A DNA stretch of 49,038 nt from Flavobacteriaceae bacterium (lineage in GTDB: Bacteria; Bacteroidota; Bacteroidia; Flavobacteriales; Flavobacteriaceae). Location: positions 1 through 49,038 of the forward strand of contig CANHMG010000007.1 in assembly GCA_947461795.1 (NCBI GenBank). Direction: 5' to 3'. A program made the translations under genes and the position numbers. The notes beneath the pieces are model-generated. The model worked only from the letters and a program-made list of their open reading frames with translations. It did not search any database and was not told the origin of the DNA. This document shows positions 1 to 49,038 of this stretch, piece by piece. Positions within the stretch are counted from its first letter, which is position 1; each line of letters begins with the position of its first letter.

Positions 1-109
1 CTTAAGGTGGTTATTGCGGCGGGGCTCACCTCTTCCCATCCCGAACAGAGAAGTTAAGCCCGCCTGCGCAGATGGTACTGCAATTTGTGGGAGAGTATGT
101 CGTCGCCTT
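1..109 (+). rRNA. rrf: 5S ribosomal RNA (5' end at or just beyond the window edge)
   Basis: Typical Bacteroidetes 5S sequence: GGTGGTTATTGCGGCGGGGCTCACCTCTTCCCATCCCGAACAGAGAAGTTAAGCCCGCCTGCGC...GATGGTACTGC...GTGGGAGAGTA.GTCGTCGCC. Confidence 0.93.
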
Positions 110-116
110 TTTTAGA

Positions 117-150
117 GAACCCCAGCTTGAAAAAGCTGGGGTTTTTGTTT
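117..150 (+). terminator. rRNA operon terminator 1
   Basis: AACCCCAGCTT-gaa-AAAGCTGGGGTTTTTGTTTTT hairpin plus T-tract directly after 5S. Confidence 0.85.
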
Positions 151-201
151 TTATTGGAGCGACGCTGTCGGCTAAAGCCTCAAGTCGTCGCCTTTTTAAG
201 A

Positions 202-237
202 AAAACCCGTTGTGAAAACAACGGGTTTTTTGTTTTT
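202..237 (+). terminator. Tandem terminator 2
   Basis: AAACCCGTTGT-gaaa-ACAACGGGTTTTTTGTTTTT. Confidence 0.8.
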
Positions 238-287
238 ATCGGTACGACGTGTTCGCCTAGCGGCTCGGTTCGTCGCCTTTTTTAGAG

Positions 288-323
288 AACCCCAACCTGT
301 AAAGGTTGGGGTTTTTGTTTTTG
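288..323 (+). terminator. Tandem terminator 3
   Basis: AACCCCAACCT-gta-AAGGTTGGGGTTTTTGTTTTTG. Confidence 0.8.
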
Positions 324-542
324 TTCAAAATTTAACGTTCCTCGTTCAACATTCAAAATTTTAAAAAGTTGAATGTTGATTAACGAATATCGAACGTTGA
401 AGTTTTACTACAGTCTACAGTAGAATAATTTATCCCTCGCAAAGACGCTAAGGTAAAACGCAAGGATCGCAGAGAAATAATAGAAATAAATTGTGTTGAT
501 TGCTATAATTTTTACTTTTATTAAAATATAAAATAAATTGCC

Positions 543-722
543 ATGATAAATTACTATTTCACCATAATCTCAATCTAAGTTTTAGTATTAACCTCCTGTT
601 CTAACGAAGATACCAAAAAACAATACCAACTAGTTGCTCGACCAACTGTCTCTATAAAAAATAGCGAAGTACAGATAGGATTGCAAATTTGGATGACGAG
701 AAACTTAAATGTAGGTCGCTAG
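543..722 (+). pseudogene. Decayed N-terminal remnant of a FISUMP-type lipoprotein
   Basis: Frame from 543 reads MINYYFTIISI*VLVLTSCSNEDTKKQYQLVARPTVSIKNSEVQIGLQIWMTRNLNVGR*; resembles the N-terminus of the intact paralog at 886-1551 (KIGNQVWTTKNLNV), with an in-frame stop at 576-578 and another at 720-722. Confidence 0.75.
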
Positions 723-885
723 AGAAATTGAGTCCCAATTCCTTAAGTTACGGAGGGGCTGTGAATATTTATTAGTATGCTTTTTTAAACAAGATTTCGT
801 TAGTATAATTAATTACATAAAAAAAGCAAAAAGTTTTCTTTTTTATGATTTTTTTTTATTTTTAAAAAAAAGATAAGTTAAGAAT

Positions 886-1551
886 ATGAAAAATTATTAC
901 GCTTTGTTATTTTTAATTTGTACTACTAATATATTTCTTTTGTCTTGCTCAAAGGAAGAAAGTAATACAAATAAAAGTTTAGCCATGAAAGTCAGACAGC
1001 CAGTTACTGTTTCGCAAGTAAAGATTGGTAATCAAGTGTGGACTACTAAAAACCTGAATGTTACGGTTTATAGAAATGGTGATCTTATCCCGCAGGTGCA
1101 AGATGCTGCTCAATGGGTCAATCTGACTACAGGAGCTTGGTGCTATTATGGAATCTATGGTGGAACCTATGGAAAATTATATAATTGGTATGCAGTTAAT
1201 GATCCAAGAGGATTGGCACCTGCGGGATATCACATACCAACAGATTCAGAATGGGAAATTCTAGTTTCATACTTAGGTGGACCCAATGTTGCGGGTGGAC
1301 GCATGAAAACATTTACTAATTGGCTTTTCCCAAACTATGGGGCAACTAACGATTCTGGTTTTTCTGGGCTTCCAGGAGGTTCACGTAGTTATGAGAAGTT
1401 TGTTGGTTTAACTGCTTATGGTGCTTGGTGGACAGCTTCAGATTCAATAGGATACCCCTTGTATCGGAGTCTACATTACGATGGCGAATATGTAGGTCGA
1501 GGTTTTGTCTTTGATACCAAAGGATTTTCAGTTCGTTGTATTAAAAATTAA
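886..1551 (+). CDS. FISUMP (Fibrobacter succinogenes major paralogous domain) lipoprotein
   Basis: Lipoprotein signal (LLSC); KIGNQVWTTKNLNV, YGKLYNWYAV, GYHIPTDSEWE, GFSGLPGGSR, WWTAS, GFSVRCIKN motifs. Confidence 0.88.
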   Translation: MKNYYALLFLICTTNIFLLSCSKEESNTNKSLAMKVRQPVTVSQVKIGNQVWTTKNLNVTVYRNGDLIPQVQDAAQWVNLTTGAWCYYGIYGGTYGKLYNWYAVNDPRGLAPAGYHIPTDSEWEILVSYLGGPNVAGGRMKTFTNWLFPNYGATNDSGFSGLPGGSRSYEKFVGLTAYGAWWTASDSIGYPLYRSLHYDGEYVGRGFVFDTKGFSVRCIKN

Positions 1552-1727
1552 TATGTCAAAATTTCCGTGAGGGATTGCTTCGCCAATTCGCTATCGCTCG
1601 TGTGCAGCGGAAATCGTTTGTTGCCTATTTTCGGCTACAAAGATTATCTCACAAAATACTTATTATAAAATGTGTTCGCTCGATTCGCTTCGCTCGTGTG
1701 TGGCAGATAGTCCGACGGCACGCCCCA

Positions 1728-2114
1728 CTACTTAAAATCGACCGACAACGAATTGACACAATACCGCTGTCCCGTTTCCGTAGGTCCGTCATCGAAAACA
1801 TGTCCAAGATGACTGCCACAGTTGGAACACAAGATTTCTACGCGTAACATGCCGTGCGTCGTGTCTTTGATATATTCTACCTTTCCGGGAATCGATTCAT
1901 CGAACGACGGCCATCCGCAATGTGCGTTGAATTTAGAATCGCTTTCAAACAAGGCTTCCCCACAAGCACCACAACAATACGTCCCTTTTTCGAAATGAAG
2001 GTTGTATTGGCCAGAATGTGGAAACTCTGTTCCTTTTTGGCGTAGGATTTTGTAGCGCTCGAGACCCAATTGCGCTTTCCATTCTTCTTCGGTTTTTGTT
2101 GTGGGATATTTCAT
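1728..2114 (-). CDS. msrB: Peptide-methionine (R)-S-oxide reductase MsrB
   Basis: CCGACGEALF, HCGWPSF, GMLRVEILCSNCGSHLGHVFDDGP, GQRYCVNSLS; likely start at internal Met (MKYPTTKT) at 2114 rather than 2159. Confidence 0.95.
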   Translation of the reverse strand: MKYPTTKTEEEWKAQLGLERYKILRQKGTEFPHSGQYNLHFEKGTYCCGACGEALFESDSKFNAHCGWPSFDESIPGKVEYIKDTTHGMLRVEILCSNCGSHLGHVFDDGPTETGQRYCVNSLSVDFK

Positions 2115-2170
2115 CTTTATAATTTTAAATTTAGATCTGCATGCTGGTCTAATTCTCATTCTTATTTTTC

Positions 2171-2293
2171 AACCACATAGAAACATAGTTAATATCAAAA
2201 TCAGCAAGGCATTTCATTTTATCATAACAAAGCATAGCTATGTGAACCAATAATTGGTCTTTAAAATCTTTTTTTCTATGTTTCTATGTGGTT
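2171..2293. repeat. Long-loop inverted repeat
   Basis: AACCACATAGAAACATAG (2171-2188) and its exact reverse complement CTATGTTTCTATGTGGTT (2276-2293). Confidence 0.8.
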
Positions 2294-2455
2294 TGTTTTG
2301 AAAATTTTGAATTTTTATATTATTGCCCCCAACGGATTAGGTATTTTTTTTGCCGGGGATTTCAAAGAATTTTACGAATTATTTTAAGCGGATTATAAGC
2401 TATTTGGTTATTCACTAGTTTTAGAATAATCTATTAGATCATAGAAGTTACCCAT

Positions 2456-3343
2456 CTATTTCACTGAATTTTGTTTTTCTAATTGAATAGTGAAATTAAT
2501 GGTTTTTTCAATGACTTTCGCATCTCCTAAAATCTTACGGTGTCCTACGTTTTGGGTAATCATTAATTCTCCATTTTTTAGATTTTGATGAATGTGATGC
2601 GCACAACTCACCGGCACTTCATCATCATTTTCATCATGAATCACCAACACCGGAATCGATACCGATTTAGCAGCATAATGCGAAGAATAACTATCCATGG
2701 TTCGATTGGATTTTTTTTCAAAGTGAATGCGCAACAAGTCGCTGATTTTCGAATCGAGCTGTAGGTTTTGAACAAAGTCGTCGATGATGTCCTTCACGAT
2801 ATCACCACTTCCGATAATCGTTAACCGTTTAATTTTGAATCCTTCTTTAACAGTGTTCAACAAAGACATGCCACCTAAAGAATGCCCAACCGCGGCTTCA
2901 AACGGACCGAATTGCTTTTCGATTTCTAGGATTGATGCAATAAATTCAGGCATCAATGTAGTATTTCCTGGTGATTTTCCATGGGCAGGTGCATCGAAAC
3001 TTACGATTTGAAAACCTAGTTTTTCAAATGCTTCGGCAAACTTTACGAGTTGTGTTCCGCGCCCAGACCAGCCGTGAACCAACAATATTTTCTTTAAACT
3101 GGTGCCAGAATGATATACGTTAATCCTCTTCTGTATCGATGGGATGAGTAATACTTCTTGTCGCGTCAACCGATCCATTTCTAATTCTCGTTTTGGAATC
3201 GGATGTTTAATAGGAGAAGTAAATAATCTGGCTGCAAATTGCACTACTAATTTTGTTGAAATAAACGACAAAAATTGACCAACCACAATGATAATTTTAG
3301 GAATTTTCAAACTTTGGGTGGGTTTTTTGGTTTTCTTTGTCAT
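2456..3343 (-). CDS. Alpha/beta hydrolase
   Basis: VHGWSGRGTQ oxyanion region, GHSLGG nucleophile elbow, VLVIHDENDDEVP acid region, C-terminal GHRKIL histidine. Confidence 0.9.
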   Translation of the reverse strand: MTKKTKKPTQSLKIPKIIIVVGQFLSFISTKLVVQFAARLFTSPIKHPIPKRELEMDRLTRQEVLLIPSIQKRINVYHSGTSLKKILLVHGWSGRGTQLVKFAEAFEKLGFQIVSFDAPAHGKSPGNTTLMPEFIASILEIEKQFGPFEAAVGHSLGGMSLLNTVKEGFKIKRLTIIGSGDIVKDIIDDFVQNLQLDSKISDLLRIHFEKKSNRTMDSYSSHYAAKSVSIPVLVIHDENDDEVPVSCAHHIHQNLKNGELMITQNVGHRKILGDAKVIEKTINFTIQLEKQNSVK

Positions 3344-3484
3344 TTCAATAAATTTTAACGCAAGGTATTGTTTTCTTCAAAAAGTTGAAACTTATTTTGA
3401 AAACGAAAAAAGGCGTTAAACTAGTTGGCACTGAAAATCTGATATATTGATGAATATCGGTTACTGCAAGTGAATTGATTTCTT

Positions 3485-3607
3485 GTTGAAATATTTTTGT
3501 TAGAAAAAGCGGTGTATGAGTTGGACTATAAACTCAGTTCTCGTCCGCGATGGGAGGTCATTCCGTTGACAGGCATTGCGAGTATTATGGAGTTTACCGA
3601 GAATTAA
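3485..3607 (+). pseudogene. C-terminal relic of a trehalose synthase/maltokinase (TreS-Mak/Pep2)-like gene
   Basis: Frame reads VEIFLLEKAVYELDYKLSSRPRWEVIPLTGIASIMEFTEN*, resembling maltokinase-domain C-termini (LEKA.YE..YEL..RP.W..IPL.GI); stop in frame immediately upstream at 3476-3478. Confidence 0.65.
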
Positions 3608-3634
3608 AAATTACGAATTAGGAATTACGATGAT

Positions 3635-3716
3635 TTTTAGGAGCTGGTTCCCGCTGTCCATTATATCTTTGCCGACGAACGCCGCCGCCAAAGGATGCCA
3701 TTGCCATCGGGGCTAG
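3635..3716 (-). repeat. Dispersed hairpin repeat, copy 1 (reverse orientation)
   Basis: taggagctggttcccgctgtccattatatctttg...caaaggatgccattgccatcggggcta; matches copies at 22052, 28419, 30140 and 42166. Confidence 0.8.
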
Positions 3717-3757
3717 TGGCATAGGTAGTTAATCCTATTCTCGAATGAAAACGTATA

Positions 3758-3783
3758 TTGTCCTCCCGAGCGCAGTCGAGGGA
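3758..3783 (-). repeat. REP-like palindrome R1
   Basis: TTGTCCTCCCGAGCGCAGTCGAGGGA. Confidence 0.85.
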
Positions 3784-3802
3784 TTTTAGAATGGAAGCAG
3801 TA

Positions 3803-3871
3803 CCCCTCGACTGCGCTCGGGGAGACAAAAAGTTGAATCGTAGCCGTTGTCCTCCCGAGCGCAGTCGAGGG
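3803..3871. repeat. REP-like inverted doublet R2/R3
   Basis: CCCCTCGACTGCGCTCGGGGAGACAA (3803-3828) facing TTGTCCTCCCGAGCGCAGTCGAGGG (3847-3871). Confidence 0.88.
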
Positions 3872-3898
3872 ATTTTTTAAATAAAATATACACGCCAC

Positions 3899-4207
3899 AT
3901 GAAATTCTATTATGTTTACATCCTAAGGTGCAAAGACAATTCATTATATACAGGCATAACTCATGATTTGGAAAGAAGAGTAAATGAACATAATGACGGA
4001 AAATTATCTAATGCATACACGTTCAAACGAAGACCGGTTACATTACAATTTTATCAAGAATTTACAGAACCAAATCAAGCAATATATTTTGAAAAAAAAT
4101 TAAAACATTGGTCCAAAGAAAAAAAGGATGCGCTAATAAAAGGCAATTTCGATTTGATTCAAACATTAGCAGAATGCAGAAATGCAACACATTCAGATTA
4201 TAAATAA
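3899..4207 (+). CDS. GIY-YIG nuclease family protein
   Basis: YYVYILRCKDNSLYTGITHDLERRVNEHNDGKLSNAYTFKRRPVTLQFYQEF...A...E..LKHW GIY-YIG core. Confidence 0.92.
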   Translation: MKFYYVYILRCKDNSLYTGITHDLERRVNEHNDGKLSNAYTFKRRPVTLQFYQEFTEPNQAIYFEKKLKHWSKEKKDALIKGNFDLIQTLAECRNATHSDYK

Positions 4208-4212
4208 GAAAA

Positions 4213-4281
4213 CCCCTCGACTGCGCTCGGGGAGACAAAAAGCTTCATTACAGCACTTGTCTTACCGAGCGAAGTCGAGGT
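4213..4281. repeat. REP-like inverted doublet R4/R5
   Basis: CCCCTCGACTGCGCTCGGGGAGACAA (4213-4238) facing TTGTCTTACCGAGCGAAGTCGAGGT (4257-4281). Confidence 0.87.
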
Positions 4282-4299
4282 ATAAAAAATAATTCAACC

Positions 4300-6201
4300 A
4301 TGAGCAAAGTACAATCCCATTCTCTTTTCACTGATTTCGATATCAATTTATTCAAAGCCGGAAAACACTTCCGTCTCTACGAAAAACTAGGCGCACATCT
4401 GATAGAAGTGGATGGTGTCAAAGGCACTTATTTCGCTGTTTGGGCGCCATCGGCACGGTCGGTTTCTGTCGTTGGTGATTTCAATTTCTGGATTCAAGGC
4501 GAACATCAACTCAACGTTCGTTGGGATGGCTCCGGCATTTGGGAAGGTTTTGCTCCTGGTGTTGAAAAAGGATCCACCTACAAATACAAAATACAATCCA
4601 ACAATGGCGGTATCATTACCGAAAAAGCCGATCCTTTTGCTTTATACTGTGAACATCCGCCACATACCGCTTCTGTCATTTGGGATCTCGATTACCAATG
4701 GAAAGACGACAAATGGATGAAGTCCCGAAAAGAAACCAATGGACTCGACAAACCGTATTCTGTTTATGAAGTGCATTTGGGTTCATGGAAAAGAAATGAG
4801 CAAGGAAAATTCTTAACCTATCTCGAACTCGCGGATCAATTGGTGAGTTACGTCAAAGAAACTGGTTTCACACACGTCGAGTTTATGCCCATCATGGAAT
4901 ATCCTTACGATCCGTCTTGGGGCTATCAATTAGTGGGATATTTTGCACCGACTTCCCGTTTTGGAAAGCCACAAGATTTTATGGTGTTAGTAGATAAATT
5001 GCACCAAGCCGGAATTGGAGTTATCCTAGATTGGGTTCCGTCACACTTCCCAGATGATGCACACGGATTGGGTTATTTCGACGGTTCCAATTTATACGAA
5101 CATCCAGACAGAAGAAAAGGTTATCACCCAGATTGGAAAAGTTTGGTATTCAATTATGGTCGCAATGAAGTGCGGTCGTTTTTGATTAGCAATGCGCTTT
5201 TTTGGTTGCAACATTATCATGCAGATGGACTACGAGTAGATGCCGTTGCCTCGATGTTGTATTTGGATTATTCGAGAAAAGACAGCGAGTGGGAGCCAAA
5301 CATGTTTGGCGGAAGAGAGAATTTAGACACGATTAGTTTCTTGAAAGATTTCAACGAAGCAGTCTATTCTAATTTTGAAGGTGTTCAAACGATTGCTGAA
5401 GAAAGTACTTCTTTTCCAATGGTTTCTCGACCAACATTTGCCGGCGGTTTGGGCTTTGGCATGAAATGGATGATGGGTTGGATGCACGATACGTTGCAGT
5501 ATTTTCAAAAAGAGCCTGTCTATAGAAAATACCATCAAAACGATTTGACTTTCTCTGCAACGTATGCTTTTTCTGAAAACTTTATGTTGCCATTATCGCA
5601 CGATGAAGTCGTATATGGAAAGAAATCCATCGCAGGAAGAATGCCTGGAGACGAATGGCAGAAATTCGCCAATTTACGTTTGTTATACGGCTATATGTTT
5701 ACACATCCTGGAACTAAGCTCTTGTTTATGGGGTCTGAATTCGGGCAAAGTGCTGAGTGGAATTTCGAAGGTAGCCTTGATTGGTATTTACTACAATTTG
5801 GCTATCATGAAGGCATTAAAAAAGTAATTACAGATTTGAATGCTTTGTATAAATCGAAACCAGCATTGTATGAAAAACAATTCAGCCCAGAAGGTTTCGA
5901 ATGGATCAATTATTCCGATCATCAAAATGCCGTGATGTCCTATATCCGCAAAGGAAATAACCCAAAAGAAGATTTGGTTGTTGTTTGTAATTTTACTCCA
6001 GTGGTACGGGAACATTATCGAATTGGTCTTCCTAAGAAAGGAAAACTGAATCAAATATTCAATTCCGATGAAACCCAATACGGAGGAAGCGGCATAACAA
6101 ATCCTAAAACTGTAAAAATTGAACTCGAACCATGGAATGGCAGAGATTTTTCAGCAGTTTTGGTTTTACCTCCATTGTCAGTTATCGTATTTAAATTTTA
6201 A
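4300..6201 (+). CDS. glgB: 1,4-alpha-glucan branching enzyme
   Basis: N-terminal CBM48 (YFAVWAPSARSVSVVGDFNFW), GVILDWVPSHFP, DGLRVDAVASMLYLDYSR, LPLSHDEVV, GSEFGQ..EWN motifs. Confidence 0.97.
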   Translation: MSKVQSHSLFTDFDINLFKAGKHFRLYEKLGAHLIEVDGVKGTYFAVWAPSARSVSVVGDFNFWIQGEHQLNVRWDGSGIWEGFAPGVEKGSTYKYKIQSNNGGIITEKADPFALYCEHPPHTASVIWDLDYQWKDDKWMKSRKETNGLDKPYSVYEVHLGSWKRNEQGKFLTYLELADQLVSYVKETGFTHVEFMPIMEYPYDPSWGYQLVGYFAPTSRFGKPQDFMVLVDKLHQAGIGVILDWVPSHFPDDAHGLGYFDGSNLYEHPDRRKGYHPDWKSLVFNYGRNEVRSFLISNALFWLQHYHADGLRVDAVASMLYLDYSRKDSEWEPNMFGGRENLDTISFLKDFNEAVYSNFEGVQTIAEESTSFPMVSRPTFAGGLGFGMKWMMGWMHDTLQYFQKEPVYRKYHQNDLTFSATYAFSENFMLPLSHDEVVYGKKSIAGRMPGDEWQKFANLRLLYGYMFTHPGTKLLFMGSEFGQSAEWNFEGSLDWYLLQFGYHEGIKKVITDLNALYKSKPALYEKQFSPEGFEWINYSDHQNAVMSYIRKGNNPKEDLVVVCNFTPVVREHYRIGLPKKGKLNQIFNSDETQYGGSGITNPKTVKIELEPWNGRDFSAVLVLPPLSVIVFKF

Positions 6202-6275
6202 AATAACTCACAAAAAAAATAAAAGACACGGCGCATTGGTTGGGTAAAGAATTAAAAAAAGATTCTTAACTCAAC

Positions 6276-6425
6276 CTAAATTCCGAAATCTGGATAATAG
6301 TCGTTATTGTCATGCGGTCTCCTCATTTCAATGACATGAAGTTCAGTATCTTCAAAAGCTGGATCTAATTCTGGTTTTTGAATAATTTGTCGATGTACAA
6401 CTCTAAGGGTAGGAATCATTTTCAT
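6276..6425 (-). CDS. Small 49-aa hypothetical protein
   Basis: Uninterrupted ATG-TAG ORF below the ORF-track cutoff: MKMIPTLRVVHRQIIQKPELDPAFEDTELHVIEMRRPHDNNDYYPDFGI. Confidence 0.55.
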   Translation of the reverse strand: MKMIPTLRVVHRQIIQKPELDPAFEDTELHVIEMRRPHDNNDYYPDFGI

Positions 6426-6744
6426 AATAATAAGGTTTAAGATTTTGGTAGGTCTAAAGTAATAAACCCGATTTTAAGTTGAACTATTTAATCGATAGGA
6501 AACCTGTATTTCAGTCAAAGTGACTGATTTCGATACTAATAAGCGGTTTTTTGATGTGAGAAATAGCTCAATATTTAATTTAATATTTTTTAAAATTGCA
6601 GGGAATGGTTTCTTTTTGACCATTCCAACAACGAAAACGTATGTTTTAAAAATAGTAAAATTCACTTCAATTCATTGACAATTTTTGTAAGTTTGAAGCC
6701 TATGTGACTTGCCAAATCAGTTACAATGAACCTAATAAAAAATT

Positions 6745-9144
6745 ATGATTACAAATACAGACTTAGAATATAAAGGCGACTTATATCCATCGAATATTGT
6801 TGAATTTAAAAAAGATGTAGACAGTGTTTATTTCTATACCGATAACAGCGTTATTTTAAAAATCACAGTACTTCGCGATAGTTTAATTCGTTTTCGTTAT
6901 ACCACCAAAGGCTATTTTAGTAAAGATTTTTCGTATGCTATCGATAAGACACAATCGCATGGCTATAATTTCCTAGAAGTTACAGAAGAAAAAACCTGTT
7001 ATAAAATAACCACAAGTAAAGTAGTTTGTTCAATCGACAAGATCGATTTGCGTGTAGCTATTTTTGATTTAGATAAAAATTGTATTCTAGAAGATGAACT
7101 TGGTTTCCATTGGGAAGAGAGTTATCATTATGGTGGGAATATTGTCAAAATGAGCAAAGCTTCTAAAGAAGGAGAATGCTTTTATGGAATGGGAGATAAA
7201 GCTTCTCATGCCAATCTCAAAGGGAAACGTGTAGAGAATTGGGCTACGGATCAATACGCTTTTAGTAAGGACCAAGAACCGTTATATAAAGTGGTTCCTT
7301 TTTATATTGGATTGCATCATAAACATGCTTATGGTGTTTTCTTCGACAATACGTTCAAGACAACTTTCGATTTTTGTCATGAAAAAAGAAACGTAACCAG
7401 TTTTTGGGCAGATGGTGGCGAAATGAATTACTACTTTGTTTACGGTCCACAAATGCAAGATGTGGTTACAACCTATACGCATTTAACTGGAAAACCTGAG
7501 TTGCCGCCACTTTGGGCTTTGGGATATCATCAATGTAAATGGAGTTATTATCCTGAAAGTAAAGTGAAAGAAGTCACGTCTAAATTCCGTGAATTGAAAA
7601 TTCCTTGCGATGCGATTTATCTCGACATCGATTATATGGAAGGTTTTCGTTGTTTTACTTGGAATAAAGAATATTTTCCCGACCCGAAAAGAATGGTTGC
7701 CGAATTGGCCGATGATGGTTTCAAAACGGTTGTTATCATCGATCCTGGAATCAAAATCGATAAAGAATATTGGGTTTATAAAGAAGCTTTAGAGAAAGAT
7801 TATTTCTGTAAAAGAGCCGATGGCCCTTATATGAAAGGTAAAGTTTGGCCGGGAGAATGTAACTTCCCAGATTATACTAATCCAGAAGTTCGCGAATGGT
7901 GGGCCGGACTGTTCAAAGAATTGATTTCAGATTATGGCGTAAAAGGTGTTTGGAACGATATGAACGAGCCTGCCGTAATGGAAGTTCCAGGTAAAACATT
8001 TCCCATGGATGTTCGTCATGATTATGATGGAAACCCTTGCAGTCATAGAAAAGCTCATAATATCTACGGAACACAAATGGCACGAGCAACCTATGAAGGT
8101 GTGAAGCAATTTGCGTATCCAAAACGTCCTTTTATTATCACACGTTCAGCATATTCCGGAGCACAACGATATACCTCTTCTTGGACCGGCGATAATGTGG
8201 CTTCATGGGAACATTTATGGATAGCCAATATTCAAATGCAGCGCATGTCAATATCTGGAATGGGATTTACTGGTTCGGATATCGGTGGATTTGCTGAGCA
8301 GCCTTCGGGTGAATTGTACGCGCGTTGGATTCAATTGGGTGTTTTTCATCCTTTCTGTAGAACACATTCTTCTGGCGATCACGGTGATCAAGAACCTTGG
8401 TCGTTCGATATAGATGTGATTAATATTACTAGAAAGTTTGTGGAACTGAGATATCAATTGTTGCCCTATTTGTATACCATGTTTTGGGAATATATCAACG
8501 ATGGTATACCAATGTTGAAGCCATTATTTTATTTCGATCAGGAAGATAATCATACGCATTATCGTACGGATGAATTTATTTTTGGGAATCAAATTTTGGT
8601 TTGTCCAATTTTAGAACCCAATGCTCAAGGGCGAAGAATGTATATTCCAATTGGAAATTGGTATAACTACTGGACTGACGAATTGGTTTCTGGACGAAAA
8701 GAACTTTGGGTGAAAACCGATTACGATCAAATTCCAATTTTTGTAAAGGAAGGTGCTATTATTCCAAAATATCCAGTGCAACAGTATGTGGGTGAATTGG
8801 ATTTTGAGGAAATTTCTTTGGATATTTATTTCAAACTTGGGAAAGAAAAATCCGTACTTTATGAAGATGCTCAAGATGGTTACGATTATAACAAAGGTCG
8901 CTTTAGTTTGGCAACATTTACATTAAGAGGTAAAGAAACCGATTTGATTATTCAACAACACAAAGAAGGAAAGTTCGAAACAAATTATACTAAATTTAAA
9001 ATCAATTTACACGGATTACCATTTAAGATTAAGAAAATTGAAATTGATAATGAAACTATTCCTTTTGAAAATATAAATTTTGATGGAAAAAATACGTTAA
9101 CTATTGATAAAGATTTTTCGGAACTTCATTTCATTGGAGCTTAA
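6745..9144 (+). CDS. Glycoside hydrolase family 31 (alpha-glucosidase-like)
   Basis: PLWALGYHQCKWSYYP, GVWNDMNEPAVM nucleophile motif, WTGDNVASWEHL, GMGFTGSDIGGF, WIQLGVFHPFCRTHS. Confidence 0.96.
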   Translation: MITNTDLEYKGDLYPSNIVEFKKDVDSVYFYTDNSVILKITVLRDSLIRFRYTTKGYFSKDFSYAIDKTQSHGYNFLEVTEEKTCYKITTSKVVCSIDKIDLRVAIFDLDKNCILEDELGFHWEESYHYGGNIVKMSKASKEGECFYGMGDKASHANLKGKRVENWATDQYAFSKDQEPLYKVVPFYIGLHHKHAYGVFFDNTFKTTFDFCHEKRNVTSFWADGGEMNYYFVYGPQMQDVVTTYTHLTGKPELPPLWALGYHQCKWSYYPESKVKEVTSKFRELKIPCDAIYLDIDYMEGFRCFTWNKEYFPDPKRMVAELADDGFKTVVIIDPGIKIDKEYWVYKEALEKDYFCKRADGPYMKGKVWPGECNFPDYTNPEVREWWAGLFKELISDYGVKGVWNDMNEPAVMEVPGKTFPMDVRHDYDGNPCSHRKAHNIYGTQMARATYEGVKQFAYPKRPFIITRSAYSGAQRYTSSWTGDNVASWEHLWIANIQMQRMSISGMGFTGSDIGGFAEQPSGELYARWIQLGVFHPFCRTHSSGDHGDQEPWSFDIDVINITRKFVELRYQLLPYLYTMFWEYINDGIPMLKPLFYFDQEDNHTHYRTDEFIFGNQILVCPILEPNAQGRRMYIPIGNWYNYWTDELVSGRKELWVKTDYDQIPIFVKEGAIIPKYPVQQYVGELDFEEISLDIYFKLGKEKSVLYEDAQDGYDYNKGRFSLATFTLRGKETDLIIQQHKEGKFETNYTKFKINLHGLPFKIKKIEIDNETIPFENINFDGKNTLTIDKDFSELHFIGA

Positions 9145-9207
9145 TTTATCAGTAGATAGTAGCAATATACTTTATAGAGTTGTATTTTTGTACTTCTAAA
9201 ATTTAGT

Positions 9208-10023
9208 ATGATGAAAAAACATTTGATATTTATAGGAATCGTTAGTTTAATTCTTTCCTGTGCTACTAATCCGTTTACTGGTAAAAAAAATTTAAATTTT
9301 GTTTCCAATAGTGAATTATTCCCAACGGCATTTCAACAATACGGTGCGTTTTTGAAAGAAAACAAAGTGATTTCAGGAACATTAGATGCTAAAAGTGTAG
9401 AAACTGTTGGAATGAAGATTAAGAATGCTGCTGAACGATATCTAAAAGCTAATGGCAATCCACATTATCTGGATGACTATCAATGGGAATACAAATTAGT
9501 GGAAAGTAAAGACGTAAATGCATGGTGTATGCCAGGTGGTAAAATTGTAGTGTATTCTGGTATTTTACCTATAACCAAAGATGAAGCAGGTTTGGCAACA
9601 GTAATGGGACATGAAGTTTCTCATGCTTTAGCGAATCACGGTGCACAACGAATGAGTGCTGCTCAATTGCAACAATTAGGAGCCGTTGGAGTTGCTGTTG
9701 CTACTTCAGGTAAGACCGAACAAACACAGGCGATAATACAACAGGCTTATGGATTAGGATCTCAAGTAGGAGTGATGTTGCCTTTTAGTAGAAGCCACGA
9801 AAGCGAAGCGGATCAAATTGGACTCACTTTAATGGCTATAGCAGGTTACAATCCTGATCAAGCGGTTTTTTTCTGGGAACGTATGTCAGCCAAAGCTGGA
9901 GGACAAGCACCACCTGAATTTATGAGTACACACCCTTCAGATGCTACTCGAATTGCTAATATTAGAAAATTGATTCCTGAAGCTAAAGCAGAAGCTGCAA
10001 AATTTGGAGTAGTGTTTAAATAA
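9208..10023 (+). CDS. M48 family metalloprotease, lipoprotein
   Basis: Lipoprotein signal (LILSCA), NPFTGKKNLNFVS, HEVSHALANH zinc motif, ESEADQIGL. Confidence 0.95.
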   Translation: MMKKHLIFIGIVSLILSCATNPFTGKKNLNFVSNSELFPTAFQQYGAFLKENKVISGTLDAKSVETVGMKIKNAAERYLKANGNPHYLDDYQWEYKLVESKDVNAWCMPGGKIVVYSGILPITKDEAGLATVMGHEVSHALANHGAQRMSAAQLQQLGAVGVAVATSGKTEQTQAIIQQAYGLGSQVGVMLPFSRSHESEADQIGLTLMAIAGYNPDQAVFFWERMSAKAGGQAPPEFMSTHPSDATRIANIRKLIPEAKAEAAKFGVVFK

Positions 10024-10068
10024 AAGTGTAAAAAAAACCATCAACTAAGAATGGCTTTTTTTTTAATT

Positions 10069-11373
10069 TTATTTTTTGATTAGCTTTTGTATTTGGGTAT
10101 GATTTCCTTGTCGAACCAAAATCATATAAACACCAGACGAAAGTTTTGTAATATCAATCGTATTTTGATTAGACACCTTCATTACTGAATTACCAATTAT
10201 ATTGAAGATTTCGCACTCGTAGTTTTCAGACATAATATTTGTGATGGTAATTGAATTTGTTGCAGGATTTGGTCCAATCGCAATATTTGTAAGTTGTTGT
10301 TCATAAATTGCTAAATTGCAATCAAGCTCATTTATTTTTTGCCAAATTTGATTGCAAAATATTGTTGGAACTGAACTTGTCGAACTCGGTGCTTCTCCCA
10401 TTCTGATAAAGACTAAACCTGAACTTTGTGAAATACTGACTATTTGTCCATCTCTTCCCAATCCTGCAATCATATCTGATGGTGCATCCGCAGCATATGA
10501 ACCAGGGAAAATCAGTTGAGTAGTTGGCAACATGTAATTTGGTTTTCCATTCAGCCACCATAAGTAACCATAAGATTTATTGAGATTTTGAGAGGTGTTG
10601 ACCATTTCACTATAATAGTTTGGGTTAATGAGTTGATTGCCATTCCAAACGCCGTTTCCTTGAATTAATAAACCAAAACGCGCCATACTTCTGACAGTAC
10701 TAAAATAAACATTGTTGTAATCAATGGTTGTCCAACCTCCGGTCATTCCCGTTGGGTTTTTAAGTTTTAGTTGTGTGTAGGTGTTTAGGTTTACCGTTGT
10801 TGCGCTTTGCAATACATCGTCAAGCAAAGTATAAGGTGCATTGTGATAAGCCCAGCGTGTACCTGCATCTGCCAAATAATCTAGGCAAATTGGGTCGGTA
10901 CAATCATTTTCGATTACACCATCATCTAAACCTGATGTCATCGTCAATTGGTTTTTAATGGTAATGTTGTTTTCTTGTGGTAGTGTGCAGTTGGTCCAAC
11001 CTGCGCCTAAGTAAATTGAAGTTCTATCATTGATATTCAAAAGGTTTTCTTCTTGCGCTTTTCCAACCAAAAAAGAGGTGATGGTTTTCCCTGCAGATGC
11101 CCAATACCATAAACCCTGATCCGTAAAAGTTCCGAAGTACTGTTCTAAAGCAATTTTCCCGTCTTTTAAAATGATAAACCCTTTGGTGTTTTCCTGTTCA
11201 AGAAAAGTATACAAATTGTTGATTCGTTCCGGACACCAACCTAATGTACTTGGATCAGTTGTTTCCCAAGTTGCGGAAGTACTAATTGGTGGATAATACA
11301 GAGGCTGAGCTTTTGTATTTATTGAGAATACAAACAAAATGAAGATATAAAGTAGTGCTAGTTTTTTCATCAT
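10069..11373 (-). CDS. Serine hydrolase (beta-lactamase/class C family) with T9SS type A C-terminal sorting domain
   Basis: ASAGKTITS (SxxK), YHNAPY (YxN-like), C-terminal IGPNPATNSITI...KLSSGVYMILVRQGNHTQIQKLIKK. Confidence 0.9.
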   Translation of the reverse strand: MMKKLALLYIFILFVFSINTKAQPLYYPPISTSATWETTDPSTLGWCPERINNLYTFLEQENTKGFIILKDGKIALEQYFGTFTDQGLWYWASAGKTITSFLVGKAQEENLLNINDRTSIYLGAGWTNCTLPQENNITIKNQLTMTSGLDDGVIENDCTDPICLDYLADAGTRWAYHNAPYTLLDDVLQSATTVNLNTYTQLKLKNPTGMTGGWTTIDYNNVYFSTVRSMARFGLLIQGNGVWNGNQLINPNYYSEMVNTSQNLNKSYGYLWWLNGKPNYMLPTTQLIFPGSYAADAPSDMIAGLGRDGQIVSISQSSGLVFIRMGEAPSSTSSVPTIFCNQIWQKINELDCNLAIYEQQLTNIAIGPNPATNSITITNIMSENYECEIFNIIGNSVMKVSNQNTIDITKLSSGVYMILVRQGNHTQIQKLIKK

Positions 11374-11519
11374 TGTACGTTTTTAGTTTAGCTTAAGATG
11401 TTCTTAACCAGTTAAAGTTTAATATCCGCAGAAAATATAATATTTAATTCTAAAATAACACGGTTTAATCTTTTGTAAACAAATTTAAAATAAATTCGCT
11501 TTATCAATTCATAAAATCG

Positions 11520-12857
11520 TTGAACATGGCAAACTTACAAAAAGGAGAAAAGAAATTATTGAACGCCTGGGCTTTTTATGATTGGGCGAATTCGGTTTAT
11601 CCTTTAGTAATCTCTTCAGCAATATTTCCGATATTTTATGAGGCGATTTTCACAGAACGCAATCATTATATTCATGTGTTTGGAACTGAAATCAAGAATT
11701 CGGCATTGATTAGTTTTGTTACTGCGGCTGCTTTTTTAGTGGTTGCCTTTATTTCTCCTTTGTTATCTGGGATTGCTGATTATGTTGGAAATAAGAAAAA
11801 TTTCATGCGTTTCTTTTGTTATTTAGGAGCGATTTCATGTATCGCTTTATATTGGTTTAGTCTAGATTCAATATATAGTAGTCTACTTTTTTACTTTTTA
11901 GGGTTGATTGGATTTTGGGGAAGTTTGGTTTTTTATAATTCCTATTTGCCAGATATTGCTTTCCCTGAACAACAAGATAGTATTAGTGCAAAAGGATATT
12001 CTTTAGGTTATATAGGAAGCGTTATTTTATTGCTATTTAATTTAGCTATGGTAATGAAACCCCAACTGTTTCACATTACAGGAACCGAGGGAGAAGCGGC
12101 AATGAAAGCTATGCGTTATTCTTTTGTAACTGTTGGAATTTGGTGGATTGTTTTTAGTCAATATACGTATTTCTATTTACCGAAAGGAAATGCTAATTCG
12201 GATAGAAAAGTAACCAAAAATGTCCTGCTTAATGGATTTAAAGAATTGAAAAAAGTAGGGCATCTATTAAAAGAGAATTCTATTTTAAAAAAATATCTAT
12301 CGGGATTCTTTGTGTATAGTATGGCGGTGCAAACAGTAATGTTGGTAGCTACTTATTTCGGTGCTCAAGAAATATCTTGGGAATCTAAAAGTCAAAGTAC
12401 AATTGGTTTGATTGTTTGTATTTTATTAATTCAGCTAGTTGCTATTATCGGTGCTGTTTTTACTTCAAAAGCGTCAGCAAAATTCGGTAATATACCAACA
12501 TTAATCGTAGTCAATTGTTTTTGGGTTGTACTTTGTGGTTTAGCCTATTTTATGACTTTGCCGATTCATTTCTATGTCATGGCTACATTAGTTGGATTGG
12601 TCATGGGCGGCATTCAAGCTTTATCACGTTCTACTTATTCTAAATTGTTACCAGAAACGGAAGACACTGCTTCCTTTTTTAGTTTCTTTGATGTAGCCGA
12701 AAAAATTGGAATTGTCATCGGAATGTGTGTGTATGGAATCATCGATCAAATTACGGGAAGCCCGAGGTTTGCCATCGTTTTCTTGGGAGTGTTTTTTATT
12801 ATTGGAGTGGTGTTGCTTCGAAGAATACCAAAAGAAAAAAGCACTTTAAATCAATAA
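11520..12857 (+). CDS. MFS transporter, UMF1 family
   Basis: LNAWAFYDWANSVYPLVISSAIFPIFYE; multiple TM helices; GGIQALSRSTYSKLLPE. Confidence 0.92.
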   Translation: MNMANLQKGEKKLLNAWAFYDWANSVYPLVISSAIFPIFYEAIFTERNHYIHVFGTEIKNSALISFVTAAAFLVVAFISPLLSGIADYVGNKKNFMRFFCYLGAISCIALYWFSLDSIYSSLLFYFLGLIGFWGSLVFYNSYLPDIAFPEQQDSISAKGYSLGYIGSVILLLFNLAMVMKPQLFHITGTEGEAAMKAMRYSFVTVGIWWIVFSQYTYFYLPKGNANSDRKVTKNVLLNGFKELKKVGHLLKENSILKKYLSGFFVYSMAVQTVMLVATYFGAQEISWESKSQSTIGLIVCILLIQLVAIIGAVFTSKASAKFGNIPTLIVVNCFWVVLCGLAYFMTLPIHFYVMATLVGLVMGGIQALSRSTYSKLLPETEDTASFFSFFDVAEKIGIVIGMCVYGIIDQITGSPRFAIVFLGVFFIIGVVLLRRIPKEKSTLNQ

Positions 12858-12889
12858 AACGCCTTTGTAAATTCACCTTCCTTTTTCAT

Positions 12890-13332
12890 TTAAACTTTAT
12901 AAATATCGCCTGAACCAGTCACTTTCGTGTCTTTTTTTATAGGATTTCCATAATATTCAATATCTCCAGAGCCAGTAACTCTTGCTTCAAGATTTTGAAA
13001 TTCTGATTGAATAGACATTTCTTCCTCGACTTTATAGAGTACTCTATTTAATTCTTCCAAGTGAAAACTAATGTTATTCTTATAAAAATCGATGCTGTTG
13101 TTAATAATAATGCGTTTCAACCAAGCTCCAAATGCAACTTCTTGGCGGTAATCATTTAAATTTAAAAAAGCTTTTAAAAATCCTTCTTACATCACATCCT
13201 CAGCATAATGTTCATCTTTCACAATACGAAAGGCCACATTACACATCGCTTTTGAAGAACGATTGTATATCTCGAATTCAGCTTTTTTTAATTTTTTTAC
13301 TTGCAAAGAGCAATTAAATCTTCAATATTTAG
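12890..13332 (-). pseudogene. Chimeric relic: degraded ECF sigma factor 5' part fused to C-terminus of DUF2807 (GIN domain) protein
   Basis: Minus strand reads NIEDLIALCK*/frameshift/KKAEFEIYNRSSKAMCNVAFRIVKDEHYAEDVM*EGFLKAFLNLNDYRQEVAFGAWLKRIIINNSIDFYKNN (sigma70 region 2 type), then in frame ARVTGSGDIEYYGNPIKKDTKVTGSGDIYKV (DUF2807 C-terminus). Confidence 0.82.
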
Positions 13333-13478
13333 TGGTGAAAAACACAATTAGGATTTTATTAATTTATAGCAAAGACAAATTATTTTTTGATATGTTACAG
13401 TTTTAAAGAAATAATAGTATTTTTTTTAAATTGCATTCCTTGAAATAATTATATTTGAAAATTAATTAAAAAAACGCA

Positions 13479-14846
13479 ATGAAATCAATTAAATTAATTT
13501 TTCTCCTAGCTATTTTCTCCATTTTTATTTTTAATTCATGCACAGGTGAAGACGAGCCTATTGACCCGTTATTACTAGAAGAAGTGCCGGCTCTTTGCAG
13601 TCAACCAGCCTTTTTTAGTGTGAGTTCTTTTATTAATGGAAATACTGTTCGAATTGATTGGGACAAAACTTCTGGGGTAGAATGGGAAATTCAATACGGA
13701 ACCAACGGATTTGTCCTAGGAAATGGAACTATAGTAAATTTTAATACTACAAGTAGTCTTATTACGGGATTAACGTCTACAATTAATTATAGTTTTTACA
13801 TACGTACTAAATGTGATACAAATGAATATAGCCAATGGATTGGACCAATTGCTCCTGGTTCAAGTGTAGATGTTTGCGAAAATCCTACCAATTTGACAGC
13901 GGTACGTTCGGCAACTGACGCAACTAAAATTACAGCAACATGGTTAGCTAATGGCGATGAAAATTCCTGGCAAGTGCAATATGGAACTTCTGGTTTTATT
14001 ATTGGTAGCGGAACAATTGTAGCTACTGCTTCTAATACAAAAATAGTTTCTAATCTTTTAGAAAATGTGGCCTATGATTTTTATGTGCGTTCCAATTGTG
14101 ATGCCAATCAAAATAGTGGATGGGTTGGACCAGTAACAGTCAATGCAGTAGGTGCTCTTGGATGCACTACCCCAACAAATTTAGCAGTAGTTCGCAATGC
14201 CACTTTATCTTCTCAAGTGAATGTTAGTTGGACTGCAGGTGGAACTGAAACTTCCTGGGAAATTCAATACGGTAATACAGGATTTGCTGTGGGAACAGGA
14301 ACTTCAAGTGTTGCAACAACAAATCCTAAAATTATTTCAGGATTATTAGATACTTCCTATGATTTTTACATACGTGCGAAGTGTTCGGCTACACAAAATA
14401 GTAGTTGGTTTGGTCCAATAAATATTCCAACAACAGGTTCCTCAGGTGGGAATTATTACTTAAGAATGAAAGTTGATGGAGTTTTAAAAAACTTTCCACT
14501 TGATCAAACAGGTTCAAACCTTAATGCTTTAGATTTACAAATTTTATCAAATGATAGTGCTCTCATTAATTACTTTACTTTACAAATTGCCCAACTTCAG
14601 GCGCCTGGCGTATACGCTTTTGCTGATCCAGATGTAACTGCACTCTGTTCCTATATTGAAAATGATGTAATTTTTTCTTCTAGTTATGATGATTTTACAG
14701 ATAGTCCAGGAAACATAACGATTATTGATCTAGATTTAATAAACAATAGAATCAAAGGAACTTTCAACTTTATTGGAAAAGACGACAGTACCCCGCCTCA
14801 AGCTAGAGTAATTACCGTGGGGGAATTCTATCTGCCTTTGCAATAA
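13479..14846 (+). CDS. Fibronectin type III repeat lipoprotein
   Basis: Lipoprotein signal (IFNSCTGEDEP); three FN3-like repeats (W.IQYG..GF..G.GT...T......L.......FYIR..C); C-terminal RIKGTFNF...GEFYLPL. Confidence 0.85.
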   Translation: MKSIKLIFLLAIFSIFIFNSCTGEDEPIDPLLLEEVPALCSQPAFFSVSSFINGNTVRIDWDKTSGVEWEIQYGTNGFVLGNGTIVNFNTTSSLITGLTSTINYSFYIRTKCDTNEYSQWIGPIAPGSSVDVCENPTNLTAVRSATDATKITATWLANGDENSWQVQYGTSGFIIGSGTIVATASNTKIVSNLLENVAYDFYVRSNCDANQNSGWVGPVTVNAVGALGCTTPTNLAVVRNATLSSQVNVSWTAGGTETSWEIQYGNTGFAVGTGTSSVATTNPKIISGLLDTSYDFYIRAKCSATQNSSWFGPINIPTTGSSGGNYYLRMKVDGVLKNFPLDQTGSNLNALDLQILSNDSALINYFTLQIAQLQAPGVYAFADPDVTALCSYIENDVIFSSSYDDFTDSPGNITIIDLDLINNRIKGTFNFIGKDDSTPPQARVITVGEFYLPLQ

Positions 14847-14866
14847 TAATAGTATAATGAAATTTA

Positions 14867-14892
14867 AAATCCGTCGTGTGGCGGATTTTTTT
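14867..14892 (+). terminator. Rho-independent terminator
   Basis: AAATCCGTCGTGTGGCGGATTTTTTT. Confidence 0.75.
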
Positions 14893-15048
14893 GTTGCAAA
14901 AAGGTAATTTTTCTTGTCTCTAATTTATTTTTTTAAAGCATTAGATTAAAGAAATTTTAAATATGAATTTTATTTTAATACTTTATATTTCGTTAGAAGT
15001 AAAGGATTAAATATATTTGTTATCTCATTAGAAAAAAATATTCCTATT

Positions 15049-16113
15049 ATGATTAAAAATAAAATCATTCTTTTCATAGCTATTATTACAATGTTTGGTT
15101 TTGTATCATGTGAAGATGAGCCTGTTGATCCAGATTTTTTAGTTGAAGTACCAAATCCTTGTAACGAACCTTCTTTATTTACAGTTAGTTCTTTTATCAA
15201 TGGAAATACAGTAAGAATTGATTGGGACAAAGCTTCTGGAGATGCTTGGGAAGTACAATACGGAATAAATGGTTTTGTTTTAGGAACTGGAATTACAGTA
15301 AATTTCACGAATACAAGTAGCTTAATTAGCGGATTGACAGATACGATATCCTATCAATTTTACATACGTACCAAATGTGCCAATAGCAAATACAGTGCAT
15401 GGGTTGGACCAGTTTCACCAGGCAGTAGTGTTACTTCTTGTGCACTTCCTACTAATGTCACAGCAGTTCGTTCTTTAACTGATACATCGATGGCAACCGT
15501 AGCTTGGACAGTCAATGGAGATGAAAATTCATGGCAAGTAGAATATGGGAATCATGGGTTTGTATTAGGTTCGGGAACTATTCTTGCTTCTTTGTCACCA
15601 ACTAAAACCATATCCAATTTAATTGAAAATATAAGCTATGATTTTTATGTTCGATCGAATTGTACTTCCAATCAAAATAGTGATTGGGTTGGGCCTATCA
15701 CTATTAATGCTTTTGGTGTCGTAAGCACGGATGCTTTCTCTGCTTTAATAGATGGAGTGGAGTTTTTCGAGACAGATATTAATATCAATCCAAATGCTCT
15801 TCACAATGGGCTTCCTTCAATTAATATTATTGCAACTAATGCCAATAATGATGTAATTGATATTAATGTAGAAAATGATGTTGTTGTCGGAACTGAATAC
15901 TTCAATACGGATCCTCTAACAGATAAGTTTAAATTTATTTATTTTGAACCCATACCAATAGAATTTGAGACTGATACTGATGGATCGATTATTATTACAG
16001 AAAGAACCGCTACAAGAATAAAAGGAACGTTCTATTTTAATGCAATTGGACCTGCACCTACTTTTCTAATTCGAAATGTTACTGTAGGGACTTTTGATGT
16101 AGCGATTCCATAA
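15049..16113 (+). CDS. Fibronectin type III repeat lipoprotein (tandem paralog)
   Basis: Lipoprotein signal (GFVSCEDEPVDP); two FN3-like repeats closely matching 13479-14846; C-terminal RIKGTFYF...GTFDVAIP. Confidence 0.85.
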   Translation: MIKNKIILFIAIITMFGFVSCEDEPVDPDFLVEVPNPCNEPSLFTVSSFINGNTVRIDWDKASGDAWEVQYGINGFVLGTGITVNFTNTSSLISGLTDTISYQFYIRTKCANSKYSAWVGPVSPGSSVTSCALPTNVTAVRSLTDTSMATVAWTVNGDENSWQVEYGNHGFVLGSGTILASLSPTKTISNLIENISYDFYVRSNCTSNQNSDWVGPITINAFGVVSTDAFSALIDGVEFFETDININPNALHNGLPSINIIATNANNDVIDINVENDVVVGTEYFNTDPLTDKFKFIYFEPIPIEFETDTDGSIIITERTATRIKGTFYFNAIGPAPTFLIRNVTVGTFDVAIP

Positions 16114-16329
16114 ATTAAAATCCAAAAGCTATTTTTATTCTATAATTCAATGAACTTAATTAAGCCTAAATGATTCAATTTAGGTTTTTTTATGGCATAA
16201 AAGTTGACTTTTTATAGAACCTAACGAATTATAGTGTAGTACATCGATTATATTGTATTTTATAATTAACTTCTACTACATTTGTTTATCCAAATAACAA
16301 TTTAATGTCATTTTGACCTGCCAAATCTT

Positions 16330-18780
16330 ATGTCACATCATAATATACTTTCCTTTGACACATTGTCACTGCAAGAATTCGATACCGAAGCAGATTTAAT
16401 TCCACTTTTAACTCCAGAGGATGAAGAGGAAATGAATAACGAAGAATTGCCTGCTTCATTACCCATTTTGCCTTTACGAAATACCGTATTATTTCCCGGT
16501 GTTGTTATACCGATTTCTGCAGGAAGAGATAAATCAATTAAGTTGATTAATGATGCTAATGCAGGAAATAAAATAATCGGCGTTGTCTCTCAAAAGAATG
16601 AAGGCGATGAAGATCCAACCAAAAATGATATTCATAAAATTGGTACAGTGGCACGTATTTTAAGAGTTCTTAAAATGCCAGACGGAAATATTACTGTAAT
16701 TCTACAAGGAAAAAAGCGTTTTGAAATAGATGCTGTTACTTCTGAGAAACCGTATATCAAAGCCTTAGTAAAAGAAGTTGAAGAAAAAAAACCCGGAAAA
16801 CATGATACGGAGTTTTTAGCAATTTTAGAATCTATTAAAGAACTCGCCATTCAAATTATTAAGGAAAGTCCAAATATTCCTACGGAAGCAACCTTTGCTA
16901 TAAAAAATATAGAAAGTCAATCTTTCTTGGTCAATTTTGTTTCTTCAAACATGAACTTAACCGTTAGTGAAAAACAAAATTTGTTAGCGATAAATGCTTT
17001 AAAAGAAAGAGCACTAGAAACACTACGTTTTATGAATGTAGAGTTGCAAAAATTGGAATTAAAAAACGACATCCAATCTAAAGTTCGTTTTGATTTAGAC
17101 CAACAACAGAGAGAATATTTCTTGCATCAACAAATGAAAACCATTCAGGAAGAATTGGGTGGTGTTTCTCAAGAGGAAGAAATGGATGAATTTCGTCAAA
17201 AAGCGAAAACAAAAAAATGGGACGAATCTACTCAAAAACATTTTGAAAAAGAGTTGTCTAAAATGCAACGCATGAATCCACAAGCGCCAGATTTTGGGAT
17301 TCAAAGAAATTATTTAGAATTATTTTTAGACTTACCATGGAATAATTTTTCTAAAGATAATTTCGATTTGAAACGCGCTCAAAAAATACTCGATAGAGAT
17401 CATTTCGGATTGGAAGATGTAAAGAAAAGAATGATAGAACATTTAGCAGTTTTGAAATTGCGAAATGATATGAAATCACCAATTATTTGCCTTGCAGGGC
17501 CTCCAGGAGTTGGTAAAACTTCTATTGGTAAATCGGTTGCAGAAGCTTTAGGAAGAGAATACGTCCGCATTTCTTTAGGTGGATTACGTGATGAAGCAGA
17601 GATTCGAGGTCATCGAAAAACTTATATTGGTGCCATGCCTGGAAGAATTATTCAAAGTTTGAAAAAAGCAGGAACATCTAATCCTGTCTTTGTTTTGGAT
17701 GAAATCGATAAGTTATCCAATAGTAATCAAGGGGATCCCTCCTCAGCTTTGTTAGAAGTTTTAGACCCTGAGCAGAATAATGCCTTTTATGATAATTTCC
17801 TAGAAATGGGTTTTGATTTGTCTAAAGTCATGTTTATTGCAACTTCAAATAATATGCAAGCCATTCAACCTGCTTTAAAAGATAGAATGGAAGTGATTAA
17901 AATGTCGGGTTATACCATTGAAGAGAAAGTTGAAATTGCTCGTCAACACTTATTCCCAAAACAATTGAAAGAACATGGTCTAACTTCAAAAGATTTAGTC
18001 ATTGGCAAAAAACAATTGGAAAAAATTGTCGAAGGATACACTCGTGAATCTGGAGTCAGAGGTTTGGAAACAAAAATTGCACAAGTCATCCGAAACATTG
18101 CTAAATCAGTGGCAATGGAAGAAGTATATGATAAAAAATTAACCGACGAAGATGTTGTCAAAATTCTCGGAGTTCCAAGAATGGAAAGAGACAAATCAGA
18201 GAATAATGAGGTTGCAGGTGTGGTTACTGGTTTGGCATGGACAGCAGTTGGTGGTGATATTCTTTTTATTGAGTCCTTATTATCTCCAGGAAAAGGAACC
18301 ATGACAATAACAGGAAATTTAGGGACTGTTATGAAAGAATCAGCAACAATTGCTTTAGAATATATCAAAGCTAATACTGCTTTATTAGGTTTAGATTCGG
18401 ATATGATTTCTAAATACAATATTCACTTACACGTTCCCGAAGGTGCCACTCCAAAAGATGGTCCAAGTGCTGGAATTGCAATGTTAACGTCTTTGGTTTC
18501 TTTATTAACTCAAAAACGAGTTAAAAAAAGTATCGCCATGACAGGAGAAATCACGTTACGTGGAAAAGTATTGCCTGTTGGTGGAATAAAAGAAAAAATA
18601 TTAGCTGCGAAAAGAGCTAATATTAAAGAAATCATCATGTGTTATGAAAATAAACAAGATATCGATGAAATCAAACCAGAATATATTGACGGCTTGACTT
18701 TTCATTATGTCAAGGAAATGAGCGAAGTTTTGAAGTTTGCACTGACAGATCAAAATGTAAAAAACGCTAAAAAATTATAA
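16330..18780 (+). CDS. lon: ATP-dependent endopeptidase Lon
   Basis: [32 protein letters not shown] Walker [10 protein letters not shown] Walker [10 protein letters not shown] catalytic Ser. Confidence 0.98.
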
Positions 18781-18789
18781 TAAAAAAAA

Positions 18790-18818
18790 AACGGTTCATT
18801 TAATGAGCCGTTTTTTTA
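18790..18818 (+). terminator. lon terminator
   Basis: AACGGTTCATTTAATGAGCCGTTTTTTT. Confidence 0.85.
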
Positions 18819-18873
18819 TTAAAAATAATATCTTCGCATTTGCGTTATACTCTCAGAAATAGCGAAGATAAAC

Positions 18874-19899
18874 ATGATTCGAACTCTCCTTTTTGGTTCC
18901 CTTTTTTTATTTTGTACTGTACTATACGGTCAAGTAGGAGGTAAATCAGTATATCAATTTTTAAATTTAGTAACTTCACCTAGACAATCTGCACTGGGTG
19001 GAAAGACTTTGACGATTTATGACCAAGATGTCAATCAAGCGCATTTTAATCCTGCAACCATCAATCCAGAAATGGATAACCATATGTCCTTAAATTATGG
19101 AAATTACTTCGGGGAAGTTACCTACGGTACCGCATCTTATGCCTATACTTTTGATCGCCATGTACAGACTTTTCATTGGGGTGTCAATTACGTAAATTAT
19201 GGAACATTTGATGGTTATGATGAAAATGGAACACCAACTACTAGTTTCACAGGAAGTGATATTGCCTTGTCGTTTGGCTATGCTTATAATGTTCCTTATA
19301 CTGATTTGCATATAGGTGTCAATACCAAATTAATAAATTCAACTTTAGAAAGTTATTCTTCTTTTGGAGGTGCTATAGATTTAGGTGCACTCTATATTGA
19401 TGAATACAATTCAATCAATTATGCATTTGTTGTTCGAAATATCGGGACACAATTTACAACTTATGCAGGTACTCAAGAAAATTTACCTCTTGAAGTAATA
19501 GCTGGTATTTCTCAAGAAATTGAAAATGTCCCGATCCGTTGGCATTTAACATTAGAAAATCTCCAACAATGGAATGTTACGTTTTCGAATCCAGCTCGTG
19601 CTCAAAATTCGATTGATGGATCCTCAACTCCTGAAAAAACTTCTTTTTTTAATAACGCCTTGCGACATGTTATTTTTGGAATCGAACTCTTTCCTCAAAA
19701 AGGATTTAATTTGCGATTGGGTTACAATTTCAGAAGAGCCGAAGAACTTAGATTGTTAGAACAACGAAATTTTTCCGGAATTTCAGTGGGATTAGGATTA
19801 AAAATGGGTCGCCTTAAATTTGATTATTCTTATTCTCGATATACTTTAGCCGCTAACACGAGTTTATTTGGATTGACAATAAATTTTAATGAACAGTAA
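18874..19899 (+). CDS. porQ: Type IX secretion system protein PorQ
   Basis: GGKSVYQFLNLVTSPRQSALGGKTLTIYDQDVNQAHFNPATINPEMDNHMSLNYGNYFG; outer-membrane barrel-like. Confidence 0.92.
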   Translation: MIRTLLFGSLFLFCTVLYGQVGGKSVYQFLNLVTSPRQSALGGKTLTIYDQDVNQAHFNPATINPEMDNHMSLNYGNYFGEVTYGTASYAYTFDRHVQTFHWGVNYVNYGTFDGYDENGTPTTSFTGSDIALSFGYAYNVPYTDLHIGVNTKLINSTLESYSSFGGAIDLGALYIDEYNSINYAFVVRNIGTQFTTYAGTQENLPLEVIAGISQEIENVPIRWHLTLENLQQWNVTFSNPARAQNSIDGSSTPEKTSFFNNALRHVIFGIELFPQKGFNLRLGYNFRRAEELRLLEQRNFSGISVGLGLKMGRLKFDYSYSRYTLAANTSLFGLTINFNEQ

Positions 19900-19947
19900 G
19901 TTTAAGATAAAAGAACTTTGTGAATTACGCCTCTCGGGCATTTATAT

Positions 19948-20640
19948 ATGAAAAAAATCACCATTGCCATTGATGGCTATTCTTCTACTGGGAAAAGTAC
20001 TCTAGCCAAGCAACTAGCCAAACACTTGGGATATGTTTATGTAGATACAGGTGCTATGTATCGTGCGGTGACTTATTTTGCTATGGAGCATGGTTATATC
20101 ACTGCGGATTCTTTTGACAAGCAAACTTTGATTTTAGCTTTACCCGCTGTGCAATTAGAATTTCATTTTAATGCCGAATTGGGCTTTGCAGAAATGTTTC
20201 TTAATGGAGTAAATGTCGAAAATGAAATTCGCACGATTGAAGTCTCGAATTTCGTAAGTAAAATTGCTGAGGTTTCTGAAGTGCGTTCTAAATTGGTGGA
20301 GCAACAACAACAAATGGGTAAAGGCAACGGTATCGTAATGGATGGCCGCGATATAGGAACCGTTGTATTTCCTAATGCGGAACTCAAAATATTTATGACA
20401 GCAAGCGCTGAAACAAGAGCTCAAAGACGTTATGATGAATTGCAAAGTAAAGGACAAAACGTACCTTATGAAGATGTACTCAAAAACGTTCAAGAGCGAG
20501 ATTATATTGATACGCATCGTGATGATTCCCCATTAATAATTGCAGATGATGCGATTGAAATTGACAATTCATACCTGAATCGTGAAGAACAATTTGAAGC
20601 GGTTTTGGACCTTGTTGATGAGTTAATGAAAACGATGTAA
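19948..20640 (+). CDS. cmk: Cytidylate kinase
   Basis: IAIDGYSSTGKSTLAKQLAK P-loop, VDTGAMYRAVTY, MDGRDIGTVVFPNAELKIFMTAS. Confidence 0.97.
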   Translation: MKKITIAIDGYSSTGKSTLAKQLAKHLGYVYVDTGAMYRAVTYFAMEHGYITADSFDKQTLILALPAVQLEFHFNAELGFAEMFLNGVNVENEIRTIEVSNFVSKIAEVSEVRSKLVEQQQQMGKGNGIVMDGRDIGTVVFPNAELKIFMTASAETRAQRRYDELQSKGQNVPYEDVLKNVQERDYIDTHRDDSPLIIADDAIEIDNSYLNREEQFEAVLDLVDELMKTM

Positions 20641-20749
20641 ACTTTTGCTTTTCTCATTTTTAATGTTAGATTTACATTCTATTTACATTAAAAACCAACC
20701 CGAGGGCTGCCGAATTTTAGGAAGCGTTGCGGAATAAAACCAAAAATTT

Positions 20750-22003
20750 ATGAGTATCAAGTTCAAATTGACAGTAATGAGTTTTCTCCAATTCTTTGTT
20801 TGGGGAGCATGGTTAATCACAGTAGCCAATTATTGGTTCGGTACGAAACAATGGAGTGGCGCCGAATTCGGAGCCATTTTTTCAACCTTAGGGTTGTCTT
20901 CGATTATTATGCCGGCTCTCACTGGGATCATTGCCGATAAATGGATGAATGCTGAGAAACTCTACGGAATCCTTCATATTCTTAGCGGAATAGCTTTGTT
21001 GTATATCCCACAAGTGGATAATCCTACCACTTTTTATTACGTAATTTTTGCAGCCATGATTTGCTATATGCCGACCATTTCTTTGTCGAATTCAGTGGCG
21101 TATACGATTCTGAAAAACAACCAATTCGATGTCGTAAAAGTGTTTCCGCCAATACGAGTTTGGGGAACCGTTGGTTTTATTGTCGCGATGTGGATTACGA
21201 ATTTATCTGGGAACAAGGCATCCGCTAACATGTTCTACTTCTCAGCGATAGCTGCGTTTGTTTTAGGAATTTACTCTTTCACATTACCTAAATGTCCACC
21301 ACAGAAATTAATTTCTGACGAGGCTTCTTTGACAGAAAAGCTAGGATTAACGGCTTTCAAACTTTTTGGAACTTATAAAATGGCCTTGTTCTTTTTGTTC
21401 TCGATGTTTTTAGGAGCAGCATTGCAATTGACCAATATGTACGGTGATGTGTATTTGTCTGAATTTGCTAATATGCCTGAATATGCAGATTCGTTTGTAG
21501 TCAAATATTCAACGATTATCATGTCGATTTCGCAAATTTCGGAGACCTTATTTATTTTGGCGATACCGTTTTTTTTGAAACGATTTGGAATTAAACAAGT
21601 GATGCTCATTTCGATGTTTGCGTGGGTATTGCGTTTCGGTTTATTTGCCTACGGAAACCCTGTGGATGGTTTGTGGATGATTATCATGTCGTGTATTGTT
21701 TACGGAATGGCATTCGATTTCTTTAATATTTCAGGTTCACTTTTCGTAGAAACTACCACCGATTCTAAAATACGTTCCTCAGCACAAGGTTTGTTTATGA
21801 TGATGTCAAACGGATTCGGAGCCTTCTTCGGCGGTTTGCTCAGTGGAATGATTATCGATACCTATTTTACGCATGACGGGCAACGCGATTGGCACAATAT
21901 CTGGCTGACTTTTGCAGGTTATGCGCTTGTCATAGCGCTTGCATTTGCGGTGTTGTTTAAACACAAGCATGATCCGAAAGCGGTGGAAAATGTGAATCAT
22001 TAG
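20750..22003 (+). CDS. Nucleoside permease (NupG/NHS-family MFS transporter)
   Basis: FLQFFVWGAWLITVANYWFGTKQWSGAEFGAIFSTLGLSSIIMPALTGIIADKW; SAQGLFMMMSNGFGAFFGGLLSG. Confidence 0.88.
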   Translation: MSIKFKLTVMSFLQFFVWGAWLITVANYWFGTKQWSGAEFGAIFSTLGLSSIIMPALTGIIADKWMNAEKLYGILHILSGIALLYIPQVDNPTTFYYVIFAAMICYMPTISLSNSVAYTILKNNQFDVVKVFPPIRVWGTVGFIVAMWITNLSGNKASANMFYFSAIAAFVLGIYSFTLPKCPPQKLISDEASLTEKLGLTAFKLFGTYKMALFFLFSMFLGAALQLTNMYGDVYLSEFANMPEYADSFVVKYSTIIMSISQISETLFILAIPFFLKRFGIKQVMLISMFAWVLRFGLFAYGNPVDGLWMIIMSCIVYGMAFDFFNISGSLFVETTTDSKIRSSAQGLFMMMSNGFGAFFGGLLSGMIIDTYFTHDGQRDWHNIWLTFAGYALVIALAFAVLFKHKHDPKAVENVNH

Positions 22004-22051
22004 GAACTAGTAAAAATAAAAGCCCAATACGTGATGGTGTCGGGTTTTTTT

Positions 22052-22130
22052 TAGCCCCGATAGTAGCGGTTATCCTTTTGCGACGGCGTTCGGCGCAAAA
22101 GATTAGAGCGTATAGCGGGAATTGCTCCTA
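22052..22130 (+). repeat. Dispersed hairpin repeat, copy 2
   Basis: tagccccgatagtagcggttatCCTTTTGCGacggcgttcggCGCAAAAGattagagcgtatagcgggaattgctccta. Confidence 0.88.
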
Positions 22131-22178
22131 ATCCAAGAAAATCTTGCTTCTTTTCTCTTAAATTTCTCACCGTAAAAG

Positions 22179-22209
22179 TTTGCATTTCAAAAAAATAGCC
22201 TTACTTTTG
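22179..22209 (+). promoter_or_regulatory. Bacteroidetes-type sigmaA promoter for rpsA
   Basis: TTTG (22179-22182), 19-nt spacer, TACTTTTG (22202-22209; matches TAnnTTTG). Confidence 0.7.
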
Positions 22210-22324
22210 CCCACCTTTTGGCGGAGAAGCATTTCCATTAGGGATCAACAAATTATAACCAACAACTTCTGTTTTTTTATCCGCGACACGAAATTCAAAG
22301 AGAACAGAATACAAATTTTTAAGC

Positions 22325-24100
22325 ATGTCTGAATTATTAAAATCACAAGCAGAATTTTTAGAGAATTTTAACTGGCACAATTTCCAAGAAGGTATTGACG
22401 CGGTTGACGAAAGTAACTTACAAGAATTTGAAGAATTAGTATCGAAAACTTTTATCGACACTGATCAAGAAGAAGTAGTAGTAGGTGTTGTTGTTCGTAT
22501 TACGGACCGTGACGTTATCGTTGACATCAATGCAAAATCAGAAGGTGTTATTTCTTTGAATGAATTCCGCTACAATCCAAGTCTTAAAGTTGGAGACAAA
22601 GTAGAAGTATTGATTGATGTTCGTGAGGACAAAACAGGTCAATTGGTATTATCTCACAGAAAAGCAAGAACAATTAAATCATGGGATCGCGTTATCTCTG
22701 CTAATGAAACGGGTGAAATCGTGAACGGTTTCGTGAAATGCAGAACTAAAGGTGGTATGATCGTAGACGTTTTCGGAATCGAGGCGTTCTTACCAGGTTC
22801 ACAAATTGATGTGAAACCAATCCGTGATTACGATGTATACGTAAACAAAATGATGGAATTCAAAGTGGTGAAAATCAACCACGAATTCAAAAACGTTGTA
22901 GTATCTCACAAAGCGCTTATCGAAGCAGATATTGAAGTACAGAAAAAAGAAATCATCGGTCAATTACAAAAAGGACAAGTATTAGAAGGTGTGGTGAAAA
23001 ACATTACTTCTTATGGTGTGTTCATTGACTTAGGTGGTGTTGACGGATTAATTCACATTACCGATTTATCTTGGAGTAGAATCAATCACCCAAGTGAAGT
23101 ATTGGAATTAGACCAAAAATTAAACGTGGTTATTCTTGATTTCGATGACGAGAAAACAAGAATCCAATTAGGATTGAAACAATTGAACGCTCACCCTTGG
23201 GATGCTTTGGATGCTAAATTAGCAGTAGGAGATAAAGTGAAAGGTAAAGTAGTAGTAATCGCTGATTACGGTGCATTTATCGAAGTAGCTGAAGGTGTTG
23301 AAGGTTTGATTCACGTTTCAGAAATGTCATGGTCTACGCACTTGCGTTCGGCTCAAGATTTCGTAAAAGTAGGTGATGTAGTTGAAGCGGTTATCTTGAC
23401 TTTAGACAGAGACGATCGTAAGATGTCTTTAGGTATCAAACAATTGTCACAAGATCCATGGACAGAAATTACAGCGAAATATCCTGTAGGTTCTAAACAT
23501 ACTGGTATCGTTCGTAACTTCACTAACTTCGGAATCTTTGTAGAATTGGAAGAAGGGATTGACGGATTGATTTACATCTCTGACCTATCATGGACTAAGA
23601 AAATCAAACACCCATCTGAATTCGTAAACGTTGGTGAAAAACTAGACGTTGTTGTTTTAGAATTGGATGTTGAAGGCCGTAAATTGTCATTAGGTCACAA
23701 ACAAACGACTGCTAATCCTTGGGATCAGTATGAGGATTCTTTCGCAGTAGGAACGGTTCATACCGGAACTATTTCTGAAATCGTTGACAAAGGAGCTACT
23801 GTAGAATTTGGTGATGATATCGTAGCTTTCATTCCTACACGTCACTTAGAAAAAGAAGACGGTAAGAAATTGAAAAAAGGCGAAGAAGCTGAATTCAAAG
23901 TAATCGAGTTCAACAAAGAATTCAAAAGAGTTGTAGCTTCTCACACGGCTATCTTCCGTGAAGAAGAAGAGAAAAATGTGAAAGCAGTAACTGAAACTGT
24001 AGCGAGTGCAACCAATGCACCTGCTGCAACGTTAGGAGATAACAATGACATTCTTGCTGGTTTGAAAGCAAAAATGGAAAAAAGCGAGAAAAAGAAATAA
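22325..24100 (+). CDS. rpsA: 30S ribosomal protein S1
   Basis: Multiple S1 RNA-binding repeats (GVVKNITSYGVFIDLGGVDGLIHITDLSW etc.). Confidence 0.97.
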   Translation: MSELLKSQAEFLENFNWHNFQEGIDAVDESNLQEFEELVSKTFIDTDQEEVVVGVVVRITDRDVIVDINAKSEGVISLNEFRYNPSLKVGDKVEVLIDVREDKTGQLVLSHRKARTIKSWDRVISANETGEIVNGFVKCRTKGGMIVDVFGIEAFLPGSQIDVKPIRDYDVYVNKMMEFKVVKINHEFKNVVVSHKALIEADIEVQKKEIIGQLQKGQVLEGVVKNITSYGVFIDLGGVDGLIHITDLSWSRINHPSEVLELDQKLNVVILDFDDEKTRIQLGLKQLNAHPWDALDAKLAVGDKVKGKVVVIADYGAFIEVAEGVEGLIHVSEMSWSTHLRSAQDFVKVGDVVEAVILTLDRDDRKMSLGIKQLSQDPWTEITAKYPVGSKHTGIVRNFTNFGIFVELEEGIDGLIYISDLSWTKKIKHPSEFVNVGEKLDVVVLELDVEGRKLSLGHKQTTANPWDQYEDSFAVGTVHTGTISEIVDKGATVEFGDDIVAFIPTRHLEKEDGKKLKKGEEAEFKVIEFNKEFKRVVASHTAIFREEEEKNVKAVTETVASATNAPAATLGDNNDILAGLKAKMEKSEKKK

Positions 24101-24120
24101 TTTTTCTGCTGCAGATATGA

Positions 24121-24150
24121 AAGCCTCGAAGTGATTCGGGGCTTTTTTTG
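24121..24150 (+). terminator. rpsA terminator
   Basis: AAGCCTCGAAGTGATTCGGGGCTTTTTTT. Confidence 0.8.
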
Positions 24151-24276
24151 TTTATAAAGTTTCGAATTCTAAATGAAACCCATCGAATTCTAATTGGCAA
24201 AGAAATAAATTAATTTATAGTACTTATATTTGAATCACTAAACTTGAAAATAGTCTAATTTTTAAATTGCTTCCTT

Positions 24277-26859
24277 ATGAAAAAGATATTTGCAACATTG
24301 TCAGTTTTGGTTTCTTTTACTTTATTCAGCCAGATTATTAATTTTCCGGATCCGAATCTCAAAACGAAATTGCTTACTGCAAGTCCTACGAACACAAGGG
24401 CGAAAAATCTTTCGGGCTCCTTTTTCAAAATTGATGCTAATAATGACGGAGAAATTCAGGTGTCTGAAGCAACACAAGTCAGTTATATTGATGTAGACTG
24501 CACGCAAAGTACTTGTCAACCAGGAACAAAAATAACAAACTTACAAGGGATATCATCATTTGTGAACCTTGAATTCCTGAATTGCGGTTGGAATTCACTC
24601 ACTACAACTAATATACTTTCCAATACTTCCTTATTGCCAAACCTTAAAACACTTAAGTGCTATTGCAATAACCTTTCAGGAGTAATGAATGTTTCAACGT
24701 TTACGAGTCTTGAATCCCTGGATTTCAGCGGTAATTACTATATAACCGATGTTAATGTTTCTGGTTTGCTCAATTTGAAAGAACTTAATTGCGGTCAAAA
24801 CAATATCAGTCAGCTTAATCTTAGCAATACTCCAAATCTTGAATATTTGAAATGCTACATTAATCAACTAACGACATTAGATGTATCAGCTTTAACAAAC
24901 CTAAAAGAACTTGAATTTTACAGTAATACGATCTCATCAATTAATCTAAATGGTTTGACTAATCTCGAAAAATTGAGCTGCAGATACAATCAACTAAGTA
25001 GTCTTGACCTAAGCGGACATGCTAGCTTTCGATATCTGGATTGCCAATACAATGCGATTAATACTATCAATATTCAAGGTTCTCCAAATATCTTGTACTT
25101 ACAATGTGACAACAATCAAATTAGTAATTTAGATGTTTCCGAATGCACACTTTTGACGTATCTAAAATGTGATAATAATTTGATTGCCAACTTAAATATT
25201 ACTACACATGATTTAGATGGTATAGAAGTTCATAACAACCAACTTACGACTTTAGACATTGCAGGAAATCCTAATATCATGACCATGAACTGCAGGAATA
25301 ACCAGTTGGTTTCCATTTTTGCTAAGGGTTCTATTTTTACCGACGTTGATATGGGCGATTTTTTTAGTAGTTGGTACTTTAATGGAAATCCAGGACTTCA
25401 ATACTTTTGTTGCGATGATTCGAGGGAAGCGCAGGTTAGAGCTAGAGTTGTTTCTTATGGTTATGCAGATTGTGTTGTGAATTCTTATTGTTCCTTTGTT
25501 CCCGGCGGTGAATATTATACCCTACAAGGAAACCATAAATTCGATGGTGATAACAACGGATGTGATGCTTCAGATGCTTTGCTTCCTTATTTAAAGTATA
25601 ATATAACCGGGGGTTCAGCTACTGCTACCATCGTATCTAATGCGTCGGGGAATTACTTTATTCCGGTTCAAGCTGGCTTATATACTTTAACACCAATAAT
25701 TCAAAATCCAGCTTTTTTTACGATTTCTCCAAATGCAGTTAATGTTAATTTTCCAACTCAAGTTAGCCCAGTAATCCAAAATTTTTGCATTGCGGCATCG
25801 GGTATTCATCCAGATTTAGAAATTGTTTTACTGCCACGAATTGCACGACCAGGCTTTAACGTAACGTACTCAATCATCTACAAAAACAAAGGAACCCAAA
25901 CACAATCTGGTGCTATTAGTCTAACATTTAATGATGCTGTTTTAGATTTTGTTACTTCTAACCCAGCAGTTACTTCACAAGTTATAGATAATCTTACTTG
26001 GAACTTCACCAATCTGCAACCTTTTGAATCGAGAGCAATTGTAGTGACTTTGAATGTAAATTCTCCTTCAGAAGTGCCGCCGATAAGTGCTGGCGATATT
26101 TTAAGTTTCACTACGTCAATAAACAGTTCATTGATAGACGAAATGCCAAATGATAACACTTTTGTACTTAATCAAACCGTTGTCAATTCCTTCGATCCCA
26201 ACGACAAAACCTGTCTCGAAGGCAACACCATCACGCCCGAAATGGTCGGTAAAGAAGTGCATTATCTGATTCGTTTTGAAAATACCGGAACTGGTAACGC
26301 TGAAAATATCGTTGTTAGAGATTTGATTGACACCACAAAATTCGATATCAATTCATTAATTCCTATTGATGGCAGTCATCCTTTTGTCACCAAAATTTCC
26401 AACACCAACAAAGTCGAGTTTATTTTTGAAAACATCAACTTGCCTTTTGATGATGCGAACAACGATGGTTATGTTGCTTTTAAAATCAAAACCAAACCCA
26501 ACTTAGTTCTTGGCAATACTTTCAGCAATACGGCAAGTATTTATTTTGATTATAACTTTCCCATTGTTACGAATACAGCGACTACAACAGTGGCACTTTT
26601 AGCAAAATCCGATTTTGTGTTTGAGAATTATTTCAGCATTTATCCGAATCCAGCGAATGATGTTTTAAATATTAATACGAAGCAAGCCATAGAAGTAACT
26701 TCTATCAATATCTACAATGCGTTAGGGCAAGTTGTTTTGGTGATACCCAACGCGCAACAAACTATGTCGGTAGATGTTTCGAGTTTGAAAACGGGGAATT
26801 ATTTCTTGAAAATCAATTCTAATAGAGGAAGTTCGAGTGTGAAGTTTTTGAAGATGTAA
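24277..26859 (+). CDS. Secreted leucine-rich-repeat protein with T9SS type A sorting domain
   Basis: Signal peptide; LRR series (LKELNCGQNNISQLNLSNTPNLEYLKC...); conserved FDPNDKTCLEGNTITPEMVGKEVHYLIRFENTGTGNAENIVV module; C-terminal FSIYPNPANDVLNI...LKTGNYFLKINSNRGSSSVKFLKM. Confidence 0.9.
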   Translation: MKKIFATLSVLVSFTLFSQIINFPDPNLKTKLLTASPTNTRAKNLSGSFFKIDANNDGEIQVSEATQVSYIDVDCTQSTCQPGTKITNLQGISSFVNLEFLNCGWNSLTTTNILSNTSLLPNLKTLKCYCNNLSGVMNVSTFTSLESLDFSGNYYITDVNVSGLLNLKELNCGQNNISQLNLSNTPNLEYLKCYINQLTTLDVSALTNLKELEFYSNTISSINLNGLTNLEKLSCRYNQLSSLDLSGHASFRYLDCQYNAINTINIQGSPNILYLQCDNNQISNLDVSECTLLTYLKCDNNLIANLNITTHDLDGIEVHNNQLTTLDIAGNPNIMTMNCRNNQLVSIFAKGSIFTDVDMGDFFSSWYFNGNPGLQYFCCDDSREAQVRARVVSYGYADCVVNSYCSFVPGGEYYTLQGNHKFDGDNNGCDASDALLPYLKYNITGGSATATIVSNASGNYFIPVQAGLYTLTPIIQNPAFFTISPNAVNVNFPTQVSPVIQNFCIAASGIHPDLEIVLLPRIARPGFNVTYSIIYKNKGTQTQSGAISLTFNDAVLDFVTSNPAVTSQVIDNLTWNFTNLQPFESRAIVVTLNVNSPSEVPPISAGDILSFTTSINSSLIDEMPNDNTFVLNQTVVNSFDPNDKTCLEGNTITPEMVGKEVHYLIRFENTGTGNAENIVVRDLIDTTKFDINSLIPIDGSHPFVTKISNTNKVEFIFENINLPFDDANNDGYVAFKIKTKPNLVLGNTFSNTASIYFDYNFPIVTNTATTTVALLAKSDFVFENYFSIYPNPANDVLNINTKQAIEVTSINIYNALGQVVLVIPNAQQTMSVDVSSLKTGNYFLKINSNRGSSSVKFLKM

Positions 26860-26878
26860 TTGGAAAACATGCAAAATA

Positions 26879-26932
26879 AAGCCGCAGATTCACAGATTTT
26901 TTAAATTAATCTGCGAATCTGCGGTTGTTTTT
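26879..26932. terminator. Bidirectional palindromic terminator between convergent genes
   Basis: CCGCAGATTCACAGATT-ttttaaatt-AATCTGCGAATCTGCGG then T-tract. Confidence 0.7.
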
Positions 26933-26963
26933 TTAAGACTTAGCAACCTTCGCGGTAAAAACC

Positions 26964-28310
26964 CTAAATCCCCAAATAATTACTCGGACTAATCGCCAAC
27001 AATTCCTTCTTGATCGCTTTCGAAACGTCTAAAGTTTCAATAAAGTCGTGAATCGCTTTTTTGTCGATGGTGGTGTTGGTTCGCGTCAAACCCTTCAACG
27101 CTTCATACGGATTCGGATAACCTTCACGACGTAAAATCGTTTGAATGGCTTCGGCAACTACCGCCCAGTTTTTGTCTAAATCTTCCGCAATTTTAGATTT
27201 GTTTAATAGTAGTTTGTCTAATCCTTTCAAGGTCGATTCAAACGCAATCAACGTATGTCCGAACGGCACGCCAATGTTTCTCAAAACCGTACTATCCGTC
27301 AAATCACGTTGCAATCGAGACAGTGGCAATTTCGCAGCAAGATGTTCGAAAATCGCATTGGCGATTCCTAAGTTTCCTTCTGAATTTTCAAAGTCGATGG
27401 GATTGACTTTATGTGGCATCGCCGATGAACCAATCTCTCCAGCTTTGATTTTTTGTTTGAAATAATCCATCGACACATACGTCCAAATGTCACGATCTAA
27501 ATCGATGATGATGGTGTTAATTCGCTTTAACGCATCGAAAAAAGCCGCAAAATGATCGTAATGTTCTATTTGTGTCGTAGGAAAAGAATGATGCAAACCC
27601 AACGTGCTTTCTACGAAATCGTTTCCGAATTTTCGCCAATCCACTTCTGGATACGCCACATGATGTGCGTTGTAATTCCCAGTAGCACCACCAAATTTAG
27701 CTGCAAATGGCACGTTGAATAACAAACGCATTTGTTCTTCCAAACGTTCTACAAAAACGGCAATTTCTTTCCCCAATCGAGTAGGAGAAGCAGGTTGCCC
27801 GTGGGTTCGAGCCAATAGAGGAATGTCGCTCCATTCGTCACTCAAATCCTTCAATTTGCTTACCAAAGCAATCAACGATTTTAAATAGACCTCCTGAAAT
27901 GCCTCTTTGGTCGATAATGGAATCGCAGTGTTATTAATATCTTGAGAAGTTAGTCCAAAATGAATGAATTCTTTATACGCTTCTAATCCCAACGCATCAA
28001 ATTTGTTTTTGATGAAATACTCCACTGCTTTTACATCGTGGTTGGTAACTTTTTCGGTTTCTTTAATTACTTGTGCGTCCTCACTAGTGAAATTCAAATA
28101 CAAATTTCGCAACAATTCAAAAGCACCCACATGAATTCCTTTGAGTTGAGGCAACGGCAATTCACATAGCGCGATGAAGTATTCAATTTCCACCAAAACA
28201 CGGTATTTAATTAAGGCTTCTTCTGAAAAATATTTAGAAAGAGATTCAGTTTTATTACGGTATCTACCATCAATAGGTGATACGGCGTTGAGTTCGTGTA
28301 GCGGATTCAT
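26964..28310 (-). CDS. purB: Adenylosuccinate lyase
   Basis: SPIDGRYR start region, TSQDINNTA, HGQPASPTRLGKE, GSSAMPHKVNPIDFENSEGN signature. Confidence 0.97.
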   Translation of the reverse strand: MNPLHELNAVSPIDGRYRNKTESLSKYFSEEALIKYRVLVEIEYFIALCELPLPQLKGIHVGAFELLRNLYLNFTSEDAQVIKETEKVTNHDVKAVEYFIKNKFDALGLEAYKEFIHFGLTSQDINNTAIPLSTKEAFQEVYLKSLIALVSKLKDLSDEWSDIPLLARTHGQPASPTRLGKEIAVFVERLEEQMRLLFNVPFAAKFGGATGNYNAHHVAYPEVDWRKFGNDFVESTLGLHHSFPTTQIEHYDHFAAFFDALKRINTIIIDLDRDIWTYVSMDYFKQKIKAGEIGSSAMPHKVNPIDFENSEGNLGIANAIFEHLAAKLPLSRLQRDLTDSTVLRNIGVPFGHTLIAFESTLKGLDKLLLNKSKIAEDLDKNWAVVAEAIQTILRREGYPNPYEALKGLTRTNTTIDKKAIHDFIETLDVSKAIKKELLAISPSNYLGI

Positions 28311-28418
28311 TGTAGTCGTTGTGTTGTTTTTGAAAGCCCAAAGATAAAGAGAATTATCGGGAAATGAATTTTAGATTTTCAATTTTTAAGGAGCTGATTG
28401 CTTCGTCTGTTCGCTCTT

Positions 28419-28500
28419 TAGGAGCACGGGTCCCGCTATCCGCTATATCTTTTGCTGGCTAAAGAAGCCAGCAAAAGGATGCCGCTGTTATCGGGGCTAG
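28419..28500 (-). repeat. Dispersed hairpin repeat, copy 3 (reverse orientation)
   Basis: taggagcacgggtcccgctatccgctatatCTTTTGCTGGCTaaagaAGCCAGCAAAAGgatgccgctgttatcggggctag; perfect 12-bp apical stem. Confidence 0.88.
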
Positions 28501-28520
28501 AGAAACAAACAACCCTCAAC

Positions 28521-29210
28521 TCATACCAACTTCCCCAACTCTTTCGCTACGATTTCCATTCCCTTAGAACCTGTAGTTGCAATCACTTTAAGATTTGCTA
28601 GGTTGGGAATCGTCGTTGGATTAGGATCGATATAATAGATTGGAATATTTTCCTTGACATAATGCATCAGCCCAGCGGCTGGATAAACTTGAAGTGAGGT
28701 TCCAATGATAATTAGAATGTCTGCCTTTTGAACCAATTCTACGGCTTCGTCGAGTGCAGGAACCGCTTCGCCAAACCACACAATATGAGGTCGTAATTGA
28801 TGACCGTGGCTATCTTTGTCGCCCCATAGCAAATCATGTTCCCAGTGCAGAATGTCATTTTCATTGTTGTCGCTACGGACTTTAAAAAGTTCACCATGCA
28901 AATGCAATACGCTGCTACTTCCAGCTTGTTCGTGAAGGTTATCGACGTTTTGAGTGATGATTTGTACCTCGAAATGGTTTTCTAAATCGGCAAGAATTTG
29001 ATGTCCAAGATTGGGTTTTACTTCATGCAACTGACGTCGACGTTGATTGTAAAAATCGAGAACTAGTTCAGGGTTTTTTCTCCATCCTTCAGGCGTGGCA
29101 ACATCCAATACGTTGTGACCTTCCCACAATCCGTCGCTATCGCGAAACGTTTTGATTCCACTTTCTGCGGAGATACCGGCGCCTGATAGGATAACGAGTT
29201 TCTTTTTCAT
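28521..29210 (-). CDS. cobB: NAD-dependent deacylase (Sir2 family, CobB-like)
   Basis: LSGAGISAESGIKTFRDSDGLW, ITQNVDNLHEQAGS, LHGELFKVRS, RPHIVWFGEAVP, IIIGTSLQVYPAA. Confidence 0.95.
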   Translation of the reverse strand: MKKKLVILSGAGISAESGIKTFRDSDGLWEGHNVLDVATPEGWRKNPELVLDFYNQRRRQLHEVKPNLGHQILADLENHFEVQIITQNVDNLHEQAGSSSVLHLHGELFKVRSDNNENDILHWEHDLLWGDKDSHGHQLRPHIVWFGEAVPALDEAVELVQKADILIIIGTSLQVYPAAGLMHYVKENIPIYYIDPNPTTIPNLANLKVIATTGSKGMEIVAKELGKLV

Positions 29211-29228
29211 GAGATAAAGATAGGAATT

Positions 29229-29370
29229 TTAGACACGCTTCGCTTTGGATTATTAGACGCGGCTGCTCCTTTCAGAACATTCAATGATAAAGGTTACGAC
29301 TATAGTTCAGGGTTCAAATCTAAAAGCCCTTAGGGCTAGTCTATAGCGAAGCGTGTCCAAAGCGAAGCTT
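29229..29370. repeat. Inverted-repeat element between divergent genes
   Basis: AGACACGCTTCGCTTTGGA at left; AGCGAAGCGTGTCCAAAGCGAAGC at right. Confidence 0.6.
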
Positions 29371-29428
29371 TTCTAGCAGGCGCAGCGGTATCCAAAAAAA
29401 AACTATTTTTACCAAAATTAATTCTCCT

Positions 29429-30094
29429 ATGATTGACTTGGAATATTTAAATTATCTCGAGGGAATTTTAACGGATAATAGAAAAGAAAGATTTCTAAAC
29501 GTATTGGCAACAAGAACCAATCATTTTACGGTGGCTATTGAAGATGTTTTTCAACTGCACAATACGAGTGCGGTCATGCGAAGTTGTGAGGTTTTTGGTA
29601 TTCAACAATTGAATGTTGTAGAGGAGAAATTTGGAAAAAGCATCGACAAAGAAATTGCCATGGGTGCTCAGAAATGGGTAGACGTGAATCGCTTTGAAAG
29701 TATATCGGCCTGTATTGATAATCTAAAGTCAAAAGGCTATCAGATTATAGCCACAACGCCTCACGAAAAGGATTGTTTGTTAGATGATTTTGATATTTCG
29801 AAACCGTCAGCCTTATTTTTTGGAACAGAACGCGATGGACTGTCTCAAGAAGTGCTTGAACAAGCGGATGGATTTTTAAAAATACCGATGGTTGGTTTTA
29901 CGGAGAGTTTGAATATATCGGTTTCGGCGGCTATTATTATTCAGAATTTAATGAGCAGATTGCATAAATCGGATATTGTATGGCAATTGAGCGACCATGA
30001 AATTTTAGAAAAAAGATTGGATTGGGCTCGAAAAACTATCAAAGACATTAAGCGTATTGAGGCGCGGTATTTTGAAGAGAAAGCTGCTAAGTAA
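29429..30094 (+). CDS. trmH: TrmH-family RNA 2'-O-ribose methyltransferase
   Basis: HNTSAVMRSCEVFGIQQLNVVE, LFFGTERDGLSQEVLEQAD, IPMVGFTESLNISVSAAIII SPOUT knot motifs. Confidence 0.93.
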   Translation: MIDLEYLNYLEGILTDNRKERFLNVLATRTNHFTVAIEDVFQLHNTSAVMRSCEVFGIQQLNVVEEKFGKSIDKEIAMGAQKWVDVNRFESISACIDNLKSKGYQIIATTPHEKDCLLDDFDISKPSALFFGTERDGLSQEVLEQADGFLKIPMVGFTESLNISVSAAIIIQNLMSRLHKSDIVWQLSDHEILEKRLDWARKTIKDIKRIEARYFEEKAAK

Positions 30095-30139
30095 CTAAGG
30101 TTCTGAGTTGCTGAGTTCGTTCAGCGTATGCGGAAACCC

Positions 30140-30247
30140 TAGCCCCGATTGCAGCGGTTATCCTTTTGTGCTGCAGATATGCCCCTCGACTGCGCTCGGG
30201 GTGACAAGCACAAAAGATAATAGCGTAAAGCGGGAAATAGCTCTTAA
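30140..30247 (+). repeat. Dispersed hairpin repeat, copy 4, with a REP-like palindrome in its apical loop
   Basis: tagccccgattgcagcggttatCCTTTTGTGCT...cccctcgactgcgctcggggtgacaAGCACAAAAGataatagcgtaaagcgggaaatagctctt. Confidence 0.87.
30182..30206 (+). repeat. REP-like palindrome R6
   Basis: CCCCTCGACTGCGCTCGGGGTGACA; same family as R1-R5 at 3758-4281. Confidence 0.85.
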
Positions 30248-30284
30248 AAAAACTTAGCAACTCAGCGACATAGTAACTCAGTAA

Positions 30285-31052
30285 CTATTTTTTCTTCAAA
30301 ATTTTATAATCTTCATAACAACCACTGATGGCGTCCATGATTTGAAGGTCGTTGGCGGTTTTGATGAAGGATTCTGAATAATTGCAATGGTCTAGAATTT
30401 CAGCAATTTCCTTTTTGTCGATACCTAAAAGTACGGCAAGAGTTTCTCGGTCGAATTTGGATTCGAGCAAATTTCGAACGGTTTCATCTTTTTTAATTTG
30501 TTTCAACCTTTTCAATTCTTTGCCTTTCTTGCCGAAAAAATTATACAATTTATCGGCGGGATTAAACATAGAACCTAGTATGTTTCCAAAGGCATTAGGA
30601 GCATATTCGCCAGCTTCATACCCTTGAGGAAGCCCAGAAATACTGTATCTATAATTGTTTGGAGAGGGAATTAATTTCGAATCGACTTCTAAATAACCCG
30701 TCAAATAATAAGGTTGAATAATGATTTCTTCTAAGGCGATTGCCTTTTCCGTCATTTGAATTTTGGTAGTTTTATTTTTTACCCAATCGTTGGTAACTTT
30801 AATTTTTAAGGTTTGGAATCCGATATAGGAAAGTAATAAAGTATCGCTAACACTGACATTAATTTCAAAAAAACCTTTTTCATCTGAAACTGCGCCTGTC
30901 ACTTTGTTTAAGTTGATGATGTTTACATTAGCAACTGGCAGATTGAAATTATCATTGGTAATAGTTCCTGTAACTTTTGAAACTTCTTCTTTATTTTGAG
31001 AAAAAGAAATTTGGGAGAGCAATAAAAAGAAGAAGACTACAAGATATCTCAT
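30285..31052 (-). CDS. Carboxypeptidase-like regulatory domain protein
   Basis: VTGTITNDNFNLPVANVNIINLNKVTGAVSDEKGFFEINVSVSDTLLLSYIGFQT. Confidence 0.88.
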   Translation of the reverse strand: MRYLVVFFFLLLSQISFSQNKEEVSKVTGTITNDNFNLPVANVNIINLNKVTGAVSDEKGFFEINVSVSDTLLLSYIGFQTLKIKVTNDWVKNKTTKIQMTEKAIALEEIIIQPYYLTGYLEVDSKLIPSPNNYRYSISGLPQGYEAGEYAPNAFGNILGSMFNPADKLYNFFGKKGKELKRLKQIKKDETVRNLLESKFDRETLAVLLGIDKKEIAEILDHCNYSESFIKTANDLQIMDAISGCYEDYKILKKK

Positions 31053-31139
31053 ATGGGATTTTAAAAGTTTAAAAGTAATAAAACGCCCTAAGATATTTTG
31101 TAGTCTTCCTTATTATTATAAGAAAATTAACAAAAAAGT

Positions 31140-33149
31140 TTAGCTTTTTCTTGGTCTTCTTTCTCTTGGAGTATCCGAAGAACCTTCGGAACGTCTTGGA
31201 GCTCTTTCTGAAAATCCTTCTGGTCTAGGAGCATCTGATCTTCTTGGAGCACGATCGGAAGAAAAACCACCTTCACGTCTAGGTGCAGATGAACCTCTTG
31301 ATTCGCTTCTTCCTCCAAAACCACCTTCACGAGACGCTCTGTCTGAAGAACCACCTTCTTTTCTAGGGCCAAAACCACCGCTTCTAGGAGCTGAGCTTCT
31401 GTCGCTTCTGAATCCGCCACCTGAATTTCTATCGCCGCCGAAACTTCTTCCACCGCCAGAATTTCTATCTCCGCCGAAACTTCTTCCGCCACCAGAACTT
31501 CTTCCGTTATGGTCACGTCTTCCACCACCGTCATTTTTAGAAATCTCCACATTGATACGTCTTCCTTCTAAAGTAACATTGTTTAATGTGTCCATTACTT
31601 TATCCGTAAATTCTGGGTCCGTATTAAAGAAAGAAAATCCTTCTTTGACATCTACTTTATAAACATCATCACGACCTAAATCTAAGGTTTCTTTTAGATA
31701 ATCTTTCAAAGTCATCCAATCGAAATTGTCTCTAGATCCGATGTTGACGAAATAACGCACGGCACCACCATTATTATTTTCTCTTGGTTCACGATCGTCT
31801 CTTTCGCGACGGTCGTTTCCAGAAGATTGAGAAGACAAATCACGTGTCTTTTTATAGTAATTGATAAAACGATTGAATTCAACCGATACCATTTTCTTAA
31901 TCAATTCTTCTTTAGACAATCCTTCTAAAACGTTATTAATTGCTGGAAGATAGTTGTCAATTTCGTGATCTACATCCGTGTCTTTAATCTTATTGGCTAA
32001 GTGCAATAATTGAATTTCGCAGATTTCAATTCCAGATGGAATTGTTTTCTCTTCAAATTTTTGTTTGATGATTCTTTCGATAGAAGAAATCTTACGTATT
32101 TCACTTTTAGTCACAATCACGATAGAAGTTCCTAATTTACCCGCACGACCAGTTCTTCCAGAACGGTGGTTGTAGGTTTCTATTTCGTCTGGCAATTGAT
32201 AGTTTACTACGTGTGTAATGTTGTCAACGTCAATTCCACGTGCAGCAACATCAGTTGCAACAAGCATTTGAATTTGTCTACCTCTAAAAGATTTCATGAC
32301 AGAATCACGTTGTGCTTGAGATAAATCTCCATGCAAAGCTGCTGCGTTATAACCATCTTCGATTAATTTTTCGGCTACTTGTTGTGTATCTCTTTTGGTT
32401 CTACAAAACACCACAGAAAAAATATCTGGATTTGCATCGGCTAAACGTTTTAGCGCTTCGTAACGATCTCTAGCATTTACCAAATAAAATTCGTGAGAAA
32501 CAGTAGCAGAACCTGAGTTCTTAGTTCCAACCGTAATTTCGATTGGATCGTGCATGAATTGTTTAGCGATACGCGAAACTTCTTGCGGCATTGTGGCTGA
32601 AAACAACCATGTGCTTTTTTCGTCTGGAGTTGTGGAAAGGATGTTTACGATGTCTTCGTAGAAACCCATGTTCAACATTTCATCCGCTTCATCCAATACG
32701 CAATAGTTAATCTGAGTAATATTGACCAAACCTCTATTGATCATGTCTTGCATTCTACCAGGAGTAGCTACAATAATTTGAGCACCTCTTTTGATGTCTC
32801 TGGCTTGATCGGTAATACTTGCGCCACCGTATACGGCAACTACATTAATTCCTTTTTCGTATTTCGAGTAATTTTTTATCTCGTTGGTAATTTGTAAGCA
32901 AAGCTCACGGGTCGGGGATAAAATTAACGCTTGTGTATTTCTATTGTCAGCATCAATTTTTTGGATAAGCGGAAAACCAAATGCAGCGGTTTTCCCAGTT
33001 CCTGTTTGGGCTAACGCTACTAAGTCTGTGTCTTGTTCCAATAGCATTGGAATCGCTTTCTCTTGTACTTCGGTCGGATTCTCAAATCCTAGATCGATAA
33101 TCGCACGTTGTAGCGATTCACTCAATCCTAATTGTTCAAATTTGTTCAT
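31140..33149 (-). CDS. DEAD/DEAH-box RNA helicase with DbpA-type RNA-binding domain and Arg/Gly/Ser-rich tail
   Basis: AQTGTGKTAAF, DEAD box VLDEADEML, SAT, HRSGRTGRAG; RNA-binding NIGSRDNFDWMTLKDYL; repetitive GGGRSFGGDRNSGGG tail. Confidence 0.95.
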   Translation of the reverse strand: MNKFEQLGLSESLQRAIIDLGFENPTEVQEKAIPMLLEQDTDLVALAQTGTGKTAAFGFPLIQKIDADNRNTQALILSPTRELCLQITNEIKNYSKYEKGINVVAVYGGASITDQARDIKRGAQIIVATPGRMQDMINRGLVNITQINYCVLDEADEMLNMGFYEDIVNILSTTPDEKSTWLFSATMPQEVSRIAKQFMHDPIEITVGTKNSGSATVSHEFYLVNARDRYEALKRLADANPDIFSVVFCRTKRDTQQVAEKLIEDGYNAAALHGDLSQAQRDSVMKSFRGRQIQMLVATDVAARGIDVDNITHVVNYQLPDEIETYNHRSGRTGRAGKLGTSIVIVTKSEIRKISSIERIIKQKFEEKTIPSGIEICEIQLLHLANKIKDTDVDHEIDNYLPAINNVLEGLSKEELIKKMVSVEFNRFINYYKKTRDLSSQSSGNDRRERDDREPRENNNGGAVRYFVNIGSRDNFDWMTLKDYLKETLDLGRDDVYKVDVKEGFSFFNTDPEFTDKVMDTLNNVTLEGRRINVEISKNDGGGRRDHNGRSSGGGRSFGGDRNSGGGRSFGGDRNSGGGFRSDRSSAPRSGGFGPRKEGGSSDRASREGGFGGRSESRGSSAPRREGGFSSDRAPRRSDAPRPEGFSERAPRRSEGSSDTPRERRPRKS

Positions 33150-33335
33150 TATTTATTTTTAAATTCGGTGCAAAAGTAAGGCGAATAAATGGAATAATCT
33201 AATGGAAAAATGAGATTTAGTATTTTATTAATTATTGAAAATCAATGAGATAAGATTATTATTTTGAATTCTGAATTTTGAATTTTGAATTTGGGGTTCA
33301 CTATGAAGTACTTGGAATTGATTTTTGATTTGAAA

Positions 33336-33920
33336 TCAATGTTCATAACTCAAAAAATCAAGGAGTTGTTTCGTTGCTTTTCCGCGATGGCTAATTTGCC
33401 CTTTTTGTTCGAGTGATAATTGTGCAAAGGTTTCTGAAAATCCATCAGGTTGAAAAATGGGATCGTAGCCAAAACCTTGATTTCCAATTTTTTCTAATAC
33501 GATTTTGCCATTAGCGATTCCAGTAAAAAGATGTTTCTTTCCGTTGAGGTTTAATGCAATTACGGTTTTGAATTGGGCATTTCTGTTGGATTGATTTTCC
33601 AGATTTTTCAGAAGTTTATCCATGTTGTCATTAGCGTTGCGTTGTTCGCCTGCATAGTGCGCCGAATCTACGCCCGGCTCGCTATGTAAAGCTTCTACTT
33701 CTAAGCCAGTATCGTCTGCAAAACAATTATAGCCATATTTTTCGGTGACGTAATTGGCCTTTTGAATGGCATTGCCTTCTATTGTTTCGGATGTTTCTGG
33801 GATTTCTTCCAAACAACCAATACTTTCTAGACTCATGATTTGAATTGAAGGCGGTAGCATCGATTGTACTTCTTTTATTTTATTAAGATTGTTGGTTGCG
33901 AAGACGATTTTAATTTCCAT
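33336..33920 (-). CDS. rdgB: Non-canonical purine NTP pyrophosphatase (RdgB/HAM1)
   Basis: VFATNNLNKIKEVQ, FADDTGLEVEAL, GVDSAHYAGE, GFGYDPIFQPDG, SHRGKA. Confidence 0.97.
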   Translation of the reverse strand: MEIKIVFATNNLNKIKEVQSMLPPSIQIMSLESIGCLEEIPETSETIEGNAIQKANYVTEKYGYNCFADDTGLEVEALHSEPGVDSAHYAGEQRNANDNMDKLLKNLENQSNRNAQFKTVIALNLNGKKHLFTGIANGKIVLEKIGNQGFGYDPIFQPDGFSETFAQLSLEQKGQISHRGKATKQLLDFLSYEH

Positions 33921-33950
33921 ATGAATTGGAATTAGTTAGTAGATACAATA

Positions 33951-33982
33951 AAAAAAGGTGCTTGGTTAAGAAGCACCTTTTA
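33951..33982. terminator. Terminator-type hairpin
   Basis: AAAAGGTGCTTggttaagAAGCACCTTTT. Confidence 0.75.
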
Positions 33983-34001
33983 GAAATTATTTAGTAAAGT
34001 A

Positions 34002-34928
34002 TTATTTCACGATTAATTTTCTTGTTACACCAATACTAGTTTTGATGAAATAGATTCCAGAGTGGAACGATTTTGTGTCTAAACTGTTAGTGTTTTTCGC
34101 TGTTAAAATCAATTTGCCTAAAGTATCGAATACTTCAATATCAAGCGTTTGATTGAAAGTTACGACTTCTTTGTTGGAAGGATTTGGAGACACTTTAAAA
34201 TCATTTGAATTGGCTTCAAATTGAGAAACGCCTAACGTAACATTACTAGTGATAGTTGCCATGTCAAAACGAACAGTTCCGCCTGTTCCTGCAGAATAAA
34301 CATTGGAAGAGCGTGAAGCAACATAATCACCAACAGTTGGATCAAAAGCGCTTACGATTTTGAATGCTACATTTGGATTGTTATCTAAAGCGGTTACTGT
34401 TGAAACATCTACAGTTCTTCCGTTATACCATGTATCTCCTGTTCCTGTTGGAGCTGGAGTAAAAGTAAAAGTTTGCGCTTCAACCCAATTAGGAATTGGA
34501 GCTCCATTATCGTCTGTATACATCACTACATAAGTATTGTTTGCAGAATTGCTTAAACGTTGTTCAAATTTAAAAACAATTCCAGCTTGTCCGACTGTAC
34601 TTATATTGAATTGAACACCTCTTAGTTTGTTATCTGTTCCTGTAGGAGCATAACCTGCAGTATTCCATCCATAATTTGGTGGGCTTAATGTTTCAGTTTC
34701 AATAGTTCCAACAGTTGTGTTTCCGGCAGCGAAAGTTGCTGTAGTTCCTCCAATTAACTCAGCGGTTCCAACTCCAACAGAAACTAAAGGGGAAGTTCCT
34801 CCTCCAGGAACATCAATAGCAGAAGCGCCATTAAAATTCCATTGTGCTATTGTAGCTTGTCCCCAAGAAGTGGTTGAAACCAATAAAGTAAGGGCGATAA
34901 TTTTTACTACATTGTAATTTGTCTTCAT
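34002..34928 (-). CDS. Secreted protein with T9SS type A sorting domain
   Basis: Signal peptide (LLVSTTSWGQ); C-terminal FKVSPNPSNKEVVTF...LDTKSFHSGIYFIKTSIGVTRKLIVK. Confidence 0.87.
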   Translation of the reverse strand: MKTNYNVVKIIALTLLVSTTSWGQATIAQWNFNGASAIDVPGGGTSPLVSVGVGTAELIGGTTATFAAGNTTVGTIETETLSPPNYGWNTAGYAPTGTDNKLRGVQFNISTVGQAGIVFKFEQRLSNSANNTYVVMYTDDNGAPIPNWVEAQTFTFTPAPTGTGDTWYNGRTVDVSTVTALDNNPNVAFKIVSAFDPTVGDYVASRSSNVYSAGTGGTVRFDMATITSNVTLGVSQFEANSNDFKVSPNPSNKEVVTFNQTLDIEVFDTLGKLILTAKNTNSLDTKSFHSGIYFIKTSIGVTRKLIVK

Positions 34929-35285
34929 AGTATACTCTTTTAAATTTTCGGCTAAATTATTAATAAAAATCGAAATGTAATTTATTTTCGATGTACTAGA
35001 TTATATATTACTATGAACAACTTTTTTAACAATTAATTGAATTGTAAAATCATACCCACTTTTTTTGCGATTTCAATTATAAAATCTATAAAAATTTGTT
35101 GATAACTGCTTTTTTTGATAATAAATTGAAATTATATTGCATGTTAAATTTTCGTTATCATCGATAAAATACCGATAAAACCGACTAACTATAAATGTTG
35201 ACAAAAATTAACAATTACTTCCTATAAACTACTTCCTTTCAGATAAATAATCTATATTTTTGTCGCAACTCAATTTTAATACTTT

Positions 35286-38200
35286 ATGAAAAATACGCTA
35301 CTTTTTAAGAAAGTAAACACCTTTATGTTTTGGTGTGTTGCTTTGTTGCTGTTATCCTTCTCAAATAAAGGATATGGACAATTGCTGGTGGAGAACTTTA
35401 GTTACACAACCGCTGGGCCATTACAAACTGCTTCAGGTACTTGGGCTGTTCACAGCGGCGCCACTCCTTTTGTTCAATATTCTAATACAGGGCTTACCTA
35501 TGCTGGGCATGCAGGATCTGGTGTTGGAGGCTCCGCTACTTTTGGGACTGGAACAGCCGATCATAACCGAACTTTTACAGCTCAAACTACAGGAACAGTT
35601 TATATGAGTTGTTTGGTTAATATTACTTCTGTTTCTGCAACTGGGGATTATTTTTTGCATTTTAATTCAACTGGTACTTTTGCTGCAAGAATTGCTGCTA
35701 CAACTAGTGGTACTAATTTAAGATTTGGTGTCAGTAAATCAGCTGCGCCAGTTGCGGCAACTACTAATTTCGTTTTAGGAACTACGTATATGCTTGTTGT
35801 CAAGTATACTTATATTGCTGGATTAACAAATGATCAAGTTGATTTGTGGGTATTACCTGCTTTCGCTTCTACGGAAGCATTGGCTGGAACACCTTTGCAA
35901 ACGACTACTACGGGGACTGATGCTACCACTTTAGGTGCTATGGCTATTCGACAAGGTTCCCCATTACCAGTAGGATCTGTTGATGCGATTCGTGTTGGAA
36001 CAAGTTGGGCAGATATTGCACCTGCCGCAAGTTTGATCAACAGCGGAAACAATTATTCAGCAACAGCTTTTTCAAATACATACGGGACTGCGTCAGCTAC
36101 TCAATCATTTGTAGTAGCTGGATCTTTATTAACAAACGATGTAGTGGCAACTGCTCAAACTGGTTTTGAAGTTTCTAGAAGCGATGTGGTTTCTTACGGC
36201 GCAACAGCAACTTTTACCGCTGCTGAGGCGAATGCAGGAACATTTTCTGTTTTGGTGCGTTTAAAAAATAATGCCAATGCAGGAAATTATAATGCACAAA
36301 ATGCGGTCGTACTTTCGAGTAGCCCCGCTGCTAATGTGAACATTGTTACGTCGGCATCTGGAAATACAGTTAGTACATTAGGATTGAATATTAGTGGAGT
36401 TTCAGCACAGGATAAGACTTTTGATGGTAATAATACCGCAACATTAACAGGAAGCGCTTTACTCAACGGCGTTTTGTTTTCTGATGATGTTGTTTTAGGA
36501 GGTACGCCTTCTGCTACTTTTTCATCAGCAAGTGTAGGAACATGGCCAGTAACGGTAATAGGTTATGCTATTAGCGGAACTAAAGCTTCTAATTATAGCT
36601 TGAGCCAACCAACAGTGGCGAATGCTACTATTAATCCTTCAGCATTGATTGATCAGGTAATTACTTTCACTGCTTTGAGTTCAGTTCCTTATGGTACAAC
36701 CAGCGTATCTTTGTTGGCTACATCTGACAATCCGGGAGGTAATCCAATCACTTATGTAAGTTCAAACACAAACGTCGCTACAATTTCAGGTAGCTCGGCG
36801 ATTATTGTGGGTGCAGGAACAACAACAATTACTGCTTCACAAGCAGGTGATGTAACACACAATCCAGCTATTGATGTGCCGCAGTCATTAACAGTAACGC
36901 CTTTAGCAATTTCCTTAAATGGAATTTCTGCAGTAGATAAGCTTTATGATGGCACAACAACGGCTACTTTAACTGGAACACCTGTATTAAGTCCAGCACC
37001 TATTAATGGAAATGTAGTTACGATTGGTGGCACACCAGTAGCAAATTTTGCAACGGCTAATGTTGGAACACAAGCGGTAACCATTACTGGGTATACGATT
37101 GGTGGTGCCAATGCTGGAAATTACTCATTTACACAACCAACCGTTGCTAACGCTACGATTAACCCATTAACACAAACAATTACCACCTTTAGCACAATTC
37201 CAACGCTAACGACTTTGACGCCTGCGGTAACGTTGACTGGAATTGCCTCTTCGGGATTGACGGTTTCTTTTGAAAGTTCCGATACCAACGTAGCGACTAT
37301 TGCAGGAAATGTACTTACTATCGTTGGACCTGGTTCGGTTACGATAACCGCCAAACAAATTGGAAATACCAATTATGCAGCGGCGACTGAACTGACACAA
37401 ACGAGATTGGTCGAAACTGCTTTGTACTTGAACCAATTTACGGGCTCTGTTTCTGCTTGTCCGACACAAGGAAACGTAGCGACCGTTGTAGCCAATACCA
37501 CAGGAGCAATTGCGACTCGTTCTACAATAACTTGTGCTCAATTAGCGAATTTCTTTAGTTCGACAACTATCAATGCAACTGCAAGTATCAATAACAATTC
37601 GTATGTAGAATTCTCAGCAACTGCTGCTGCAGGTTATCGATTGAATTTGACAAAAGTATCTTTTGTTCGTTCAGGTAGCGGAACCTGTCCAAACCAATTG
37701 GAAGTGCGTTATAGCACCGATGGTTTTGTAACTTCTACTGCGATGAGCAACTCGGCTTTAACGACTACAACAGCAACCACTTTAACATGGGATTTTGCTG
37801 ATTTTAATACCCCAATTTCAGGAACGATCACTTTCAGATTGTATCCTTACGGAACACAACGTGCCGATTTAGCAGGAACTTCTGCAACTACTGGTACGTT
37901 TAGAATAGACGATGTTACGATATACGGAACTGTTGTAGTTCCTCCACCAACGGTAACAACTACGACGCCACCAGCAGTGATTAATGATTTATCTGCTACT
38001 TTAGGAGGTAATGTTACGAATACCGGCGGTTCGGCAATTATAGGAAATGGAGTAGTGATTTCAGTTGCTACTGCAAATACAAATCCTACCATTGGCGGAT
38101 TTGGAGTTACAAATATTGTTAATGGCAGTTTTTCAGCAGGAACAGGTACTTTTTCAGTACCATCAGGAGCATTGGATCGAGATACTCAGTATTACTATGC

Positions 38201-41200
38201 TGCTTATGCTGCTAATGACCAAGGGACTTCTTATGGTAGTGTAGCCTCGTTTTATACGTTGGCATCCACGCCAGTAAATGCTCCTTTTTTAGGGAATGAA
38301 ACGACGACAACTTTAACGCTTTTCATCTTTGATGTTTCAAGTCCAAATTATTATTATACACAATTTTTGATTCGTGTAATTAGTGGCGCAAATACCTATT
38401 ATTTGCAAGCTAACGGTACTTTGGGAGTTAATCCAGTTTGGCAGACAGCAATGCAATGGGAAAATTCTGCCACTACCTTAACTGTAAGTGGTTTGACTAA
38501 TAATACTGCTTATACTTTTGATGTAAAATCACGAAATACAGCAGGTGTTGAAACAGCCTTCGGACCAAGCACTACAATTTCAACATTAGAGGATTTAGAT
38601 CCTAATTTAGTACTAACTAGTGCAGCGCCAACATTTGGTAACGTCTGTACGACAGGAGCTACTAATTTTGCTAAGACAAGTTTTACTTTGAATGGTTTTT
38701 ACCTTGATTTTGCTGATTTTTCAGTAGCGTCAGCAGCAGGTCAATTGTCATTTTCAACATCAGAAAACGGAACCTATTCTAATCCTTTGGCTGTTTCACA
38801 CACAAGTCCAACGATGACGGGTCAAGTCATTTGGGTACAATTCACTCCAAGCGTTACAGGAGCTTTTTCAAGTACGATAGCGATTACAGGCGGTGGTTTG
38901 GCTAGTTCATTTGATGTAGCAGCAAGTGGTACAGGAATTAATACGCCAGCTACAGCCACAACAGGAACTATTTCTGCTATAACTGTTGTGGGAGCAACTA
39001 TTGCAGGTTCGACTGTTGCAGGTTGTTCTGCAATCATCGCTAACGGCATTGAATATAGTACCGCTAGTAATTTTACAGGAGCTACACAAATAGCGGGTGG
39101 TTTTCCAGTTACTTTAAATACGTTGTCTCCAAATACTTTATATTATGTAAGAGCCTACGCAACCGATTCGTCTGCAGCGGGAATTGCTTACGGAAATTCT
39201 GCTTCGTTTACGACTTTAGGATTAACTACTGCACCTGTTGCTGATCCAGCAACTACAGTAGAAGCCACAAGTTTTGTTGCGAATTGGCAAGCAGTTACAG
39301 GTGCTGAATCGTACTTGTTAGATGTTAGCACTAATATTAATTTCGCAGGACCTTTAACAACTATTGCCAATTGGAGTTTCCCAAATGCTACTGACGATGC
39401 TGTTATAGATGCTGGTATTGCTGCTAATAGTAGCAATGTATTGACTACGGTTGGTGGTGTTGGAACCATTACTTATGTGCCTACTTCTAGTAGCACCACC
39501 AGCGCTGCTTCGGGTGCAGGTTGGGATTCTGGAAATGGTACGAAATATTGGCAAATTGATATTGCCACAACAGGGTATTCTAATTTAAAATTATCTTCCG
39601 CGCAACGCTCTTCAGGAACAGGTCCAAGAGATTTTAAAGTGCAATATAGTGTCAATGCAGGAGCGAATTGGTTTGATGTTTCTGGGGCAACAGTAACCGT
39701 TGGAAACAACTGGACGACTGGAGTATTAACGGACGTCGCTTTACCTGCGGCATGTAATAATCAAACATCCGTTCGTTTGCGTTGGATTATGACTTCAAAC
39801 ACGAATGTAAATACAACAGCAGTAGCGGGAACTGGAACGAGTGGAATAGATTCCATTTTAGTAACAGGTAGTACCTCTAGTTTTGTTCCTGGTTATGAAG
39901 GTTTATCTGTAAATGGCTTGTCTCAATTGGTAAGTGGATTGACAGAATTGACTCAATATCATTATAGAGTGAGAGCATTTAGTACAAATAGCACTTCGCC
40001 AAATTCAAATGTGATATCGGTAACAACTGCAGCTGCACCGCCTACTTTTGACTCCGTTTCTTACACTGGAAGTACTGTTTGTGATGGTTCTGTTGGAACT
40101 TTTGATGTAGCTGGTTTGAGTCCAAATGTTGCTTCTAGATTATTTTATAATATTGGTATTGGAGCAACACAATCTGTAGTAACAACAGTTGCTGATGGCA
40201 GTGGAGCTGCTACTTTTAGTATCGTCCTACCTTTAGCAGTTGATGGGGAAATTCTTACTGTTACTTTGGTGGAACGATTGGACGCATCTTCTTCTACAGC
40301 AGTTGAATCAAATAATCAAGTATTTATCAATTTTATAGCGGCTAACGTAGGGTATTATGAAGATGCAGATGGGGATTCATACGGTAATCTATTAGTAACT
40401 CAAGTATCTTGTACTGGTGCGCCTGTAGGTTTTGTAAGTAATAGTACTGATTGTGATGATAGTCTTGCTACGGGTGCACTTGTTTATCAAAGTGCTACTT
40501 TATATACAGATGTCGACGGTGATACTTTTACAGTAGGTACAGGAAGTGTTGTTTGTTATGGTGCGACTTTACCAGTTGGAACTACATTGACCCAATCTGG
40601 AACTAATGATTGTGATGACAATGCCTTTAGTTTGACTAATAATTGTAATACAGCATCAATAGTAAACCTTACCTTATTTGTAGAAGGTTATTATACAGGA
40701 GCAAGTACAATGAACTCTGTGAAATTCAATCAAGATGGAGTTTCTCCAATAACAGACGTAGAAGACATGACCATTGAATTGCATGATGCTACAACGTATG
40801 AATTACTTCATACTACAACAGCTACTTTACATACAGATGGTTCGCTTTCAGCATCATTTGCTGGCGCACCAAATGGTTCATTCTATATCGCTGTGAAAGG
40901 AAGTAACATGCTTCAAACCTGGTCGGCTGAACCTCAAACTGTAGGTACTACACCATTAAGCTATGATTTCTCAAGTGCCGCTACACAATCATATGGCGAG
41001 GTGAGAGAAATGGAGTCTGGAGTGTTTGCTTTCTTTAATGGAGATCTTAACCAAGATGAAGTTATCGATAACGTAGATACGGATACATTGTTTTTAGACA
41101 TTGATGCTTCAAACTTTGGAGTATTAGCCACAGATTTGAATGGAGATGGAGTAGTAGATAACGTTGATACTGATAATGTATTTCTTAGTATTGATGCTTC

Positions 41201-41222
41201 AAGATTTTCAAATCACCCTTAA
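35286..41222 (+). CDS. Giant multidomain surface protein (YDG/MBG-like repeats, FN3-like domains, dockerin-like C-terminus)
   Basis: Signal peptide (LLLSFSNKGYGQ); repeated GISAVDKLYDGTTTATLTGTP...YTIGGANAGNYSFTQPTVANATINP units; DADGDSYG...CDD motifs; C-terminal GDLNQDEVIDNVDTDTLF...TDLNGDGVVDNVDTDNVF. Confidence 0.9.
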   Translation: MKNTLLFKKVNTFMFWCVALLLLSFSNKGYGQLLVENFSYTTAGPLQTASGTWAVHSGATPFVQYSNTGLTYAGHAGSGVGGSATFGTGTADHNRTFTAQTTGTVYMSCLVNITSVSATGDYFLHFNSTGTFAARIAATTSGTNLRFGVSKSAAPVAATTNFVLGTTYMLVVKYTYIAGLTNDQVDLWVLPAFASTEALAGTPLQTTTTGTDATTLGAMAIRQGSPLPVGSVDAIRVGTSWADIAPAASLINSGNNYSATAFSNTYGTASATQSFVVAGSLLTNDVVATAQTGFEVSRSDVVSYGATATFTAAEANAGTFSVLVRLKNNANAGNYNAQNAVVLSSSPAANVNIVTSASGNTVSTLGLNISGVSAQDKTFDGNNTATLTGSALLNGVLFSDDVVLGGTPSATFSSASVGTWPVTVIGYAISGTKASNYSLSQPTVANATINPSALIDQVITFTALSSVPYGTTSVSLLATSDNPGGNPITYVSSNTNVATISGSSAIIVGAGTTTITASQAGDVTHNPAIDVPQSLTVTPLAISLNGISAVDKLYDGTTTATLTGTPVLSPAPINGNVVTIGGTPVANFATANVGTQAVTITGYTIGGANAGNYSFTQPTVANATINPLTQTITTFSTIPTLTTLTPAVTLTGIASSGLTVSFESSDTNVATIAGNVLTIVGPGSVTITAKQIGNTNYAAATELTQTRLVETALYLNQFTGSVSACPTQGNVATVVANTTGAIATRSTITCAQLANFFSSTTINATASINNNSYVEFSATAAAGYRLNLTKVSFVRSGSGTCPNQLEVRYSTDGFVTSTAMSNSALTTTTATTLTWDFADFNTPISGTITFRLYPYGTQRADLAGTSATTGTFRIDDVTIYGTVVVPPPTVTTTTPPAVINDLSATLGGNVTNTGGSAIIGNGVVISVATANTNPTIGGFGVTNIVNGSFSAGTGTFSVPSGALDRDTQYYYAAYAANDQGTSYGSVASFYTLASTPVNAPFLGNETTTTLTLFIFDVSSPNYYYTQFLIRVISGANTYYLQANGTLGVNPVWQTAMQWENSATTLTVSGLTNNTAYTFDVKSRNTAGVETAFGPSTTISTLEDLDPNLVLTSAAPTFGNVCTTGATNFAKTSFTLNGFYLDFADFSVASAAGQLSFSTSENGTYSNPLAVSHTSPTMTGQVIWVQFTPSVTGAFSSTIAITGGGLASSFDVAASGTGINTPATATTGTISAITVVGATIAGSTVAGCSAIIANGIEYSTASNFTGATQIAGGFPVTLNTLSPNTLYYVRAYATDSSAAGIAYGNSASFTTLGLTTAPVADPATTVEATSFVANWQAVTGAESYLLDVSTNINFAGPLTTIANWSFPNATDDAVIDAGIAANSSNVLTTVGGVGTITYVPTSSSTTSAASGAGWDSGNGTKYWQIDIATTGYSNLKLSSAQRSSGTGPRDFKVQYSVNAGANWFDVSGATVTVGNNWTTGVLTDVALPAACNNQTSVRLRWIMTSNTNVNTTAVAGTGTSGIDSILVTGSTSSFVPGYEGLSVNGLSQLVSGLTELTQYHYRVRAFSTNSTSPNSNVISVTTAAAPPTFDSVSYTGSTVCDGSVGTFDVAGLSPNVASRLFYNIGIGATQSVVTTVADGSGAATFSIVLPLAVDGEILTVTLVERLDASSSTAVESNNQVFINFIAANVGYYEDADGDSYGNLLVTQVSCTGAPVGFVSNSTDCDDSLATGALVYQSATLYTDVDGDTFTVGTGSVVCYGATLPVGTTLTQSGTNDCDDNAFSLTNNCNTASIVNLTLFVEGYYTGASTMNSVKFNQDGVSPITDVEDMTIELHDATTYELLHTTTATLHTDGSLSASFAGAPNGSFYIAVKGSNMLQTWSAEPQTVGTTPLSYDFSSAATQSYGEVREMESGVFAFFNGDLNQDEVIDNVDTDTLFLDIDASNFGVLATDLNGDGVVDNVDTDNVFLSIDASRFSNHP

Positions 41223-41243
41223 TTAGTAACCGATTTTAAAAAA

Positions 41244-41277
41244 AAAGCATCTTCATTTTTTGAAGAGGCTTTTTTTT
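41244..41277. terminator. Bidirectional terminator between convergent genes
   Basis: AAAAGCATCTTCATTTTTTGAAGAGGCTTTTTTTT. Confidence 0.8.
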
Positions 41278-41279
41278 AT

Positions 41280-42068
41280 TTAACTAAATCGCAATCGAAC
41301 ATATACATGTTTGATTCCTTTCTTGTCGGAATCACGTTCGTCGATTTCGAGAATATCGGTGAGTGATTTAAGCATTGGTGTAAGTTTGGAAAAGCCATAA
41401 TTTCTAGGATCGAATTCTGGTTTTTTCTTTACGATTAGGTTTCCAACATCGCCAAGGAATGCCCAGCCGTCATCATCACCAATCGCTTCAATCGTTGCTT
41501 CGATGAGTTCGATGGTTTGCAAATCGACTTTGTTTAAGGCTTTTTCTGCAGGTTTTTCGATAGGTTTCTTATTGTCATTAGGTGTATTCGGTGTATTTTT
41601 TTTAGGCAGTTTTTTTGGTTTTGCACCTTCTAAAACTTCGATGTAGATAAATCGATCGCAGGCGACGATAAAGGAGTTAGGAGTTTTCTTTTCTCCCAAT
41701 CCGATGACTTTCATGCCAGATTCACGCAAACGAATTGCCAATCGCGTAAAATCGCTATCACTGGAAACAATGCAGAATCCATCTACTTTTCCGGAGTAAA
41801 GCAAATCCATGGCATCTATAATCATTGCGGAGTCGGAAGAGTTTTTTCCTACGGTATAACTGTATTGCTGAATCGGTGTGATGGCATGTTCTAAGAGTAC
41901 GCTTTTCCATCCACCGGCATTGGGCTTGGTCCAATCGGCATAAATTCTTTTGGTGGTTGGAGTTCCAAATTTGGCGATTTCTTCCATCATTCCTTTGACA
42001 TTGCTATAGGGAACGTTGTCGGCATCGATGAGTACGGCTATTTTTAGTTCTTTGTTGGGTTGTGACAT
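41280..42068 (-). CDS. NYN-domain (LabA/DUF88) RNase-like protein with C-terminal OST-HTH/LOTUS-like domain
   Basis: KIAVLIDADNVPYSNV, DSAMIIDAMDLLYSGKVDGFCIVSSDSDFTRLAIRLRESGMKVIGLG; C-term GWAFLGDVGNLIVKKKPEFDPRNYGFSKLTPMLKSL. Confidence 0.9.
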   Translation of the reverse strand: MSQPNKELKIAVLIDADNVPYSNVKGMMEEIAKFGTPTTKRIYADWTKPNAGGWKSVLLEHAITPIQQYSYTVGKNSSDSAMIIDAMDLLYSGKVDGFCIVSSDSDFTRLAIRLRESGMKVIGLGEKKTPNSFIVACDRFIYIEVLEGAKPKKLPKKNTPNTPNDNKKPIEKPAEKALNKVDLQTIELIEATIEAIGDDDGWAFLGDVGNLIVKKKPEFDPRNYGFSKLTPMLKSLTDILEIDERDSDKKGIKHVYVRLRFS

Positions 42069-42165
42069 TTTGTGTTACTGAGTTGCTGAGACGCTGATTT
42101 ACTGAGTTTTGAATTTTGGTATAGCAGCATTTCACATTAAGTTGCGAAGATACGGAGTTTATCTC

Positions 42166-42276
42166 TAGCCCCGATAGTAACGGAAATCCTTTTGTGTTTT
42201 ATAAAAGTCACTTGACAGTGCATGCGACGACAAAAAACACAAAAGATTGGAGTGGATAGCGGGAATAAGCTCCTAA
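42166..42276 (+). repeat. Dispersed hairpin repeat, copy 5
   Basis: tagccccgatagtaacggaaatCCTTTTGTGTTTT...AAAACACAAAAGattggagtggatagcgggaataagctccta. Confidence 0.87.
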
Positions 42277-42360
42277 AAATAAATGGAATTATACCATTAA
42301 TATCCCATAGAAATAATTAATTTTGCGCCAGTAAAAAAAACGTTTTATACACTGATTATC

Positions 42361-43620
42361 ATGGTGAAAGATTTATTCGAAAGAATTCAAAACAATAAAG
42401 GTCCTTTAGGAAAATGGGCCTCTCAAGCGGAAGGGTATTATGTTTTTCCAAAGTTAGAGGGAGAATTAGGGCCGAGAATGCAGTTTAAAGGAAAAGATAT
42501 TTTGAACTGGAGTTTGAATGATTATTTGGGATTGGCGAATCATCCGGAAGTTCGAAAAGCAGATACGGAAGCGGCGATGCAATATGGAGCTGCGTATCCT
42601 ATGGGAGCGCGCATGATGAGTGGACATACAGATGCTCATGAACAATTGGAAAACGAATTAGCTGCTTTTGTGATGAAAGAATCTGCCTATTTGTTGAACT
42701 TTGGGTATCAAGGAATCTTATCTACAATTGATGCGTTAGTTAGTAAAAATGATATTATTGTATACGATGTAGATGCACATGCGTGTATTATAGATGGTGT
42801 TCGGTTGCATATGGGAAAACGTTTTACGTATCGTCATAACGATATTGAAAGCATGGAGAAGAACTTGCAACGCGCCACTAAAATGGCTACAGAAACAGGT
42901 GGTGGAATTCTATTCATCACGGAAGGTGTTTTTGGAATGCGAGGTCAACAAGGCAAGTTGAAAGAGATTGTTGCTTTGAAAGAAAAATACAATTTCCGAT
43001 TGCTGGTGGATGATGCTCATGGGTTTGGAACTTTAGGAAATACAGGTGCTGGAGCAGGTGAGGAGCAAGGATGCCAAGATGGAATTGATGTGTATTTTTC
43101 TACGTTTGCCAAATCGATGGCGAGTATCGGAGCTTTTATTGCTGCGGATAAAGACATTATTGATTATTTGAAATACAATTTACGTTCACAGATGTTTGCC
43201 AAAGCGTTGCCGATGATTCAAACTCTTGGAGCATTGAAAAGATTGGAATTGTTGCGTAATCACCCTGAATTGAAAGATAAATTGTGGGAAAACGTCAATG
43301 CATTGCAAAACGGATTGAAATCACATGGGTTTAACATTGGAGATACGAATACGTGTGTGACGCCAGTATATTTAGAAGGAAGTATTCCAGAAGCGATGGT
43401 GATGGTGAATGACTTGAGAGAAAATTACGGAATTTTTCTTTCAATTGTTGTGTATCCTGTGATACCGAAGGGAATTATTTTATTGAGAATGATACCGACT
43501 TCATCACATACGTTAGGCGATATCGATGAAACATTGACTGCTTTTGATGCGATTCGTGAAAAATTAGAGAATGGCACTTACAAAGCGATTGCAGAGAAAA
43601 CTACTGTTGATGTAAGTTAA
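42361..43620 (+). CDS. Alpha-oxoamine synthase family PLP enzyme (serine palmitoyltransferase/KBL-like; candidate cysteate acyltransferase)
   Basis: NDYLGLANHPEV, GARMMSGHTDAHEQLE, YDVDAHACIIDGVRL, LLVDDAHGFGTLG, STFAKSMASIGAFIA (PLP lysine). Confidence 0.9.
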   Translation: MVKDLFERIQNNKGPLGKWASQAEGYYVFPKLEGELGPRMQFKGKDILNWSLNDYLGLANHPEVRKADTEAAMQYGAAYPMGARMMSGHTDAHEQLENELAAFVMKESAYLLNFGYQGILSTIDALVSKNDIIVYDVDAHACIIDGVRLHMGKRFTYRHNDIESMEKNLQRATKMATETGGGILFITEGVFGMRGQQGKLKEIVALKEKYNFRLLVDDAHGFGTLGNTGAGAGEEQGCQDGIDVYFSTFAKSMASIGAFIAADKDIIDYLKYNLRSQMFAKALPMIQTLGALKRLELLRNHPELKDKLWENVNALQNGLKSHGFNIGDTNTCVTPVYLEGSIPEAMVMVNDLRENYGIFLSIVVYPVIPKGIILLRMIPTSSHTLGDIDETLTAFDAIREKLENGTYKAIAEKTTVDVS

Positions 43621-43640
43621 AAAAAATAAAAAATAAAATT

Positions 43641-43671
43641 AAAACCGTTTCAGTAATGAAGCGGTTTTTTT
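43641..43671. terminator. Bidirectional terminator
   Basis: AAAACCGTTTCAGTAATGAAGCGGTTTTTTTA between convergent ORFs. Confidence 0.8.
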
Positions 43672-44788
43672 ATAAATCCTTACGAAAAGTTCTTCTTCGT
43701 CGGTTGATTTTTGAGTCGAAATTTTTCCAAAGATTGTGAATGGCATGATTCTCTTCTAATTCAGGAGTTCGTATGCATTTAAGGATTCCTTTTTGACTAA
43801 AAGTTTTATAATATTCGTCAAAAATGATAGCGGTGACACCTTTGCTTTGGTATTCTGGTAAAATTCCAATAAGATAAAACAGAACTTCTTTACTATGTTT
43901 TCGAGCTTGAAGAAGATGGTACCATCCCAAAGGAAATAATTTGCCTTTAGATTTTTGCAAGGCTTCAGAAAAAGAAGGCATTACGATACTAAATGCTACT
44001 AAATTTTCGTCTTTGTCGATTACAAATTTGATGTACTCTGGATTGATAAATGGAATGTATTTCTTTTTAAAATATTCTTTTTGAATGTCAGTAATTGCTA
44101 CGAATGAAGATAAATTTGCATAGGAGGTGTTGAATAAATCAAACATTTTATCTACATAAGGAAGGATGTCTTTAGTGCGATTGAAAGTTAGAGATGTTAA
44201 TTGATATCGTCTTTTGATTAATTCTTGTGCTTTGACATAGACTTCTGGTTTGACATTGCTAAAGGAAAAAGTACTTTCTTGGAATTCTTTTTCTTTTACA
44301 TAACCCAATTCAACTAAATGTTGAGCATAATAAGGATGATTGTACCAAGTAATCATGGAGCCAATAAAATCAAATCCTTCAGTTAACACGCCGACTTTAT
44401 CTAAATTGGAAAAGCCAATTGGACCTTCAACATATTCTAAAGAATTAGCTCTTCCTAATTCGTAAACTTTTTCTAATAATGCTTTGGTAACTTCAATATC
44501 GTCAATGACATCCCACCAGCCAAAACGGACTTTCTTTTTTTGTTGGATATTGACTTCATTCCAATTGATTATAGCAGCAATTCTTCCTACAATTTTACCT
44601 TCTTTATAGGCCAAATACAAATGAGCTTCTGCTGTTTCGAAAGCAGGGTTTTTGGTAGTGTCAAAACTATCCATTTCATCTTGGATTAAAGGAGGAACCC
44701 AATAAGGATGGTTTTCATATAAAGAAAACGGAAAAGTAACGAACGTTTTTAGTAATTTTTTAGAAGTAACTTCTTGAATGGTAATCAT
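43670..44788 (-). CDS. GNAT-like N-acyltransferase family protein
   Basis: FPFSLYENHPYWVPPL, AHLYLAYKEGKIVGRIAAIIN, YVEGPIGFSNLDKVGVLTEGFD; start probably MITIQEV at 44788 (the ORF-track start overlaps the upstream gene). Confidence 0.8.
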   Translation of the reverse strand: MITIQEVTSKKLLKTFVTFPFSLYENHPYWVPPLIQDEMDSFDTTKNPAFETAEAHLYLAYKEGKIVGRIAAIINWNEVNIQQKKKVRFGWWDVIDDIEVTKALLEKVYELGRANSLEYVEGPIGFSNLDKVGVLTEGFDFIGSMITWYNHPYYAQHLVELGYVKEKEFQESTFSFSNVKPEVYVKAQELIKRRYQLTSLTFNRTKDILPYVDKMFDLFNTSYANLSSFVAITDIQKEYFKKKYIPFINPEYIKFVIDKDENLVAFSIVMPSFSEALQKSKGKLFPLGWYHLLQARKHSKEVLFYLIGILPEYQSKGVTAIIFDEYYKTFSQKGILKCIRTPELEENHAIHNLWKNFDSKINRRRRTFRKDL

Positions 44789-44789
44789 T

Positions 44790-45785
44790 TTATTTCTTTT
44801 TTTCATCCTCGCCAACAACATCAAGACGTTTTTTCTTTTTTGATTTACTCTTATCTTTACTCTTGTCTTGTTTTTTATCTTCTTTACTACGTGTATCCTC
44901 TTTAGGAATTCGAAGCATTAGTTCACTATAATTCGCATCAAAGCGCCAAGAAACACCAAGTCCTCCAAAAATTAAATTGGGTGAAGCTTGAAAATTGCTC
45001 CCAATGGAAGCATCTATTTGAATGTTTTGTTTTACTAAATAGGCAGCGCCAGTTCTGAAAAAATGCTCTTTATAATAGTTGTTGTTAAATCCTTGTATTT
45101 CAATAAATCCTGAAACTCTTGAATTGAAACCTCTTGTCATTGTTAACACATAATCAATCGAATTTCTTTGAGATGGAAATTTATCTAAAATAATATTGGT
45201 AAGAAAAGTATACCTGCCGAATTGATTTTGAGTAAGTATCATTCCTTTTAAACTAAAAGCTTCTTCTCTTGGGATTTCAGGTCTTAAAAATTTATTTCTA
45301 TCAAGGTTGATATTTACGCCTCCATATAAAGCAACAGCAGGTATGAATTGTCGAAAATTAAATTTATGATTGGCTTTCCAACTATACAGATTGGGCTTGT
45401 CTTCATAATTTTTTACAGGATCATAAACCAAGAATTTTGCTCCTAAAAGAGTTCTATTTAAGCCGCTTTCTTTGGTGTCGAAATAAGGAGTGGTTATTTT
45501 TTCATTTTGATATTCAAAGTTGGCAATAAGCTCCAATTGTTCATAAAAAATCCCATAACGTAGCGTCAGATCACTCGACCAAATGTCAGCTTTATAGTCC
45601 GCATCATCGAATTTTTCTTTAGCATAATTAACTCCCAATTCTGCTTGAATAACAGTCAATCCTACAGAAAAAGCAGCCATTGATTGTCCAGGACGATTCG
45701 AATTGATAACATCTGTAAACTGTCCGTAATTTAAAGTTGAATAAAAAATTAGAATTGTAAAAGATAAAGTCTTGATTTTGAACAT
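44790..45785 (-). CDS. Outer-membrane transporter-like protein (Phenol_MetA_deg-like)
   Basis: Signal peptide (YSTLNYGQ); DVINSNRPGQSMAAFSVGLTVIQAELGVNY; beta-rich; lysine-rich C-terminus. Confidence 0.75.
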   Translation of the reverse strand: MFKIKTLSFTILIFYSTLNYGQFTDVINSNRPGQSMAAFSVGLTVIQAELGVNYAKEKFDDADYKADIWSSDLTLRYGIFYEQLELIANFEYQNEKITTPYFDTKESGLNRTLLGAKFLVYDPVKNYEDKPNLYSWKANHKFNFRQFIPAVALYGGVNINLDRNKFLRPEIPREEAFSLKGMILTQNQFGRYTFLTNIILDKFPSQRNSIDYVLTMTRGFNSRVSGFIEIQGFNNNYYKEHFFRTGAAYLVKQNIQIDASIGSNFQASPNLIFGGLGVSWRFDANYSELMLRIPKEDTRSKEDKKQDKSKDKSKSKKKKRLDVVGEDEKKK

Positions 45786-45908
45786 ATATTTTTGTTTTTA
45801 GCACTCTAAAAGCTGTTTTTCAAATGTACTATAATTTATTATTTATTTAAGATTCATATTTTATTTTTGAAACTTTGATTTATTAAATTTGTCAAAATTT
45901 ATCTGATT

Positions 45909-46187
45909 ATGGAAACGGCCTCTTTTAGTGGAATTCTAGAAACCCTTTGTTACATTATAGCATTTTATTATGTATTTAAATTTTTAGCTCGATTGTTTCT
46001 CCCAATCTTAGTGAAAAAAGTGGTTGAAAAAGCGGGAGCTAATTTTCAACAACAGTATCAATCCCAATACAATTCAAATACTTCTACTTCCAATCAGGAT
46101 GAATTTAGTACTCCATCTCCTAAATCAGACAAGCCACGAGAAACTAAAAAAGTTGGCGAGTATGTAGATTATGAAGAATTAGAGTAA
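45909..46187 (+). CDS. DUF4834-like small membrane protein
   Basis: N-terminal TM helix ETLCYIIAFYYVFKFLARLFLP; Gln/Asn-rich linker; C-terminal KKVGEYVDYEELE. Confidence 0.75.
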   Translation: METASFSGILETLCYIIAFYYVFKFLARLFLPILVKKVVEKAGANFQQQYQSQYNSNTSTSNQDEFSTPSPKSDKPRETKKVGEYVDYEELE

Positions 46188-46280
46188 AATGTGATTCAAT
46201 TTCGATGTTTCATATGCTCTTTTTTAACTATTTTTGGCTGATAACAATAAACGAATTAGCCCAATAGCTCACTTCTTATT

Positions 46281-48710
46281 ATGAATTTAATCAAAAAACT
46301 ATTCCCTCACGCTCTTGCTTTAGTAGGTTTTATACTCATTTCTTGTATTTATTTTTATCCTGTGCTACAAGGAAAAAAGATTTTTCAATCGGATATTGTA
46401 CAATATACCGGAATGGCTAAAGAACAAAATGACTTTCGTGCTTCTCAAAATGTGGAACCTTATTGGACAAATGCAGCTTTTGGAGGCATGCCAACCTACC
46501 AGTTAGGAGCCAATTATCCGCATGAATATATTAGTAATTTAGACCATATGCTGCGTTTTTTACCTCGACCAGCAGATTATTTATTCCTATATTTCATAGG
46601 TTTTTATATTTTACTTTTAGTATTGAAAATAGATCCGTTGCAGGCTTTCTTTGGAGCTTTAGCTTTTGGTTTTTCAACCTATTTAATTATTATTCTCGGA
46701 GTAGGTCATAACGCTAAAGCACATGCAATTGCTTATATGCCCTTAGTAATTGCGGGTATAATTTTGGTTTATAAAAAGCGATATGTCCTCGGTGGAATAC
46801 TAACAATGCTTGCAGCAGCTTTAGAAATTAATGCGAATCACTTTCAAATGACGTATTATTTGCTTCTTTTACTTTTGGTTATTTCTTGTTTTTTTATCTA
46901 TCAATTTATTAAAGATAAAGAATACCTTACCATTGCAAAAGTGTTGGGAGTTTTTGTTGTTGCTGGAATTCTAGCTATTGGAGTCAATGCAACCAATTTG
47001 TTAGCCACTTCGGAATATGCGAAATACAGCACTCGTGATAAAAGTGAATTAAATTTTAATGCAGACGGAACAAAAAACACGACCAAAAATGCAATGTCAA
47101 ATGATTATATAACGGAATACAGTTATGGAATTGTTGAGAGTTTGAATTTAATTGCGCCTCGTATTTTTGGAGGTTCCAATAGTGAAAATGTAGGCACAGA
47201 TGGCGCTATGTATGAATTTATTTTAAGTCAAAATGTACCCGAAGATCAAGCAAAAGATTTTGTGTCAGCGATGCCTACCTATTGGGGAGATCAGCCGATA
47301 GTTGCTGCTCCAGCGTATATTGGTGCTGTAGTTTTCTTTTTGTGTATGATGGCATTATTTGTTGTCAATCGAAGAATTAAATACGCCTTTCTAATTGCTG
47401 CTTTACTTTCTTTGTTGCTTTCATGGGGTAAAAACTTTCCAGCTTTAACAGATTTCTGTATCGATTTTGTTCCTATGTATAATAAGTTTAGAGCGGTTTC
47501 TTCTATTCAAGTTATTTTAGAATTGTGTGCTCCGGTTTTAGCCATTTTAGGATTGCACTATTTTATTAAAGCAGATAAAACAAAACAATGGAAAGTCTTA
47601 TGGCAATCGAGTGCAATAGGATTGGGGATTTTAGCATTACTGTTCATTTTTAAAGGATCGTTTGATTTTTCAGGAGGATCGGATTCATATTTTAAAGAAA
47701 GTTATGGACCTCAATTTTTGGATGCTTTAAAATCGGATCGTAAAACAATGTTTTCAGCTGATTTATTGCGTTCTGGATTTTTTATTATAGTGGTTGCGGG
47801 TATGTTTTGGTTGTATACAAAAGAGCGTTTAGCAAAAAATACGACTATAATATTAGTGGGTTTACTAATGGTAGCCGACCTCTTTTTTATGGATAAAAAT
47901 TATGTAAATAGTTCTGATTTTGTAAGTGCTAGAGAAGTAGATGTCCCATTTCAAATCACAGAAGCAGATGATTTGATATTGCAAGACACTACAAATTATA
48001 GAGTTTTCGAAGTTGATGGTAATTTGTCTAGCGCACGAGCATCCTATTTTCATAAGTCGATTGGTGGTTATCATGCTGCAAAACCAAGAAGAATGCAACA
48101 ATTGTTTGATTATCAAATTGCAAAAAACAATATCGAAATATTGGATATGTTGAATGTAAAATATGTTATTCAAACGGATAAAGAAGGAAAAGAAATTCCA
48201 ACTCAAAATCCAATGCATAATGGAAATGCATGGTTTATAAATAATGTAAAATGGGTTTCCAATGCAGATGAAGAAATGAAAGCATTGGATAGTTTGCCTA
48301 CCAAAAATGTTGCTGTAATCAATAAAAAAGAATTCGGATCGATACTTAATAAATCAGTTTTCTTAAAAGATAGTTTGGCAACGATAACACTTCAGAAATA
48401 CAAATCAAATGATTTAAAATACAGTTCCAATAACTCCAATGATGGTTTAGCAATTTTTTCAGAAATGTATTATGCAGAAGGTTGGAACGCCTATATTGAT
48501 GGACAAAAAACACCTCATCTTAGAGCTGATTATGTCTTGAGAGCACTTCCAATTCCTGCAGGTGCACACACTATAGAGTTTAAATTTGAACCACAAGTTG
48601 TAAAAACAGGTAGTACAATTTCATTGGCAAGTTCATTAGGAATGGTTTTATTTATTGTTGGTGGATTGTATTATGAAAGAAAAAAAATATGGTATGCTAA
48701 AAAGGACTAA
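46281..48710 (+). CDS. YfhO family membrane protein
   Basis: Multi-TM protein; QSDIVQYTGMAKEQNDFR; C-terminal YYAEGWNAYIDGQKTPHLRADYVLRALPIPAGAHTIEFKFEP. Confidence 0.9.
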   Translation: MNLIKKLFPHALALVGFILISCIYFYPVLQGKKIFQSDIVQYTGMAKEQNDFRASQNVEPYWTNAAFGGMPTYQLGANYPHEYISNLDHMLRFLPRPADYLFLYFIGFYILLLVLKIDPLQAFFGALAFGFSTYLIIILGVGHNAKAHAIAYMPLVIAGIILVYKKRYVLGGILTMLAAALEINANHFQMTYYLLLLLLVISCFFIYQFIKDKEYLTIAKVLGVFVVAGILAIGVNATNLLATSEYAKYSTRDKSELNFNADGTKNTTKNAMSNDYITEYSYGIVESLNLIAPRIFGGSNSENVGTDGAMYEFILSQNVPEDQAKDFVSAMPTYWGDQPIVAAPAYIGAVVFFLCMMALFVVNRRIKYAFLIAALLSLLLSWGKNFPALTDFCIDFVPMYNKFRAVSSIQVILELCAPVLAILGLHYFIKADKTKQWKVLWQSSAIGLGILALLFIFKGSFDFSGGSDSYFKESYGPQFLDALKSDRKTMFSADLLRSGFFIIVVAGMFWLYTKERLAKNTTIILVGLLMVADLFFMDKNYVNSSDFVSAREVDVPFQITEADDLILQDTTNYRVFEVDGNLSSARASYFHKSIGGYHAAKPRRMQQLFDYQIAKNNIEILDMLNVKYVIQTDKEGKEIPTQNPMHNGNAWFINNVKWVSNADEEMKALDSLPTKNVAVINKKEFGSILNKSVFLKDSLATITLQKYKSNDLKYSSNNSNDGLAIFSEMYYAEGWNAYIDGQKTPHLRADYVLRALPIPAGAHTIEFKFEPQVVKTGSTISLASSLGMVLFIVGGLYYERKKIWYAKKD

Positions 48711-48748
48711 TTTGAAATAGACTTTAAATTATTTACGAATTGAATCCA

Positions 48749-49038
48749 ATGAAGAAAGTCTTGATAATCACGTATTATTTTCCACCAGCTGGAGGTCCAG
48801 GAGTGCAACGTTGGCTAAAATTTGTCAAATATTTACCTGATTTCAATATTCAACCAATTGTTTATATTCCTGAAAACCCAACGTATCCTATTCTTGATGA
48901 AGATTTAGTTCAAGAAATACCGAATCAAGTTATTGTGCTTAAAAGGAAAATTATGGAGCCGTATTCTATGGCTTCTTTTTTTTCAAAAACTAAAACAAAA
49001 AAAATAAGCTCTGGAATTATTCCAACGACCCATAAACA
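48749..49038 (+). CDS. Glycosyltransferase, N-terminal part (runs off the window)
   Basis: MKKVLIITYYFPPAGGPGVQRWLKFVKYLPDFNIQPIVYIPENPTYPILDEDL. Confidence 0.85.
   Translation, partial: MKKVLIITYYFPPAGGPGVQRWLKFVKYLPDFNIQPIVYIPENPTYPILDEDLVQEIPNQVIVLKRKIMEPYSMASFFSKTKTKKISSGIIPTTHK

Follow-up and report, generated by a model that had tools for sequence, protein, structure and literature searches.

The module described here consists of a single-domain GIY-YIG endonuclease partnered with the TGTC- or CGTC-tagged palindromes (REPs) that bracket its gene. Our preferred explanation, which we regard as likely although not settled, is that the nuclease acts on these palindromes and so drives the spread of both the palindromes and its own module. 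The analysis started from a 49,038-nucleotide stretch of a Flavobacteriaceae genome (hereafter the window, always meaning the whole stretch), in which a TGTC-tagged palindrome occurs in five copies, four of them arranged as two doublets, around a 102-aa GIY-YIG gene upstream of glgB:

3758-3787, reverse strand: R1, an outlying TGTC-tagged palindrome that shares 30 identical nt with R3 and departs from the core 18-mer at one position
3803-3828, forward strand: R2, left palindrome of the upstream doublet, with its tag (GACAA) pointing inward and the core matched exactly
3847-3872, reverse strand: R3, right palindrome of the upstream doublet, an inner REP with its tag pointing away from the gene and one mismatch
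3899-4207, forward strand: GIY-YIG gene, 102 aa (PF01541, E = 7e-19), with a UPF0213-like (COG2827-type) fold
4213-4238, forward strand: R4, left palindrome of the downstream doublet, an inner REP with its tag pointing away from the gene and the core matched exactly
4257-4281, reverse strand: R5, degenerate right palindrome of the downstream doublet, with three mismatches, 18 nt before the glgB start
3803-4292, forward strand: the module unit (doublet-nuclease-doublet), the sole stretch common to the window and the relocated copy in genome G084 (blastn)
4300-6201: glgB-like gene with CBM48, alpha-amylase, and C-terminal domains
30182-30207, forward strand: dispersed REP copy with an exact core, in the apical loop of a Flavo-1 RNA

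The first-pass annotation of the window had given correct positions for R1-R5 and for the lone copy at 30182, and the 102-aa GIY-YIG ORF that it placed between doublets upstream of glgB was confirmed by the domain matches. The head-on doublets that it described were also recovered: they span 3803-3872 and 4213-4281, have 44 nt between repeat starts, follow the common layout palindrome-GACAAAAAG-14 nt-TTGTC (TTGTC being the tag of the window repeats), and are 83 per cent identical over 72 nt. For the 19-mer with up to three mismatches, the chance expectation is 0 (100 shuffles). Two of its points hold only in part: all five palindromes were located, but R5 is degenerate and the single palindrome is imperfect and a weak hairpin, and the copy at 30182 is nested in a Flavo-1 RNA rather than free-standing. 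Folding against shuffled DNA revealed no stable hairpin for the window's single REP (z about 0), whereas the upstream and downstream doublets fold as long hairpins of -28.4 kcal/mol (z = -9.2 versus shuffles) and -24.4 kcal/mol (z = -8.4), respectively.

The window protein meets the criteria of the GIY-YIG superfamily in its residues (Y, Y-x-G, R, H, and E) and in its fold. Residues Y7, Y17, G19, R27, H31, and E65 are invariant in 27 sequences, and the AlphaFold model (pLDDT of 89.6) matches UPF0213 structures (1zg2 and 1ywl) and SLX1 in the PDB. The same UPF0213 structures are the closest solved ones by sequence (E = 3e-19) as well as by fold. SLX1 is a branched-DNA nuclease; for the UPF0213/COG2827 proteins, which include YhbQ and YazA, we know of no association with REPs and no established function. 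The window nuclease also shares its catalytic fold and residues, and the mobility of its gene, with the GIY-YIG homing endonucleases I-TevI and I-BmoI, but at about 100 aa it has neither an intron nor a separate DNA-binding domain, and its gene is bracketed by tagged palindromes. Because there is no domain beyond the catalytic one, we infer that REPs are probably recognized by DNA shape plus the tag. Searches of PADLOC and PHROG returned no match, and an origin in defence systems or phages is therefore unsupported.

Bracketing was scored in the 300 nt on either side of each GIY-YIG gene and in the same regions of neighbouring genes at the same loci, with a repeat counted as shared across a gene at a Smith-Waterman score of at least 44. 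Among Bacteroidota and plasmid loci, 39 of the 52 nuclease genes have a shared repeat, compared to 8 of the 274 controls (odds ratio about 100; P-value = 3e-31); controls with at least 80 nt of intergenic space on both sides are bracketed in 6 of 85 cases. A GTDB scan was made with a four-sequence alignment, a broader one being too diverse, and it keeps only the best 80 matches, which makes it a non-random sample. Among these best matches, a shared repeat was found at 52 of the 77 nuclease genes in named loci versus 4 of 369 controls, and the loci span Pseudomonadota, Bacteroidota, Planctomycetota, Chloroflexota, Nitrospirota, Myxococcota, Spirochaetes, Omnitrophota, Ignavibacteriota, and Patescibacteria. 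At least ten bacterial phyla contain members of this nuclease family whose genes lie between matching repeats of their own. In a class sample of Alphaproteobacteria, 19 of 30 nuclease genes are bracketed; for uvrC, another GIY-YIG gene, examined in 30 genomes of the same sets, none of the 29 scorable loci is.

A GTC-tagged repeat is present on both sides of the gene at 95 of 133 nuclease loci versus 16 of 643 control genes, a result contrary to the outcome that the first-pass annotation had named as refuting its proposal, namely that homologs would be flanked no more often than random genes. The tagged pair is missing from 25 of the 133 homologs (about 19 per cent), and 13 more have a tagged repeat on one side only. 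The homologs without a tagged pair are scattered over the tree, as the association itself is spread over it, which rules out a single REP-associated sub-clade. In the prevalent orientation, seen in 55 of the 95 loci, the tags of the inner REPs point away from the gene on both sides (outward bias upstream, P-value = 8e-5; downstream, P-value = 1e-7), and in this they resemble terminal inverted repeats. Median distances from REP to start and stop codons are 39 and 16 nt, respectively. At three loci (L030, L032, and L033), the downstream REP encodes the C-terminus of the nuclease ORF (SSTSSD) and therefore overlaps the stop codon. On plasmid p1 of Planktothrix agardhii (L061), the module is found inside a DISARM defence locus, with an MmeI-like gene on one side and drmA on the other.

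The repeats that flank the nuclease genes fit the CGTC/TGTC-tagged REPs of Di Nocera et al. (2013; PMC3733652), a superfamily that includes TGTC-tagged forms, is known from Bacteroidetes and alphaproteobacteria, covers Neisseria dRS3, and 'apparently lack[s] a dedicated transposase'. The likeness consists of the CGTC or TGTC tag, an AT-first stem of 8-9 bp, a loop of 4-5 nt, and a CC(A) tail, and the superfamily, which includes Neisseria dRS3 and Rickettsia RPE-4/RPE-6, overlaps with our loci in A. lipoferum, S. meliloti, N. aromaticivorans, and Neisseria. The difference is that the superfamily was published without an associated transposase, whereas here its partner gene is a GIY-YIG nuclease; the flavobacterial repeats are also more degenerate than the four published CGTC families. 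The nuclease flanks read, for example, CCGTCATCCCCGCGAAGGCGGGGATCCAGG in Azospirillum lipoferum 4B, CCGTCATCCTCGGGCTTGACCCGAGGATCCA in Sinorhizobium meliloti and Shinella, and CGTCATTCCCGCGCAGGCGGGAATCC in Neisseria gonorrhoeae. Without any prior assumption about the tag, GTC is the commonest of the 64 trinucleotides beside hairpins in nuclease flanks; in enrichment over controls, CGT ranks first (3.0-fold) and GTC, which it overlaps within the same CGTC tag, second (2.7-fold). The terminal unpaired CGTC/TGTC tag beside the palindrome, which defines the superfamily, is present. In 34 distinct repeats with 8-bp stems from nuclease flanks, seven of the eight stem positions (pairs 6-23 to 12-17) are always Watson-Crick, with four pair types at 7-22, and the tail is CC or CT. 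Because this set was preselected for at least six of eight pairs, only the excess pairing is informative; the pairing is nonetheless kept despite varied pair types, which points to selection for the hairpin. With stems of 8-9 bp, compensatory changes, loops of 4-5 nt, and a CC(A) tail, repeats of the alphaproteobacterial type meet the stem criterion of the superfamily.

As judged from sequence comparisons, each nuclease has its own REP variant, and the abundance of that variant follows the presence of the nuclease. Over 108 loci, protein identity correlates with REP similarity (Mantel rho = 0.59; P-value = 0.001). Paralogs within one genome carry unlike REPs, their median similarity of 0.115 being equal to the background value, whereas nucleases at least 50 per cent identical in different genomes have a REP similarity of 0.31 (P-value = 7e-7 relative to same-genome paralogs). 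Since paralogs in the same genome differ and relatives across genomes are alike, the host tree fails to explain the co-variation of REP and nuclease. The window REP core is present in at least three copies in 22 of the 26 congeneric genomes with a close homolog of the nuclease versus 19 of the 174 without one (n = 200; odds ratio of 45; P-value = 2e-14), and in 6 of the 54 genomes that have only other GIY-YIG subfamilies. For the alphaproteobacterial REP type, scored in Alphaproteobacteria (n = 240), the nuclease is found in 21 of the 26 genomes that have two or more REP copies versus 47 of 214 others (odds ratio of 15; P-value = 5e-9), and the CCCGCG REP type reaches at least five copies in 17 of 22 genomes whose nuclease carries that type or a near variant versus 6 of 22 whose nuclease carries another. 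Both expectations of the first-pass annotation, co-occurrence and nuclease-specific REP variants, were accordingly met. It had also held that palindrome-rich genomes without a homolog would count against the proposal; such genomes exist (25 copies in G214, 20 in G093, 12 in G069, and 10 in G142, all congeners without a close homolog), but they are a minority, compatible with loss of the nuclease.

The window's genome is a draft of 2.35 Mb in 129 contigs, about 90 per cent complete, of which the window is contig C7; from its Flavo-1 RNAs and its relatives we infer the genus Flavobacterium. It holds a modest REP family of about 21 copies, genome-wide counts being taken from pattern searches. Only one of its GIY-YIG genes is small; two further PF01541 matches lie in frames of 602 and 456 aa. 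No PF01797 (Y1/RAYT transposase) match was found in the draft, which, within the limits of its completeness, rules out a RAYT acting in trans in this genome. Outside the module, at least 11 of 16 REP copies sit in apical loops of Flavo-1 hairpins, among them the copy at 30182, in the Flavo-1 RNA (RF01705) at 30137-30241. The Flavo-1 apical loop is a favoured REP site in this genome. At one such locus, four relatives have a Flavo-1 RNA with a different loop and no REP, and three others have neither. A structure-specific nuclease would fit with insertion at the tips of hairpins. The 49-kb window contains five Flavo-1 RNAs (3643-3718, 22049-22126, 28425-28502, 30137-30241, and 42163-42270).

Comparisons with related genomes show, from alignments alone, that the whole unit has been inserted at sites that were empty before and that its relocation was bounded by the REPs. 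At glgB, congener G142 aligns with the window as far as 3716, a stretch that takes in the Flavo-1 RNA, and resumes at the glgB start, with no REP and no nuclease; about ten further congeners lack the module at glgB, and G213 retains half a doublet. In A. lipoferum, sufB and sufC are parted by the module; in A. ramasamyi and A. oryzae, only a gap of 87-91 nt without REP or nuclease lies between the two genes. The empty sites that the first-pass annotation had proposed to look for thus exist at both places, although the flanks are too diverged to call a target-site duplication. Genome G084 has an 88 per cent identical nuclease in a different gene neighbourhood, where all that it has in common with the window is 3803-4292, from doublet to doublet, and a similar relocated copy is present in G218. 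Tandem duplicate modules occur in G070, G156, and G161. Within the close clade, the module mostly remains at glgB, and its mobility is therefore slow. In relatives, glgB is preceded by a 469-aa gene, which we read as putatively kinase-like; the window keeps only its last ~50 codons (3451-3600), an orphan 3' end that adjoins an unrelated alpha/beta hydrolase gene.

Several loci carry partial or multiplied nuclease genes. On pSymB of S. meliloti Ak57 (L057), a second copy of the nuclease 3' end, followed by a REP, lies upstream of the nuclease, which suggests a tandem duplication that was then partly lost. At L201 (G148), L204 (G204), and L041 (G009), stop codons interrupt nucleases that still lie beside REPs; these are decaying modules. 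At L072 (positions 1429-3597; G007:C24), six tandem 358-bp units each combine a GIY-YIG ORF, which belongs to another subfamily, with a segment resembling a tRNA 3' end (GGTTCGAATCCTGCCACCCCG); ARAGORN found no complete tRNAs at tandem GIY-YIG arrays. At L068 (G005:C20), a nuclease of another divergent subfamily occurs in two almost identical copies.

In REPtrons (RAYT or TnpA-REP), a Y1 tyrosine transposase of the HUH type lies between GTAG-tagged REPs. The module resembles them in having a single-copy nuclease gene within inverted REP pairs, an enzyme-specific REP variant with many dispersed copies, an unpaired terminal tag, and paralogs with their own REPs. It differs in that the window enzyme is a GIY-YIG protein without an HUH motif or a Y1-type catalytic tyrosine, the tag is CGTC/TGTC rather than GTAG, and the genome has no Y1_Tnp gene. 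The REPtron criteria of a Y1 transposase and a GTAG tag are therefore not met, whereas that of an enzyme bracketed by its own dispersed REP variant is; by analogy, the module would work like a REPtron without being one, with an enzyme unrelated to RAYT. The reading put forward at first pass, a GIY-YIG endonuclease in the position of a RAYT, passed every computational test that we could apply and is supported by association, co-variation, and insertion. In mechanistic terms, a REP or paired doublet would first be extruded into a hairpin or cruciform, most readily where the replication template is single-stranded; the nuclease would recognize the hairpin and GTC tag and nick or cut there; and host repair would then copy or reinsert the REP, or the REP-gene-REP unit, elsewhere, leaving the inserted unit. 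Host repair has to be invoked because no strand-transfer activity of GIY-YIG enzymes is known to us. Cleavage of REPs by the nuclease, the form of DNA that is cut, and cleavage as the cause of REP spread are all inferences. In favour of this explanation, besides the bracketing, tag, specificity, co-occurrence, empty sites, and relocation described above, are the covariation within the stems of CGTC REPs, the fold like that of a branched-DNA nuclease, SLX1, and the absence of a Y1/RAYT gene from the genome. Against it are the lack of cleavage data, the ~19 per cent of homologs without a tagged pair, the REP-rich genomes without a close homolog, the slow mobility, and the weak hairpin of the window's single REP, of which only the doublet folds well.

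The chief rival, which we consider unlikely, is that another agent spreads the REPs and that the GIY-YIG gene is a parasite homing into REP cleavage sites, and hence is always found between REPs. GIY-YIG is a classic fold of homing endonucleases, nuclease modules lie within larger REP clusters in several genomes, and between gltA and lpxB, where S. meliloti Ak57 has the nuclease, Sinorhizobium K101 has a REP doublet without it. However, the other empty sites (sufB-sufC in Azospirillum and glgB in G142) are free of REPs, the abundance of REPs tracks a specific nuclease subfamily, which a passive target would not need, and the window's genome has no RAYT to spread them. REP-free empty sites and co-occurrence thus weigh against homing but do not exclude it. 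Fold matches to UPF0213 and SLX1, and REPs within tens of bases of start and stop codons, could also be accommodated if an SLX1-like host nuclease removed or repaired REP hairpins, or pruned its own mRNA there, so that its position would reflect autoregulation and not mobility. We find this improbable: the patchy distribution, the empty sites, the relocated copies, and the tandem duplicates better suit a selfish element than a housekeeping gene, and autoregulation leaves REP copy number and insertion units unexplained. REPs, which occur between genes and, in many of these genomes, in large numbers, might simply build up in the intergenic DNA around any small accessory gene. This is scarcely credible, being refuted at the level tested by the same-locus controls (including those with roomy intergenic space) and uvrC, and the REP type goes with the nuclease, not with the genome.

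REPs are among the commonest repeats of bacterial genomes. We found no paper linking them to GIY-YIG genes in the open-access PMC literature (preprints excluded). The association that the first-pass annotation framed within Bacteroidetes does hold there, but it is much wider and reaches the published CGTC REP superfamily. So far, no better candidate than this nuclease has emerged for the missing enzyme of this large class of bacterial REPs. Whether GIY-YIG nucleases are the dedicated mobilizers of the whole CGTC/TGTC superfamily across bacteria, through hairpin cleavage and host repair without a transposase, and with new copies in the window's genome preferring the tips of Flavo-1 hairpins, is a broader proposition to which we give even chances. 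Our analysis names a specific enzyme family for CGTC REPs, in which REP variant and enzyme co-vary, and provides pairs ready for biochemistry. If cleavage proves true, a second, chemically unrelated enzyme would have reached the RAYT way of life, and many genes labelled only 'GIY-YIG nuclease family protein' would gain a function.
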